Assembly: GCF_004785935.1 (NCBI RefSeq) | Contig: NZ_SRRP01000001.1 | Coordinates: 1,240,001-1,304,000 of the forward strand | Length of the DNA stretch: 64,000 nucleotides | DNA from: Streptococcus rubneri | Lineage (GTDB): Bacteria > Bacillota > Bacilli > Lactobacillales > Streptococcaceae | Reading direction: 5' to 3' | Shown: piece by piece, positions 1 to 64,000 of the stretch | How the letters are laid out: every line of letters begins with the position of its first letter | Position numbering within the stretch: position 1 is the first letter of the stretch | Notes under the pieces: generated by a model | Databases searched by the model: none | Seen by the model: only the letters and a program-made list of their open reading frames with translations | What the model was told of the DNA's origin: nothing | Translations under genes and position numbers: made by a program

Positions 1-2015
1 AGTTGCAAGTACTTATAGTCTTTATCCTTTTGGTAACGAGGGAATAGGTCATTTACTTGCTGAGAAAGGCGGGTTAATTCCCCTATGATATCCAAATGGC
101 TATTAGCCCCATCCACCACCTGCTCTTCCTCGCCCTTATAAAAGATTGGAAATAGTTCGTGCTCTAGTTGCAGAATTTCTTCCAAATAATTTAGCTCGAA
201 GGACAAGGAGCGTAAAAGATTCTGAGACTGCTTGTACTGGTAGGCAATTTCCTTATAAAAGAGAAGGTCTGTCGAATCTTCTAATGTTTCTTCCAGTTTT
301 TTGGCAATCTGTTGGTGGAAAAGTCGCCGTCTAGCAGGTGATAAAAGCTGGTAGAAATACATCCCCACCAGTTGCTTGTTAAAGCAGACAGAGAGAAGCT
401 CCCCTTCTTCCTCCAGACGAAGAATCCCTTTTTCTGACAAAGAATCCAGTGTTCCCGTTACCATCTCCAAGTTCACGGCTGTCAAATCGGCTAACAGTCT
501 CATAGAGATGGGCTTATGAAAACAGGATAAATACTGCAAGATAGACTCTTCCTCACTAGTCATTTCGCCAAGCTCTTGAGCGAGGTAGGCTTGAATGATC
601 TCCGGTAAGGGCTCTAAGCTCTCCTTTTCTTTCCACTCTTCAATGTAGCTGGAGAGGATAAAGGGACTTCCTTCACTCCAGTCTATCATCTTCTCAATGA
701 TGGCTGGCTCTACCTGACCAAGCTCTCCTTGCAGGAGGCTTCGACTTTCGCTCGGACTGAAATTTCTCAGTTCTAGTTGGGACAAGCGTCTTTCAACTTG
801 GAAACGTCCAAGAAAGCTAGACAAATGAGAAGATAAAGGAGGCTCAGCAGAAAGAATTATCCCCAAATGATCCTGTCTGCAGCTTTCCTCGAGCTGGGCA
901 ATTTTTTCCAGAGAGCTTGCATCAATCCACTGTACATTCTCCAGCAGGAGGACAACAGGTTTTTCTTGGGTAAATTCCTGAAGAATGCTAGCTATTAGCT
1001 CCACATCATCATCTTCCTTAGAAAGACCCAAACCTGCTTTTTCTAAAGCAACTCCAAGTTCTTTCCAACTACTTCCTTCTTGGTGCTGATGTGCCAATTT
1101 TGCTTCCAGCTTAACAAAAAGAAAACTACGATTGGACATCAAGACTAATTGGCGTAACAAGCGTTTCTTTCCCGTACCCGATTGGCCCAAGACGAGAAGA
1201 GGTCCTGAAGACTCCCCTACTTCAACCAGAGACAGGTAATCCTCAAGCTGAGAGAGTTCCTGCTTACGACCAAAAAAGGATAGTTCACGGATATTGGACC
1301 GTCTAGTCAGTTTATGGGTCCGTTTAGCTTCTAAAACAGAGTGATAGAGTTCCTCTATCGCCCGACTAGGACGAACACTGAGCTCACGATCCAACAAATC
1401 GACCAGCTTGTAATAGGTCTCAAAAAATTTCCCCAACTGGTGATGGAACCTGTAATACTCCATCAAAAGCTGATAGTTTTTCTCTTCAAACTCATCTAGC
1501 TCTACTAAATGATGGAGCAAAGATTCTATACTAGGATCCCCAAAGCCATCTTGGTCAATCTTTTGATAACAGCTTTCGATATAGAGTTGCTTATAAGCAT
1601 TGCGCTTACGAGAAGCCCACTGATCAAAATCTTCATCGTCCTTGACATAAAATCCTTCTAGGAAGTCTCCCTGATAGAGATTTAAATGTCTGATTGGATC
1701 TCTTTCAAAGAGCTGAACATCCAGATGAAGATCCAAGTCAGGATTGAGGGCCAGACTACTTCTACTTGGAGAGACAATTACATCTCCTTCAAAGATTTTA
1801 TTGGCCTGATAAACGGTATTCCGTAAATTCTTCCGAGCTACTTGGTTTTCCTTATCTCCCCAAAGAATTCCAGCTATTTCGTCCCGATTGACCTCACCCA
1901 TCACTGCTAAATAATAGAGCAAAGCCTCCATCTTTGAGAAAGAAAAGCGAATGTCTTTCTGATTGACATAAACCTTCGGGGGGCCAAATAGCTTTAATTT
2001 TAGATTCCTCTTCAT
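1..2015 (-). CDS. SARP/BTAD-type transcriptional regulator with AAA ATPase domain, partial (3' end outside window)
   Basis: I translated this frame by hand; it is open from the ATG at 2015 to the window edge (about 671 residues). The start has a GGAGGC ribosome binding site. The N-terminus (residues about 1-95) looks like an OmpR-type winged helix and is followed by a BTAD-like helical region to about 235. A P-loop (GQSGTGKK, about residues 275-284) and a Walker B-like strand (VVLLLENVQW, about 352) mark an AAA/STAND NTPase module. This order is that of SARP-family or MalT/LuxR-like activators that sense a ligand through an NTPase and a C-terminal repeat domain. The C-terminus lies outside the window, so the inducer domain is unseen. 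It lies downstream of metF in the same orientation but behind a terminator, so it is probably a separate unit. The target genes are unknown. Confidence 0.8.
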   Translation of the reverse strand, partial: MKRNLKLKLFGPPKVYVNQKDIRFSFSKMEALLYYLAVMGEVNRDEIAGILWGDKENQVARKNLRNTVYQANKIFEGDVIVSPSRSSLALNPDLDLHLDVQLFERDPIRHLNLYQGDFLEGFYVKDDEDFDQWASRKRNAYKQLYIESCYQKIDQDGFGDPSIESLLHHLVELDEFEEKNYQLLMEYYRFHHQLGKFFETYYKLVDLLDRELSVRPSRAIEELYHSVLEAKRTHKLTRRSNIRELSFFGRKQELSQLEDYLSLVEVGESSGPLLVLGQSGTGKKRLLRQLVLMSNRSFLFVKLEAKLAHQHQEGSSWKELGVALEKAGLGLSKEDDDVELIASILQEFTQEKPVVLLLENVQWIDASSLEKIAQLEESCRQDHLGIILSAEPPLSSHLSSFLGRFQVERRLSQLELRNFSPSESRSLLQGELGQVEPAIIEKMIDWSEGSPFILSSYIEEWKEKESLEPLPEIIQAYLAQELGEMTSEEESILQYLSCFHKPISMRLLADLTAVNLEMVTGTLDSLSEKGILRLEEEGELLSVCFNKQLVGMYFYQLLSPARRRLFHQQIAKKLEETLEDSTDLLFYKEIAYQYKQSQNLLRSLSFELNYLEEILQLEHELFPIFYKGEEEQVVDGANSHLDIIGELTRLSQQVNDLFPRYQKDKDYKYLQ

Positions 2016-2090
2016 TGCAAGCGCCTCCAAAATCTGTATATTAATACTATAAAAAAAAAGTCGCCTTTTAGCAAGTGATTTACACTCGTA

Positions 2091-2118
2091 AAAAAAGACT
2101 GGGAACATAACGTCCCCA
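2091..2118 (-). terminator. Intrinsic terminator of metE-metF
   Basis: On the minus strand a 7-bp stem (TGGGGAC/GTTCCCA, one G-T pair) with a 5-nt loop is followed by GTC and a T run. It lies about 30 bp after the metF stop and separates metF from the downstream regulator. Confidence 0.75.
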
Positions 2119-2147
2119 ATCTCTCCATTTTAGATGGTAATTGTTGA

Positions 2148-3023
2148 TTAAATTCCCTCAAAGTGTGGCTGATGATTGAACAAGGCTTTGGTTGCATGGT
2201 GGACATGATAGGCTACATCTTCGTTGTTCATGGTGTAGAGGTGGACACCAGCAACATCCTGAGTGACTAAATCAACGATTTGGTCCACTGCATAGGCTAA
2301 ACCAGCAGCACGAAGCGATTCTGGATCATGCTCATACTTATCTAGGATAGCCTTAAACTTCCTTGGAATATGAATATTTTCACAGGTCTTCAACAAGCGA
2401 AGGGCCTGATTTCTGTTAAGAATAGGCATCACTCCAGCATGAATGGGCACATCGATCCCCGCTAAGGTACACTTATCTTGGAAATCATAGAAGCGTTCAT
2501 TGTCAAAGAAAAGCTGAGTCACTAGGCTCGAACATCCAGCATCCACTTTCTTTTTCAGATTTTGAATATCTGAAATTTGGTTTGGCGAATCTGGGTGACC
2601 TTCTGGGTAACAAGCACCGATCACATCAAAGTGAGGAGCTTCTGTTTTAATAAATTCAATCAAGTCCGTTGCATAACGAAAGTCTTTTAAAGGTTCAATA
2701 CCAGGAATAATATCACCACGAAGGGCCAAGATCCGATGAACCCCTACTTGATCTAATTCATGAAGGGTATCTGCTACTTTTTCCTTGCTTAGATAGATGG
2801 CAGGTAAGTGGGCAATGGTCGGAATAGACAATTCATTCTGAATATGATTGGCTAAAGCAACCGTCGTCTCTTTGATATTGTATTTATTATTGCTAGCTGT
2901 CACACTGATAAAGTGTGGAGCTAATTCCTGCATATTTTCCAAGGCACGTAAGAGCTTGGCATTGCCTACTTCAGGATTTGGAGGGAAAACCTCAAAGGAG
3001 AGCGACGGTGTTTGCTTAGTCAT
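2148..3023 (-). CDS. metF: 5,10-methylenetetrahydrofolate reductase
   Basis: MetF reduces 5,10-methylene-THF to 5-methyl-THF, the methyl donor that MetE uses to make methionine from homocysteine. The protein is about 291 aa, the usual length for bacterial MetF. It begins with the family signature SFEVFPP (Glu of the FAD/folate site) and has the conserved ALRGD segment and the ATDLI and GACYPEGHP segments of the TIM barrel. I chose the ATG at 3023 rather than the preceding TTG codon because AAGGA sits upstream at workable spacing. It lies 71 bp after metE in the same direction with no terminator between, so the two form an operon under the MET box upstream of metE. Confidence 0.95.
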   Translation of the reverse strand: MTKQTPSLSFEVFPPNPEVGNAKLLRALENMQELAPHFISVTASNNKYNIKETTVALANHIQNELSIPTIAHLPAIYLSKEKVADTLHELDQVGVHRILALRGDIIPGIEPLKDFRYATDLIEFIKTEAPHFDVIGACYPEGHPDSPNQISDIQNLKKKVDAGCSSLVTQLFFDNERFYDFQDKCTLAGIDVPIHAGVMPILNRNQALRLLKTCENIHIPRKFKAILDKYEHDPESLRAAGLAYAVDQIVDLVTQDVAGVHLYTMNNEDVAYHVHHATKALFNHQPHFEGI

Positions 3024-3094
3024 CAAATGTATTCCTTTCTTGATTGAGCAATTCTTTTTTTGCTATCGAGCAAGCTTAGGAATTGCTGCTTGCT

Positions 3095-5344
3095 TTATAG
3101 CGCTTTACGAGCAGCTTTTGCCGCTTCTACAAGACGGATCAAGCTTTCTTTTGTTTCTTTAATACCACGTGTTTTCAAACCACAGTCAGGATTGATCCAA
3201 ACTTTTCTGCTTGGTACTTTGGCAAGGATAGCTTCGATGGTGTGATCGATTTCACCTTCGTTAGGTACACGAGGTGAGTGGATATCGTAAACCCCAGGTC
3301 CAACTTCTGTTTGGAAGTTTTTCGCTTTGAGTTCGTCCAAGATTTCAAGGTTTGAACGGCTCGCTTCAAATGAGATGACATCTGCATCCATATTGTCGAT
3401 AGCTGGGATGATATCTGTAAATTCTGAGTAACACATGTGAGTGTGGATCTGTGTATCTGGCGCAACTGTTGAGTGTACCAAACGGAAGGCTGGAATAGCC
3501 CAGTCAAGGTAATCTTCATACCAGTCGCTACGACGGAGTGGCAATTTCTCACGGAGAGCAGCCTCGTCGATTTGGATGATTTTCACGCCTGCTGCTTCAA
3601 GGTCAAGAACTTCATCCTTGATGGCAAGAGCGATTTGAAGAGTTGAATCCTTGATAGAGATGTCTTCACGTGGGAATGACCAGTTAAGGATAGTCACAGG
3701 TCCAGTCAACATCCCTTTAACAGGTTTGTTCGTACGGCTTTGTGCGTAGCTAGACCATTTCACAGTGATTGGGTTGAGACGAGTCACATCACCCCAGATG
3801 ATTGGTGGTTTCACCCCACGCATACCGTATGATTGTACCCAACCGTTTTTAGAGAAGAGGTAACCTGACAAGTTTTGACCGAAGTACTCAACCATGTCAT
3901 TCCGCTCGAATTCACCGTGTACAAGTACATCAAATCCAACTTCTTCTTGCCATTTGATCCATTCGTCGATGGTTTCAGCAAGGAAGGCATCGTATTCTTC
4001 TTGAGTCAATTCACCCTTCCGGAAGGCCAAACGTTTCGCACGAACTTCTTTCGTTTGAGGGAATGAACCGATGGTTGTTGTTGGAAGAGCTGGAAGTTTG
4101 AAGGCATCTTCTTGGATAGCTTCACGTTCAGCAAAGGCTGGCAAACGAGTGTAGTCTGCGTCAGTCAATCCAGCGATACGAGCCCGAAGCTCCGCATTTG
4201 CTCCGACACGTTCCGTCGCAAAGAGTTCTTTGTTGGCAGCAAGAGCTTGATCTCCTTGGCCATTGCGGATAGCATCCAAGTCACGAAGTTCTTCCAATTT
4301 TTCAACTGCAAAGGCAAAGTGGTTCAAGATAGCTGGCTCAAAGTCTTCGTTAGCCGTTGTAAATGGCACATGAAGTAGTGAGCAAGAAGTTGTCAAAACA
4401 ACGTTTTCAGCTGGTACTTGTTTCAAGATTTCCAAGCTTGCTTCGTAGTTGTTGCGCCAGATATTCTTCCCATTGACAATCCCTGCATAAAGAGTCTTGT
4501 CAGCTGGGAAGCCACCTTTAACGAGTTCAAGAGTTTTCTTCCCTTCAACGAAGTCAAGACCGATCGCATCTACTGGCAAGTTCACAAGGTCAGTGTAGAT
4601 GTCACGCACGTCTCCGAAGTATGTTTGAAGCAAGACTTCAAGACCTTTTTTGTCAGCCAAGAGCTTGTTGTAGAGGTTCAAGAAGAGGGCTTTTTCTTCA
4701 GCTGTCAAATCTTTAACAAGAGCTGCTTCATCCAGTTGGATACGAGTAGCACCAAGTTCAGCCAATTTAGCAAAAACATCTTGGTAAGCAGCCACTAAGC
4801 TATCCACGAAGTCTTCTGCTTTTACGCCTTCTTCAAAGTCTGACAATTGAAGGAAAGTGAAGGGACCAACCACAACTGGACGAGTGTCAAGACCCAATTC
4901 TTTCGCTTCTTGGTACTCATCAAAAATCTTGTGACCAGCCAATTTGACTTCTGTTGTTTTTTCAAATTTTGGAACGATGTAGTGGTAGTTGGTGTTGAAC
5001 CATTTCTTCATTGGAAGAGCACGCACATCCCCTTTTTCACCTTGGTAGCCACGCGCCAAAGCGAAGTAGCGTTCAAGATCTGTCAATTCTAAGTTTTGCA
5101 CAGACTCAGGAACCACGTTGAAAAGAAAGGCTGCATCTAGGAAGTTGTCATAATGTGAAAAATCATTTGATGGGATTTCAGTGATCCCTTTTTCTTTGAC
5201 AATATTCCAGTGCTTAGCACGCAATTCTTTTGCTGCATCTAACAAATCTTCTGCTGTGATTTCATTTCTAAAATATTTTTCAGTTGTAAATTTTAGTTCG
5301 CGGAATTCACCCAAACGAGGGAATCCGATAATTGTAGTTGACAT
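3095..5344 (-). CDS. metE: Cobalamin-independent methionine synthase (5-methyltetrahydropteroyltriglutamate-homocysteine methyltransferase)
   Basis: MetE transfers the methyl group of 5-methyl-THF(Glu)n directly to homocysteine. At 749 aa it has full family length with two homologous barrels. The C-terminal barrel carries the zinc ligands: His and Cys in HTHMCYSEF (about residues 635-640) and Cys in [11 protein letters not shown] (about 721). The start has GGAGGACAAAAC before ATG, a strong ribosome binding site. It is the first gene of metE-metF. The upstream region carries a perfect MtaR-type palindrome, so LysR-type activation in response to methionine limitation is expected. No T-box or SAM riboswitch was seen. 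Confidence 0.97.
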
Positions 5345-5398
5345 GTTTTGTCCTCCAAAAATTCAAGTTGAGTCTATCTTATCAGAAGAAGCCCCTTC

Positions 5399-5443
5399 TG
5401 TATAATTGCTTTTCAATGGTTTTTGATATAGTTTTAAACTATA
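5399..5443 (-). promoter_or_regulatory. metE promoter region with MtaR (MET) box
   Basis: A perfect 17-bp palindrome TATAGTTTTAAACTATA lies at 5427-5443. It matches the streptococcal MtaR/MetR motif (TATAGTT-n3-AACTATA). A TATACA -10 candidate follows at 5399-5404 on the minus strand with a poor -35, as expected for an activator-dependent promoter. The operator centre is about 44 bp upstream of the predicted start. Confidence 0.8.
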
Positions 5444-5520
5444 CCCTTATAAATCAAGGGTTTTTGCCTATTGTCATTGACCAGAACTAATAGTCCTTAT
5501 AAATAATAACTATAAGGCTT
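5444..5520. other. Small hairpins upstream of the MET box
   Basis: Two short inverted repeats occur here. One is CCCTT-n7-AAGGG followed by five T on the plus strand (5444-5465), directly abutting the MET box. The other is CCTTATA-n9-TATAAGG at about 5493-5517. No gene on the plus strand needs a terminator here, so their role is unclear. Confidence 0.3.
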
Positions 5521-5574
5521 CTACCAGACAGACTGAGCCCCCTCCCATTGGACAGTCCTAATCTCCACTAAAAC

Positions 5575-5602
5575 AAAAAAAGAAGCTATCCGCTTCTTTT
5601 TT
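5575..5602 (-). terminator. Intrinsic terminator of dexB
   Basis: GAAGC-TATCC-GCTTC stem flanked by A7 and T6 tracts, 9 bp beyond the dexB stop. The sequence can work in both directions. Confidence 0.8.
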
Positions 5603-5610
5603 GTAGGAAC

Positions 5611-7257
<1,647 letters not shown>

Positions 7258-7322
7258 TTACATCATAACCAAACTGGAAAAGAATTGCAACCCTCAGCTG
7301 ACCTATCTGTCTCCCTTAAAAT

Positions 7323-7349
7323 AAAAAAGAAGTCTCTCTAGAGAACTTC
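7323..7349 (-). terminator. Intrinsic terminator overlapping the acyltransferase stop
   Basis: On the minus strand GAAGTTCTCT pairs with AGAGAGACTTC (one bulge) and a T6 run follows. The hairpin overlaps the last codons of the acyltransferase gene. Confidence 0.65.
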
Positions 7350-8378
7350 CTTTTCAAGACTTCGATTCTTCTTTTCTTTTTGCCAATTGTGATAAGAAAG
7401 CATGGCCAATCCAAAGAGGTGACTACCAAACAAGGCGGCCACAAAAATCAGCTTGCCCCTGTCTGGATAAGAAAGTGGGAGATTGCTAAAGCCATAGCGA
7501 GCCCATTCGATAAAGATCGGATGCGAAAAATAAAGCGCCATGCTCATCTGCTTTAAGTACTGTAAATCATAGCTTTTCAAAAAGGACGATCGCAGACAAG
7601 CATTAACCAAATAGACCGTCACAAAGGGAAGGAGCAAGAAAAAGTTCTTATCAATTCCTTCATGTTGAAAAATGATGAGGCCTTCTAGACAGAACAGTCC
7701 AAAGGCAAGGGCCACTTTTTGCCAGCGGTGAACCCTAAAGGTTTGTGCATGAAAATGATCATAGAGATAGTAACCCATAAAGATAAAAACAGGCGTGTAA
7801 AAGAGACCATTTCGCGCTGTGAAAAATAAGTTGCTGTAGAGTTGGTATCCCTTGAGAAGACTCGTGGTGTCCAGATAAGCTGAATAGGTCTCGATCAAAC
7901 CCCAGCAGTATAGAAGAAAGGTGATCACCCCCGTCCAAACCATACCTAGGCGTTTGACCAATTGATTGACCAAAAACAGGCCCAGCAAAAAGGCTGGGAT
8001 ATACCAGAGTTGGTAGCACATTCCCAGATAGAGAAGAGCAATCAGAACGCCTGCTGGAAAGAGATAGACAGGGAGATGGAGACTAGCAAAAAAGACCCAG
8101 GCATAGGGAAGATAGACACAACTCCAAAATAAATAGGTTTTTACGATTTTGACCAGGTAGGCCTTCATTTTCCTTGCATCCCTTAGTGATTGCTTGAGGA
8201 AAAAGCTGGCACAGACGATAAAAAATGGCACCGCTAGCCGTCCAAGGATACTCTTGAGACCAAAATGCACCGGCTCATAGGAGGTCAAGCGACCACTATG
8301 CACCAAAATCACTGCAATCGCAAAGAGGTATTGAAAAAGACTAATACTGGAAGTGTTATAGAGGGAATTCTTTTTCAT
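7338..8378 (-). CDS. Acyltransferase 3 (AT3) family membrane protein
   Basis: The 346-aa protein has about ten hydrophobic segments and the arrangement of acyltransferase-3/OafA-like proteins. An early helix carries ILVHSGR, the catalytic His region, and a later SHPIFIEW segment fits the last helices. Such enzymes O-acetylate or otherwise acylate surface glycans, teichoic acids or peptidoglycan at the membrane; the substrate here is unknown. The extracellular SGNH domain of some family members is absent. It is divergent from pabB across 120 bp and has its own terminator, so it is probably monocistronic. Confidence 0.75.
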   Translation of the reverse strand: MKKNSLYNTSSISLFQYLFAIAVILVHSGRLTSYEPVHFGLKSILGRLAVPFFIVCASFFLKQSLRDARKMKAYLVKIVKTYLFWSCVYLPYAWVFFASLHLPVYLFPAGVLIALLYLGMCYQLWYIPAFLLGLFLVNQLVKRLGMVWTGVITFLLYCWGLIETYSAYLDTTSLLKGYQLYSNLFFTARNGLFYTPVFIFMGYYLYDHFHAQTFRVHRWQKVALAFGLFCLEGLIIFQHEGIDKNFFLLLPFVTVYLVNACLRSSFLKSYDLQYLKQMSMALYFSHPIFIEWARYGFSNLPLSYPDRGKLIFVAALFGSHLFGLAMLSYHNWQKEKKNRSLEKEVL

Positions 8379-8483
8379 GGTCCTACTCCTTCGCCAAATG
8401 CAGATTCTATGGTTATTTTAGCATGAAAGAGAGGACCAAGCAAGGAATCCTTGCCTCCTTATCTACCTTTTTTCCTCTATTTT

Positions 8484-8492
8484 TGATATACT
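8484..8492 (+). promoter_or_regulatory. Extended -10 promoter predicting leaderless pabB mRNA
   Basis: TGATATACT is a TGn-extended -10 element. Counting seven bases past the hexamer places +1 at 8499, the A of the pabB ATG. No Shine-Dalgarno-like sequence precedes the ATG. The -35 region is poor, as is normal for extended -10 promoters. Confidence 0.6.
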
Positions 8493-8498
8493 CAAAGC

Positions 8499-10229
8499 AT
8501 GCATAAACAAACGATTATTGATTTTAAAGAGCTTGGATTGCGACACGTTTTCACCAAGCCCCTAAAGGAATTAAAAACAAGAGACCTCGGCCAAGTAGAG
8601 ACTCTTCTGAGAGAGGTAGAAGCCTATCAGGAAGCTGGTTTTTATGCCGTAGGCTATGTCAGCTATGAAGCCGCTCCTGCTTTTGAGAAAAAATTAGCCG
8701 TCCACCCAGCACCACTCATGGGAGAGTATCTCCTCTATTTCACCATCCACGAAAAAGTAGAAACCCTTCCTTTCCCAGAGGACTACGAGGCAGTGGATCT
8801 TCCAGCCAATTGGCAGGAAGAGGTAGAGGCGCCTTCTTATCGAAAAGCTATCGAGACCATCCAGCACCACATCCGTCAAGGGGATACCTATCAGGTCAAC
8901 TACACCGTCCAGCTTTCTCAGGAACTAGAGGCTGATCCTTTGGCCATCTACAATCGCTTGGTAGTAGAACAGAAGGCCCATTACAATGCCTTCATCCAGC
9001 ACGATGATGTGGCCATCCTCTCCATCAGTCCTGAGCTCTTTTTTGAACAAGATGACAGGCTACTAACCACCCGCCCTATGAAGGGGACGACTCGTCGTGG
9101 TCTCACTAGCCAAGCCGACCTCAAGGAAGCCGCTTGGCTAGAAGCCGATCCCAAAAATCGAGCAGAAAACATGATGATTGTGGATCTCCTCCGCAATGAC
9201 ATGAACCGGATTTCGGAAATTGGAAGTGAGCAGGTGACCCATCTCTGCCAGGTTGAGCAATACTCTACTGTTTGGCAGATGACCTCGACCATTGAAAGTC
9301 GCTTACGTCCCGAAGTCGACCTAGTCCAAACCTTCCAGGCCCTCTTTCCTTGCGGTTCCATTACAGGGGCACCGAAGATTTCCACTATGGAAATTATTCA
9401 ACAGACAGAGGTTGCTCCTCGTGGCGTCTACTGTGGAACAATCGGCATCCTTCTTCCAAAAGGTAAACGAATTTTTAATGTAGCCATTCGAACCCTTCAA
9501 ATGCAAGGGCATCAAGCCATCTATGGCGTAGGTGGAGGCATCACTTGGGACAGTAAATGGGAAAGTGAATACCAGGAGACCAAGCAAAAGTCTGCTGTCC
9601 TCTACCGACAAGAGACTCGTTTTGAGCTCCTGACGACCGGCCGCATCCACCAAGGAAAACTGACCTTCCTGGAGCAACACCTGACCCGTTTAAGAGAGGC
9701 CAGCCGCTACTTTGCCTACCCTTATGATGAGCCAAAACTCCTGAAAGAACTTCAAGAAGAGCTTGCTCGTTTGGATTCCAACCTTGACTATCGTTGTCGG
9801 ATTGCCTTGCAAAAAAACGGGTCCTTCCAGCTGGCTATCACCGAGCTGAAGGACTTGCCAGCTAGCTATCTACAGGCTCAACTGACCGAGCAAAAGCTTG
9901 ATCTAGCAACTCCGTTTACTTATTTTAAGACTAGCCAGCGAGCCCATCTAGTAGCTAAAGATCACGAGCAGATCTTCTATCTTCCTGATGGCAGCTTGTT
10001 AGAAACGACAATTGGCAATCTCATCCTTGAAATCAAGGGTAATCTCTATACCCCACCAGCTCACCTCCCTATCCTCGACGGGATTTACCGCCGCCATCTC
10101 TTAGAAACTGGACAAGTAGAAGAAAAACTGTTAACGCTGAAGGATTTAGGAGTCGCTGACCAAGTCTATGCCTGCAATGCCCTGCGTGGCCTCTATCCAC
10201 TCGATTTCACTAGAGAGGAATCAGAATGA
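8499..10229 (+). CDS. pabB: Aminodeoxychorismate synthase component I fused to 4-amino-4-deoxychorismate lyase
   Basis: This 576-aa fusion makes p-aminobenzoate for folate. The N-terminal part (to about residue 370) is the chorismate-binding PabB domain, with RHIRQGDTYQVNYT-like core and the conserved FPCGSITGAPK and YCGTIGILLP motifs. The C-terminal part (about 380-576) is a PabC-like aminotransferase class IV lyase (FELLTTGRI, and LPILDGIYRRHLLE near the end). The glutaminase subunit PabA is not encoded nearby. There is no ribosome binding site, and the promoter predicts a leaderless transcript. The ATG of the next gene overlaps the stop codon (ATGA), so the two are translationally coupled. 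Confidence 0.92.
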   Translation: MHKQTIIDFKELGLRHVFTKPLKELKTRDLGQVETLLREVEAYQEAGFYAVGYVSYEAAPAFEKKLAVHPAPLMGEYLLYFTIHEKVETLPFPEDYEAVDLPANWQEEVEAPSYRKAIETIQHHIRQGDTYQVNYTVQLSQELEADPLAIYNRLVVEQKAHYNAFIQHDDVAILSISPELFFEQDDRLLTTRPMKGTTRRGLTSQADLKEAAWLEADPKNRAENMMIVDLLRNDMNRISEIGSEQVTHLCQVEQYSTVWQMTSTIESRLRPEVDLVQTFQALFPCGSITGAPKISTMEIIQQTEVAPRGVYCGTIGILLPKGKRIFNVAIRTLQMQGHQAIYGVGGGITWDSKWESEYQETKQKSAVLYRQETRFELLTTGRIHQGKLTFLEQHLTRLREASRYFAYPYDEPKLLKELQEELARLDSNLDYRCRIALQKNGSFQLAITELKDLPASYLQAQLTEQKLDLATPFTYFKTSQRAHLVAKDHEQIFYLPDGSLLETTIGNLILEIKGNLYTPPAHLPILDGIYRRHLLETGQVEEKLLTLKDLGVADQVYACNALRGLYPLDFTREESE

Positions 10230-10876
10230 AACTTATTTTTTTACATGGCCTAGGACAGGATGCCCACTCTTGGCAAGGGGTCCAAGATGCACTTTCCCCC
10301 TTGCAATCTGAATCTTTCGCTATTTTCTCCCATCCAAGCGAAAGCTACCAGGAGGCCAAAGAAAGATTGACGGAGTACCTCCAACAAGAAAGTGAACCCT
10401 TTATTCTGGTTGGACTCTCACTGGGAGGCGTTCTCGCTCTCGATCTCTCCAGCCGAGACTTGCAACAACTCAAGGGCTTGGTGCTTTCAGGGACGCAATA
10501 CAAACTCAACACCAATCTCCTCTATAGGCTCCAAATTCTCCTTTTTCGTCTAATTCCCAAGCGTGTCTTTGAAAAGCAGGGGGCCAATAAACAGCACATG
10601 TTGCAAATCTTTACCGAATTAAAAAGTCTCAATCTAACCGATACCGCTAAAACCTGCCCTCTTCCTAGTTTAGTGATCTGTGGCAGCAAGGATGGGGCCA
10701 ATCAGGCTTCTTCGAAAAAGTTGGCAAATCTTCTGCCCAAAGGTCACTATCAAGAAATCGCAGATGGAGGCCATACGCTTAATACTCAGAAACCCTATGA
10801 ACTTGCAGAAGCCATCAAGGAGTTTGTTGGTGAATTTAAAAATGAAGAGGCTAACTTAAAAAACAGTTCCTCTTAA
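10226..10876 (+). CDS. Alpha/beta hydrolase
   Basis: The 216-aa protein is a compact alpha/beta-hydrolase. Oxyanion-region HGLGQDAHSW is near the N-terminus and the nucleophile elbow GLSLGG (Ser) is at about residue 70. The acidic residue is probably in CGSKDGANQ and the catalytic His in DGGHTLN. There is no signal peptide, so it acts in the cytosol on an unknown ester or thioester. Its start overlaps the pabB stop by 4 nt, which suggests co-expression with folate precursor synthesis; a functional link is inference. Confidence 0.8.
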   Translation: MKLIFLHGLGQDAHSWQGVQDALSPLQSESFAIFSHPSESYQEAKERLTEYLQQESEPFILVGLSLGGVLALDLSSRDLQQLKGLVLSGTQYKLNTNLLYRLQILLFRLIPKRVFEKQGANKQHMLQIFTELKSLNLTDTAKTCPLPSLVICGSKDGANQASSKKLANLLPKGHYQEIADGGHTLNTQKPYELAEAIKEFVGEFKNEEANLKNSSS

Positions 10877-10965
10877 TGTAGAAAAAGTATTTTTTCATGT
10901 TACATAACTTAAAAAATCAAGAAATTTAAAGAAATGTTTATTTTCTAAAGTTACTCATGAATACC

Positions 10966-11107
10966 TTGAGGCTTTCCACCGTGAGAAAAGTCCTTGAAAT
11001 AGTGATATCTCAAGGACTCGGGAGTTTTGAAACTTTAGGTTCAAAACTAAGTCATGGAACTTCTTCGAAGTTCGCTGACGTCCGTACTCACTTAAGGAAA
11101 GCCTCTA
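10966..11107. repeat. Multi-hairpin palindromic element (MITE-like)
   Basis: The 372-bp gap after the hydrolase holds a structured block with no convincing gene. The outer arms GAGGCTTTCC (10968) and GGAAAGCCTC (11096-11105) enclose two inner hairpins: AGTCCTTGA/TCAAGGACT (10989-11018) and AGTTTTGAA/TTCAAAACT (11023-11048). A third small palindrome, GGAACTTC-TT-CGAAGTTC, follows. A 61-aa reading frame across it looks like chance. Confidence 0.6.
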
Positions 11108-11127
11108 GAAAACTTAAACTACAAGTA

Positions 11128-11160
11128 ACGACTAACTTTTAAAAGGTTAGTCGTTTTTTT
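11128..11160 (+). terminator. Intrinsic terminator downstream of pabB and the hydrolase
   Basis: A 9-bp perfect stem ACGACTAAC/GTTAGTCGT with a 9-nt loop is followed by a T run. It isolates the following ABC transporter unit. Confidence 0.85.
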
Positions 11161-11248
11161 AGAAATATTTTAGAATTGCTTGATAGTTATTTGAAAAGCA
11201 AGCTGTATACTAAGAGTGTAAAGAAAACAACCAAGAAGGAGTTCCATT

Positions 11249-11434
11249 ATGAAAAAGAAACTAATAATTGCTACCATCGCTTCTATCCTTGCTCTTAGCA
11301 TCTGGAGCCTCGTACATAATGATTTTGATTTCGAGGTCACTTACAAGGATAGTCAAACAAATATTTTAGAGACTAGCGACGAGCACGAAGGCAATGGAAT
11401 CGTTTTCGATTTGTTAGAAAATAAGCTGGATTAA
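11249..11434 (+). CDS. Small single-pass membrane or exported protein of the ABC unit
   Basis: The 61-aa ORF has a good ribosome binding site (AAGGAG, 8 nt before ATG) and ends 10 bp before the ABC ATPase start. MKKK followed by a hydrophobic stretch (residues about 5-22) indicates a signal anchor. The rest is acidic and polar (DFEVTYKDSQ, SDEHEGNG). I do not recognise a family. Its position as first gene of the exporter operon suggests an accessory or immunity peptide, but that is inference. Confidence 0.6.
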   Translation: MKKKLIIATIASILALSIWSLVHNDFDFEVTYKDSQTNILETSDEHEGNGIVFDLLENKLD

Positions 11435-11444
11435 GGAGAAAACC

Positions 11445-12353
11445 ATGGAAAAAGTATTAGAAATTTCCCATTTGAGTAAAAAATTCGGTCATCAATACGC
11501 CTTAAATGATGTGAATCTCACCATTCGCAAAGGCGACGTCTACGGCCTCATCGGTAAGAACGGGGCAGGGAAAACCACCCTCATCAAGGTCATCACCCAG
11601 CTGATTCAAGAAACTGATGGAAGCGTCTCCCTCTTCGCTTCCACGAATCGCTCTCAGTGGACACAAGCCCTGAAACGGGTCGGATCTGTCATTGAAAGTC
11701 CTGTGGCTCACAAGCATATGACCGCCTACCAAAACTTAGTCTACTATTGCAAGGCTCGCCATATCCCCAATCCCGACCAGGTCATCAAAGAAACCTTGAA
11801 CTATGTCGGCCTGAATAATACGGGTAAGAAGAAATTCCGTGATTTTTCACTCGGGATGAAACAACGGTTGGGAATTGCGATTGCGCTCATTGCCAAGCCC
11901 GACTTCCTCATTTTGGACGAACCCATCAATGGTCTCGATCCTGTCGGAATTAAGGAATTCCGTCAGATGATCAAGCGCCTCAACGATGAACTCGGCATGA
12001 CCATCCTCATTTCCAGTCACATCCTTTCCGAGCTTTATCTGGTTGCCAATCGTTTTGGCATTGTCGACCAAGGACGCCTGATCAAAGAAATTAGCAAGGC
12101 TGAATTCGAAGAACAAGGAGAAGATTACATCATCCTCAAAACTAGCCAGCTAGCCCTTGCCAGTCAACTGATCCAGGATCAGCTCCATCACCGTATCAAG
12201 GTCATCGATAAGGATGGAGAAATCCATATCTTTGGACAGACTCACGATATTAAAGTCATTGTCAAAGCGCTCGTTCAAGCGGATATTGACGTGGATGAAA
12301 TCTACTATGCCCGCCAAGATTTGGAGAAATTCTTTACGGACTTGGTAGACTAG
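11445..12353 (+). CDS. ABC transporter ATP-binding protein (BcrA/lantibiotic-immunity-like)
   Basis: The 302-aa ATPase has Walker A GKNGAGKTT (about residues 37-45), a Q-loop region, signature FSLGMKQRLG, Walker B FLILDEP and the switch His in SSHILSE. The C-terminal extension (about 215-302) is typical of the BcrA/NatA/LanF subfamily used to expel peptide antibiotics or ions. The ribosome binding site is TAAGGAGAAAACC before ATG. It pairs with the permease 54 bp downstream. The convergent two-component system next door supports a role in responding to a cell-envelope antibiotic, as in Bcr-type modules. The substrate is not known. Confidence 0.88.
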   Translation: MEKVLEISHLSKKFGHQYALNDVNLTIRKGDVYGLIGKNGAGKTTLIKVITQLIQETDGSVSLFASTNRSQWTQALKRVGSVIESPVAHKHMTAYQNLVYYCKARHIPNPDQVIKETLNYVGLNNTGKKKFRDFSLGMKQRLGIAIALIAKPDFLILDEPINGLDPVGIKEFRQMIKRLNDELGMTILISSHILSELYLVANRFGIVDQGRLIKEISKAEFEEQGEDYIILKTSQLALASQLIQDQLHHRIKVIDKDGEIHIFGQTHDIKVIVKALVQADIDVDEIYYARQDLEKFFTDLVD

Positions 12354-12407
12354 TCAACCCACCGTCTTGCATTACTTATCCCACATATTTCATTTAGGAG
12401 ATTTATC

Positions 12408-13160
12408 ATGTTGCATACCATTCAAGCAGATTTTTACAGACTTTTTCGCTCCAAAGGTTTTTGGATCACAGAAGCCATTCTCGTTCTCAATATCCTGTCT
12501 GGAGTCATCTTTGGAGCTACCGGCCACGTCGGCGTCAATACGGAATCCAAATTGCCCCAAGCGACCGAAGTTTGGACAGGCTTTAAAGCCTTGACCAACT
12601 ACTCTTCCAGCATCAGTGTGACTATCCTCTTTACCATTATTGTCATCACCTTGGTCCTGGGAACAGACTTAACACAAAACTTATACAAGAATAGTCTGGC
12701 CTATGGCGTTTCGCGCACTAGCTACTACTTTGCAAAAAGCGCCGTTGTCCTGACCATTGCCCTCTTCCAATTTCTTGTTTCTTATGGTCTCGTCTTCTTG
12801 ATTGCGACCCTCTACAATGGACTTGGCACCATGCCAGAGCACTTCCTTGCTCATTTTGGACTGACCGTGCTGATTCAGTTCCTTTCCACCCTGGCTTGGG
12901 TCAGCATCATTTCCTTCCTCCTTTACGCTAGCCAATCCATCACCTTGGCTTTCGTTGGCTACTTCATTGGAAATATCCTCTTAAGCCTTCCTGCGCTTTT
13001 CTTTAAAGATATTGACATTCTCCACTATCTAAACTTGGAATTCCAATATTCCATGGTCCAAAGTACGACAGCAACGAACAACACTCTCTCGATTGCCCTT
13101 GGATTCATCCTTGTTTTCAGCTTCCTGGGACTAGCTACCTTTAAACATAAAGATTTATAA
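12408..13160 (+). CDS. ABC-2 type permease
   Basis: The 250-aa protein has about six membrane segments, with a short N-terminal cytoplasmic helix (IQADFYRLFRSKGFW) typical of ABC-2/LanE-BcrB permeases. A strong ribosome binding site (AGGAGATTTATC) precedes the ATG. It follows the ATPase and ends at a repeat/terminator element shared with the convergent histidine kinase. Family members export peptides such as lantibiotics or bacitracin, or sodium. The specificity cannot be read from sequence. Confidence 0.85.
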   Translation: MLHTIQADFYRLFRSKGFWITEAILVLNILSGVIFGATGHVGVNTESKLPQATEVWTGFKALTNYSSSISVTILFTIIVITLVLGTDLTQNLYKNSLAYGVSRTSYYFAKSAVVLTIALFQFLVSYGLVFLIATLYNGLGTMPEHFLAHFGLTVLIQFLSTLAWVSIISFLLYASQSITLAFVGYFIGNILLSLPALFFKDIDILHYLNLEFQYSMVQSTTATNNTLSIALGFILVFSFLGLATFKHKDL

Positions 13161-13165
13161 GAAAA

Positions 13166-13290
13166 AGGCTTGGATAAAAGTCCTAGCCTCTCAATTATCT
13201 TTGGATTATCGAGCAAGACGCAGTAGTTGAGTGGGACGACGAAATCGAAGTCTAACGAATTACCGTTTTCTGTTCCACTCTCATTTTTTT
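13166..13290 (+). repeat. Streptococcal intergenic palindromic repeat, copy A (acts as terminator)
   Basis: It begins with an AGGCT...AGCCT hairpin (13166-13188), continues through a shared CGAGCAAGACGCAGT segment, and ends in GAGTGG...CCACTC followed by a T run at 13283-13290. The same order recurs at 42046-42220. It lies between convergent genes and overlaps the end of the histidine-kinase gene, so it probably terminates transcription. Confidence 0.75.
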
Positions 13291-14162
13291 AATATAATGG
13301 TTAAGATAAACCAATCTGCCTCTGTTGCCAGTTGCAAGTCTCCCCCTAAGATCTCTACAAAATTTTGAATGATGTAGAGACCCAAGCCAGAAGACTCTTC
13401 TGTATCCGAGAGATTTTCAGAGTAGAAGCGGCTAGCCAATTGGTCTAAGTGTTGGATCGGTTGTTGCACAATATTACGTAGCTCGACCCGAATCGTGTCC
13501 GCGTCCGACATCAAGGTCAAACGCGCCTGATCCTTCCCATGCTTGAGGACATTGCTAAGCATATTTTGCAAGAGTCGCTCCCAAAGCTCAGGATCGGTAG
13601 GATAATGGAGATGCTCTTCTAACTCTACCTCTAAGGCGATCCCCGCCTCAGACAAGCTATCATAATACTGGAATAACTGCTGGGTTAGGACTTGGCTGAG
13701 ATTAACGTCTGAAAGCCGAGGCTGGATGGCTCCCTCCATCAAGCGTCTGTACTCCAAGAGAGATTCCAAGCGTTTTGAGACGACTTGAAGATTGGAAGCA
13801 ATTTTCTTCAGCTTTTCCTCTTCTTGCGTCCCTCCCTTGATGATTTGTTGGGTATAGCCCGAAGCAATGGTCAAAGGTGTCCGGATATCGTGAGCAATAT
13901 TACTGATGGCCATATCCAAGGTTTTCTTCTCTTGAAAGGCAATCCGATTGGTCCGCTCGATCTGATCAAAGAGATCACTGACCTGCTTGGTCAAGGCGAC
14001 CAATTCTTTTTTTGAGACCTGAGAGGTCAACCGTACCCCACTCCCATTTTGGAGCTTCTTTTGAATTTGCTCCTGCAAATCTTTGAGAGCAGAGAGTAGG
14101 CGAAGGTAACCCAGTCCAAAGAGAAGGACAAGGACGACTAGAACTAAAACCAATCCCCACAT
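13281..14162 (-). CDS. Sensor histidine kinase (one-TM type)
   Basis: The 293-aa kinase has one N-terminal membrane helix (residues about 2-20) and almost no extracellular domain. A linker leads to an H-box NIAHDIRTPLT (phosphorylated His about residue 95), then an N-box (LLQNMLSNVLKHG) and a G-box (SSGLGLYI). Kinases with such minimal sensors usually detect stress through a partner membrane protein, often an ABC exporter. Its start overlaps the response-regulator stop (TAATG). The convergent ABC exporter is the likely partner (inference). The hydrophobic WGLVLVLVVLVLLFGLGY start gives confidence in the annotated ATG. Confidence 0.9.
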   Translation of the reverse strand: MWGLVLVLVVLVLLFGLGYLRLLSALKDLQEQIQKKLQNGSGVRLTSQVSKKELVALTKQVSDLFDQIERTNRIAFQEKKTLDMAISNIAHDIRTPLTIASGYTQQIIKGGTQEEEKLKKIASNLQVVSKRLESLLEYRRLMEGAIQPRLSDVNLSQVLTQQLFQYYDSLSEAGIALEVELEEHLHYPTDPELWERLLQNMLSNVLKHGKDQARLTLMSDADTIRVELRNIVQQPIQHLDQLASRFYSENLSDTEESSGLGLYIIQNFVEILGGDLQLATEADWFILTIILKK

Positions 14163-14851
14163 TACTTGTCTCCTTTCAAGCGAACTCCCAAGCCCCAGAC
14201 GGTTTCAATATAGTCCTCATTAGGATCGAGCTGAGCAATTTTCTTTCGGAGGTTGCTCAACTGGGCATTGAGCGTATTGTCTCCAGGCAGATAAACTTCT
14301 TCCCAGACCGCTTCATACAACTCTTCTTTGGTAAAAATCTTCTTTGGATGCGCCAGTAAGGTCTCAAAAATTTGAAATTCTTTTTTGCCCAAGCGAAGCG
14401 TATGTTCTCCAGACTCCAATTCAAAGGTTTCTGGGTTCAGGACCAGATTTTTAAAGGTCAGCTTTTTCCATGATGGAGGTTCCTGTACCGAAGTGTTGTT
14501 ATTTCTCAGCTGCACCGTTACCCGAGCTGCCACTTCGTCCAGATTAAAGGGCTTGACGATATAATCATTGGCACCTGCAAGGAGATACTGGCTAATGAGG
14601 TGTTTGTCTCCAAGAGCGGTCATCATGATGACCGGCACTTGACTCTGCAAACGGATCTCCTCCAGGACCTGATCGCCATTTTTTCCAGGAAGCATGATAT
14701 CGAGAAGGACCAAATCAATGGCTTCTTGCTGGAAGAGCCGCAACCCTTCTGTACCTGAAAAAGCCTGAAGGACCTCATGGTCTTCACTTAAGAGACTGTA
14801 TAAAATTTCTTGGATATCATTATTATCCTCGATTAATAAAACCCGTGCCAC
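14162..14851 (-). CDS. OmpR-family response regulator
   Basis: The receiver domain (residues about 1-115) has the acidic pair in LLIEDN, phosphorylated Asp in VLLDIMLPG, the conserved Thr in MMTALG and Lys in VKPF. The C-terminal winged helix (about 130-229) ends in VWGLGVRLKG. I chose the GTG at 14851 because AAGGAG lies 8 nt upstream; an ATG 36 nt earlier would place its codons in the predicted 5' leader without a ribosome binding site. It forms an operon with the histidine kinase and probably controls the convergent exporter and itself. Confidence 0.92.
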   Translation of the reverse strand: MARVLLIEDNNDIQEILYSLLSEDHEVLQAFSGTEGLRLFQQEAIDLVLLDIMLPGKNGDQVLEEIRLQSQVPVIMMTALGDKHLISQYLLAGANDYIVKPFNLDEVAARVTVQLRNNNTSVQEPPSWKKLTFKNLVLNPETFELESGEHTLRLGKKEFQIFETLLAHPKKIFTKEELYEAVWEEVYLPGDNTLNAQLSNLRKKIAQLDPNEDYIETVWGLGVRLKGDK

Positions 14852-14899
14852 TTGCCTCACTCCTTTTTCCTTTGAACTCCAAATCATTTCTATTCCTCT

Positions 14900-14928
14900 A
14901 GCCTATCAAATAAAGGGTCCTTCGTCAA
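14900..14928 (-). promoter_or_regulatory. Promoter of the two-component system
   Basis: TTGACG (14923-14928) and TAGGCT (14900-14905) on the minus strand are 17 bp apart. The leader to the GTG start would be about 40 nt. Confidence 0.55.
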
Positions 14929-14993
14929 TGAAAATCTGATAAAATCCTATAGTACCCCTGCAAATCTGCATGTTAGGTCATCACAAGATGAAC

Positions 14994-15023
14994 TTGACTA
15001 TCCTTTCTTTCAAAAGGTATAAT
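14994..15023 (+). promoter_or_regulatory. Promoter of the 177-aa membrane protein gene
   Basis: TTGACT (14994-14999) and TATAAT (15018-15023) are 18 bp apart, about 30 bp before the start codon. It is divergent from the two-component promoter. Confidence 0.7.
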
Positions 15024-15054
15024 AGGACCAATGACACAATAGGGAGACCAGTTT

Positions 15055-15588
15055 ATGAAAAATAATGCTAAAACTAAAATCAGCCTTGTATCCATCCTCG
15101 TCATCCTGGGCGTTGCTGCAAGAATGATGCGAGTCATCCACCGCCAGCAAATCAGGGAGCAAAACAGACAAACTATCCAAACGACTAAAAAGGTTGCAGA
15201 GTTTCAGAAAACACTAGACGAGGAAGAAACGAAGAAACGGAACGAAACCTTCAACAAGATTTATAATGAATCCCTTGTTCGGAATAAGTTTGAGCATTGG
15301 CAAAAAGTCGATGAACTTCATGGTTTGGGACAAAGAACTGGGCAGTTTTATATCTATAACTTTGAAAAAAAAGAAGAGATTCTCTTAGAGAATACTGATC
15401 AAGCATTTGTTCTACCTATTCGAAACAAGAGTGATAACGTCACATTTCAGGCTATCTTTGCCCACAAGGACGGTCAGTGGCACATCATGAAACCAGACGG
15501 AAGTTCTCAGTTGCAACTAGGAGAAGCCAGTATTTCCGCTGAATCTAAGTTTGTCATCGAGAACAATGTCTTAGACTACGACCAGTAA
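15055..15588 (+). CDS. Hypothetical membrane-anchored protein
   Basis: The 177-aa protein has a basic N-terminus and one hydrophobic segment (about residues 9-23). A charged coiled-coil-like stretch rich in Glu, Lys and Gln (about 28-80) and a small globular C-terminal region follow. The ribosome binding site AGGGAG and a consensus promoter support expression. I do not recognise a family. It is monocistronic, with a strong terminator after it. The topology suggests a single-pass anchor with most of the chain on one side, probably extracellular. Confidence 0.65.
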   Translation: MKNNAKTKISLVSILVILGVAARMMRVIHRQQIREQNRQTIQTTKKVAEFQKTLDEEETKKRNETFNKIYNESLVRNKFEHWQKVDELHGLGQRTGQFYIYNFEKKEEILLENTDQAFVLPIRNKSDNVTFQAIFAHKDGQWHIMKPDGSSQLQLGEASISAESKFVIENNVLDYDQ

Positions 15589-15617
15589 ATCAGTAAGGAA
15601 TTGGCTTAGCTACATAC

Positions 15618-15662
15618 AAAAAGCTTAGGACCCCAACTTGTGGTTGGAATTCTAAGCTTTTT
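15618..15662. terminator. Bidirectional terminator
   Basis: AAAAAGCTTAG (15618-15628) pairs with CTAAGCTTTTT (15652-15662), with an inner CAAC/GTTG. It lies between convergent genes and can serve both. Confidence 0.8.
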
Positions 15663-15714
15663 AGTTTGCTGCCAGAGAGTCATCCAGAAGATGGTTTAGC
15701 TCTAGAGGAGACTT

Positions 15715-17484
<1,770 letters not shown>

Positions 17485-18636
17485 TTAAAACAACTCTTTA
17501 TAAAAGGCAATTGTTTCTTCCAAGGTTGGCATAAATGGATTTCCTGGAGCACAGGCATCAATGAGGGCATTTTTAGAAAGGTATTCAAAATCAAACTCTT
17601 CTTCCTTGATATCCAATTCTGTTAATTTCTTAGGAATTCCGACAGTTTCAGATAATTTCTCAATTTCAGCAATAGCATAATCCGCACACTCGGTATCTGT
17701 TTTCCCTTCTGTATGAAGTCCTAGAGCCTTGGCTACATTCCGAAAGGCTACTGGCACTCGCTTAGCATTCTCACGCTCAACAACAGGAAGCAACATGGCA
17801 CAGCAAACACCATGTGGAAGGTGGTAAACCGCACCTAATTGGTGAGCCATGGAGTGCACATACCCCAACCCCGCATTGTTAAAGGCCATTCCTCCAAGGA
17901 AAATAGCATTCACCATAGCTTCACGTGCTTCAATATCCTGCCCATTTGCCACCGCACGTGGTAAATATTCTTTGATCAATTCAATCGCTCCAATAGAAAG
18001 TTTTTTGGTAACGTCATAGGCACCTGGTGTGACCAAGGCTTCAATGGCATGAGTGAGGGCATCCATACCTGTCGCTGCTGTTAAATCAGCTGGTTTTGAA
18101 AGCATCAGTTCAGGGTCATTGACAGAGACAAGAGCTAAGCTATTCTTGTCAACCATGACCATTTTAACCTTTCTTTCTTCGTCCGTAATGACATAGTTGA
18201 TGGTAATCTCTGCAGAAGTTCCCGCAGTTGTGTTGATTGCTACAACTGGAAGTCCCTTTTCTTTAGACTTATGAAGGCCTTCATAATCCTGTGGTTTCCC
18301 ACCATTTGTGGCCATGATAGAGATGCAGCTTGCTGCATCCTGTGGAGAGCCCCCACCAACTGAAACGATAAAGTCACAGTTATTTTCTTTTAACACAGCT
18401 AACCCATCATAGACATTCTTACATGATGGATTTGGATCTACATCCTCAAATACAACATACTCGATCCCATCTGCTTCTAAGGGAGCTGTTACCTTAGGCA
18501 AAATATCGCTCGATGCAATGTAGTGGTCTGTGACAATCAAAGCTTTCTTGAAGCCCAATTCCTTAACGTGACTTCCAAATTCGTTGATCACTCCACGACC
18601 GATAAGGTTGACTGCTGGTACATAAAAAACTGACAT
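17485..18636 (-). CDS. Iron-containing alcohol dehydrogenase (group III, FucO/AdhB-like)
   Basis: The 383-aa enzyme belongs to iron-dependent alcohol dehydrogenases. It has the GGGSPQDAA dinucleotide motif, the DALTHAIE segment (metal Asp and His about residues 190-200) and the HSMAHQLGAVYHLPHG segment with two more metal His residues (about 255-275). Members reduce acetaldehyde, lactaldehyde or other short aldehydes with NADH. The sequence is close to the ethanol/1,2-propanediol dehydrogenases of lactic acid bacteria. No fucose or rhamnose genes are adjacent, so a fermentative ethanol role is the simplest reading. AAAAAG and GGAG-type sequences precede the ATG. Confidence 0.9.
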   Translation of the reverse strand: MSVFYVPAVNLIGRGVINEFGSHVKELGFKKALIVTDHYIASSDILPKVTAPLEADGIEYVVFEDVDPNPSCKNVYDGLAVLKENNCDFIVSVGGGSPQDAASCISIMATNGGKPQDYEGLHKSKEKGLPVVAINTTAGTSAEITINYVITDEERKVKMVMVDKNSLALVSVNDPELMLSKPADLTAATGMDALTHAIEALVTPGAYDVTKKLSIGAIELIKEYLPRAVANGQDIEAREAMVNAIFLGGMAFNNAGLGYVHSMAHQLGAVYHLPHGVCCAMLLPVVERENAKRVPVAFRNVAKALGLHTEGKTDTECADYAIAEIEKLSETVGIPKKLTELDIKEEEFDFEYLSKNALIDACAPGNPFMPTLEETIAFYKELF

Positions 18637-19103
18637 TTCTTTTTCTCCATTCTTCTTATATTGATATAATTATAATACTCTAACGAGTTTTAATCAACTA
18701 TTTTGTGATTTTTTTAACAAAATTTTATTTGATAGAAGGGAGGTCGCACCTCCCTTATCATCATCATCTTTCACTGTCCTCTCTCCAGTCTACATCCAAG
18801 AATCCTAGGTGCAGTGTAATAGTAGAGAATCTAGCACTTTCTTCTAATTCTTGATCTGTGATTTCTTATTTCATGACTCCTCCATTTCCCAGACAAGAAG
18901 GGATAAGTGACATTTTTCAAACAGATGAATAAAGAACAGATCAATCAAAAGCTTAAAGGCCAGATATTAGCATGAACAAAAAAAACGACTCAAAAAAGAT
19001 CGGACCAATGAATGGCTCCGATCTTTTTTCTTAATAGGTTTTACTCTATGAAAATCAAAACATAAAATCTACAATGTTTACATTTGATTTTCGACAAGAG
19101 GAA
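18637..19103. other. Intergenic region between adh and spxB
   Basis: The 467-bp gap holds the adh upstream region, a perfect 9-bp hairpin AAGGGAGGT-CGC-ACCTCCCTT at 18736-18756 without a T run, and the spxB terminator at 18992-19029. The stretch between about 18760 and 18980 shows nothing I can name. Confidence 0.4.
18992..19029 (-). terminator. Intrinsic terminator of spxB
   Basis: AAAAAAGATCGGA pairs perfectly with TCCGATCTTTTTT around a 12-nt loop, 75 bp after the spxB stop. Confidence 0.85.
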
Positions 19104-20879
19104 TTATTTAATCGCGCGTGATTGCAACCCTTCTTCTTCCAAGAAGAGGCGGAATGGTACAAGCTCTTCAGCTTCGTATTTTTCCTTGAAGGCTTTGATC
19201 GCTTCTTCTGAGTGAAGTTTTGGATCCAACTCAAGTACTTCTACTGGAAGTGGACGGTGTTGTGTGATGCGAGCATCAATCACAACTGTCTTACCTTCTT
19301 TGTTCAATTTAACAGCTTCTGCAACAACTGCATCGATGTCTTCGATACGGTCAACTGTAAATCCTACAGCACCTTGCGCTTCAGCGATTTTCGCATAGTC
19401 AGCATTAGGGAAGTCACAACCAAACAAGTGTTTGTTTGTGTCTTCGTATTTGTCCTTGATGAAGGCATATTTACCATTTGAGAAGACAACGTTGATAACT
19501 GGAAGGTCGTATTGAACGTTTGTGATAACGTCTGGGTAGCACATGTTGAATGCACCGTCACCCATGATGTTCCATACTTGGCGATCTGGATTGTCTTTCT
19601 TAGCAGCGATACCACCAGGAAGGGCAATACCCATTGTCGCAAAGAGTGGAGATGTACGCCACATGTTCTTAGGTGTCATGTGAAGGTGACGAGTAGATGT
19701 TTGAGTAGTGTCACCTACGTCGATTGAGTAGATAGCGTCTTGATCAGCATGTTTGTTGATTGCATTGTAAACTTGATACAATTGCAATTCACCCTCAGTT
19801 TTACCTTCGAGTTTGTTCATGTAATCACGCCAGTTTTGGTTATTCTTCACGTTTGCACGCCACCATGGAGTAGACTCAACTGGGTTTACTTTATCAAGGA
19901 TAGCTTTAGTTGCTTGACCTGCATCACCAAGGATTGAAGCGTCAAGGGCGTGGCGTTTACCAAGTTTGTAAGGGTCGATATCCACTTGGATGAATTTTTC
20001 AGTGTTTTTGAATGCTTCGTATACTTCAGCAAATGGGAAGTTTGAACCAAGGAAAAGAACTGTGTCTGCTTCAAAGACCACTTCGTTGGCTGGTTTCCAA
20101 CCAACACGGTAAGCAGAACCTGTCAAACCTTCGTAGTTCCATTCGAACGCTTCGAAGTTTTTACCAGTTGTGATGATTGGTGCTTTGATTTTACGTGACA
20201 ATTCAGTAATTACTTCACCAGCTTTAACACCACCGTAACCAGCGTAGATAACTGGACGTTCAGCGTTGTTCAAAATTTCAACAGCTTTGTCGATTTCAAC
20301 TTCGTTCAAAGCAGGAGCGATGAATGAACGCTCGTAAGAACCTGAACCGTAGTATGAGTTTTCGTCGATTTCTTGGAAACCAAAGTTTACTGGAATTTCA
20401 ACGACAGCTGGACCTTTTTTAGAAACGGCAGCACGGCAAGCTTCGTCGATGACTTTTGGCAATTGTTCTGCGTAAGCTACACGTTTGTTGTAAACAGCGA
20501 TACCGTTGTACATTGGGTTTTGGTTGAGCTCTTGGAAGGCATCCATGTTCAGCTCGTTGTTTGGACGTGATCCAAGGATCGCAAGGAATGGAGTGTTATC
20601 CATCGCTGCATCGTAAACACCGTTAATCAAGTGAGTCGCACCAGGTCCACCTGAACCAACTGCAACACCGATAGAACCGCCAAATTTAGCTTGCATAACC
20701 GCTGCAAGAGCACCTGTTTCTTCGTGGCGAACTTGCAAGAAACGGATATCTTTGTCTTCAGCCAAAGCGTCCATCAATGAGCTAAGTGTTCCTGAGGGGA
20801 TACCGTAGATGGTATCTACGCCCCATGTTTTCAATACGTTGAGCATTGCTGCAGATGCAGTAATTTTCCCTTGAGTCAT
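19104..20879 (-). CDS. spxB: Pyruvate oxidase
   Basis: SpxB converts pyruvate, phosphate and oxygen to acetyl phosphate, CO2 and hydrogen peroxide. It is the main source of H2O2 in mitis-group streptococci. The 591-aa length matches pneumococcal SpxB. The N-terminal TPP Glu is in [10 protein letters not shown], the TPP/Mg2+ motif is [10 protein letters not shown] (about residue 440), and the central FAD/domain III is intact. It has AAAGGAGAG before ATG and a 387-bp upstream region with overlapping cre-like sites, consistent with known carbon-catabolite control of spxB in this group. Confidence 0.97.
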
Positions 20880-21223
20880 TCTAACTCTCCTTTAAATCTA
20901 TTTTGATCCTTTAAAAATGCAGCATAGCGCTTCTACTCCATCTTTGCGATCAGGTTTCGTTTTGAAAATGAGTTTTTTCTGACATTTCTCATGAAAACGA
21001 TTTACAAAACGATTACAGTATTAATTTATCACAAAGAGATTCACATGTATAAGAATCTGCTCAGAGATGCTCTATAACTGTTACATAACACACTATCTTA
21101 TTCTGTTATATTTTGGCAACATATCGGATAATAGCTCTCCTAAAACGCATAAAATAAGTAATTTAATTTAAGTAAAATTAATACAAAAATTGACGATCGG
21201 TTCATCTGTTACACTAAAAAAGT
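20880..21223 (-). other. Long spxB upstream region
   Basis: No gene is seen. On the minus strand the leader has AAAGGAGAG before the start. The region 20990-21018 contains cre-like sequences, and TGTTA-n2-TAACA (about 21078-21089) is a further small inverted repeat. I could not settle the spxB -10 and -35. Confidence 0.4.
20990..21018 (-). promoter_or_regulatory. Overlapping cre-like sites upstream of spxB
   Basis: On the minus strand TGTAATCGTTTT matches the first 12 positions of the CcpA consensus TGWAANCGNTNWCA but ends GT instead of CA. A second CG-centred half-palindrome (AAATCGTTTTCAT) overlaps it. CcpA control of spxB is known in related streptococci; binding here is inference. Confidence 0.45.
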
Positions 21224-21261
21224 AAAAAAACCTAGCAAGAAAATCTCCTTTTCTTGCTAGG
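21224..21261 (-). terminator. Intrinsic terminator of the SGNH hydrolase gene
   Basis: Perfect 13-bp stem CCTAGCAAGAAAA/TTTTCTTGCTAGG with a TCTCC loop and a T7 run on the minus strand, 5 bp after the stop codon. Confidence 0.9.
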
Positions 21262-21266
21262 ATATC

Positions 21267-21899
21267 TTATAATTCTTTTTGAAGCCGTTCACTTAAAACT
21301 CTATACCCCTCAATCGTTAAATGAAGACCATCTGTTGTATAAGCTGGCTTGAGTTGACCATCTGCTCCGAGCAGACAGTCAAAAACATCGATAAATTCGA
21401 CATTTACCATTCCTTCAGCTAGATCACGATAGGCCTGATTCAAAGCCTGAATCTTTTGGTTGCTCCGGATATAGACTGTTCCCTTATAGATTGCGCCCTC
21501 ATTAACAGGGAGAACCGAAAGGAGTTTGATTTGAGCCAGGGGTAAGAGCCGTGCTATCTCCTGTAGGATACTGGTCATATGATCGATGGTTTCCGACAGG
21601 GGCATCTCCTTACCAATATCATTGGTTCCAATCAGTAAGAAGACCTTGTCCACCACTTGGCCGAAAATGTGGGCGTCTAAATGGTGGTCTAAGAGGTCTG
21701 TCTTATAGCCTCTGATGCCTCGATTGACCAAATACTTATCTGTCAAAAACAACTCTTGAAGAGGATAGTATTCGACGATAGAGTCCCCTATAAAAAGGAT
21801 ATCTGGTTCCCTCAAAGGATTTCGATTGAGCTCTCGGTATTTGTTTTGTATTTTTTCCTGTTCTTTTAACAGCCAGGTTTCCAATAATTGTACAGCCAT
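21267..21899 (-). CDS. SGNH/GDSL-family hydrolase
   Basis: The 210-aa protein has the four SGNH blocks: FIGDSIVEYY (nucleophile Ser, about residue 39), a Gly in RGIRGY, Asn in GTNDIGK and the Asp/His pair in TTDGLHLTIEGY near the C-terminus. There is no signal peptide, so it is a cytosolic esterase or acetylhydrolase of unknown substrate. AAAGGAG precedes the ATG. It follows the HAD phosphatase gene at 77 bp in the same orientation and may be co-transcribed with it. Confidence 0.88.
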   Translation of the reverse strand: MAVQLLETWLLKEQEKIQNKYRELNRNPLREPDILFIGDSIVEYYPLQELFLTDKYLVNRGIRGYKTDLLDHHLDAHIFGQVVDKVFLLIGTNDIGKEMPLSETIDHMTSILQEIARLLPLAQIKLLSVLPVNEGAIYKGTVYIRSNQKIQALNQAYRDLAEGMVNVEFIDVFDCLLGADGQLKPAYTTDGLHLTIEGYRVLSERLQKEL

Positions 21900-21976
21900 G
21901 AAGACTCCTTTCTTTTAGTATGGTAGCATGAAATCCACTTGCTATCCAAAGGAGTGAACTTACAGCGATGCATATG

Positions 21977-22810
21977 CTAACCCAAATCTAGTTCCCCCTC
22001 TAAATAGGCTTCGATGATTTTATAGACCCCACCTTCCTGGTGAGACGGCGCGGAATATCGGGCTGCTTTTCGAGCATGCTCATCCGCATTTTCCATCGCA
22101 TAGGAATAAGTCGCCAACTCAAGCATTTCGACATCGTTTTGACTATCGCCAAAGGCCATCAAGTGACCACCATCCACGCCCCAATGTTCTTCTAGAAACT
22201 GAATAGCTGTGGCTTTGTTGACCTCAGGTTGCAGAATATCAATGGCTCCATAGCCACTGGCAGCTGGAAGAAGGCGCTCCCCAAACTCTTCCCTAATTTC
22301 TTGTACGAAAGAGGCTACGTTTTCTGGTTCAGTGACGACACTCAACTTGAGGACCTGTTCACCATGTTCTTGGACTAAGTCGTCTACAAACTGCATCCGT
22401 TTGTAAAAAGCAGTAGTTAGCTCCGGCGTCATCAATTGTTCTAAAAGAGGAAATTCTGTTCCCTTCTTAGCAAAACCTCCAGTAAGGCTACTCACGACCA
22501 GATGAAGCTCTTGCTCGCGTCCCGCTAGATGACGTAAAACTTCCTGTACCAACTCTTCAGGCCAGGTACACTCTCGGATCAATTCTCCTTTTTCTAGGAC
22601 TCGTGCCCCATTCGCTAGAACCAGGGTAACTCGGTCCTTTATCTCTCCTAATACATGGGCCATTCGACTATATCCATTCCCTGTCGCAATGACAAAAGGA
22701 ATTCCTCTTAGATCCAGTTGATCTAAAATAGCACTTAAACGCTCACGATCAATTTCTCCTCGCTCGTTCATGAGAGTCCCGTCCATATCTGTTGCAATCA
22801 TTTGTATCAT
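21977..22810 (-). CDS. Cof-type HAD-IIB sugar/nucleotide phosphatase
   Basis: The protein has HAD motif I (ATDMDGTLMN), motif II (VIATGNGY in place of the usual Thr/Ser-Gly context), motif III Lys in NKATAI, and motif IV FGDSQNDVEML. The Cof/IIB cap lies between motifs II and III. Such enzymes dephosphorylate sugar phosphates, PLP or FMN; the substrate cannot be predicted. I chose the ATG at 22810 (278 aa) because AGAGGTGG lies just upstream; an ATG 39 nt earlier lacks a ribosome binding site. Confidence 0.88.
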   Translation of the reverse strand: MIQMIATDMDGTLMNERGEIDRERLSAILDQLDLRGIPFVIATGNGYSRMAHVLGEIKDRVTLVLANGARVLEKGELIRECTWPEELVQEVLRHLAGREQELHLVVSSLTGGFAKKGTEFPLLEQLMTPELTTAFYKRMQFVDDLVQEHGEQVLKLSVVTEPENVASFVQEIREEFGERLLPAASGYGAIDILQPEVNKATAIQFLEEHWGVDGGHLMAFGDSQNDVEMLELATYSYAMENADEHARKAARYSAPSHQEGGVYKIIEAYLEGELDLG

Positions 22811-23069
22811 ATCGCCACCTCTTGGCCTTATTCTATCCCTATTATACACTTTTCTTTCTTGGTTTAGGAAACATCTTTCCCCAAAGACCTGCTCTCCTTC
22901 ATCTCTTCTTAAAAATTAACAAAAATCTCATCCCTTCTCTTTAATTTTTTGTCCAATTTTATTATAATATAGATAGTAGAATTTTCCCTGTATAGATCAA
23001 CTAGCAGACTCTTTCATTTCCAGTACAACATTCGGTCTGCTTTCCCCGCTAAAGACATAAGAGGTAGTA

Positions 23070-23945
23070 ATGAAAACTGACACTCTATACCGACAAACAA
23101 CTTTTGCCAATAAGGATTTTCCTTTTTCTATCAAACAGATCCTAACTCAAAATGGGCAACCAGACATTTTATTTCACTGGCATACCGATATCGAAATTAT
23201 TTATGTAAGTGAAGGCACAGCCCAGTTCCATATCGATTATGAGTATTTTGATAGCCAAGCTGGTGACATTATCTTGATCCGACCAAATGCCCTCCATTCC
23301 ATCCACCCTATCCAAAGAGCCACCCATACTATGGATGTCCTCCACTTTAATCTGGACTTAGTTGGGATTAGCCATAAAAATATTGCGACCCTTAAATACT
23401 TGCAACCTTTGCACAATGGAGATTTTGAATTTGCGCGTCGCATCCAACCAGACGCTCCAGGCTATGAAGAAATCAAGAGCTGTCTTTTGGACTGTATGAA
23501 AAACGGGAGAGACCAAGGCCCCTTCTATGAGCTCCGCATTAAATCCCAGCTTAACGAGCTCCTTTATCTTCTCTATTCTCATCACTACATCGTCGAGAAG
23601 AAATTCTCCACAGAGGCCTACCGAAGAGAAGAAAAAATTCGCTTGGTTCTTGATCATATCTCTGATCACTATCAAGAAGAACTCATGATTGAGCAGTTGG
23701 CAGAGCTTTGCAATTTTAGTCCAACCCACTTTATGAACTTTTTCAAAAAACAACTGGGGATTTCCTGTATGGAATACATCATTCAATTCCGTCTCAAAAA
23801 AGCTGCCCATCTTTTGCAGCATTCAGATCAAGCCATCATTGAGATTGCTAGCCAGTCAGGCTTCAATAATCTCTCAAACTTTAACCGCCAGTTTAAGAAA
23901 TACTACGAAACAACTCCTAGTCACTATCGAAAAGCCTGCCTCTAA
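23070..23945 (+). CDS. AraC-family transcriptional regulator
   Basis: The 291-aa protein has an N-terminal cupin-like sensor (residues about 20-130, FHWHTDIEIIYVSEG and GDIILIRPNALHS) and a C-terminal double helix-turn-helix (about 185-285) with the signature AAHLLQHSDQAIIEIA...GFNNLSNFNRQFKKYY. Cupin-AraC regulators usually sense a sugar and activate nearby carbohydrate genes, but no such gene is adjacent. AGAGGTAG precedes the ATG and a TATAATATAG -10 lies about 100 bp upstream. It is a single-gene unit ended by a strong terminator. Confidence 0.9.
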   Translation: MKTDTLYRQTTFANKDFPFSIKQILTQNGQPDILFHWHTDIEIIYVSEGTAQFHIDYEYFDSQAGDIILIRPNALHSIHPIQRATHTMDVLHFNLDLVGISHKNIATLKYLQPLHNGDFEFARRIQPDAPGYEEIKSCLLDCMKNGRDQGPFYELRIKSQLNELLYLLYSHHYIVEKKFSTEAYRREEKIRLVLDHISDHYQEELMIEQLAELCNFSPTHFMNFFKKQLGISCMEYIIQFRLKKAAHLLQHSDQAIIEIASQSGFNNLSNFNRQFKKYYETTPSHYRKACL

Positions 23946-23962
23946 TCAAACCATCAAACAGT

Positions 23963-24007
23963 AAAAGGACATAGAACATGTTTAAGCCAGATGTTCTATG
24001 TCCTTTT
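23963..24007. terminator. Bidirectional terminator
   Basis: Perfect 17-bp stem AAAAGGACATAGAACAT/ATGTTCTATGTCCTTTT with an 11-nt loop, between the convergent araC-like and mutS-like genes. Confidence 0.88.
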
Positions 24008-24058
24008 AATTTATTTACAGTAGGAACCTGGGATAGAGCCAAGTACCTCGTATCTTTA

Positions 24059-25723
24059 TCAGTTCAACATTCTTTTCAAAGACCATTTCCCTGTTTCTTC
24101 ATATTGTTCAATTAACTCTTGAGCAGTTAGAGTAATTTCCGAAGGGAAATGGAGGCTTTTTAATGTATTCACCGCGTTCTTAGTCACTGCCGAGCCCTGC
24201 TTTATGTGATAATCAAAGACAATTTTTCCATCGACATAGCGACTATCGAAATGATAATTATCATTTACTGCACCAGATGCTACGACTAACTCAATGTCAT
24301 GACTCGATATCATATACAAGCAATTACGACCAGATAGCCAGCGGACAATGCCCAATCCTGCTCCAATTCGCTCGATGGTATTGGTTCCTTTAAAGAGTTC
24401 ATCAATAAAGAAATAATGAAAACCAGGCTTTTTTAGATTCTCAATCATTCTGAGAATCGTTTTACTCTCTGTAATAAAATAACTATCTCCAACCTCAATA
24501 TCATCGCTGACATCCATGGAAGTCATAACATGTCCATAAGGAAGCTCAAAACTTTCACCATAGGCGAATCCCAATCCCTGAGCCAGAATACAGTTAATGG
24601 CTACCATTTTCAGATAAGTAGATTTCCCCGAGGCATTATCCCCACTAATCACCATATTTTTTTCAAAACTGACATCGTTCACAACAGGATTCGCTATCAA
24701 AGGGTGGTAGATCCCCTTACCCTTGATCCCTCCATCTTGTTTAAAACAGGGATGACAGACCAATTTACCATCACGCTTATGGCGTAGAAGGCTAATAGCT
24801 ACTTCCAATTCGCCCAAAAGATTGATTGTTTCCTGCGCTTCTTTCTGATGAGCCCTCACTTGCTGATAGATATAGATCTGGGCAATCTGCGGAATTAAGA
24901 AAAGAAAATTAAGGTAAATCAGGATAATTTCCATCTCGGAGTTTCCTGTTGGACTTTGTAAGATGCTGGAAATGACTTTCGTCTTCTTAAATGGTTGGAC
25001 AGCCTGTTTGAGTGCTTCTTGTTTCGGAAGCGCTAAACGACTCAACTTTTCCGCTGAAGCAAAGATGCGAACCAGGTAACTAACTTGATCCAAGCGCGTT
25101 TTATTCGACCAATTCCGAATGCTCGAAAAAATGATATTAAACGTCACACTCGCTATCAAGACTGAAAAGGCTTGAATTTTAAAAAACGGAAGAAAGAAAA
25201 GAGAGAGGACTGGCAAACACGCTAAAAAAATATAGAGAGAAAGATAGATCCTCGAATCTTGATTCCCTGGATTAGCGACAATACTTCTAGCCATATTGTG
25301 ATTCTTTTTCCCCAATTGGTTCATGATTACCTGAACCCTCAGACGAAGATCAGGCTGACGTTCAAAAAATTCCTCCAACTCCCTCAAAGAGTCATCTGGT
25401 TGAAATGTTAGCAAACGCATTTTCTGATACAAAGCTTCTGCTCCTATACTAGACTGCGTATAGTTCAACTGATCAAACACTTTATGTAAAGCCAAATCAT
25501 ACCAAGTTTGATCGTCTACCTGGCTATCTGTTGGTTGGATGGTAGAAGCTAGCAACATACCATCCACTAAACTTTCTTCAGTATCTTTTTTGATAAAGAA
25601 CCGTTCTCCATCCCATGCCTTTGCTAATCTTTTCCTCAGACGAATCATTGACATATAATTTGTTAGAACAATAACCATGACCAGTCCAATGAGGCCAACT
25701 GGCAGCCATCCAAGATTGTCCAC
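24059..25723 (-). CDS. Membrane-embedded MutS-like ATPase
   Basis: The 554-aa protein combines membrane segments with a MutS-type ATPase. One hydrophobic helix is at residues about 4-24, a pair at about 165-205 and another region at about 265-290. The C-terminal ABC-like domain has Walker A SGDNASGKST (about 360), the MutS-type DSYFITE segment, Walker B HYFFIDELFKGTN and the H-switch SSHD. Mismatch-binding domain I and connector domain II are missing, so it is not mismatch-repair MutS. The start is a GTG with AAGGA upstream, 17 bp after the capA-like gene. The function of these membrane MutS homologues is not established. Confidence 0.82.
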   Translation of the reverse strand: MDNLGWLPVGLIGLVMVIVLTNYMSMIRLRKRLAKAWDGERFFIKKDTEESLVDGMLLASTIQPTDSQVDDQTWYDLALHKVFDQLNYTQSSIGAEALYQKMRLLTFQPDDSLRELEEFFERQPDLRLRVQVIMNQLGKKNHNMARSIVANPGNQDSRIYLSLYIFLACLPVLSLFFLPFFKIQAFSVLIASVTFNIIFSSIRNWSNKTRLDQVSYLVRIFASAEKLSRLALPKQEALKQAVQPFKKTKVISSILQSPTGNSEMEIILIYLNFLFLIPQIAQIYIYQQVRAHQKEAQETINLLGELEVAISLLRHKRDGKLVCHPCFKQDGGIKGKGIYHPLIANPVVNDVSFEKNMVISGDNASGKSTYLKMVAINCILAQGLGFAYGESFELPYGHVMTSMDVSDDIEVGDSYFITESKTILRMIENLKKPGFHYFFIDELFKGTNTIERIGAGLGIVRWLSGRNCLYMISSHDIELVVASGAVNDNYHFDSRYVDGKIVFDYHIKQGSAVTKNAVNTLKSLHFPSEITLTAQELIEQYEETGKWSLKRMLN

Positions 25724-25740
25724 TCTCTATTTTTTCCTTC

Positions 25741-27078
25741 CTATTTCCAATCCAAATGAACGTGTTCTTTCATTTCCTGATATGCCGCATCCACTCGGTC
25801 CTTGGTGTCCTCATCTAATTTTTCCCGGTATTTCCCTCCCTCAATCCAGTCCTCTAAGATATAAGTCTGGTAATGATAGAGTTCATAGCCCTCAGGGGAA
25901 TAGGTCCCCTTTGGTGTCCGGCTAACCCAGGTCGGATGAGCCTTTGCTGTCTTGATTCGTGTTTTACGCCCTACTTTTTCGACCGTGACATCCATCAAGA
26001 CCCCTCGCTCAGTCCATTGAGCGTTCTCTATCTCTTCCATGGTTTCTATCCGTTGATTCGAAAGAAAATTTCCCATAGAATAAATAATCAGCTTTTGCTG
26101 TCCATCCTTATCAACAATTTCAGAAGGCTGAACCACATGGGGATGACCGCCAAAAACGATATCAGCTCCCCAAGAAATCATTTTATGATAAAGTTCCTTT
26201 TGTTCCTCCGTCGGCTCTAGGTCGTACTCAATTCCCATCTGTGGCATAACGATCGTAAGATCTGCCTCAGTTTCAGCCTTTTGGATTTCCTTGCGCATGC
26301 GTTCCTCGTTGAGGTCCGACAAACGATTGTCATAATCTTCTTGATCTAAATAGGCTTCCAAGCCATTAAAACCGTAGGAATAGGCTAAAATAGCAATCTT
26401 AATGCCATTGATCTCTTTAATGAGGAGAGGAGCTTGGTCCCGTGTCTCGTGAGGATAGACCCCTACTGTCTGAATTCCAGCATCTTCAAAAGCCTTGGCT
26501 GTTGAAAAGACACCTTCCAGACCAGAATCTAGAATGTGGTTGTGGCCCAAGTCCATCACCTGGTAACCTGCCTTTTTGATCGAATCTACTACAGACTCAG
26601 GCGCATTAAAGAGAGGGTAACCAGCCAGATAATAATTCGGATTGATGGTTCCCTCGAAATCTCCTAAAACCAAGTCCGCCTGTTTCAACCAAGATTTAGC
26701 ATAGCGATAATTCTCAGAAAAATCATAGCTTCCATCTTCCTTGGCTGCACTCATATAGAGCAAGTCATGATAAAGCTGATCTCCATTGGCCATGATCCGA
26801 GCCGTCCGAGGGATTTGATTCGCATCCAGTTCTTCCTTTTGTTCGATACTATCTGGCATTTCTGTCGCTGTAATGGGAAAACCATTAAATTTTTGTACCC
26901 ACAAGACTACATTGGCAGCCGCAAATACAGTAATCAGCAAACCATAGACAAACTGTTCATTTGTCAAATGGATCGCTGTTACCTTTTCCAATCCAGCATC
27001 CAACCATTCATTGAACATAGTCAGAATATCTTTTCCGACTCCTTTCCACCCTTTCAGAAGATCCTTCCAATTTTTCAT
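25741..27078 (-). CDS. CapA-family (poly-gamma-glutamate synthesis type) membrane-anchored metallophosphatase
   Basis: The protein is about 445 aa with one membrane helix (about residues 40-65) and a CapA metallophosphoesterase-like domain: ANGDQLYHD, LGDFEGTINP, GHNHILDSG and GGHPHVVQPSE. In Bacillus, CapA takes part in poly-gamma-glutamate export, but streptococcal members stand alone and their substrate is unknown. The ATG at 27078 has AGAGG upstream and is preferred to an ATG 18 nt earlier. It is followed after 17 bp by the MutS-like gene, so the two form an operon. Confidence 0.85.
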   Translation of the reverse strand: MKNWKDLLKGWKGVGKDILTMFNEWLDAGLEKVTAIHLTNEQFVYGLLITVFAAANVVLWVQKFNGFPITATEMPDSIEQKEELDANQIPRTARIMANGDQLYHDLLYMSAAKEDGSYDFSENYRYAKSWLKQADLVLGDFEGTINPNYYLAGYPLFNAPESVVDSIKKAGYQVMDLGHNHILDSGLEGVFSTAKAFEDAGIQTVGVYPHETRDQAPLLIKEINGIKIAILAYSYGFNGLEAYLDQEDYDNRLSDLNEERMRKEIQKAETEADLTIVMPQMGIEYDLEPTEEQKELYHKMISWGADIVFGGHPHVVQPSEIVDKDGQQKLIIYSMGNFLSNQRIETMEEIENAQWTERGVLMDVTVEKVGRKTRIKTAKAHPTWVSRTPKGTYSPEGYELYHYQTYILEDWIEGGKYREKLDEDTKDRVDAAYQEMKEHVHLDWK

Positions 27079-27294
27079 CCTTTTTCCTCTTCCCATTCTT
27101 TTCTCGCACCCAAAGGACTTTCCCTAGCAAAAATCTGCTAGGGGAGCTAATACCCTTTTTTTTCATTGTAACACAATTTTGATAAAAGAAAAAAGGTTGA
27201 CCTAGCATTCACAAAGTTCTTGTTTTCCTTACCTACAAAGCTCCACATGAGGAAGAGAAAAGAGAGGATAACCCCCTCTCTTTGAAACATCCTC

Positions 27295-28230
27295 TTACTG
27301 TAAGTCCTTGATTAAGTTCCCATATCCTTCTTGCTCCATTTCCTCTTTCGGAATAAAGCGCAGAGAGGCTGAATTGATACAATAGCGAAGGCCTCCTTGG
27401 TCTCTTGGTCCATCGGTAAAGACATGACCGAGGTGGGTATTGCCTGAGCGGGAACGAACTTCAATCCGCTCCATCCCGTGGCTATGATCCTGGTAATAAT
27501 GAACGACATCTTTGGCAATAGGGCGAGAGAAACTCGGCCATCCACAGCCAGACGCAAACTTATCCTTGGCAAAGAAGAGGGGCTCTCCAGTCGTGATATC
27601 CACGTAGATACCCTCTTCAAAGGTCTGGTCATAGGCATTGTGGAAAGGGCGCTCTGTCGCACTCTCTTGAGTGACTTGGTACTGCTCCTCTGTCAATCGT
27701 GCCTTTAATTCCTCTTGACTGGGCTTGGGATAGGTTGCCGGATCAATCAAGGGTTGGTCAGCATCCGTCACATCGATATGGCAATAGCCCCCAGGATTCT
27801 TCTTGAGGTAGTCTTGGTGGTAGTCCTCAGCTAGGATGTAGTGCCGCAAAGGTTCTAGTTCCACCGCGATCCTGCGGCCAAGCTGCTCTTCTAGCTCCGC
27901 AAACACTTGGGCGATCACCTCACGGTCCGCATCGTCCAGGTAATAGACACCGGTTCGGTACTGGCGACCTCGATCATTTCCCTGTTTGTTCATGGACAAG
28001 GGATCAATCACACGGAAATAGTAGAGCAGAATCGCTCGTAGGGTGATTTTGTCTGGATCGTAGATGACCTGAACGGTCTCTGCATGATCCGTTTCCTTGA
28101 TCAGTTGGTAATTGGTCGTTTCCACCTGGCCATTGGCATAGCCCACTGTCGTCTGTTCTACACCAGGGATCCGTGAAAAATACTCCTCCAATCCCCAAAA
28201 ACAGCCACCTGCTAGATAAATCTCTGCCAT
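27295..28230 (-). CDS. msrAB: Bifunctional peptide methionine sulfoxide reductase MsrA/MsrB
   Basis: This fusion repairs both epimers of methionine sulfoxide in proteins. The N-terminal MsrA domain has the catalytic Cys in [11 protein letters not shown]. The C-terminal MsrB domain (from about residue 170) has SGCGWPSF and the catalytic Cys in [12 protein letters not shown] chose the ATG at 28230 (311 aa) because GAGG lies 7 nt upstream; the ATG 45 nt earlier is weaker. No signal peptide is present, so this is the cytosolic form. It suits an organism that makes H2O2 through SpxB. Confidence 0.95.
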
Positions 28231-28507
28231 CTTTTTTCCTCGCTTCCTGCATTCCCTAAGAGGAACGCTTGACATCTATTAGCTCCATCATAATCCAAGA
28301 GGCTCAGATTTTCAAGGATTCTGCATCAAAAATCCCTTCTACTATACCAGTAAAAGGGATTAGATTATTCTTATTTTTCAAATAGGAAAAAGAGTGAGTA
28401 GTAGAAATTCCAAAATGATATGGTTAACTGATGTAGAAAATCATGAAGGACTAGCATGACCAACACCTCCTCTGAATATCTGTGGACAAACACAAAGCTA
28501 TCATCAA

Positions 28508-28891
28508 CTACAAAACCACTGTCGGTCCGTAGACCTGTAACTGAGACTTCACCCTGTCATAATGAAAGCGATCATACACTCTCCAAGCTTGAAACGTTGC
28601 TTCATCCAAGTGCAGGGCACTCAAACCAATCAAGAAGCTCGCTCTTTGATAAAACTTCTCTAGCTCCATTAAGACACGATTGTCCACACGCTCTACCTCT
28701 TTTAAATAGCGAAGGATATAGTCCAGATTTTCCTGAAATCGGACTGCGTCTGGAATGGTCTGGGAATAAGCCAAAAAGGAGTCCTCAATAGCTTGAATAG
28801 TAAGCAAGGCTTCCTGAATAAAGTCACCAGCTCCCATGAGAATCACCTTCCTTTCCGAACTTACCAAAAAAGAAACAAACTCATTCTTCAC
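28508..28891 (-). CDS. Conserved hypothetical small protein
   Basis: The protein is helical, without membrane segments, and I do not recognise its family. Two starts are credible: a GTG at 28891 (127 aa, AAAGGA 5 nt upstream, TATAAT about 25 bp upstream) and an ATG at 28837 (109 aa, AAGGTGA 5 nt upstream). The sequence after the second start (GAGDFIQEALLTIQAIEDS) looks better conserved in style. The C-terminal half has paired aromatic/charged residues (YDRFHYDRVKSQ). It is monocistronic. Confidence 0.6.
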   Translation of the reverse strand: MKNEFVSFLVSSERKVILMGAGDFIQEALLTIQAIEDSFLAYSQTIPDAVRFQENLDYILRYLKEVERVDNRVLMELEKFYQRASFLIGLSALHLDEATFQAWRVYDRFHYDRVKSQLQVYGPTVVL

Positions 28892-29008
28892 CTAAATCCT
28901 TTCATCTTCATTATACACCATTTCACTCCTATCTGAGCAAAATATAGTTGCAAAACAACTGAAACCAGGACCAGTTTTTTGTCACTCTTTGCAGTTTAAG
29001 AAAAGCTA

Positions 29009-29045
29009 AAAAGAACCCCTCCGTTCTTAGTAACGTGAGGGGTTC
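29009..29045 (-). terminator. Intrinsic terminator of pyrD
   Basis: GAACCCCTC pairs with GAGGGGTTC (29013-29045), followed on the minus strand by TTTTTAG, 17 bp after the pyrD stop. Confidence 0.8.
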
Positions 29046-29061
29046 TTCTCATCATCCTAAC

Positions 29062-29997
29062 TTAATCCATATAGCGCAGTTTCCCACGGAAGTCTTCTAG
29101 GCTTTGGTAGCCTTTTTCTTCCATGATGGCTTTGAGTTCCGCAGTAATGCGATCAAAAGCCCCTACTCCTTCTTTATGAAGGGTGGTTCCGATTTGCACC
29201 ATACTAGCTCCACAAAGGATATGCTCAAAGGCATCGCGACCGGTCAAGACGCCACCTGTCCCTACAATCTGAATTTCTGGATTCAACCGTTGGTAAAAGG
29301 CATGGACATTGGCCAGAGCAGTTGGCTTGATGTATTCTCCACCAATCCCACCAAAGCCGTTCTTCGGACGGATCACTACGGATTCATCCTCGATGTAGAG
29401 GCCGTTTCCAATCGAGTTGACGCAGTTGACAAACTTGAGCGGGTATTTGTTAAAGATCGCTGCTGCTTGATCAAAATGGACGATATCAAAGTAAGGCGGT
29501 AGTTTAATCCCCAGTGGTTTAGTAAAGTAAGCAAAAACTTCTGAAAGGATACGATCCGTCATCTCAAAATCATAGGCAATCTGAGGCTTCCCAGGAACAT
29601 TGGGACAAGAAAGGTTTAACTCCGTCAAACCTTTAAAGTCACTGTCTTGCACTTTTTTCAAGATGGTATGGGTCTCTTCAGGAGACATACCGACGAGAGA
29701 TAAGAAGAAAGTCCGGTCAGGATCCCTTTCTTGCAAGTCCAATAGGTAATTCAAATAATAGTCCAAACCTTGGTTGGGCAGACCCATAGAATTGATTGAA
29801 CCAAGTGGCACATCTTGGTAGCGTGGCTCTGGATTTCCAGCACGGAACTCCAAGGTCGCAGTCTTGGTCACAAATGTTCCCGCAGCAGAATTCTTTACTT
29901 CTTCAAGTTCTGCAATTGTCATACAGGCCACACCAGCAGCATTCATCAGGCAGTTGTCAAACTCAAAACCTGCAATGTTTGTTTTTGTCGATACCAT
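29062..29997 (-). CDS. pyrD: Dihydroorotate dehydrogenase, class 1A (fumarate type)
   Basis: It oxidises dihydroorotate to orotate in pyrimidine synthesis with bound FMN and, in class 1A, fumarate as acceptor. The 311-aa chain has the class 1 catalytic Cys in [13 protein letters not shown], the NSMGLPNQG substrate loop and the FMN-phosphate motif [11 protein letters not shown]. Class 1A needs no PyrK partner, and none is encoded here. The ATG at 29997 has AAGGAG 6 nt upstream, better than an in-frame start 33 nt earlier. It is separate from other pyr genes. Confidence 0.95.
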
Positions 29998-30028
29998 CTT
30001 CTTCTCCTTGGAACGAATTCTTACAGCC

Positions 30029-30037
30029 ATTATAGCA
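30029..30037 (-). promoter_or_regulatory. Extended -10 promoter of pyrD
   Basis: TGCTATAAT on the minus strand, about 30 bp before the pyrD start, with a weak -35. No PyrR attenuator structure was recognised. Confidence 0.6.
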
Positions 30038-30211
30038 CGAAAATGACCTCTAGAGTTCAGAAAACTAGAAATTAAGAAAGAACGTCCGGAAATAGAAAAA
30101 TCGCCTTGTATTTCTCTCTCTTTCTAGAGATTATTGAATAGAAATACCGTACATCTTCAGATGATTGTTACCTTATGAAACTATTTAAGTCTACTCAAAT
30201 TCAAGTCGTGA

Positions 30212-31714
<1,503 letters not shown>

Positions 31715-31730
31715 TTTGATTCTTTTGCCT

Positions 31731-31764
31731 CACCTCTGAATCCTTTGGTTTCGGAGGTGTTTTT
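31731..31764 (+). terminator. Intrinsic terminator of gdhA
   Basis: CACCTC pairs with GAGGTG around a partly paired loop and is followed by TTTTTC, 17 bp after the gdhA stop. Confidence 0.8.
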
Positions 31765-31770
31765 CTTGAT

Positions 31771-31809
31771 AAAAAAAGAAGATTGGAAAAACCAAATCTT
31801 CTTTTTTTT
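31771..31809 (-). terminator. Intrinsic terminator of the heat-shock operon
   Basis: A7GAAGATT pairs with AATCTTCT8 around a 9-nt loop and overlaps the dnaJ stop. The A/T flanks allow function in both directions. Confidence 0.85.
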
Positions 31810-32953
31810 ATAAATCATCCAAGGCATCTTTCATCTTGTCAAAGAAGCCTTTTTTCTTTGGATTTACCTTGATATCACCAGCTTCCGCAAATGCACGAAG
31901 GGCTTCTTTTTGCTTGTCATTTAGACCTGTTGGTGTCACTACATTAACAGATACATATTGATCTCCTACAGAGCCACCACGCAAGCTTGGTGCTCCCTTA
32001 CCACGGAGTCGGAATTTCTTACCAGTCTGGGTTCCTTCAGGGATGACCAAGTCAACATCGCCGTGAACCGTTGGTACATGGACCGTATCTCCAAGAGCAG
32101 CCTGAACAACATTCAAGTTCAATTTATAGTAGATGGTTGATCCATCACGCTCGAATTTGTCGCTCGGCTCAACGTTGACCACCACATAGAGATCTCCGTA
32201 TGGTCCTCCATTAAAGCCAGCTTCTCCTTGACCAGAGAGGCGGATTTGTTGACCTGTTTCAACTCCAGCAGGGATTTTCACATTGACACTGTGCGCTTGT
32301 TTCTCGTGACCAGTCCCATGACAGGTAGTACAAGGTTCTTTGATTTCTTGACCACGTCCATGGCAGACATCACAGGTTACCTGACGACGCATCATTCCTA
32401 GAGGGGTTTGTGTATCCACATTGATCACACCCGAACCATGACAACGTCCACAGGTCACAGGACTAGTACCCGGCTTAGCACCAGAGCCATTACATGTGCG
32501 ACAGCTGGCTTCCCGATGGTACTTCACTTCCTTCTCAGTTCCAAAGATAGCTTCTTCAAACTTAAGATTGACGCGGTACTGAAGGTCGTCTCCTTGACGT
32601 GGAGCATTTGGGTTGCGACTCGCACCGCCACCTCCAAAGAAGCTTGAGAAAATGTCTTCAAAGCCACCAAAGCCAGCGCCATCAAAACCACCGAAACCAC
32701 CAGCTCCGCCACCGAAGCCACCAAAACCACCGTTGGCTCCTGCAGCACCGTATTGGTCATAAGCTGCCCGCTTTTGTTCGTCGCTTAAAGTCTCATAAGC
32801 TTCTTGAACTTCCTTGTACTTTTCCTCAGCACCAGGTTCTTTGTTGATATCCGGGTGATATTTCTTAGATAATTTCCGATAGGCTTTCTTGATCTCATCT
32901 TGAGATGCATTCTTTGAAACGCCCAAACGTTCATAAAATTCAGTATTGTTCAT
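31808..32953 (-). CDS. dnaJ: Co-chaperone DnaJ (Hsp40)
   Basis: DnaJ delivers unfolded substrates to DnaK and stimulates its ATPase. The 381-aa protein has a J domain with KYHPDINKE (HPD), a Gly/Phe-rich linker (residues about 75-115), four CxxCxGxG zinc repeats ([32 protein letters not shown]) and the C-terminal substrate domain. It is the last gene of the heat-shock operon. It is separated from dnaK by a DJ-1-like gene and by long palindromes, an unusual arrangement. Confidence 0.97.
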
Positions 32954-32963
32954 TTAAGATACT

Positions 32964-33077
32964 AAGAGCGAACAGAAAGCGACTGAAATTTAGGAAACCG
33001 ACAAGAAATCCTGATTTCTTAGGCGGTTTATCTAATTTCCAAGCTTTCCGCTCGAGTTCAATTCTCCGAACGCTCTT
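32964..33077. repeat. Long imperfect palindrome upstream of dnaJ
   Basis: About 114 bp form one interrupted inverted repeat. The outer arms AAGAGCG/CGCTCTT, a middle GAAATTTAGG-like arm with its complement and an inner AAGAAATC/GATTTCTT follow each other in register. It fills the gap between the DJ-1-like gene and dnaJ. Confidence 0.65.
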
Positions 33078-33107
33078 TGTTCCTTTCTATAATTTCCATG
33101 TAAAACT

Positions 33108-33740
33108 TTAGAGGGTGTTTTCTATACTTTGCTTCACTTGATCAAACTCTACTTCTGATAGAGTAAATATCAAATCCTCTTCTGCATACTCGTTTTGTTC
33201 TTTAAAATAGTTGTCCGTATTCTCTGCCAGCCCTAAACTTAGAATCACTTTTCTTGCAAACTCTTGATGTGCAAAACCGATAGCCGTAATGATTTGTTTA
33301 TCTTGCACAAGAACTTTCGGTTGGAAATTTTCGCGAGGAAGAAATTCAAAATAGTCAAAGAAGTTTTGCCAAATTCCACCTGTGAATTTCGTGTCCTTCA
33401 ACAGACCTGCTTTCGCTAATAAAAGAGGCGCTGAAGAAATGGCTGCAATTAGGATATCTTGCTCACCAAGGTTCCTCAAAAACGAAATCAATTTCTCATC
33501 CTTTAGAGCAGGTCCAATGTTAACCATTCCGGGCAAAATCACACAAGAATACTCTTCTATACGTACTTGATCCAATGTTTTCGTCGGTTGACAGGGCAGG
33601 CCATCTTCAGAGATCACTATCGAATCATCCGAAGATACATAATCAATCGTGATGTCAAAAGACAGAGCTAAAGTACTCGTTAAAGCAGTTATCTCATAAA
33701 GAGAAAAATTAGGATAAATAATACAAAGTACTTTTTTCAT
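33108..33740 (-). CDS. DJ-1/PfpI-family protein lacking the catalytic cysteine
   Basis: The 210-aa protein has the DJ-1/PfpI fold order: strand VLCIIYP, conserved Glu16 in YEITAL, VILPGM, and the nucleophile-elbow region IAAISSAPLLLAKAGLL. DJ-1 proteins normally have Cys at the position where Ser102 stands here, so protease, glyoxalase or deglycase activity is doubtful. The ATG at 33740 has AGAGGA upstream and gives a better start than the ATG 9 nt before. It lies between dnaK and dnaJ in the heat-shock operon, so heat-induced expression is likely. Confidence 0.78.
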   Translation of the reverse strand: MKKVLCIIYPNFSLYEITALTSTLALSFDITIDYVSSDDSIVISEDGLPCQPTKTLDQVRIEEYSCVILPGMVNIGPALKDEKLISFLRNLGEQDILIAAISSAPLLLAKAGLLKDTKFTGGIWQNFFDYFEFLPRENFQPKVLVQDKQIITAIGFAHQEFARKVILSLGLAENTDNYFKEQNEYAEEDLIFTLSEVEFDQVKQSIENTL

Positions 33741-33768
33741 ACACAACATCCTCTATTTTACCGAAAAA

Positions 33769-33932
33769 CAGAGGCTGGGTTGCAACCTCTGGATTTCTTC
33801 TTATCATTACGACGTTCTAAAACAAAGTCGATTATACTTTGTTTTTGAACTAGTAAGGCTGAATTGAGTTTCGGCTAAAAACTTCGGAAAAAAGATAAGC
33901 CATCTTTTGTGCATCGCACAAGGCGATGGCTT
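33769..33932. repeat. Cluster of three palindromes between dnaK and the DJ-1-like gene
   Basis: Three hairpins lie in a row: CAGAGG/CCTCTG (33769-33791), GTTC-AAAACAAAG with its complement (33814-33850), and AAGCCATC/GATGGCTT with an inner GTGC/GCAC (33897-33932). None has a clear T run. They may modulate read-through from dnaK. Confidence 0.6.
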
Positions 33933-33968
33933 CCTATTTTTCTTTCGTTTTCTTAACGCCTCAACATC

Positions 33969-36201
<2,233 letters not shown>

Positions 36202-36726
36202 CTAGTTATACACCACTACCATAGCTGGTCTTAGGATGCGGTCATGGAGTTTGTAGCCTTTTTGGAAGACTTGTGCGATGGTGTCTGCTGGATGCTCGTC
36301 ATCTGCTGGAACCGTTTGGATGGCCATATGGTAATTATGGTCAAATTCTCCGTCCGCTACGATTTCTTCAATCCCTTCTTCTTTTAGGGCGTGAATCAAG
36401 CTTTCTTGGACCATTTCCAAGCCCTTCTTCACATCATCTGTCAACCCTTCAACGGCAAGGGCACGTTCGAGGTTGTCAAGTGATGGTAAGATCGCTTTTG
36501 CCAAATCTTGGCTACGGTATTTTTGTAATTGTTGACGTTCTTCATTGGCACGGCGCTGAATGTTTTGCATCTCTGCATGAGCACGGAGGTATTTGTTTTC
36601 AAATTCTTCGGCACGCGCTTGTGCATCTTCTAATTCAGAAGGTTGGTTGCTTTCCTCTACGACTTCTTCAGTTGTCTCGGCAACTTCCTCTTCTTTCACG
36701 TCTTCTTTTTTGATTTCTTCTGTCAA
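36202..36726 (-). CDS. grpE: Nucleotide exchange factor GrpE
   Basis: GrpE releases ADP from DnaK. The acidic N-terminal tail ([10 protein letters not shown]) leads into the long coiled-coil helix ([16 protein letters not shown]) and the C-terminal beta-wing ending [11 protein letters not shown] chose the TTG at 36726: AAAGGGGTG lies 6 nt upstream, and it gives 174 aa, the length I recall for the pneumococcal protein. An in-frame ATG 18 nt earlier has no ribosome binding site. It follows hrcA after 24 bp. Confidence 0.95.
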
Positions 36727-36750
36727 GGCATACACCCCTTTCATTTGGTC

Positions 36751-37785
36751 TTAATTTACTTCATAATGGTTACTGTTGAGGTAACGGTAGTAGTCCGTTA
36801 ACTTCATGACCACTACCCGTCCGATAACATTGACGAGGCTAATCACACGCCTGTAATCCATCTCTACGGGACCAATCACATGCATGAGGGCCATCCCACG
36901 ATAAGGAACCAGGAATTTATGACTAATCACGGTCACATTTTTCAAGGCCTTCTCTTGGGATTCAGCAACCAGGATCTGGGTCATTTGGTCCTCTGGCATT
37001 CCCCCTCGCAACTCGAGAGCTACGTGTTGGGGGTTATCTAAGAATTGATAAGTCTGAAGATCGGCGTAGGTTAAAGATGAAACCTTTCCTTCTACAAAGA
37101 CCAATTCTTGAAACAGTTGTGAGAAGACGTAATCAAACAGATCTAATACATTGTCTGTCGTCTTAAAATAGCGCTGTACAATCTGTGGAATCTCCGTCCG
37201 CAGGCGGTAGTGGATATCCAAGACAGTATTTCCAATGAAACGTTCTTGAACCAACTGATGGAAGATTTCCAAGTCGCTGGTTAAGAAATTCTTTGGAATC
37301 GCAAACTGTACGGTAACAGGCTTTGATTCATCCAAGGTCAGAACCGCTAAGGCATCGTGGTTGGATAATGGAACAATCTCAAAACCAGTCAAGCGCTGTC
37401 GTGTCGGCTCAACATCCTGGATCACCGCGGTATAGCCCGTCATCTGGGCTAGTAACTTGGCCGTAGCATCCAAGATATCATCTAACTTAAAGGCTTCAAA
37501 ATCAAAGGCTTTCACCACCTGGTAGACATCTTGCTCATCAATCAACTCCAAATCAAGCGAGTTCTGAACAAAATATTGAAAACCAGCCCGGCTCGGCATT
37601 CGACCACTCGAAGTGTGGGCTTTTTCTAGTAAACCTTGCTTTTCGAGGGCAGCCATATCGTTTCGGATAGTGGCACTACTGGATTGAATCACATCTTGCA
37701 GTGCTTTTGAACCGACCGGTTCGTGGGTCTTGGTAAAGATGTCGACAACAAGATTTAAAATCTCATTTTGACGTTCTGTAACCAT
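36751..37785 (-). CDS. hrcA: Heat-inducible transcription repressor HrcA
   Basis: HrcA binds CIRCE and represses the dnaK and groE operons. The 344-aa protein has an N-terminal winged helix ([20 protein letters not shown], residues about 35-55) followed by [16 protein letters not shown], both typical of HrcA. The central GAF-like domain and the C-terminal [10 protein letters not shown]-like end (here [11 protein letters not shown]) are intact. As the first gene of the operon it represses itself through the two CIRCE elements upstream. Confidence 0.97.
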
Positions 37786-37806
37786 GACCTCACCTCTCTT
37801 TCATAT

Positions 37807-37833
37807 TTAGCACTCTAAACACTCAAGTGCTAA
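37807..37833 (-). promoter_or_regulatory. CIRCE operator 1 (transcription start region)
   Basis: TTAGCACTC-N9-AAGTGCTAA, one mismatch from the consensus GAGTGCTAA. It lies between the -10 element and hrcA, over the start of the transcript. Confidence 0.9.
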
Positions 37834-37844
37834 ACCATGATTCT

Positions 37845-37872
37845 ATTATACACCCTCTCAAGAGAAAGTCAA
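37845..37872 (-). promoter_or_regulatory. Promoter of the heat-shock operon
   Basis: TTGACT (37867-37872) and TATAAT (37845-37850) on the minus strand, 16 bp apart. It is flanked on both sides by CIRCE. Confidence 0.88.
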
Positions 37873-37889
37873 GAAAAAAACCCAAAAAA

Positions 37890-37916
37890 TTAGCACTCTT
37901 TTTTCAAGAGTGCTAA
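37890..37916 (-). promoter_or_regulatory. CIRCE operator 2 (upstream of -35)
   Basis: Perfect TTAGCACTC-N9-GAGTGCTAA, with its centre about 83 bp from that of operator 1. Confidence 0.95.
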
Positions 37917-37951
37917 AAATCATTCTTAAGACCGATAGTCGTCTAAAAAAA

Positions 37952-38734
37952 CTATAATCCTGCTTCTTTCAGTTTTTGGATGTATTCTTCTAAGACTAGC
38001 TGGTGCTTGGCCATATACTGAGCATTCTCAACACCAACATAGCGGAAATGCCAGTTTTCATAGTCCACACCTGTAATCGCATTTTTCCCTTCTGGGTAGC
38101 GGAGAACAAAGCCAAATTGTGGTGCTAGAGCTACCAATTGCTTGGCTAATTCTTCTGATTGCCCTGATGGGAGACTCATATCAATGGCTAGGCCCGTTTG
38201 GTGTTCACTAGCCCCTGGCACTTGTACCTGTGTCTGGACTTGCTTCTCTGCTTCTTCATGAGGAAGGCCCGTCGCCTCTAGCTGAGCTACCCGCTCATTA
38301 TAGAGTTCTGTTTGTTCAGCGACACTCCGATAGCCTGAAATTAAAGATTCTTCCGGCGCCAAAGCTCTAGCCGCCGCTAAGAACTGCCGGGTTTGCTCGG
38401 CAATCCGACTATCTACTTTTATCTCTTCCACATCTGTTAGTTGAGGGTTCAACTCAGGCAATTTATTGTCCCGATTGACCAAAACCAAGTTCCAATCCTT
38501 AGTGGAAACTTGGGGAAGGTCTGTCTTCAGCTTTTCTTCCTTTTTCTCCTGTTTCTTCTTTTCAACCTTTTTCGGAGCTGTCTGTACAGTTTTTTGTTCC
38601 CAAAAAGCAAGTGATTGCACCCACTCAGGTTTCAAATAGAAGACAGCCACTCCTGAACCTACAAGGAGCAGAAGTAGGCAGAAAAACCAAATCCAGCCTG
38701 TTTTCTTTTTCTTTGCACGCTGATACTTACTCAT
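37952..38734 (-). CDS. ldcB: LD-carboxypeptidase (VanY/LdcB family)
   Basis: It trims the terminal D-Ala from peptidoglycan tetrapeptides (LD activity) or pentapeptides. The 260-aa protein has one membrane anchor (residues about 12-33), a Lys/Glu-rich spacer (about 48-72) and a VanY zinc domain: substrate loop ISGYRS, ligands His and Asp in SEHQTGLAIDMS and His in ENWHFRYVG. There is no lipobox Cys, so it is held by a helix rather than a lipid. Its start overlaps the end of the phosphatase gene by 8 bp, so the two are co-transcribed. Confidence 0.92.
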   Translation of the reverse strand: MSKYQRAKKKKTGWIWFFCLLLLLVGSGVAVFYLKPEWVQSLAFWEQKTVQTAPKKVEKKKQEKKEEKLKTDLPQVSTKDWNLVLVNRDNKLPELNPQLTDVEEIKVDSRIAEQTRQFLAAARALAPEESLISGYRSVAEQTELYNERVAQLEATGLPHEEAEKQVQTQVQVPGASEHQTGLAIDMSLPSGQSEELAKQLVALAPQFGFVLRYPEGKNAITGVDYENWHFRYVGVENAQYMAKHQLVLEEYIQKLKEAGL

Positions 38735-39425
38735 GTTCTCCCTCTAACTCCTGTGCACCAACTTTACGATAAGACAGATCGCCAACGGCTTCAAGTTTAA
38801 ATTGGCCATCCTCATACTCAATAACTGTCACACTACCATTGTCCAAGACCAATTCTTTGAAGGCTTTTGGATCAATCAGGTAAATCAAGGTACTGATCGT
38901 CATCCCATGACTGACCACGATGGCGTTGCCACCACCTTGAGACTCGACATCCTTGGCAATCGCCGTAAAGCCATCCAAAATTCGATCTCGAAGAGTTTCC
39001 CAGGACTCCGCCCAGCCTGCTGTATCCACTTCGACAATTCCTTCAGCTAACTCCATCAAGCTTAAATGATGGAAATCATCGACTCGAAAGACACGTGGCA
39101 GAACCCCCATAAAGAGTTCCCCGTCGTAGGCTCCATCAAAGCTTCCAAAACACCATTCACGAATACGCTTATCATAGCGATAAGGAATTTTACCAGTCAA
39201 GCCTAATTCTTCTAACACAATTCCCATGGTTTGAATGGTTCGACCCGAGTCACTGGAAACAGCTTGTTGAAACGGAATACCAGCTTGGCGTAGCCCAATC
39301 CCCAATTCATGAATCCCTCGTTCACCAGCTTCCGTCAAGGGGCTATCAGACCAACCTTGGGCACGACCAATGGTATTAAACATGGTTTTTCCATGACGGG
39401 CAATATACAATTTTGTCTTTGCCAT
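38727..39425 (-). CDS. Histidine phosphatase family protein (phosphoglycerate mutase-like), paralogue 2
   Basis: The 232-aa protein has the RHG motif (ARHGKTMFNT), the acidic segment REWCFGSFDG and the second catalytic His in VVSHGMTIST. It is strongly similar to the adjacent upstream gene throughout its length, so the pair arose by tandem duplication. These enzymes use a phospho-His intermediate on small phosphate esters; the substrate is not known. AGGAGG before ATG is a clear ribosome binding site. It overlaps ldcB. Confidence 0.88.
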   Translation of the reverse strand: MAKTKLYIARHGKTMFNTIGRAQGWSDSPLTEAGERGIHELGIGLRQAGIPFQQAVSSDSGRTIQTMGIVLEELGLTGKIPYRYDKRIREWCFGSFDGAYDGELFMGVLPRVFRVDDFHHLSLMELAEGIVEVDTAGWAESWETLRDRILDGFTAIAKDVESQGGGNAIVVSHGMTISTLIYLIDPKAFKELVLDNGSVTVIEYEDGQFKLEAVGDLSYRKVGAQELEGEHE

Positions 39426-39466
39426 TTTTATCCTCCTGCAATTGTTATCTTTTTATATAAGGTATC

Positions 39467-40183
39467 TTATTTTTTTACATCAAGTTCTTCTGAGTGGGTT
39501 GCTAACCAGTTAGCACCCAGCTTGCGATAAGACTCATCTCCGATGGTTTGGATCGAGAAACGTCCATTTTCGTATTCTACCAGGGTAACACTGCCATTTT
39601 CAACCCTTGGATCCAACTCTATCTCTGGATTTAAAATGCACACAAAGGAACCGATGGTCATGCTATGACTGACAATTAGGGCATTTCCACCACCCTTGGC
39701 TTCGACTTCTTTAGCAATCTCTTCAAAACCATCTACAATGCGTTTTTTCAACACATCCCACGGTTCAGCCCATCCGGCTGTATCCACTTGGTAAATCCCA
39801 TTCGCTAACTCTTCTAGTGTTAACTTCTTGTAGTCTTCTATATCCAGAACACGGGGAACGACTCCACGGAAAAGCTCTCCTCCATAGGCGCCATCAAAAC
39901 TTCCAAAACACCATTCCCGGATCTTTTTATTGAAAGTATAAGGAATCTGATCTGTGAGCCCAAGCTCGTCTAAAACAATTCCCATGGTTTGAATGGCGCG
40001 ACCGGAATCGCTGGAAACAGCACGGACAAAGTCCAAACCAGATTCTCTCAAACCAACCCCCAATTCACGGATACCTTCTTCTCCTTGAGCAGTTAAAGGC
40101 GTATCCGACCAACCTTGGGCACGACCTATCGTATTAAACATGGTTTTTCCATGCCGAATAATAAATAATCTTGTTTTCGCCAT
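39467..40183 (-). CDS. Histidine phosphatase family protein (phosphoglycerate mutase-like), paralogue 1
   Basis: The 238-aa protein has IRHGKTMFNT, REWCFGSFDG and IVSHSMTIGS (second catalytic His). About two thirds of residues match the downstream copy by eye; differences concentrate in the loop after GELF and at the C-terminus. AAAAGGAG precedes the ATG. It heads a three-gene run with its paralogue and ldcB. The cell-wall neighbour makes a role in phospholipid or wall-precursor turnover possible, but that is inference. Confidence 0.88.
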   Translation of the reverse strand: MAKTRLFIIRHGKTMFNTIGRAQGWSDTPLTAQGEEGIRELGVGLRESGLDFVRAVSSDSGRAIQTMGIVLDELGLTDQIPYTFNKKIREWCFGSFDGAYGGELFRGVVPRVLDIEDYKKLTLEELANGIYQVDTAGWAEPWDVLKKRIVDGFEEIAKEVEAKGGGNALIVSHSMTIGSFVCILNPEIELDPRVENGSVTLVEYENGRFSIQTIGDESYRKLGANWLATHSEELDVKK

Positions 40184-40279
40184 GTAATCTCCTTTTACGT
40201 TCTTCTATTATATCATTTTTTATAAGGAAACTGTCAGCGATGACCACTAGATTCACTTTCACTACCTTGGTCAACATTA

Positions 40280-40317
40280 AAAGCCCTGAGCAAACATCAT
40301 GCGCCAGGGCCATTTTT
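40280..40317. terminator. Terminator downstream of the UPF0210 gene
   Basis: GCCCTG (40283) pairs with CAGGGC (40305-40310), and A/T tracts flank both sides. It sits just after the UPF0210 stop on the minus strand. Confidence 0.65.
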
Positions 40318-41654
40318 TAATTTTTAAAACTATGAACTGGGGCCGGAATTTGACCACCACGGGCAATAAAGTCAGCTGACGAAGCCTTGTTGACCTTCAT
40401 CACTGGAGCAGAGCCAAGAAGTCCTCCAAGCTCTAACATATCGCCTTCTTCTCCATAAGGAATAATCCGAACCGCTGTTGTCTTTTGGTTGATTACTCCG
40501 ATAGCTGCTTCATCGGCAATCATAGCCGCAATCGTCGTAGCTGGAGTATCAGCTGGGATGGCAATCATATCCAGACCGACTGAACAAATGGCTGTCATGG
40601 CTTCCAATTTTTCCAGGTTGATATGACCTGACTGGACTGCCGCAATCATCCCCTCATCTTCTGAGACCGGAATGAAGGCACCTGACAAACCACCGACTTG
40701 GTTACAAGCCATGATGCCGCCTTTTTTCACTTGGTCATTGAGCAGAGCGAGCGCTGCAGTAGTTCCATGGGTTCCTACTACTTCAAGCCCCATAGCCTCA
40801 AGGACACGGGCAACCGAATCCCCAACAGCTGGTGTTGGCGCAAGAGACAAGTCCACAATTCCAAACTCAACACCGAGACGTTCACTAGCCATTTGACCAA
40901 CCAGTTGCCCGACACGAGTAATCTTGAAGGCTGTCTTCTTAACTGTTTCAGCCAAGACATCAAAGCTTGCACCAGAAACTTTTTCAATCGCCCGTTGGAC
41001 AACACCAGGACCTGAAACTCCAACGTTGATGACAACATCCGCTTCACCAACACCGTGGAAGGCACCCGCCATAAAAGGATTGTCCTCTACTGCATTGGCA
41101 AAGACAACAAGTTTCCCTGGTCCCATTGGATCCGCTTGGGAGGCTTCTTTAATGATACGGCCCATATCTCGGACAGCGGTCATATTGATCCCCGTCTTGG
41201 TCGATCCGATATTGACTGAAGAGCAGACAAAGTCCGTCTCTGCTAGGGCACGAGGAATAGAATTGATGAGGATTTCATCCCCCTTTTGGTAACCTTTTTG
41301 AACCAGGGCTGAGAAGCCACCGATAAAGTTAATTCCGATCTCTTTAGCCGCACGATCCAACGCCTTGGCAAAGGGCACATAATCTGTCGCATTGGTTGCT
41401 GCCCCGATAATAGAAATCGGAGTGACCGAAACCCGCTTGTTCACAATCGGGATGCCGAGTTCTGCCGCAATCTCATCCCCAACAGCTACTAAGTCCTTGG
41501 CCTTTGTCACAATCTTCTGGTAGATTTTTTCTGCCGCCTTATCAATATCTGGATCAATACAATCTAGAAGGGAGATGCCCATAGTGATGGTCCGAACATC
41601 AAAGTTCTGCTCCTCAATCATAGCAATGGTTTCTGTTACCTGTCTAATGTCCAT
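40317..41654 (-). CDS. UPF0210 (PFL-like, DUF711) family protein
   Basis: The 445-aa protein belongs to the UPF0210/DUF711 family, related to the pyruvate-formate-lyase fold. Typical features are [22 protein letters not shown], the [13 protein letters not shown] segment and GVSGPGVV. The biochemical role is not established. It always travels with a small ACT-domain protein, as here (19 bp upstream), so the ACT partner probably senses a ligand for it. The start has AGGGGTTGAGAATTT before ATG. Confidence 0.92.
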
Positions 41655-41672
41655 AAATTCTCAACCCCTATC

Positions 41673-41939
41673 TTACAAATTGTGCATGGCATCAAAAATG
41701 GCTGCGCTCTGGATATTGATTTTGACATGAAGAGACTGACCGAATTCTTCTAATTCTGAACGAAGCTGGGTAAAATCTTTTTTCTCATCCGATGATACGA
41801 CTGCCATCATGGTGAAGTACTCATCCAATACCGTTTGAGAGATATCATCGATATTGAGTCCCAACTCTGCTACCTTAGTCGCAACACCTGCTACGATTCC
41901 TTTTTGGTCTTTTCCGACGACTGTAATAATTGCTTTCAT
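41673..41939 (-). CDS. ACT-domain protein (UPF0237)
   Basis: This 88-aa protein is a single ACT domain with the GCV-repressor-like motif VVGKDQKGIVAGVAT and the ISQTVLDEYFTM strand. ACT domains bind amino acids and oligomerise. It precedes the UPF0210 gene by 19 bp, the standard two-gene arrangement in streptococci. AGTGAAATG gives a weak ribosome binding site for the ATG at 41939. Confidence 0.93.
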   Translation of the reverse strand: MKAIITVVGKDQKGIVAGVATKVAELGLNIDDISQTVLDEYFTMMAVVSSDEKKDFTQLRSELEEFGQSLHVKINIQSAAIFDAMHNL

Positions 41940-42045
41940 TTCACTGCTCCATTCTATCTATTTGCTTCCATTGTAGCACATTCCCCTTAAAATCACCCTT
42001 CCCAACTGGGAACGTTCAGATATTTTCCGCGAATCTAAAAAATAA

Positions 42046-42220
42046 AGGCTGGGACAAAAGTCCTAGCCTCTTAATTGTTTTTGGATTGTCGAGCAAGACG
42101 CAGTGGTTGAGTGGGCTCTACTACGCTGATTTCATCAGCTTTTACAGCCCTACTCAACTGTGCGGAGGTGGGACGACGAAATCGAATTCTAACGAATTAC
42201 CGATTTCTGTCCCACTCTCT
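42046..42220 (-). repeat. Streptococcal intergenic palindromic repeat, copy B, with insertion
   Basis: It shares with copy A (13166) the AGGCT...AGCCT hairpin, the CGAGCAAGACGCAGT block and the GTGGGAC...GTCCCAC hairpin. It carries about 55 extra bases between GAGTGGG and ACGACG. The extra part holds GCTGAT-TTC-ATCAGC and closes a larger TTGAGTGGGCT/AGCCC-TACTCAA stem. It abuts the stop of the VanZ-RDD gene. The rest of the 281-bp gap is unremarkable. Confidence 0.75.
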
Positions 42221-43342
42221 CTATTTTGATGATTCGGTTTCATCCTTAAAGATATCTTTCTTCACGCGCACCGTACTTTCATATGTTGCTCCAGCCAGGC
42301 GGTCAAACGGAAAGCGACGACTGAGCAAGATGATGGCAAAGGTGATAATCAGGTACAATAAAAGCACAAAGAAGAGCAACAAGATCATGGATAAGGTTAA
42401 GAGGGAATTGTCCGTCAAATCCTGATTCAAGAGTGAAATCAAATAGAACAATCCTTGGGGTATCAAGTAGAAATAGCCCGCCACTAGAATCCCCCTCCAA
42501 ATGGTGCGAAGCCATCTTTGCTTATCAAAATGCAAGCGGCATTTCAACAAAGCCATTCCCAAGGTTTTCCCCCGCCACAAAGGAAGCAAGCTAAAGTAAA
42601 CCGCTAGAACTGCCACATAAGGAATCGTCCCTAAACGCCCAATCAATGCGTAGAGAATAGATACCATCACAAAGTCGATCAAGAAAGCAAGTCCAATCCG
42701 AAAGCCAGATACTCTCGTCCCCACTCGGAAAGAATGCTCGTCGATTTCATCTCGTGTTGGCAGTAACCAAACTAAAAACCAACCGAGCAGGTAGCCCACT
42801 CCACCACCGGTGGTATTTTGAATGATATCATCGACATCTGCTAGGCGGTAGGGGCCCGGATATAGAAAGTAGAGACCTGATAACTGGGTCAGCTCCAAAA
42901 AAAGACTAAAGAGGGCCGTCAGGAAAATCGTCTTCTTAAAACCACACTTAAAATAATAGCGCAGATACATCCCAAAAGGAATCAACATCAGAACATTAAA
43001 GGCAGGCACGTAAAAAGTCGGATGCTTAAGGGCCTGAAGCCAAGTGCTTGTCTGCGCCAGATCAAAGGGACTCTCCTTGAAAAAATCCACCACAAAGGCA
43101 AAGGGATAAAGATTGATCATTTCCGAGTAGCTGGTATGGATCTTACTCGGGTCTGGTAGGGGCAAGACCACCAACAGATAGACCGTCATTAAGTAAAGCA
43201 TAAAAGAATAGAAAATCAGCACCCGCAACTTATTGACCGAGCCATATTTTCGATAATTCAAAATCATATAAGGCAAGGTCAGCAAAAATGCCAGGAAAGG
43301 AAAGAGCTGAACAGCTGTTTTAATTGTAGAAATATAGCCCAT
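42221..43342 (-). CDS. VanZ-like/RDD-domain membrane protein
   Basis: The 373-aa protein has two membrane modules. Residues about 1-200 are VanZ-like, with several helices, VLPLPDPSK and the characteristic ADVDDIIQNTTGGGVGYLLGW. Residues about 215-350 are an RDD-like domain with RIGLAFLIDF and a later GKTLGMALLKCRL. VanZ proteins alter teicoplanin susceptibility or wall metabolism by an unknown mechanism; the VanZ-RDD fusion is common in Firmicutes. It is monocistronic and ends at repeat copy B. Confidence 0.82.
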   Translation of the reverse strand: MGYISTIKTAVQLFPFLAFLLTLPYMILNYRKYGSVNKLRVLIFYSFMLYLMTVYLLVVLPLPDPSKIHTSYSEMINLYPFAFVVDFFKESPFDLAQTSTWLQALKHPTFYVPAFNVLMLIPFGMYLRYYFKCGFKKTIFLTALFSLFLELTQLSGLYFLYPGPYRLADVDDIIQNTTGGGVGYLLGWFLVWLLPTRDEIDEHSFRVGTRVSGFRIGLAFLIDFVMVSILYALIGRLGTIPYVAVLAVYFSLLPLWRGKTLGMALLKCRLHFDKQRWLRTIWRGILVAGYFYLIPQGLFYLISLLNQDLTDNSLLTLSMILLLFFVLLLYLIITFAIILLSRRFPFDRLAGATYESTVRVKKDIFKDETESSK

Positions 43343-43479
43343 TGAGTCTCCATTTTATCGTTATAAAATCACCCTTTGTACAATGACAAAAGGTGATTTC
43401 TTCATTGATATAGAATATTATACGGCGCCATAATGGAAGAGTCAAGGAAGCAAAATGAAAATCTCGCTTAATAGTCGGA

Positions 43480-44106
43480 TTAATAGTTAGTTCTCCTTCT
43501 TAAGCTTTTACTTCCTATATAAACCAAAAGGTAACTAGCAATTCCTGAAAGATGCAAGAAGGTCGAGATCCATCCGGTAATCAATGGTAAGAGCATGAGG
43601 CTAGATAGAAAAATCAAGAATAGATAAAGCCATTTTACGGTGCGTGATAATTCCTTCCACACGTTTGGCAGGAGCAGGATTCCTCCTGTTACAAAGGCAT
43701 AGCCGACAGCAGAGATTCCCGTTGCCTGAATGTCCTGCCCTAGTGTTAAAAGATGAAAAACGATGGAAGAGATGACTGTCGCAGTCACAAAAACAAGCAA
43801 GACATGCTTGGATCCCCTCTTCCTTTCTAGCAGTCCACCAAAAGGTAGAATCATAAGCCCATTTAAAAGCAGATGTACCCATAAAAACCAGAGGGGGGCT
43901 CCTTTACTTCCATGCATCAAGGTCCCACTCATATACTGCCAATAATGAACCGGTTTTGAATGAAAGGCCAATAGGTCGTACATAGCATTCCCATAAAAGG
44001 AAGTCAATAAACCGAGCAACAAACAGATTAGAGCTATCGTACTGATAACAGGATAGGTTTTTATCATCGTTTTCATTTTAAAACTTCTTTTCTGTAAATA
44101 AATCAA
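43480..44106 (-). CDS. Rhomboid-family intramembrane serine protease
   Basis: The protein has about six membrane helices and the rhomboid landmarks: WVHLLLNGLM (HxxxN on the second helix), the GxSx nucleophile motif GISAVGYAF (Ser), and His in LHLSGIASYL on the last helix. It should cleave membrane-spanning substrates. The start is uncertain. TATAAT (44131-44136, minus strand) and AAGGTGA favour the TTG at 44106 (208 aa); the next ATG is at 44076 (198 aa) and has no good ribosome binding site. No terminator was recognised after it. Confidence 0.75.
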   Translation of the reverse strand: MIYLQKRSFKMKTMIKTYPVISTIALICLLLGLLTSFYGNAMYDLLAFHSKPVHYWQYMSGTLMHGSKGAPLWFLWVHLLLNGLMILPFGGLLERKRGSKHVLLVFVTATVISSIVFHLLTLGQDIQATGISAVGYAFVTGGILLLPNVWKELSRTVKWLYLFLIFLSSLMLLPLITGWISTFLHLSGIASYLLVYIGSKSLRRRTNY

Positions 44107-44240
44107 TTGTCTCACCTTGAGTATACTTTCATTATACCACCCCTTAAACGAAAATAAGATCACTTTTAAAAAGTGATCCTAGTTTCATTAAACAACTCCA
44201 ACCTCTAACTCCCATTTCACGCCCGGCCACAGAGACAAGG

Positions 44241-44951
44241 TTATTTAACAAGAAAATGCCAGTAGATATAATTGAAGATGAATATCCAGATTGGTTTCCA
44301 AAAAGTGAGAAAATTGCTAAAGGCATGCAAGAAGATGGGCAACCGGATATCTTTAGTTTTCTTATAGACAGCTGCGAAGAAGAGCCCTGAACAGAAATAA
44401 AGAGAAAAGGTTACAGGGTCCCGATATTGATGGATCAGATGAAAGGCCGCAAAGAGAAAGCCCGAAAGCAAAACGTCTAAATGAAACTTACTTTCTTTAA
44501 AGAAGACATTCATCAGATAGCCTCTAAAAATAAATTCTTCGATCATAGGAGATGTAACAGTAGCTAGGACAAAAAACAGAGTGCCCGAAATACCAGGGCC
44601 ATTTAGATAAATGGAGGATGGCAATTTGGTTTGATGAACGACAGGAACCAGCAAATCCTGAAAAGTTTGTAGCACCCATCTTTCAACAAAGAACCACAAG
44701 AGCACCAGAGCAAAATACCCCAGATAGTGCCACTTCCATTTCTGTATATTGGAACGAATGACTATCTTCTGCTTTTTAAACCAAAATAGAATGCCGATGA
44801 GAAGCAAAGAGTAGAGAATCAAATAGATGAAATAAAGAAAACTTACATCACCATTGAAAACTCCAGTTAGGTAGATACCAAGGCCTTCAATCCCAAAAAC
44901 AAATAGATATAACAGGAACAGTAAAGCGACTCCATGTTTGGCATATTTCAT
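44241..44951 (-). CDS. CPBP-family intramembrane metalloprotease (CAAX/Abi), likely immunity partner of the preceding peptide
   Basis: The 236-aa protein has about seven membrane helices and the CPBP motifs: PMIEEFIFRGYL (EExxxR), FAAFHLIHQY (His) and FLHAFSNF (HxxxN). In lactic acid bacteria such proteins often confer self-immunity to bacteriocins (PncO/BlpY, SkkI types). The ATG at 44951 has GGAGG 5 nt upstream and is preferred to the TTG start 18 nt earlier. It lies 39 bp after the double-glycine peptide in the same direction, which supports an immunity role. Confidence 0.85.
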   Translation of the reverse strand: MKYAKHGVALLFLLYLFVFGIEGLGIYLTGVFNGDVSFLYFIYLILYSLLLIGILFWFKKQKIVIRSNIQKWKWHYLGYFALVLLWFFVERWVLQTFQDLLVPVVHQTKLPSSIYLNGPGISGTLFFVLATVTSPMIEEFIFRGYLMNVFFKESKFHLDVLLSGFLFAAFHLIHQYRDPVTFSLYFCSGLFFAAVYKKTKDIRLPIFLHAFSNFLTFWKPIWIFIFNYIYWHFLVK

Positions 44952-44990
44952 AACATCCTCCACCAACAAAAAAATTTTAGCCGATACTCA

Positions 44991-45176
44991 TTAAATTGCG
45001 AAGAAACTTCGCATTTCAAGTGGCGCAATCAACTTACGGAAGTATTCCCAACCATTCGGACCACCTGAAACTGGAGGCGGTCCCATATATATAGTATTAA
45101 AAACCCCACCACCTGCTACTTTTGAGAGAAAATCGCTATCTAAACTATCAAATTCTTCCAAAATCTTTGTATTCAT
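44991..45176 (-). CDS. Double-glycine-leader bacteriocin-like peptide
   Basis: The 61-aa precursor has a leader of 23 residues with the class II pattern (acidic, hydrophobic residues at -4, -7 and -12 positions) ending SKVAGG. The predicted mature peptide is 38 residues, starting GVFNTIYM, with a Pro/Gly-rich hinge (GPPPVSGGPNG) and an amphipathic aromatic C-terminus (WEYFRKLIAPLEMRSFF). A perfect AAGGAGG lies 8 nt before the ATG. No processing ABC transporter is nearby, so export by a ComAB/BlpAB-type transporter elsewhere is inferred. A pheromone role is the alternative, but no histidine kinase adjoins. Confidence 0.75.
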   Translation of the reverse strand: MNTKILEEFDSLDSDFLSKVAGGGVFNTIYMGPPPVSGGPNGWEYFRKLIAPLEMRSFFAI

Positions 45177-45212
45177 TATGAATACCTCCTTATATTTATT
45201 AGATTAAAAAAT

Positions 45213-45270
45213 ATTGTCTAGTTGCAACTTTGACAATTTTAGTATAGCACACGAAAAATCTTTAAATCAA
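45213..45270 (-). promoter_or_regulatory. Promoter and leader hairpin of the bacteriocin-like operon
   Basis: TTGATT (45265-45270) and TATACT (45241-45246) on the minus strand are 18 bp apart. In the leader, ATTGTC/GACAAT (45213-45237) is followed by ATTTTTT, which resembles a weak attenuator before the ribosome binding site. Confidence 0.55.
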
Positions 45271-45656
45271 CAAACTCCTAAATTGTCCCTTTTTGAACAG
45301 AAAGTGGCATCTTCTTTTGTTTTTTACTCCACTTTGCTAGGAGAAAACAGCCATTTAGATTTTCTAGCCTGACGATGCTACACTATATTATTCCTTAATC
45401 ACCAGGACGATTTTATTTTGAAATAGCGGAAGATCTATGCTTCTTCAATTAAAAACAAGGCAAGGACCTATTCATCCATCATTAGTTGCTATCTCATCAT
45501 GACTCCTTCCCACTTTCAAAATACCGTAGCGAATATTTGACTTCCCATTTCAGAAGGCATATACTTATATTAATCTGAGCTAAATAGTTTTAATTTTTTA
45601 AATGAACTGTCTTGAATTCAGATTAATAAAACTATTTACTTAACGGAGGTGACACT
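45271..45656. other. Gene-poor stretch between the bacteriocin-like unit and csbD-like gene
   Basis: About 385 bp without a supported gene. The last part carries AAATAGTTTT with complement AAAACTATTT (about 45585-45637) and related CTGA/TCAG arms immediately before the csbD-like gene, so the csbD leader can fold. The middle looks like decayed sequence. Confidence 0.35.
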
Positions 45657-45860
45657 ATGTCATTAGAAGATAAATTAAACCAAGTTAAAGGTTCTGTAAA
45701 AGAAGGTCTCGGTAAAGTAACCGGTGATAAAAAAACAGAAGCTGAAGGCGTTGCTGAAAAAGTTGCATCAAAAGCAAAAGAAGTTGCTGAAGATGCAAAA
45801 GAAGCTGTTGAAGGAGCTATCAAAGGCGTGAAAAACATCCTTCACAAAGACGATAACTAA
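45657..45860 (+). CDS. CsbD-family stress-response protein
   Basis: The 67-aa protein is highly charged and helical, with the CsbD pattern [19 protein letters not shown] followed by Ala/Lys/Glu repeats ([19 protein letters not shown]). CsbD-like proteins are induced by general stress; their mechanism is unknown. AACGGAGGTGACACT before ATG is a very strong ribosome binding site. It is monocistronic between a structured leader and a terminator. Confidence 0.9.
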
Positions 45861-45875
45861 TCGTTAACGTTCTAA

Positions 45876-45929
45876 AACCACCCTACTTTCTGCAGTCCAA
45901 TTCGACCAGGGAAGATGGGGTGGTTTTTT
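45876..45929 (+). terminator. Terminator of the csbD-like gene
   Basis: AACCACCC pairs with GGGTGGTT, with a long loop of about 35 nt, and runs into T6. Confidence 0.7.
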
Positions 45930-45957
45930 GTTTGTCTTTGATTTAGTTTGGGTGTAG

Positions 45958-45994
45958 AAAAAGAACACCCCATGGTGTGAACCATGAAGTGTTT
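45958..45994 (-). terminator. Terminator of the DUF389 operon
   Basis: On the minus strand AACAC-TT-CATGGT-TCAC-ACCATG-GG-GTGTT is followed by CTTTTTC. It lies about 130 bp after the DUF389 stop. Confidence 0.7.
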
Positions 45995-46123
45995 CATCAT
46001 CTTCTGCATACTTGCTTTACAGGATGTCAATTTTTCTGGATTCATCAATTTTATTTTGTTATAGGTAAGAAAGAAGAACAAACAAGAAAAACACGGCATA
46101 AAAACCTATTCAGTTCATCGTCC

Positions 46124-47173
46124 TCAATCCTTGTCTGCTTCATTTTCTTTTACGAGATCGTTTTGTGAATCTTTTTCAGAGAGTTTTTGATCGATATACT
46201 TGTCAATGTTTTCGTAAAATTCCTTGGTCGCTTCACTATCTAATGTTGGCGAGTTCTGAACTTGATTCACTTTCAATTGAACAGATTGAATACCGTAAGA
46301 GGCTTGTTTTTGGTGGAGTGTTTCTAATTCTTCTTCTGAAATCGGATCTCCAACAACCGTCAAGACCAATTCATTGTTACTTGACTTGTAGACTTGATTA
46401 ATAACCGTATAATTGGCGAACTCTTTTCCTACAAACTGTTTGATCCCTTCTTTGCGCGCTTGTTCTATTGTCAGAGTAACTGCCGAATAGCTAGCTGGAA
46501 GAATCAACAATACAATCAAAGATATCAAGCCAATTCTCATTTTAATGCTCAGCTCTTTAAATGAAGTTAAAGGAGATTTTCTCATCAAAATTCTTGTTCC
46601 AACAATGTTGGCTAGCATGATAAAGACACAGTTGATCAAGAAAAGATAGAGAGCCCCCAATAAAAATCGTACATTCCCATTAGCTAAACCATAGCCAGCA
46701 GTACAGATAGGCGGCATCAGAGCTGTAGCAATGGCTACTCCTGGCACGATATTGTTTGCTTCTTTTTTCCTTGAACCGATCACACCAGCAATCCCACCAG
46801 CAATAGCAATGAGGACATCCCAAATGGTTGGAGAGGTTCGTGCAATCAACTCGCTACTTGCATAAGACAAGGGAGAAATCCAGAAATACAGAGTCGAGAC
46901 AAGCAAACTGACCAACACTTGAGTCAATAAAACCTCTAGAGATTGCTTGATTAAACGCGTATCAAAAATAGCTAAACCGAATCCCAGTCCAACAATCGGT
47001 GTCATGAGAGGTGAAATCAACATGGCTCCTATAATGACAGCTGTTGAATTCATATTTAGTCCGATAGAGGCAATAAAAATTGCACACATCAAAATCGCTG
47101 TATCTCTCAATCGAACATGAAGGTCATCGTATAATTTCTCACGGTATTCCCGTGTTGAATAATTGGCAGTCAT
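46124..47173 (-). CDS. DUF389-family membrane protein, full-length copy
   Basis: The 349-aa protein has about six membrane helices with the DUF389 core: MNSTAVIIGAMLISPLMTPI, AGGIAGVIGSRKKEANNIVPGVAIATALMPP, and a C-terminal cytosolic domain with LTVVGDPISEEELE. The family function is unknown; a transport or stress role is often proposed. Its ATG overlaps the K+ channel stop (ATGA), so it is translationally coupled. The segment 46041-46914 is duplicated without indels at 50723-51596. The C-terminus is acidic and Lys-rich. Confidence 0.88.
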   Translation of the reverse strand: MTANYSTREYREKLYDDLHVRLRDTAILMCAIFIASIGLNMNSTAVIIGAMLISPLMTPIVGLGFGLAIFDTRLIKQSLEVLLTQVLVSLLVSTLYFWISPLSYASSELIARTSPTIWDVLIAIAGGIAGVIGSRKKEANNIVPGVAIATALMPPICTAGYGLANGNVRFLLGALYLFLINCVFIMLANIVGTRILMRKSPLTSFKELSIKMRIGLISLIVLLILPASYSAVTLTIEQARKEGIKQFVGKEFANYTVINQVYKSSNNELVLTVVGDPISEEELETLHQKQASYGIQSVQLKVNQVQNSPTLDSEATKEFYENIDKYIDQKLSEKDSQNDLVKENEADKD

Positions 47174-47493
47174 TTGTCCTCTCCTCTTTCCTTATTTAAA
47201 TTGGTATAATAATTAAAAATAACAGCTGATAAACAGCCAAAAAATATGAGCCCATAAATCGTCAAGAAGACACTGGTAATCCTTCCAATCAAGGTCACAG
47301 CTAGGAGATCCCCGTAGCCGACAGTCGTCGAAGTCACAAAAGCATACCAAAGACCGTCTCCGTAATTTGTGATAGCAGGTTCAACTAGGAAAAGCACGCC
47401 TCCTGACCCAAAAACAAAGGTCACAAAACTCAGAGCAAACCGAGTAAAACCCGTAACCTGCATAATATGCCATAACATTTTTAAACGTTTCAT
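47170..47493 (-). CDS. Two-TM potassium channel protein
   Basis: The 107-aa protein has two membrane helices flanking a pore loop with the selectivity filter TSTTVGYGDL, so it is a minimal KcsA-like K+ channel subunit. It has no RCK or TrkA-N gating domain. Both ends overlap neighbours by 4 nt (ATGA), which ties it to the ORF before it and the DUF389 gene after it in one operon. Confidence 0.88.
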   Translation of the reverse strand: MKRLKMLWHIMQVTGFTRFALSFVTFVFGSGGVLFLVEPAITNYGDGLWYAFVTSTTVGYGDLLAVTLIGRITSVFLTIYGLIFFGCLSAVIFNYYTNLNKERGEDK

Positions 47494-47852
47494 TTGTTCT
47501 CCTTATTCATACTAGCTCCTGACCGAGCCGTTTTTTTCCAATAATCAAAGTGAAGATAGGACATGATCTCCATCAGAGAAAGATAGACAAACTGATAGAT
47601 CTGATTTAAGCTGATTATCAACTGATATTGTTTGAAAAATGACTGGAAGAAAGACCAGATATGACTGTCTTGAATCAGTCCCTTCTTAATATCAGACAGG
47701 ATATTAGCTAAAGCTCCCAAGGACTGAAACGGTAAATCCTTGACATTTATATAGATCCGGTCCACCACATCATTCAGACTGGTATCTTGGATGGCATGAA
47801 ATTCTCCAAAGAGAACTCCTGCCGCTCCAAGAGTAGAAACAAATTCCACCAA
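47490..47852 (-). CDS. Unrecognised protein upstream of the K+ channel
   Basis: This frame encodes up to 120 aa of soluble, helical sequence (DLPFQSLGALANILSDIKKG, WSFFQSFFKQYQLI) that I cannot assign. Its stop overlaps the K+ channel ATG, which supports real translation. It has no ribosome binding site of its own and overlaps the preceding TMEM175-like frame by 79 nt. It may therefore be reached by frameshift or coupling, or be the 3' part of a gene broken by an indel. Confidence 0.5.
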   Translation of the reverse strand: MVEFVSTLGAAGVLFGEFHAIQDTSLNDVVDRIYINVKDLPFQSLGALANILSDIKKGLIQDSHIWSFFQSFFKQYQLIISLNQIYQFVYLSLMEIMSYLHFDYWKKTARSGASMNKENK

Positions 47853-48076
47853 ATAATTTCTGAGGAAATTTTCTCAACCTTTTCCCATAATGTGTTTAGT
47901 GCCATCCATAACGATCCCAACCAGAAAAAGGAAAGAAAACAAGCAAAGAAATTTTGCCGTAAATCCCAAAAAGCTTCAAGACTTGGTGTTGTTGGTTTTT
48001 CTAACTCTAAAACCAAGATGGTCATAATAATTGCTAGAACAGCATCTGTCAATACAATTAATCTGTCTTTCTTCAT
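47774..48076 (-). pseudogene. TMEM175-family K+ channel, N-terminal half only
   Basis: From the ATG at 48076 (GGGGATG upstream), about the first 80 residues follow the TMEM175/DUF1211 pattern: LTDAVLAIIMTILVLELEKP (the FSD-type filter helix), then LSFFWLGSLWMALN and WWNLFLL. After that the frame degenerates (LERQEFSLENFMPSK) and stops at about 100 aa. A complete protein needs about 200 aa, so this is truncated. A matching C-terminal piece lies at 48650-48937, beyond an rpsI scar. Confidence 0.65.
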
Positions 48077-48364
48077 CGGATTGCATCCCCTTTCTTTTTT
48101 GTAACATTCTATCTTATCGCATAATATTGGATATTCTTTCATAATCCGACTACAAACAAAAATAAACCAAAAAGTATGTCCCTATTATACTATATTTAAC
48201 TCTAGAAGTATTCATCCATCTAATTAATAAATATATCATATTTCACAATAAGTGAATACTATCAAAGATTCATCCCCTTTCACTTCATCATGTAGTGTTG
48301 CTTAGATTTATCAAAAACAACCAAATTTGTATTAATTTCAAGTATCACCTAGTTACAAAAATTT
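48077..48364. other. Intergenic region left of the first rpsI scar
   Basis: It contains a TATAAT -10 (minus strand, near 48185) that probably drives the K+ channel operon, and AT-rich sequence without genes. Confidence 0.4.
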
Positions 48365-48480
48365 GGGGTGAACAGAAAAAGCATCCCGTATTTTTGATAC
48401 GAAATGCTTTCAATAAGTTTAAATAAGTTTTAACGTTTACTAAATTGTGATGCTTTACGAGCTTTTTTCAAGCCTGGTTT
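48365..48480 (-). repeat. rpsI 3'-end scar 1 with arm repeat (att-like site)
   Basis: 48430-48480 on the minus strand encodes [16 protein letters not shown] plus stop, the C-terminus of ribosomal protein S9. A terminator hairpin follows (AGCATTTCGTAT/ATACGGGATGCT), then GGGGTGAAC (48365-48373, plus strand). The same order, S9 end, terminator, GGGGTGAA, occurs at the intact rpsI. Confidence 0.85.
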
Positions 48481-48649
48481 GGAAAGTATGGGTTTCAGTT
48501 GGACTAAAAACAGCGTATTATCAAGGCTTTTCAGAACGATATCTACTGATTAATTTCATAAAATATGAATCAATAGATTATAAATAGGGGAATAGTTTAG
48601 GTCTGTAAGCATTAAAATAATACACCTAACTTTGATCACCATTTTTTAG

Positions 48650-48937
48650 TTATTCACTCTTTTTTCAGATAGTGTTTTTAAAGTTATGATATAAAATGCC
48701 GCAATTAAAACACTATACATCATAATCGGAGGATAGACAATTAAGGATAGAATCAATCCCACTCCTTTAATTATTAGGTCAGGTATCAATAACTTTCTAT
48801 ATTGTGCGGTAGCTTCAAGTAATTCTTTCTGATCTATATTGGGTTTATCAATTACTTTATGTAAAAACCAGTTTGCTACCGTTGAAACAACAACGATTAT
48901 AATCTCCCTATAATCATGGAAAAGTAGTAAAAATAGT
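48650..48937 (-). pseudogene. TMEM175-like C-terminal fragment without start codon
   Basis: The frame is open directly after the cadX stop codon but lacks an ATG, GTG or TTG near its beginning. It encodes about 95 residues including WFLHKVIDKPN, ATAQYRKLLIPDLIIKGVG and LSLIVYPPIMMYSVLIAAFYII. This resembles the second repeat of TMEM175-family channels. I could not confirm the family without a search. It fits the missing half of the truncated gene at 47774-48076, although the two pieces are in reversed order. Confidence 0.45.
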
Positions 48938-48939
48938 TG

Positions 48940-49278
48940 TTATCCTAGTTGATTAAAAAAATCTCTGATTTCCTCATCTTTTATAAAATAATATATAATT
49001 TTCCCCTCTCTTCTAGTGTCCAAGATGTTTTGATTGGCTAGTTTACGAAGATGGTGGGAGGCAGATGCCATACTGAGATTTAATAAACAGGCTATATCGC
49101 AGACACAGAGTTCTTCGACGGCAAGGAGATAAAAGATGATATTTATCTGTTTATTATCGGTAAATTTTGATAAAATGCGAAGTGATTTTTGGACTTTTTC
49201 CTTTTCAAGGTAGTTCGTTGCGGTTGTAACATTTTGTTGATTTATAACATCCACTTGACAGATACTATCTTTTTTCAT
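48940..49278 (-). CDS. cadX: Cadmium-responsive ArsR/SmtB regulator
   Basis: The 112-aa winged-helix repressor has the metal-site motif ELCVCDIA on helix alpha-3 and an N-terminal Cys (SICQVDVI), as in CadC/CadX. The recognition helix is SMASASHHLRKL. The ATG at 49278 has GGAG 8 nt upstream; an in-frame start 30 nt earlier is weaker. It follows cadD after 11 bp. Binding to the palindrome upstream of cadD would be relieved by Cd2+, Zn2+ or Pb2+. Confidence 0.92.
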   Translation of the reverse strand: MKKDSICQVDVINQQNVTTATNYLEKEKVQKSLRILSKFTDNKQINIIFYLLAVEELCVCDIACLLNLSMASASHHLRKLANQNILDTRREGKIIYYFIKDEEIRDFFNQLG

Positions 49279-49289
49279 AATTTTTTCTC

Positions 49290-49904
49290 CTAGCCTAACA
49301 CAGCCCATAGCATGTCAAAGCTGTTGTTTTCAATCAGGATATACATCCCCAATCCTAAATAGACAACGGCAATAAACCATCTGCTATATTTTTCCAAAGT
49401 TTCTCCAACAGAAGGGACTTGTGCTAATTTTTGGGCAGAAAAAACCAAGAGATAAATCATGACTAGAAAAGTAAGTAAAGTCACTATCAAATTCGCTAAA
49501 TTTAAGGTGATAAAATATGGGACAAAGACACCAATATTGTCAGCGCCACAACTTGCAAAAGTAATCATAGCGACTAGAAAAATCAGGTTTCTATTGTCTT
49601 TTCGCAAACCATCTTTTGCAATAGCTTCTCCATCAGAATCTCCTAAAAGCAAAACTTTGAGGCCTAGGAAAATTGGAATCAAACCGAGTAAACCTAAAAT
49701 CTCTTTACTAGGAATATAATTTAAGACAAATGCAAAAAGCAAACTTAGGAATATTAGACTAACAGAGCCTAGAAATTGTCCTAAATAGATGTTAATGATG
49801 TCCTTTCTGCTTTTTCTTTTGGCAAAAAATAACATTAGGATAATAAGTAAGTCTACGGCTGTCCCAGAATACAGGATTATTGAAGTAACAACATTTTGAA
49901 TCAT
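49290..49904 (-). CDS. cadD: Cadmium resistance transporter CadD
   Basis: CadD is a LysE-superfamily membrane protein that gives Cd2+ resistance, probably by efflux. The 204-aa chain has five to six helices, with ILYSGTAVDLLIILMLFFA at the N-terminus and FASCGADNIGVFVPYF in the middle, both typical of CadD. The ATG at 49904 has GAGG 6 nt upstream. It heads the cadD-cadX operon on one of the rpsI-linked accessory segments, so acquisition by transfer is likely. Confidence 0.93.
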   Translation of the reverse strand: MIQNVVTSIILYSGTAVDLLIILMLFFAKRKSRKDIINIYLGQFLGSVSLIFLSLLFAFVLNYIPSKEILGLLGLIPIFLGLKVLLLGDSDGEAIAKDGLRKDNRNLIFLVAMITFASCGADNIGVFVPYFITLNLANLIVTLLTFLVMIYLLVFSAQKLAQVPSVGETLEKYSRWFIAVVYLGLGMYILIENNSFDMLWAVLG

Positions 49905-49914
49905 AAAATACCTC

Positions 49915-49965
49915 ATTCAAATATATTTTTGAATGTATTCTAACATTAAGCTTTGTAGATGTCAA
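49915..49965 (-). promoter_or_regulatory. cadD-cadX promoter with CadX operator
   Basis: TTGACA (49960-49965) and TAGAAT (49937-49942) on the minus strand are 17 bp apart. The inverted repeat ATTCAAA-n6-TTTGAAT (49915-49934) lies directly downstream of the -10, over the start site, as in CadC/CadX operators. Confidence 0.88.
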
Positions 49966-50268
49966 CTTAAAATCCACCAATTAATAATTGCATGTCAATA
50001 TTTGTATTGTGAAACTAGTTTCAGAAATATATAGTCTTAAAGTATGTCCACTGCCAATGATTTTTTCAATATTTAAGAGGAGATTTATAATGGTTCATTT
50101 CTATAAATTTATAAACGAGTTATATATTTTGTTTAACCAATTATTAACTATTTTTATCAATAATCACATCATTAATTTGTACTTTTTAATTTTCCCAATT
50201 TGTAAAATTAAACCAGAAAAAATGCATCTCGTATTAGACGAAATGCTTTCAATAAGTATAAATAAGTT

Positions 50269-50317
50269 TTAACGTTTACTAAATTGTGACGCTTTACGGG
50301 CTTTTTTCAAGCCTGGT
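50269..50317 (-). repeat. rpsI 3'-end scar 2 (att-like site)
   Basis: The minus strand encodes [14 protein letters not shown] plus stop and shares the next about 35 bases with scar 1, including the start of an AGCATTTCGT terminator hairpin (about 50222-50250). Confidence 0.85.
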
Positions 50318-50580
50318 TGGAAACATTTCTATTTGAATAAGTTTCAAGATGGGCTTAAAATCAATGTTTACCCACGTTTTCAGAAAGAACAATTTCATCT
50401 AATTTGAATATATTTCATTTAAATAGTGTGAACTTTATCCTAAAAATACACGAATTGAGCTGATAAATACTAAAAAGTTCACACCATTAGTTAAATTATT
50501 TTTTGTTACATACATTTTTTTAGATGATAGACCTCCTAATTTATTTCTTATAGCATTTGAGCAAACCTCCGTTATCAGAA

Positions 50581-50634
50581 AACAACCAGAAAGAAAGACC
50601 GCAAAATTAATATTTTCTTTCTGGTTGTTTTTTT
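50581..50634 (+). terminator. Orphan intrinsic terminator
   Basis: ACAACCAGAAAGAAA pairs with TTTCTTTCTGGTTGT and is followed by T7. No gene is present upstream on this strand, so the gene it served has probably been lost. Confidence 0.75.
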
Positions 50635-50805
50635 ATAAATTGAATTTTCAGTAAAATACTTTACTCATTTATAATACCCCTAACTTCTATGTACTTTCTT
50701 TCATCTAAAGAAAAATCTCGTTTTCATCAATTTTATTTCGTTATAGGTAAGAAAGAAGAACAAACAAGAAAAACACGGCATAAAAACCTATTCAGTTCAT
50801 CGTCC

Positions 50806-51648
50806 TCAATCCTTATCTGCTTCATTTTCTTTTACGAGATCGTTTTGTGAATCTTTTTCAGAGAGTTTTTGATCGATATACTTGTCAATGTTTTCGTAAA
50901 ATTCCTTGGTCGTCTCACTATCTAATTTTGTCGAATTATGGACTTGATTGACTTTCAATTGAACAGATTGAATACCGTAAGAGGCTTGTTTTTGGCGAAT
51001 GGTTTCTAATTCTTCTTCTGAAATTGGATCTCCAACAACCGTCAAGACCAATTCATTATTCCTTGACCTGTAGACTTGATTAATGACTGTATGATTGGCG
51101 AACTCTTTTCCTACAAACTGTTTGATCCCTTCTTTTCGCGCTTGATCTATCGTCAGAGTGACTGCTGAATAACTGGCTGGAAGAACCAATAATACAATCA
51201 AGGATATCAAGCCAATTTTCATTTTAATGTTTAGCTCTTTAAATGAACTTAAAGGAGATTTTCTCATCAAAATTCTTGTTCCAACAATGTTGGTTAGCAT
51301 GATAAAGACACAGTTAATCAAGAAAAGATAGAGAGCCCCAAATAAAAATCGTACATTTCCATTAGCTAAACCATAGCCTGCAGTACAGATAGGTAGCATC
51401 AAAGCTGTTGCAATGGCTACTCCTGGCACGATATTGTTTGCTTCTTTTTTTCTTGAACCAATGACACCTGCTATCCCACCAGCAATAGCAATGAGAACAT
51501 CCCAAATGGTTGGAGAGGTTCGTGCAATCAACTCGCTACTTGCATAAGATAAGGGAGAAATCCAAAAATACAGAGTCGATACAAGCAAGCTGACCATCTC
51601 TTTGAGCTTATTGAAGAAACAATTTCTTGTGTAAATCCTATTTTTCAA
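50806..51648 (-). pseudogene. Truncated duplicate of the DUF389 gene, fused to transposase antisense sequence
   Basis: Residues from about 18 on repeat the full-length DUF389 protein (46124-47173) with few substitutions, starting at its VSLLVSTLYFW segment. The first about 100 residues of the family are missing. The 17 N-terminal codons (MKNRIYTRNCFFNKLKE) are antisense to an ISL3 transposase remnant. Copies 50723-51596 and 46041-46914 have identical length (874 bp). The loss of the N-terminal helices makes function unlikely. Confidence 0.85.
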
Positions 51649-51863
51649 ACTGTTTTTAAGACCTTTTTGAAAAATAAGGGCAAGATCATAAATGCACTAG
51701 AACCGACCTACTCAAACGCAAAACTAGAAGCTACTAATAACCTCATAAAGATCATCAAACGAAATGCTTTTGGCTTCCGGAACTTTAAAACTTCAAAACT
51801 AGAATCCTCATTGCATTGAACATCAAAAAGGAGAGAACCAATTTGGTCCTCTCCAGGGTATAA
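51598..51863 (+). pseudogene. ISL3-family (IS1167-like) transposase, C-terminal remnant with frameshift
   Basis: The frame reads EETISCVNPIFQ, then SNAKLEATNNLIKIIKRNAF and GFRNF, the conserved end of ISL3 transposases. After GFRNF a one-base deletion breaks the frame; a +1 shift restores NFKTRILIALNIKKERTNL and a stop at 51861. The sequence to about 51910 (TTGACAAAGAGCC) resembles the IS end. The upstream part of the IS is missing, and the DUF389 copy joins it directly at 51596/51597. Confidence 0.85.
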
Positions 51864-51954
51864 TTTTCCATCAACCCACTACAGTTGACAAAGAGCCGTT
51901 ATTCTCAAATGAGACAACTCCTTTTAGTTTTTATAACCTCAGCTTCTCGGTCTC

Positions 51955-54018
51955 TTACCTACTTTTAATAGAAAGACTACGAAGGACGATTCTTAAAGTA
52001 GTCAGATTGTGCAATATCGAAAGATTAGATGGGCTTAACCAATTTAACAACCCAAATCCAATTAAACTTCCATTTATTACAACTGTTTCTTGAATATTTC
52101 TTTGAATTAATTTCTGCAACGATTCAGATAAAGAATTCAATTCCTCGAAGAAATCTAAACGATTATCTAATAATAAAATATCACTCATCTGCTTAGAAAT
52201 ATCAGCACTTTCATTCATCACAACCCCAATATCTGCAAGCGTCAAGGCAGCAGAGTCGTTTAACCCGTCTCCAACCATCAAAATAGTTCGGCCAGCTTTC
52301 TGTAATTCCTGAACCAACTGAAACTTACCATCTGGTTTTAAATCAGTATAGACGTTGTCAAATGGCAGATCTTTAACCAACTCTTCTGTTCTAGCCAACG
52401 TATCACCAGTTGCCAGAATCAGTTTTTTCCCTTGGCGTTTTAGCTTTTTCAATGCAGCTTTCGCCTCGCTTCTCAAGGGAGTGTGGATACAAAACATCCC
52501 AATTAATTCTTTCTTATAAGCCAAAAACAATAAATTGTAATGAGTCTTATATTGCTCAATCAAGGCCAGCTGCTCAGAACTAATTCTTACCTGTTCGTCT
52601 TGCATTAGTACATAATTTCCAATGACAACCGATTGACCATCAATTTGCGATTTAATCCCTTTGCTTGCAACATACTGAAGCTTGCCATGCATTTCTTCGT
52701 GTTCAATGCCTTCAATTTCAGCTTGTTTAACAATTGCATTGGCAATAGGATGATAGATATGTTCCTCCAAACATGCACTTATTCTTAAAATATCTTTCTC
52801 AGTATAATCTCCGAAAGGAAGAACCTTTTCAACCAAAGGATAACTCGTCGTGATGGTACCCGTTTTATCAAACAAGAAAGTATCCACTTCCAGATATTTT
52901 TCTAATACATCACCATCTTTAATAACCATTTCTCGATTTAGACCTTCCTTTATGGCCGTAAGGTAGGCTACAGGTGTGGATATTTTTAGAGCACATGAAA
53001 AATCCACCAATAAAAAGGAAATAGCTTTTGAAAACGAACCTGTTAACAGATAAGTCAAACCAGCACCTAAGAAGTTATATTTTACAACCTTGTCTGCCAT
53101 CCTAATAAAATGACGTTGTTTTGTCTTCTTACTCTCTTCAGATTTTTTCATCAGATTGATGAGTTGCAAAATACGACTGTTTATCTGATTATCAGTCACA
53201 CGAATTCTTAACTCTCCTGTTTCCAAAACAGTATTCGCACATACAGAATCTCCCTCTTTCTTTTCAACAGGGAAGCTCTCTCCAGTCAAGGAACTCTCAT
53301 TGACCATGCCTAATCCTGAAACCACTTGGCCGTCAAACAAGATTTCATTCCCTTGGGAGACAACTAATACATCACCTACTTGAACATCAGAACTCTTGAT
53401 GCTGATGACCATGTCTCCCCGCACTAAGAAAACATCACTTTCTTTAGCAAGAAGGCTTTGTTCCAAATCTGTTGCTGTTTTTTTTAAAGACCACTGATCC
53501 AGATGATTACCCAAATCAAGCATAAACATGATGTTGCTAGCTGTCTTGGATTGGTTCATAAACAAGGACAACAAAATGGCCGAACAGTCCAAGACCTCCA
53601 TGGTTAGTTCCTTGCGCGCTAAAGTTTGATAGGCTTCTTTGACATAACCCAAAGCCTGATAACAAGTCCAAATATAACGAATAGGGTAGGGTACAAAACT
53701 TCGAAACAGCAAACGCTTAATCGCTGCACCCGATACAATTGAATAAGCACTCTCTTCTCTACGAATGGGAAGAGTCATCAAGTCCGAAACTTTCCCCTTG
53801 TCAATTTTTTTTAAAAAGGCCTCTGCATTTTCTAATACAGAGAAGCCTTCTTTCATACGTAGAGTAAAATGCTGCTGATCCATATAAAACTGAATAGAGT
53901 CGATCCCTTTTTCATCTTTAGCCAAGGAACGAAGATAATCTTGAATATCCAAGGTCAGTGAAAACGAGGACGATAATCGGATATGTTGATATCCTCTGTG
54001 TAGCACTTTAAAAGACAT
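51955..54018 (-). CDS. Heavy-metal-type P-type ATPase with atypical metal-site motif
   Basis: The 687-aa protein has the P1B core: actuator TGES (about 245), phosphorylation DKTGT (about 384), HP motif in EHIYHPIANA (about 423) and GDGLND (about 583). The ion-site helix reads FSCALKIS (about 340-347) where most relatives have CPC or SPC, so the conserved Pro is absent. There is no N-terminal CxxC metal-binding domain, only a soluble region of about 90 residues. The ATG at 54018 has AGGTGA 5 nt upstream, and the DUF6110 stop is 1 nt away. The metal is unknown. It is accessory cargo. Confidence 0.88.
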   Translation of the reverse strand: MSFKVLHRGYQHIRLSSSFSLTLDIQDYLRSLAKDEKGIDSIQFYMDQQHFTLRMKEGFSVLENAEAFLKKIDKGKVSDLMTLPIRREESAYSIVSGAAIKRLLFRSFVPYPIRYIWTCYQALGYVKEAYQTLARKELTMEVLDCSAILLSLFMNQSKTASNIMFMLDLGNHLDQWSLKKTATDLEQSLLAKESDVFLVRGDMVISIKSSDVQVGDVLVVSQGNEILFDGQVVSGLGMVNESSLTGESFPVEKKEGDSVCANTVLETGELRIRVTDNQINSRILQLINLMKKSEESKKTKQRHFIRMADKVVKYNFLGAGLTYLLTGSFSKAISFLLVDFSCALKISTPVAYLTAIKEGLNREMVIKDGDVLEKYLEVDTFLFDKTGTITTSYPLVEKVLPFGDYTEKDILRISACLEEHIYHPIANAIVKQAEIEGIEHEEMHGKLQYVASKGIKSQIDGQSVVIGNYVLMQDEQVRISSEQLALIEQYKTHYNLLFLAYKKELIGMFCIHTPLRSEAKAALKKLKRQGKKLILATGDTLARTEELVKDLPFDNVYTDLKPDGKFQLVQELQKAGRTILMVGDGLNDSAALTLADIGVVMNESADISKQMSDILLLDNRLDFFEELNSLSESLQKLIQRNIQETVVINGSLIGFGLLNWLSPSNLSILHNLTTLRIVLRSLSIKSR

Positions 54019-54019
54019 A

Positions 54020-54298
54020 TTATTCACCTGTCAGGCTATCTAATTGTTCTTCTTTCTTTTCCTGTTCGTATAAATATTTAGCGTCTTGTAAAACATCATC
54101 ACCGTGTTGTTTTACAACAGAAACAGATGCATCCAGTCCATCTTTCAATTTGTAAGCTTTAGCCAAGGCCTTAGAATAGCCTTTCTTAGCTTCTTTACTT
54201 GCTAAGACTTTCAAGCCAAGTGTCCCAAATGCTACCCCTCCTAAGAAGAGAGATGATTTTTTCGCAACTTTTGCGACGTTTAATACTTCTTTTAACAT
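54020..54298 (-). CDS. DUF6110-family small protein paired with the P-type ATPase
   Basis: The 92-aa protein has an N-terminal hydrophobic helix (SSLFLGGVAFGTLGLKVLAS, about residues 15-34) and a charged helical tail (KYLYEQEKKEEQ). Small proteins of this type precede heavy-metal P-type ATPases in Firmicutes (DUF6110, from memory). AAGGAGGAAATAAAC before ATG is a strong ribosome binding site. It is translationally coupled with the ATPase and may be a subunit or chaperone. Confidence 0.75.
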   Translation of the reverse strand: MLKEVLNVAKVAKKSSLFLGGVAFGTLGLKVLASKEAKKGYSKALAKAYKLKDGLDASVSVVKQHGDDVLQDAKYLYEQEKKEEQLDSLTGE

Positions 54299-54411
54299 GT
54301 TTATTTCCTCCTTGTAACTATTGTAGCGAAAAATGACAGCAAAAGCAATTGCTGATATCTGATATATAGATAAAATTCTCTATACTGATATTTAATTATA
54401 TTATGATGAAA

Positions 54412-54441
54412 ACAATATACTTTATTTTTTGATACTGTCAA
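54412..54441 (-). promoter_or_regulatory. Promoter of the DUF6110/P-type ATPase operon
   Basis: TTGACA (54436-54441) and TATTGT (54412-54417) on the minus strand are 18 bp apart. Three ATATCAG repeats lie in the leader (about 54350-54395) and could bind a metal regulator. Confidence 0.55.
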
Positions 54442-54478
54442 TAATTATGTGTAAACACTTAAGTAGAGTTACGGAGTG

Positions 54479-55078
54479 TTAATTAAATAAGCTTTCAAGT
54501 GTATCAGAACATTGACCAAACCCTTTATGGATTCGTTGACTTTGCTTGAAATTATAATCTTCAAACAACGTAACTAAGTAACGTTCCAGAGCCTCCTCAT
54601 TAGGAAAAAGAACCTTCTTTTTCGTTTGATGTTTGATTTCTTTGTTAAGAGACTCAATGAGGTTTGTCGAATACATGCTGTGCCAAATCTGGTAGGGAAA
54701 CTGATAAAAAGTTAAAAGATTATCCGTCTTCTCCAGACTTTCCATGACTTTCCTATACTTTGGTTTCCATTCGGCGAGAAAGTCCTCTAAAGCTTGTCCT
54801 GCCATTTCTAAATTTTCAGCACGATAAATCATTATAAATTGCCCCAGAATAACCGCTCTATCTGCTCGTTTCACTTTACTAGCTAGATTTCGACTAATAT
54901 GAATTAAGCAACATTGTTGTTTAGCTAATGGGTGAGCCTGACTGATAATCTGCTCAAGCCCCTTAAAGCCATCTGTAACTACAAGAGAAATCTGTTGGAT
55001 TCCTTGGTTTTGAAGCTTGTCTAACAGGGTGGACCAAGAAGCATTGTTTTCTTGAGGCAACTGTGCATAGCATATCTC
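54479..55078 (-). pseudogene. IS256-family (mutator) transposase, C-terminal fragment
   Basis: About 193 residues match the second half of IS256 transposases: catalytic Asp in LVVTDGFKGL, CCLIHISRNLASKV, and the Glu-containing YSTNLIESLNKEIKHQTKKK near the C-terminus. The N-terminal half with the first catalytic Asp is absent; the homology stops near 55078. It lies beside the promoter of the metal ATPase operon, which suggests the IS helped bring in or rearrange this segment. Confidence 0.85.
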
Positions 55079-55131
55079 TATGCGACTAAAGTCGCTAGAG
55101 CTATCCTAATTGCGCACCGCCAGTTCTCATA

Positions 55132-55240
55132 GAAAAAAACACCTTGCAAGATGCAAAGTGTTTTCGTTTGTATTCTGCTGTCCAGCAACGAATTAACGTT
55201 TAGAGAACTGGCTAGCTTTACGAGCCTTTTTCAAGCCTGT
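55132..55240 (-). repeat. rpsI 3'-end scar 3 (att-like site) with terminator
   Basis: The minus strand encodes [13 protein letters not shown] plus stop at 55193-55231, followed by a terminator ACACTTTGCA-TCT-TGCAAGGTGT with T7 (55132-55163). The codons differ from scars 1 and 2 (GCTAGCCAGTTCTCT), so this copy has another origin. Confidence 0.85.
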
Positions 55241-55596
55241 TTTCTAGTATTTTTATATCTATTGGCAGATTATCCGACTTATCCCCATCAACATCTGACT
55301 CTAACTCAACCTCTGAAGAAATCCTAATATTGCGTACTTTGATATATTCGATATTATTGTTACCTACTAGATCCCCTTTTTAATAAATCTGGGATAGCCG
55401 ATAATTTAGAAATGATGGATGAATCCTTTAAAATCAAGATATTTCCATATTCATCTGTATTTTCATCAAATAGTTTTTTGTCTGCATAGTAATTGGATAG
55501 AAGAACTAAGACCTGAGTAGCTTCACCTTCATAATTGCCATTTTTGCTTTCAAAAGGTAATAATTGCTTGTTCATAGCTTGGCGAATCAGTTGCAC
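55241..55596 (-). pseudogene. Diacylglycerol/lipid kinase C-terminal remnant with frameshift
   Basis: From 55596 the frame reads NYEGEATQVLVLLSNYYADKK and SAIPDLLKR, then stops. A one-base shift in an A run continues as KGDLVGNNNIEYIKVRNIR and VELESDVDGDKSDNLPIDI, the C-terminal signature of YegS/DgkB-type lipid kinases. The N-terminal catalytic domain is missing. The reading frame runs into rpsI scar 3, showing the recombination joint. Confidence 0.7.
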
Positions 55597-55628
55597 CAGC
55601 CAAATTAATTGTCTTGACCGACGAATAA

Positions 55629-55982
55629 AGCGACTTCTTTCAAGGATTCGACCATAAGGAAACAGTTGGCAGATTCTATAAAAGTGTCGATGTGATTCGG
55701 CACGCTCATCAGACTCGCTACACAGAGCTGGTACATAATATCTGCTATAATTTTCTGGAAGATTTGGTCAAGCGGTCTTTTAGCCGTGTGACAGGCATAC
55801 AGGAAAAACACTATTTATTTACTTTTTGCACGGGAGGCTTTAAGATGTTGCTGGACGCCTTTCTTGATAATCACTCAGAGTCGCCAGAGTGTCTGGGCTG
55901 GGATATGGCAAAGATATACCGCTGCCTGAAACTGTTCTTTGACGCTGATAAACGCGACATATCAATTAAAATGTCGCACTAA
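55629..55982 (+). pseudogene. TetR-family regulator C-terminal remnant
   Basis: The open frame of 118 codons lacks a proper start and N-terminal helix-turn-helix. It encodes YKSVDVIRHAHQTRYTELVH and FTFCTGGFKMLLDAFLDN, which resembles the C-terminal domain of TetR proteins of the DhaS type. It is divergent from the lipid-kinase remnant. Confidence 0.5.
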
Positions 55983-55987
55983 AATGA

Positions 55988-56016
55988 TTGAAAAGTGATT
56001 GAAACTGTATTATAAT
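55988..56016 (+). promoter_or_regulatory. Promoter of the DUF1269-like gene
   Basis: TTGAAA and TATAAT are 17 bp apart, 32 bp before the ATG. Confidence 0.8.
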
Positions 56017-56048
56017 GAACGTATATATTTAGAAAAGAGGTACTAACT

Positions 56049-56657
56049 ATGGAAAACCTAGTAGTTTCAGTCTTTAACACTGAAAGCGAAGCTTATCAGT
56101 CCTTTGCGGATTTGAAGGCTTTCCGCCAAACTCAGACGACCAAGGTTGCTCAAATCGCCTTGGTCAAAAATGAAAACGGTCACATCGTTGAAAAAGAACG
56201 CTATGACTTTGAAGATTCAACGACGGATGCAACCCTAGAAGGTGGCTTGCTCGGTGCAGTTATCGGGCTTTTGGGTGGTCCTATCGGCGTCTTGTTTGGT
56301 TATGGTATTGGCAGCCTCTATGGTTTGGCTGCTGGTGATACCGTTGATACGGCAGAAGCTGGCTTGATTGACGTTGTGTCTCAAAAATTGATCGACGGCG
56401 AAACAGCCGTTGTCGCCTTGGTGCAAGAAAACAACGAAGCAGTCATCGATGCTTACTTCACCAAGTACGACACCCAAATCGTGCGTTGGGATGTAGCAAC
56501 CGTCGTAGCCGAAATCGAAGCAGCTCTGCAAGTCCAAGAAGACCTCTACAACCAGGCACGTGCACAAATGAAGGCTGAACGTAAAGCCGAACGCAAGGCT
56601 AAACTTGAAGAATTCAAGGCAAATGTCAAAGCAAAATTTGACAAATTGAAAGCCTAA
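56049..56657 (+). CDS. DUF1269-like glycine-zipper stress protein
   Basis: The 202-aa protein has an N-terminal alpha/beta part (MENLVVSVFNTESEAYQSF), a Gly-rich hydrophobic hairpin (residues about 65-98, GGLLGAVIGLLGGPIGV and GYGIGSLYGLAAG), another alpha/beta part with TAVVALVQEN, and a basic coiled-coil tail (MKAERKAERKAKLEEF). This fits DUF1269-type membrane-associated stress proteins. AAAAGAGG precedes the ATG. It is intact, with its own promoter and terminator. Confidence 0.75.
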   Translation: MENLVVSVFNTESEAYQSFADLKAFRQTQTTKVAQIALVKNENGHIVEKERYDFEDSTTDATLEGGLLGAVIGLLGGPIGVLFGYGIGSLYGLAAGDTVDTAEAGLIDVVSQKLIDGETAVVALVQENNEAVIDAYFTKYDTQIVRWDVATVVAEIEAALQVQEDLYNQARAQMKAERKAERKAKLEEFKANVKAKFDKLKA

Positions 56658-56664
56658 CGTCTAA

Positions 56665-56705
56665 GCGTCTCATAAATTTAAATGTGACTGAGACGCCATT
56701 TAAAA
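56665..56705 (+). terminator. Terminator of the DUF1269-like gene
   Basis: GCGTCTCA (56665-56672) pairs with TGAGACGC (56689-56696), followed by CATTTAAAATTT. Confidence 0.6.
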
Positions 56706-56901
56706 TTTATGTGCGTCGGATTCTCACAGTTAAATAATTGCGTTGACAAAGCCGTTACAGCCGTTCTTCCATTCTTTGAAAAGAATGTTTAATAGACAAG
56801 AAATCTGGACTAGTATTGGTCTGGATTTTTTTGTGAATATAGAGGTCATAGCTTTTTGACTATGCTTCGTTATAATTAGAAAAATTTTAAGTTTTATCAA
56901 G
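56706..56901. other. Spacer before the integrase remnant
   Basis: No gene is seen. It probably contains decayed parts of the missing N-terminal integrase region, but I could not read homology. Confidence 0.3.
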
Positions 56902-57123
56902 ATGAAATCAGTCAGACGAAGACATCCCGAATTAGCACCAGCATCACCACACAAACTAAGACATACTGGTGCTACTCTTGCTAAACAAGCAGGTGTTTCT
57001 CTTGAAGCCTTCTCAGAAGCTCTTACTCATAGTGATAAAGAGATTACAAAAACTTACGTTAATATCAAAGATAAAGTCAATCAGACTGTAGGTGATATTG
57101 CTTTTCGTAGTTTAAAAAATTGA
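56902..57123 (+). pseudogene. Tyrosine recombinase (integrase) C-terminal remnant
   Basis: The 73 residues carry the catalytic C-terminal box: HKLRHTGATLAK (HxxR), LTHSDKEIT (second His) and the nucleophile Tyr in KTYVN. The N-terminal and core-binding domains and the first catalytic Arg are missing, and no ribosome binding site is present. It ends 110 bp from the rpsI stop and is convergent with it, the normal position for an integrase at its attachment site. Confidence 0.88.
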
Positions 57124-57124
57124 T

Positions 57125-57155
57125 GGGGTGAATATGGGGTGAATTTTGGGGTGAA
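57125..57155. repeat. Three GGGGTGAA direct repeats (integrase arm sites)
   Basis: GGGGTGAA occurs at 57125, 57136 and 57148, spaced 11 and 12 bp, directly after the integrase stop. The motif recurs beside rpsI scar 1 (48365). Repeats of this kind next to an integrase gene are typical arm-binding sites. Confidence 0.75.
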
Positions 57156-57172
57156 CTTTGATTTTTTGAAAC

Positions 57173-57206
57173 AAAAAAGACATCCAAGAAATAATTCTTG
57201 AATGTC
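57173..57206 (-). terminator. Terminator of rplM-rpsI
   Basis: GACATTCAAGAA/TTCTTGGATGTC stem followed by T6 on the minus strand, about 30 bp after the rpsI stop. Confidence 0.8.
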
Positions 57207-57232
57207 TGTAAACGTTGATATAATCGTATTGA

Positions 57233-57625
57233 TTAACGTTTTGAGAATTGTGATGCTTTACGAGCTTTCTTAAGACCTGGTTTCTTACGTTCAACTTTAC
57301 GTGAGTCACGTGTAAGAAGTCCTGCGCGTTTCAATGAATCGCGGAAGTCTGGGTCTACTTGAAGAAGGGCACGAGCGATACCGTGACGGATAGCTCCTGC
57401 TTGACCTGCGTATCCACCACCTACAACGTTAACGAAAACGTCGTATGAACCTGCAGTTGAAGTAACTGCGAATGGTTGGTTGATTACAAGACGAAGGTCA
57501 GCGTGTGGGATGTACTCTTCAACATCTTTTTTGTTAACAGTGATTTTACCAGTTCCTGGAACAAGGCGAACGCGTGCAACAGCGTTTTTACGACGTCCAG
57601 TACCTGCATATTGTGCTTGTGACAT
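57233..57625 (-). CDS. rpsI: 30S ribosomal protein S9
   Basis: S9 is a 130-aa small-subunit protein whose C-terminal tail reaches the P-site tRNA. The sequence has the family motif [19 protein letters not shown] and the strictly conserved C-terminus [12 protein letters not shown]. It follows rplM in the usual two-gene operon. Its 3' end (the last 13-16 codons) is copied three times in the accessory region, so it appears to be the attachment site for integrative elements. The current 3' end may itself derive from an element. Confidence 0.98.
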
Positions 57626-57643
57626 ACTTTATTGTTCCTTTCC

Positions 57644-58090
57644 TTAGATAAGTCCTGAAATATCAAGAACTTCTGGTTGTTGTGCAGCGTGAGTGTGCTC
57701 AGCTCCAACGAATACTTTCAATTTCATACCTTGAGCGCGGCCAAGAGTATTGTGTGGAAGCATACCTTTAACTGATTTCTCGATCAAACGTACTGCATTT
57801 TTAGAACGAAGTTCACCAGCAGAGATTGATTTCAATCCACCTGGGTGGTTTGAGTGAGTGTAGTAGATCTTATCAGTTGCTTTTTTACCAGTCAATTTAA
57901 CTTTTTCAGCATTGATAACGATTACGAAGTCACCTGTATCAGTGTGAGGTGTGAATGTTGGTTTGTTTTTTCCGCGAAGCACGCTTGCAACAACTGCTGA
58001 AAGGCGTCCAAGAGGTACATCAGTTGCGTCAACAACGTACCATTTGCGTTCTACTTGGCCTGGTTTAGCCATGAATGTAGTTTTGTTCAT
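57644..58090 (-). CDS. rplM: 50S ribosomal protein L13
   Basis: L13 is an early-assembling large-subunit protein. At 148 aa it has the conserved [12 protein letters not shown] start region, [26 protein letters not shown] and [22 protein letters not shown] gives the ribosome binding site. It is followed by rpsI after 18 bp. The 100-nt leader fits the L13 leader family, which represses the operon when free L13 binds. Confidence 0.98.
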
Positions 58091-58104
58091 GATTTCTCCT
58101 ATTA

Positions 58105-58194
58105 TGAATATCGTTTTTGTTTACAGGGCGGATGTTCCGGTCCGCGAGTTATTTGAAAGGTTCCGGGGCCTTACAAATGGGGTAAACAATACCG
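58105..58194 (-). ncRNA. Ribosomal L13 leader (autoregulatory 5' UTR)
   Basis: Between the predicted start (about 58194) and rplM the minus strand can pair TGTTTAC near the 5' end with GTAAACA near the 3' end, enclosing GC-rich segments (GGCCCCGGAACC, GGACCGGAACATCC). The position and shape match the L13_leader family. Confidence 0.7.
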
Positions 58195-58200
58195 CCTACT

Positions 58201-58230
58201 ATTGTATCAAATTTTTCAAATAAAAGTCAA
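58201..58230 (-). promoter_or_regulatory. Promoter of rplM-rpsI
   Basis: TTGACT (58225-58230) and TACAAT (58201-58206) on the minus strand, 18 bp apart. Confidence 0.8.
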
Positions 58231-58243
58231 CCGATTTGAAAAA

Positions 58244-59107
58244 TTATTTGCGATTTTCTTTTCCGATAACAAAGCCGATGAGAGAATTAGGACCGACGTG
58301 GGCAGCAATGACTGGCCCTAGTGGCATAATCAAGACTTGGGAGATGGCCGGATTCTCCAACAATTGAGCCTTGAGCTCTTCTGCTCCTGCCAAATCATCT
58401 GTATAGGAAACCAAGGCTGTGCTGTGACCGATATCTTCCTGGATCAGAGAAAGCATTTCCCGCATAGCTTTTTTACGTCCACGTACCTTAGCGATTGGAG
58501 CTAACTTGCCTTCTTCATCAATCCAAAGAAGGGGTTTGATGTTGACCAAGCTTCCGACGATGGCTGAACTCTTAGAAAGGCGTCCCCCGCGCATAAGATG
58601 GTAGAGATCATCCACCAAGAAATAGGTCCGCAACTTAGGAGCCACTTCCATCAGTTCTTCCTTAACCTGATCCAAACTCTTACCGGCATCACGCGCCTCA
58701 ACTGCTAGCATAGACAAGTAGCCTTCTCCAATCCCTGCAGCTTTTGGATCGATGATTTCGATCACAGCTTCTGGGTAGTCTTCAAGGACCAAGTCTCTCG
58801 CCATGATCGCGCTCTGGTAAGTCCCTGATAAGACTGAAGAAAAAGCGATATAAAGGAGATCTTCCTTGCGTTGAGCATAACCTTTGAAAATCTCTTGGAA
58901 TTGCCCAACATTGACCTGACTGGTCGTTGGTTTAGCACCTTTTTGCATTTCCGCTAATAATTGAGGGCTAGTGAGTTTGTCTGGACCCACTGTCTCATAA
59001 TGAGTCCCATTGATTTGGATTGACAAGCCGACGATCTCTACATCATGCTCCTGTGCCCATCTTTCATCTAAATCTGCAGTTGAATCTGTTAAAATTTTAA
59101 AGGTCAT
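58244..59107 (-). CDS. DegV-family fatty-acid-binding protein
   Basis: The 287-aa protein has the DegV start [10 protein letters not shown], the SQVNVGQF segment, [10 protein letters not shown] (Ser/Thr lipid-headgroup site) and [20 protein letters not shown]. Such proteins (FakB type) bind a fatty acid for phosphorylation by FakA; whether this is a FakB for the FakA pathway needs a search. Its ATG overlaps the NYN gene stop by 4 nt, so the two are coupled. Confidence 0.9.
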
Positions 59108-59619
59108 TTACTTGCTCCCATCTCTTTTTGTAGTTGACGTAGGCCCTCTTGGTCAAAAGGTCGTATCGGTGGTTTCTGATCGTTGACGGCTCCTCGCGCC
59201 TGGTTCAAGTCGGCCTTGACAACGGCAACTCTCTTCTCCAGCTCCCGCGCCGAAACACGAAGTGCTCCTTGAGCAAAGACCGTCCATTGCTCATTCAAGT
59301 CACTCGTCGCGACTGATACTTGGTGAAGGGGTGTATTGAGCTCTGCTGCCAAACGTTCAATGTAGTCATCGGCGGTCTCCTCCTCCGCTGTGAAGACCAC
59401 TTGGACCTGAAATTCTTCATAGGTCTGGCGAATCCCTGGCATGTATTGGGCATCAAAGACACAAATCACGCGAATGCCTTCAAAGCTGGCATAGTGGCTC
59501 AGCTTCTCTAAGAGGATCGTTCGTGCAGCATCCAGCTCACTCTTCTTAAAGAGTTGGCGGGTCTCCTGCCAGAAGGCAATCATGTTGTAGCCGTCCACTA
59601 ACAAAATCTTTTCTTTCAT
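59104..59619 (-). CDS. NYN-domain endoribonuclease (YacP/Rae1-like)
   Basis: The 171-aa NYN (PIN-like) protein has the acidic metal-site residues in [29 protein letters not shown] and ATSDLNEQ. Bacillus Rae1 (YacP) cleaves mRNA in the ribosomal A site, and this is the streptococcal equivalent by sequence and by its usual place after rlmB. The C-terminal basic tail ([18 protein letters not shown]) is also typical. It lies 30 bp after rlmB and overlaps the DegV gene. Confidence 0.88.
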
Positions 59620-59649
59620 CGACTGCCTCCTTCCTACGATTTTCCTCTA

Positions 59650-60378
59650 TTATAGTTTGTTGCGAAAGACCTCATACATAAGGATCGCTGCAGCGACACT
59701 GGCATTCAGGCTTTGGACATGCCCCTGCATCGGAATCGTAATCATTTCATCCACTTGCTTTTTAATATTGGTCGAAATGCCTTTGCCTTCGTTTCCAATG
59801 ATGAGGGCTAGCTTCCCACTGGTATTCCATTTGTGAGAAGGCGTCCCGTTCATATCGGTTCCAAAAATCCAAAAACCTGCTTCTTTGAGCTTATCCAAGG
59901 TTTGGCTAAGATTGGTCACCCGAGCAATGGGAACATGCTCCACTGCTCCAGTTGAGGTCTTGGCGACAACTGGGGTCACCCCAACAGCACGGTGCTTAGG
60001 GATGATGACTCCCGCTACCTGAGTAGCATCGGCTGTTCGGAGAATGGATCCTAAGTTATGCGGATCGGTCAAACCATCCAAAATCAAGAGCAGGGGATTG
60101 TCTTGATTAGCAACCTGGGTCAAGATCTCATTCAAGTCCGTATAGGCAAATTCCGAAACCCGCAAGACAAAACCTTGGTGGACAGCCCCTTCTGTCATCT
60201 CTTGCAAGGTCTTCTTAGGAGTCCAAGAAATGGACACCTTTTTATCTGCTGCCAGGTCCTTGATTTTTTCTACATTTTTTCCACGCAAATCGTCCTGAAT
60301 ATACAATTTATTTCCTGTATTTGCGATCAGTGCTTCTGTGACGGCATGAACACCGTAAACAATATCGTTTTTTTCCAT
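59650..60378 (-). CDS. rlmB: 23S rRNA (guanosine-2'-O)-methyltransferase RlmB (TrmH family)
   Basis: It methylates the 2'-hydroxyl of G2251 (E. coli numbering) in 23S rRNA. The N-terminal substrate-binding domain starts IVYGVHAVTEAL, and the C-terminal SPOUT knot has LDGLTDPHNLGSILRTADA, LIIGNEGKGIS and the knot segment IPMQGHVQSLNASVAAAI. The ATG at 60378 gives 242 aa, the usual length. No ribosome binding site is present, and the promoter predicts a leaderless mRNA. It heads rlmB-NYN-DegV. Confidence 0.93.
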   Translation of the reverse strand: MEKNDIVYGVHAVTEALIANTGNKLYIQDDLRGKNVEKIKDLAADKKVSISWTPKKTLQEMTEGAVHQGFVLRVSEFAYTDLNEILTQVANQDNPLLLILDGLTDPHNLGSILRTADATQVAGVIIPKHRAVGVTPVVAKTSTGAVEHVPIARVTNLSQTLDKLKEAGFWIFGTDMNGTPSHKWNTSGKLALIIGNEGKGISTNIKKQVDEMITIPMQGHVQSLNASVAAAILMYEVFRNKL

Positions 60379-60384
60379 GAAACT

Positions 60385-60393
60385 AGTATAACA
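60385..60393 (-). promoter_or_regulatory. Extended -10 promoter predicting leaderless rlmB mRNA
   Basis: TGTTATACT on the minus strand is a TGn-extended -10. Seven bases beyond the hexamer is 60378, the A of the rlmB ATG. The layout is the same as at pabB. Confidence 0.6.
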
Positions 60394-60482
60394 CAATTGC
60401 CATATCTGGTGAAACATTTGGAGTAGCCCAGTTTGCTTGTGGTATAATAAAACTAGTTTAGAAAAAGGAAAGAATCCGCATT

Positions 60483-61448
60483 ATGCCACTTATTCACCGA
60501 ACCATCAAGATGGTCCTCGCCACCTGTTTGGCCATCTTGCTTGCAGAGTTTTTAGGTCTAACCTACGCCACCTCTGCGGGGATCATTGCCATCCTCAGCA
60601 TTACCGATACCCGTCGAAGTACAGCTAGATTGGCTTACAACCGCTTTATGTCCATGCTTCTCGCCCTGTTCCTTGGCAGCTTAGCCTTTCAGATTCTCGG
60701 CTACAATCTCTGGGCCCTTGGTTTTTATCTAGCCACTTATGTTCCCCTCGCTTTTCTACAAGGCTGGGAAATCGGCATCACACCAAGCTCTGTCCTGGTT
60801 ACCCATCTCCTGCTAGAAAAATCCACTTCTATAGCTTTATTGGGAAATGAGGTTACCATTTTCCTGATTGGAACCAGCTTTGCTCTCTTAGCCAATCTCT
60901 ATATGCCTTCTCGACAAGCAGAAATTGATCGCTATCATGAAATTGTAGAGGAACAACTTAAAAAGATTCTTTATCGTTTTGCAGAATTTCTGGGAAAAGG
61001 AGACGGCAGCAACGATGCTAGCTTGATTCGTGAGCTAGATACCATCTTAAGGGAAGCTCTCGATTTGGTGTATCTAGACCACTCCAACCACCTCTTCCAC
61101 CAGACTAACTACCATGTTCATTATTTCGAGATGAGAAAGCGTCAAAATAATATCCTGCGAGACATGGCTAACAACGTAAACAACTGTCAATTAGCCGCGA
61201 GTGAGAGCCTCATTTTAGCTCAACTTTTTGCTAAAACAGCCAGCCAGCTCAGTCAGGAAAATCCAGCGCAGTTCCTTCTTGATGAGATCAATCGCTATCT
61301 AGCAGTCTTTCGTGAACGACCTCTCCCTCGATCTCGTCAAGAATTTGAAACCCGAGCGACTCTTTTGCAACTCCTCAGAGACCTTGAAACCTTCATCTCC
61401 ATCAAGGTGGAATTCTATCAAAATTACCAGGATGAACTGCAAGCATGA
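60483..61448 (+). CDS. Aromatic acid exporter family protein (FUSC/DUF939 type)
   Basis: The 321-aa protein has an N-terminal membrane part of about five to six helices (residues about 6-140, ending with FLIGTSFALLANLYMP) and a long helical cytosolic C-terminal domain (about 145-321). This order is that of the ArAE_1/DUF939 family, related to aromatic-acid exporters. The substrate is unknown. GGAAAG precedes the ATG, and TATAAT at 60443-60448 lies divergent from the rlmB promoter. Confidence 0.85.
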   Translation: MPLIHRTIKMVLATCLAILLAEFLGLTYATSAGIIAILSITDTRRSTARLAYNRFMSMLLALFLGSLAFQILGYNLWALGFYLATYVPLAFLQGWEIGITPSSVLVTHLLLEKSTSIALLGNEVTIFLIGTSFALLANLYMPSRQAEIDRYHEIVEEQLKKILYRFAEFLGKGDGSNDASLIRELDTILREALDLVYLDHSNHLFHQTNYHVHYFEMRKRQNNILRDMANNVNNCQLAASESLILAQLFAKTASQLSQENPAQFLLDEINRYLAVFRERPLPRSRQEFETRATLLQLLRDLETFISIKVEFYQNYQDELQA

Positions 61449-61465
61449 GTTCTGCTCATATACAG

Positions 61466-61495
61466 AAAGAGGCCAAATGTTTCGGCTTCTTTTTT
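61466..61495 (+). terminator. Terminator of the aromatic acid exporter gene
   Basis: AGAGGCC pairs with GGCTTCT (one G-T pair) around a 9-nt loop and runs into T6. Confidence 0.7.
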
Positions 61496-61552
61496 ATCTT
61501 TTTCTTGGTCCTCCTCTACTCCTTTCCTCAGAAAATTATTCTAAAAACCCTA

Positions 61553-61581
61553 TTGAAAGCGCTGTCATAAAATGATATGAT
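61553..61581 (+). promoter_or_regulatory. Promoter of the M14 peptidase gene with a perfect cre site
   Basis: TTGAAA (61553-61558) and TATGAT (61576-61581) are 17 bp apart. TGAAAGCGCTGTCA (61554-61567) fits every position of the CcpA consensus TGWAANCGNTNWCA and overlaps the -35 box, so glucose repression by CcpA is expected. Confidence 0.85.
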
Positions 61582-61619
61582 AAGTGTATATGTATGCAAA
61601 GAACAAAGGAGGTCTCTTT

Positions 61620-64000
61620 ATGCATTCTTCTTATAAGAAGCGTTTGTACACAAACGCTCTCAGTATCTCTACCGCAGTCCTCTTAGCCTTCCTCGCACAA
61701 GGCCAAGTTGCTGCGGACACTGTCGAGCCCGCTAGTCCTGCTGCACCTGTCGAAAATGTCCTCAAACCAGAGGAGGCTAGTGCTAGTCCAGTTGCTGGAT
61801 CAGAAGTGGCAAGTCCTAGCTCAGCAACAGAAGTTACACCAAGCCCTGTGGAAGCAAGTCCTAGTTCAGCTAGTCCTGCTAGCCCAGAAACAAGCTCTTC
61901 TACTGCTTCAGACACTGCTAGCCCTGCTGCCAAACCAGAAAACCCGGTGTCAGATCGTGCAGCTAGCACAGAACCAGCTGTCAGCTTGACCAACAGCACT
62001 ATTTACATGTCTGAAAAAGAGAAATTGACCGATACCGTCAAGGATCAAGCACAGGCTGCTGGAAAAATCAGCTGGACCTTGGACGACAAACCGCTGGAAG
62101 AGTGGAAAACTTGGGACATGGAAACAGGAACTCTTTCCAAAGATCCTTTCATCACTGTTGAAGAAAATAAAAACGGAAACGATTTGGATCTGACCTTTGA
62201 CGTCAAGGAACTCTTTGGTGAAGATTTAAGCCTTCGGACTCCAAACAATATCCGTCGGACCTATCGCAACTATATCGGTGAACACGTCTTGGTCGGTACT
62301 AGTGCTGATTTGGGACTCACTATCCGTAAAATCTTTAACTTCCGTCCTTACAAAGACTTCCATACCCATGAAGAAATGTTAGCCTCTATTGAGAAATCTA
62401 AAGCAGAGGCGAAAACAGACCGTCTGGTTCAGCTCGAAACTCTTGGTAAGAGCGCCCAAGGACGTGATATGAAGATGGGAATCGTGAGTAAGGACCAAGC
62501 CAGCATCGATCACTACCTCTCATCTACCAATCCAAAAGCCCTCACAAAACCAAGCGAGATGTTGGCAGCTCTGAAGGACAAGACCTTGGATTATAAACTA
62601 CCTGTCCTTGTTCACAATACCCACGCCGATGAACAACCTGGAATTGATATTATCACGGGACTCTTCCGTACCTTCGCAACTGAAAATCAAGTCAGCTTTA
62701 AGACTACGGATGAAGCCGGAAACGTCAAGAACGTGACCTTGGATATTCCAACCCTCTTAAATAAATTTATTTTCTTGTTTGACTTCACGGAAAACCCTGA
62801 TGGGGACGCTCTCAACCTGCGTGCTTTGGCCAATGGACTGGATCCCAACCGCGATGCCAGCTACCAAACAAACCCCGAAGTGCGTACCGTCATCCAAATG
62901 ATCAACAAGTGGAATCCAATTGCTCTCTATGATATCCATGGATTTGTCAAAGAATTCTTGATTGAGCCTGCAACACCTCCACATGATCCAAACTTTGAAT
63001 ACGACCTCATGTCCAACCTCATGCTAGAAAATGCCCGCCATATGGGCCGCGCAGGGGTTGCCAATTCCAAATACGACAGCTACATCATTCCAAAACTGGA
63101 TTGGGGAGATGGCTGGGATGATTCCTTCTCTGGTTATACAGGTGTCTATGCTGTCTATCACGGCATCTTGGGCCACACCATTGAAATACCAGAATCCAAC
63201 CAGGAATCTTATTATGCTGGTCGTAATGCTGTCCTCGGCGGCATTGACTTCCTCAACCAAGATCCAGACAAACTCCTTGAGATGCGGCTCAACTTCTACC
63301 TACGTGGTCTCAACAAGATTGAAGATCCAAAAGCAGAAAATGAATTAGTAGGACCAACTGGTGAAGTTGTCGGTCGTGTGAAGAATGGTCGTCCGAAATT
63401 CTTCCCTGACTATTATGTTATCCCAATGGGACTCGACAAGGACAATGACGCCCAAGAAGCCTTCAATATGATCGACTACTTCAAACGAAACGGTGTCCTC
63501 GTTAAAGAACTCAAAGAAGATACAGGCAACTACAAAAAAGGGGACTTAGTCATTGATATGGCCCAAGCCAAACGTGGCTACGCCAACCATATCCTCTACA
63601 AAGGTTCCAATGAATCAGCATGGGCTGCTATGTATGCGGAACTTCTCGTCAACTTCCCTGATATGAGAGGGTTCAAAGCAGAACCAGTCTTCAAGGACGG
63701 GCTCTTTACAGGCAAACTAGGGGAAGTCACAACTACCCGTGCCACTCGAACCTCAGAAATCGATCCAAAGGCACCTTACTACGTCATCGCTAATACATCA
63801 GCCAGCGCTGTTCAAGCAGTAAACAAGGCGATTTCCCAAGGCAAATCTGTTTACCTAACAGATGATGGCTACATCGTTGACCGTGATACCTTCGCATCGC
63901 TCCTTCCAAACTATGCTATCTACGGCGAAGCCCTCTACAAGGTACCAAACGGTCCAACCTTGAAACCATTGAAAATCTACTCGCCTAATTATCACTACTA
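61620..64000 (+). CDS. Secreted M14-family zinc carboxypeptidase, partial (3' end outside window)
   Basis: The frame is open from the ATG at 61620 (AAAGGAGG upstream) to the window end, more than 793 residues. A signal peptide (about residues 1-33, cleavage near VAAD) is followed by a Ser/Ala/Pro/Glu-rich spacer (about 35-125). The M14 domain has zinc ligands His335 and Glu338 (HADEQPG), His440 (LYDIHGF), the NPDG segment and catalytic Glu522 (GHTIEIPES). It should release C-terminal amino acids from peptides outside the cell. A cell-wall anchor may lie beyond the window. The cre site suggests expression when sugar is scarce. Confidence 0.9.
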   Translation, partial: MHSSYKKRLYTNALSISTAVLLAFLAQGQVAADTVEPASPAAPVENVLKPEEASASPVAGSEVASPSSATEVTPSPVEASPSSASPASPETSSSTASDTASPAAKPENPVSDRAASTEPAVSLTNSTIYMSEKEKLTDTVKDQAQAAGKISWTLDDKPLEEWKTWDMETGTLSKDPFITVEENKNGNDLDLTFDVKELFGEDLSLRTPNNIRRTYRNYIGEHVLVGTSADLGLTIRKIFNFRPYKDFHTHEEMLASIEKSKAEAKTDRLVQLETLGKSAQGRDMKMGIVSKDQASIDHYLSSTNPKALTKPSEMLAALKDKTLDYKLPVLVHNTHADEQPGIDIITGLFRTFATENQVSFKTTDEAGNVKNVTLDIPTLLNKFIFLFDFTENPDGDALNLRALANGLDPNRDASYQTNPEVRTVIQMINKWNPIALYDIHGFVKEFLIEPATPPHDPNFEYDLMSNLMLENARHMGRAGVANSKYDSYIIPKLDWGDGWDDSFSGYTGVYAVYHGILGHTIEIPESNQESYYAGRNAVLGGIDFLNQDPDKLLEMRLNFYLRGLNKIEDPKAENELVGPTGEVVGRVKNGRPKFFPDYYVIPMGLDKDNDAQEAFNMIDYFKRNGVLVKELKEDTGNYKKGDLVIDMAQAKRGYANHILYKGSNESAWAAMYAELLVNFPDMRGFKAEPVFKDGLFTGKLGEVTTTRATRTSEIDPKAPYYVIANTSASAVQAVNKAISQGKSVYLTDDGYIVDRDTFASLLPNYAIYGEALYKVPNGPTLKPLKIYSPNYHY

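Follow-up and report, generated by a model that had tools for sequence, protein, structure and literature searches.

A probable array of CIME-like units, none with a working integrase, behind the tail of rpsI

The rpsI gene is a published integration site of ICEs, IMEs and prophages, and cis-mobilizable elements (CIMEs) are usually taken for leftovers awaiting a neighbour. As described in the accessible parts of a report and a review (PMC7563491; PMC5704250), the CIMEs of S. salivarius, present at rpsI and other sites, are att-bounded, measure 1.2–13 kb, are devoid of integrase and transfer genes and lie in tandem at rpsI; according to the same parts of the report, cadmium genes are mostly found in CIMEs (PMC7563491). 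In Macrococcus caseolyticus, the accessible text of PMC5341023 describes McRImecD-1 and McCI_IMD0819 at rpsI, a 2.8-kb island circularising beside an integrase-bearing one.

In the window (the whole 64-kb stretch of DNA that was analysed), the original prediction was that the S9 C-terminus is encoded four times on the minus strand, each time followed by a terminator, and that the segments in between measure about 1.8, 4.9 and 2.0 kb. This was borne out: a degenerate S9-tail pattern (including the stop) matched at 48430, 50269, 55193 and 57233 of the minus strand with 0 mismatches, a hairpin with a T-run lies behind each of the four ends (folding z = -5.0, -2.8, -3.7 and -7.1; a terminator consensus scan flagged 2 of the 4), and the spacings are 1,839, 4,924 and 2,040 bp. 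Chance repeats were ruled out, since no match to the pattern was obtained in 100 shuffles. The genome contains a fifth copy of the S9 tail, with one residue changed, at another place (near C3:74676, minus strand). We regard the region as probably an array of CIME-like, att-bounded units without a working integrase, inserted serially at the rpsI 3' end. Its features are:

57233..57625, minus: rpsI, ribosomal protein S9, the target gene
57233-57271, minus: in-situ core, rpsI 3' end, 39 bp; 5' edge AAACCAGG just upstream
55193..57232, minus: unit A, 2,040 bp, reaching from the rpsI stop through scar 1
57126..57155, minus: TTCACCC in three copies at the left end of A, similar to arm sites
56902..57123, plus: tyrosine integrase C-terminal stump in A, 73 aa (PF00589, E 2.3e-7)
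56049..56657, plus: DUF1269 protein gene in A (PF06897, E 1.4e-6)
55193..55231, minus: scar 1, S9 core at the A-B border (S9-tail pattern)
50269..55192, minus: unit B, 4,924 bp, a fusion of B1, the part with the P-type ATPase, and B2, a remnant resembling D
54479..55060, minus: IS256-family transposase fragment in B (NF033543, E 6.7e-47, profile 164-335 of 338)
54020..54298, minus: DUF6110 protein gene in B (PF19605, E 8e-19)
51955..54027, minus: heavy-metal P-type ATPase gene in B (TIGR01525, 520 bits, cut-off 346)
50806..51648, minus: truncated DUF389 gene in B, second copy of that of D (PF04087, E 4.7e-30)
50269..50307, minus: scar 2, S9 core at the B-C border (S9-tail pattern)
48430..50268, minus: unit C, cadmium unit, 1,839 bp
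49290..49916, minus: cadD-like cadmium transporter gene in C (PF03596, E 1.9e-89; TIGR00779, 212 bits)
48940..49308, minus: ArsR/SmtB-type regulator gene in C, in the cadX position (NF033788, 71 bits)
48430..48468, minus: scar 3, S9 core at the C-D border (S9-tail pattern)
about 46057..48429, minus: unit D, its far end and next core lost in the window's genome
48366..48372, minus: single TTCACCC copy, left end of D
47490..48142, minus: broken reading frame in D, two overlapping ORFs
47170..47493, minus: ion channel gene in D (PF07885, E 4.1e-12)
46124..47173, minus: full-length DUF389-family membrane protein gene in D (TIGR00271 and TIGR00341 below their cut-offs; the truncated copy matches PF04087)

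The integrase C-terminus expected beside rpsI is thus present, as are the short repeats, three next to the stump and one after the scar at 48430. Segments A, B and C had been listed, but the fourth unit, D, beyond that scar had been missed; similarly, the P-type ATPase of B had been recognised, whereas its truncated DUF389 copy (95% alike that of D over 300 nt) went unmentioned. The window's D corresponds to bases 1-2372 of the complete 2,669-bp D of G024 (99.0%); the downstream ORF of its broken frame has no Pfam match.

The units are bounded by attachment sites (S9 cores enclose A, B and C, and D, without its far core in the window, has it in relatives) and contain no working integrase or transfer genes: a Pfam and NCBIfam scan of the main ORFs of A-D (for the broken frame of D, its downstream ORF) found an integrase stump and no relaxase. 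On these two counts they would qualify as CIMEs, a kind already known at rpsI. An IME at this site has its own full-length integrase and a relaxase, whereas the window has the stump only. The integron integrase profile TIGR02249 scored 21.6 on the stump against a cut-off of 265, and Pfam detected no phage structural or packaging genes among the main ORFs. The earlier reading was right in taking the scars for attachment sites and the rpsI 3' end for the target. Full-length relatives of the stump are located at rpsI in other genomes; no known site elsewhere was seen for the integrase family. One relative, G087, has an integrase and a PF01719 protein. With one integrase as query, a close full-length relative was found in only 1 of the 21 array genomes checked (G148), and in the window's genome the stump stands alone, with no close full-length integrase of its family; the units are therefore probably immobile there now.

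A chosen sample of rpsI loci comprised 78 S9-bounded units in 61 regions (60 genomes). Judged by matches to the integrase family of the window's stump, 21 of these contain a full-length integrase, 15 a fragment and 42 no family match. The same units recur in the 61 regions: D 8 times, A and F 7 times each, B1-C 5 times and E 4 times. The length of A is 2,040-2,042 bp in 7 of the 61 regions; B is 4,924 bp long in G000 and G140, a fusion of B1 with C is present in five genomes (G024, G048, G132, G182 and G032), and the 1,839-bp C is also found in G138. In 12 of 42 arrays, an integrase-less unit is fused directly to rpsI. The order of units changes as well: among 38 distinct of 147 regions, C-D was counted 8 times and D-C 4 times, B1 before D 8 times and D before B1 5 times, with smaller counts for D-F (4) and F-D (1), E-D (3) and D-E (1), D-K (2) and K-D (1), and B1-E and E-B1 (1 each). 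This count required a match to at least 60% of the unit (30% in a first count; the stricter recount dropped G008 and L215), and pairs with B2 were excluded because of its homology to D. The original prediction had named relatives that keep the S9 repeats without the accessory genes as evidence against it; relatives in which these repeats accompany different cargo were seen and fit an exchange of units. Unit K, its borders unchanged, also occurs outside the rpsI locus, among other neighbours. To look for an empty secondary site of K, its joined flanks from G173 were used as query; none of the matches listed was whole, and among them one half or part of the query occurred in 185 of 279 genomes. 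Since the two halves represent different attachment contexts, no empty site is demonstrated.

The core in front of D is one sequence in 8 of 8 cases, whereas the core behind it takes 7 forms, and the same front core stands at 21 of 25 D starts in the named loci: D travels with its core. The pattern holds only weakly for F, with 4 forms of the front core and 6 of the core behind, for B1-C (2 and 3) and for the copper unit (3 and 4). A right end of ~190 bp is common to integrase-less units and intact elements; the group comprises 29 units from 18 unit families, 16 with a full integrase and 12 with none, while control segments gave at most 8 units of one family. B, C and D have only this right end in common with intact elements, and A keeps its integrase stump. 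The density of TTCACCC is 1.79 per kb at left ends versus 0.05 inside units; as a general arm mark the motif was rejected, because just 19 of the 78 left ends and a single one of the 78 right ends contain it.

In several pairs of genomes the units are far more alike than the adjoining chromosomes: 100% versus 73.6% in the flank for A of G000 and G048, 99.0% versus 77.0% for C of G000 and G138, and 99.7% versus 78.5% for D of G024 and G138. Since integrase-less units recur at such identity, with the same ends and in different orders in other species, most of them would have lost their integrase, or never had one, before arrival. For several units the movement is between genomes with close chromosomes, where vertical descent may account for the likeness (A of G000 and G002, 95.3% versus 97.4% over 649 flank bases), and in some pairs the similarity of F does not exceed that of the flank. 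In L128 (S. sanguinis), the last mismatch to the window falls just before GAACGTAAGAAACCAGG, identity holds from there to the end of the alignment, and the whole of unit A is 100% alike. D is also found inside rpsI of G410 and G606, which belong to a different bacterial family (GTDB family f4), preceded by native rpsI and followed by a native-like terminator; G606 is a fragmented assembly with 5% contamination. No record in phage and plasmid collections covers 80% of the query, the best plasmid match (S. salivarius, 88.6% over 73% of the query) being annotated as integrase.

In the mechanism that we propose, a unit would consist of one S9-end core, cargo and the ~190-bp right end, and a tyrosine integrase of the rpsI type would join it to the core at rpsI by strand exchange near AAACCAGG, the 5' edge of that core. 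We infer from the sequences that the mover is such an integrase, encoded by an intact element that shares the cell and acting in trans, or in cis if the element is a neighbour; the route by which unit DNA would pass between cells is inferred likewise. The incoming core would provide a new synonymous rpsI tail and the old tail would be displaced behind the unit, hence every scar would spell the S9 tail. More tentatively, and with somewhat less than even confidence, we suggest that streptococci and at least one neighbouring family have an open pool of mostly single-function cassettes, similar to a chromosomal integron, in which integrases of visiting elements insert and reshuffle units that lack an integrase and share a standard right end at the rpsI tail, rewriting its last codons and leaving the protein unchanged.

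Streptococcal competence is established, and natural transformation with homologous recombination might trade and reshuffle arrays through rpsI, the cores and the right ends, an integrase being unneeded after the first insertions. The right ends offer ~190 bp of homology for this, and the rpsI of G048 is 98.2% like the window's beside a flank of 73.6%, which suggests that its array came together with rpsI by homologous recombination. We consider this explanation rather unlikely, because the change in L128, G410 and G606 coincides with the core's 5' edge and rpsI is native as far as that point, because an rpsI only 75% alike is poor homology, and because K keeps its borders away from rpsI among different neighbours. 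Still less probable is decay in place, in which separate elements would have entered rpsI in this lineage, each losing its integrase and transfer genes on the spot. The original prediction held this view, and the integrase stump of A, the IS256 fragment of B, the lost far end of D and a genome without an intact integrase of the stump's family agree with it. A and D do show decay, but for the segments in general it is not supported, as the same shortened, integrase-less units occur with the same ends in other species and other orders, and A is 100% alike in G000, G140 and G048. A local origin of the repeats by duplication or gene conversion of the rpsI tail, without mobile elements, might be suggested by the position of all four on one strand near rpsI. 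It was rejected as extremely improbable, since the cores find their matches in other genomes and not in the local rpsI, elements with an integrase are located between these repeats elsewhere, and whole units with their cargo recur in other species.

Under serial insertion of CIME-like units, the packages resemble movable cassettes common to several species more than the wreckage of a single genome. Should units without an integrase circulate as a pool, species could trade genes for metal resistance, glutathione synthesis or malolactic metabolism in pieces of ~2-5 kb, which would escape searches keyed to integrases and relaxases, and the last codons of the essential rpsI would be set by the latest visitor. 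Movement of integrase-less units in trans becomes directly testable.

Integron gene cassettes are likewise small, non-autonomous, mostly of one function each and inserted at the head of an array. Here, in contrast, insertion takes place at the tail of an essential gene, the search detected no integron integrase, and operons ending in a terminator of their own occur in several units. In titles and abstract openings of the one open library searched, no reshuffled array of CIME, cassette-like or integrase-less units at rpsI is described. Judging from the accessible text, McRImecD-1/McCI_IMD0819 resembles the present case in its att site (the rpsI 3' end), in the left repeat leaving with the circle and in exchange within the first 8 bases, but concerns another genus and one composite island, with no unit pool or changed order described there (PMC5341023). 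Streptococcal IMEs and ICEs at rpsI, as far as the accessible parts of their descriptions go, share the target, an integrase beside rpsI and tandem accretion with the window, but carry integrase and transfer genes, which the window's units do not (PMC5357655, PMC4701971, PMC7168690, PMC5090054). In the att-bounded structure, the lack of integrase and transfer genes, the tandem arrangement at rpsI and the cadmium cargo the window's units resemble S. salivarius CIMEs, which the consulted portions place only beside an ICE, a decayed ICE or an IME and always farthest from the target gene (PMC7563491, PMC5704250). What is new here are arrays of CIME-like units alone, integrase-less units fused directly to rpsI, a reshuffled order of units between species, and spread across families.

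The C-terminal end of ribosomal protein S9 was found four times in the window, at rpsI itself and at the displaced copies, scars 1–3 (55193, 50269 and 48430), as the original prediction had it; shuffled sequence gave 0 matches, and the spacings (1,839, 4,924 and 2,040 bp) agreed with those proposed. The terminators expected at these places were also borne out, since a hairpin and a T-run follow every S9 end (the terminator scan flagged two of the four; folding was run on all four), and the integrase remnant noticed beside rpsI is a stump in unit A, oriented toward rpsI. The consecutive units of the window (A–D, with B1 the P-type ATPase part of B), and further units bounded by the 39-bp rpsI 3′ end (the core) from other genomes or loci, are as follows.

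S9-bounded units, their contents and the number of regions containing them
Unit A: integrase stump and DUF1269 gene; 7 regions
Unit B: IS256 fragment, DUF6110 gene, heavy-metal P-type ATPase and truncated DUF389 gene; 2 regions
Unit B1-C: 5 regions
Unit C: CadD and ArsR-type regulator; alone in 2 regions
Unit D (fourth unit, past scar 3): broken frame, ion channel and DUF389 gene; 8 regions, 2,669–2,679 bp
Unit E: a single gene, GshA–GshB fusion (NF002688, 1,144 bits); 4 regions
Unit F: malolactic enzyme, permease and LysR regulator; 7 regions
Copper–cadmium unit: CopY, copper ATPase and cadDX; 4 regions
Unit K: L035:5191-8727 (contig C3 of the window's genome, G000), with S9 core

The D copy of the window aligns to bases 1–2372 of 2,669 only; that of relatives terminates in a further S9 core. 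Pfam analysis of the main ORFs of B, C, D, E, F, the copper unit and several single units revealed no recombinase or relaxase beyond the IS256 fragment in B (A having its integrase stump). Many loci (within L141–L192), from numerous streptococci and from contigs labelled Gemella, Lactococcus and Veillonella, have a second DUF389 gene that is ∼90–93% like that of D and is not next to an S9 core. One cargo gene of the G135 array (L072:15512-16225) has an ADP-ribosyltransferase-type domain (PF03496).

The S9-tail pattern (≤2 mismatches) occurs in 282 of 284 genomes of the genus, with up to 9 copies per genome (G104). Units were catalogued in 61 regions of 5–20 kb adjoining S9 ends, from the window's genome (2.16 Mb) and 59 others (60 stretches fetched), a non-random sample picked for rpsI similarity and for multiple S9 copies; two regions (G002 distal and G017) have no rpsI anchor. 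Among the 78 complete units, 21 carry a full-length integrase, 15 a fragment and 42 no match, classes that rest on one family profile which unrelated recombinases would escape. In G002, ∼39.9 kb separates the core equivalent to scar 1 from the next one (C1:1390341-1430215), possibly a large inserted element. Unit order was counted in 147 regions (the 61, 79 named loci and 7 further), a match to at least 60% of a unit being required. At least two reference units were present in 46 regions, or 38 once 8 duplicate regions of the same genomes were removed. In these 38, C precedes D eight times and follows it four times, and the corresponding counts are 8 and 5 for B1 and D, 4 and 1 for D and F, 3 and 1 for E and D, 1 and 1 for B1 and E, and 2 and 1 for D and K (some K arrays may be off rpsI).

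Units were compared with the rpsI-side chromosome in pairs of genomes. Identity was 100 versus 73.6% (G000–G048) and 100 versus 90.7% (G000–G140) for A, 99.0 versus 77.0% for C (G000–G138), 99.7 versus 78.5% for D (G024–G138), 99.1 versus 76.0% for B1-C (G024–G048) and 99.2 versus 90.8% for E (G002–G028). The contrast is small in many pairs where the alignable flank amounts to only ∼1 kb, mostly rplM and rpsI; for A in G000–G002 the unit is 95.3% identical versus 97.4% over 649 flank bases, and for F the contrast is missing in some pairs, for example with G046.

The eight D units share one front core sequence and have seven forms of rear core, and the same 39-bp front core opens 21 of 25 D starts from named loci (4 deviate). 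The numbers of core forms in front and behind are 1 and 2 for E, 4 and 6 for F, 2 and 3 for B1-C, 3 and 4 for the copper unit and 1 and 1 for A. On these counts the front core would travel with the unit, a rule that D shows clearly, that E is consistent with and that holds only weakly elsewhere. The S9 peptide is kept by all 58 in-situ cores, in 14 synonymous forms, and by 70 of 82 displaced ones, a figure that undercounts decay because the search pattern favours near-intact cores. Right ends (the last 190 bp, core excluded) group across unit families: one cluster holds 29 units of 18 unit families, 16 with a full integrase and 12 with none, and a second holds 26 units from 9. Control segments 400–800 bp inward gave a largest cluster of 8 units, all from one unit family, and another of 8 units drawn from 2. 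At the left, the ends sort according to unit type: one cluster gathers 33 units, almost all of which have an integrase or a fragment of one, and the integrase-less units form clusters of their own. The motif TTCACCC marks no more than 19 of the 78 left ends. Such a pattern would be expected of autonomous and non-autonomous partners that share a recognition end, and the integrase would presumably bind the common right end.

Site-specific insertion at the rpsI core is the best supported mechanism. Strand exchange would take place near AAACCAGG, as suggested by locus L128, by the G410 and G606 junctions and by the right ends, where AAACCAGGTC leads into either of two sequence types. In Macrococcus, mapping placed the exchange within the first 8 bases of att, and a 2.8-kb island bounded by rpsI repeats circularised (PMC5341023). 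Homologous recombination probably contributes too, since rpsI of G048 is 98.2% like that of the window and the flank 73.6%; this rpsI seems to have been imported together with the array. When a single integrase served as query, matches at E 1e-10 came from 15 of the 21 array genomes, with a close full-length relative (72%) in G148 alone; the same query of the window's genome returned the stump and no close full-length relative, which argues against a system active in the present host.

The fifth S9 end of the window's genome opens unit K, which carries an ABC transporter, measures 3,519–3,521 bp and is found in five more genomes (99.3–99.8% alike), at sites that differ from the rpsI arrays and with neighbours that vary between genomes. 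Elsewhere in the window's genome, a second kind of core, AAACCAGGTCATACG, follows another right end at L234:3953 (C1 near 1384951), which is preceded by a kinase-like ORF. In G230 and G276 a peptidyl-prolyl-isomerase-like gene is preceded by an S9-like tail (L236 and L237, ∼3.6 kb in), and at the equivalent position G129 (L235) has an S9 core and arm-like sites.

When 395 genomes of the order were searched, D proved to be fused to rpsI in G410 and G606. Both belong to genus g12 (family f4), represented by seven genomes in the set; the other five match the rpsI part only, four at 89–98% and G294 at 83%. G410 and G606 encode one identical S9, distinct from the streptococcal protein. In their congener G328, rpsI is directly followed by its own tail and terminator and, compared by eye, a similar terminator lies with a shortened core past D in G410. 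The fusion agrees between the two assemblies; assembly error may conceivably be the source of D in G606, because that assembly has 510 contigs and 5% contamination.

The rpsI gene is a published site of ICEs, IMEs and prophages with tandem accretion (PMC4701971, PMC5357655, PMC7168690, PMC7487436). For Streptococcus salivarius, tandem cis-mobilizable elements (CIMEs) are described at rpsI, with cadmium genes mostly in CIMEs; as a rule, CIMEs there occupied the position most distant from the target gene, and single CIMEs were not detectable (PMC7563491). In contrast to that placement, 12 of the 42 arrays studied here begin at rpsI with a unit that has no integrase match; the first unit has a fragment in another 11 and a full-length integrase in 19. 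We class the window's units as CIMEs, and the array itself as a new form of CIME arrangement, which is CIME-only, reshuffled, common to several species and found across one family border.
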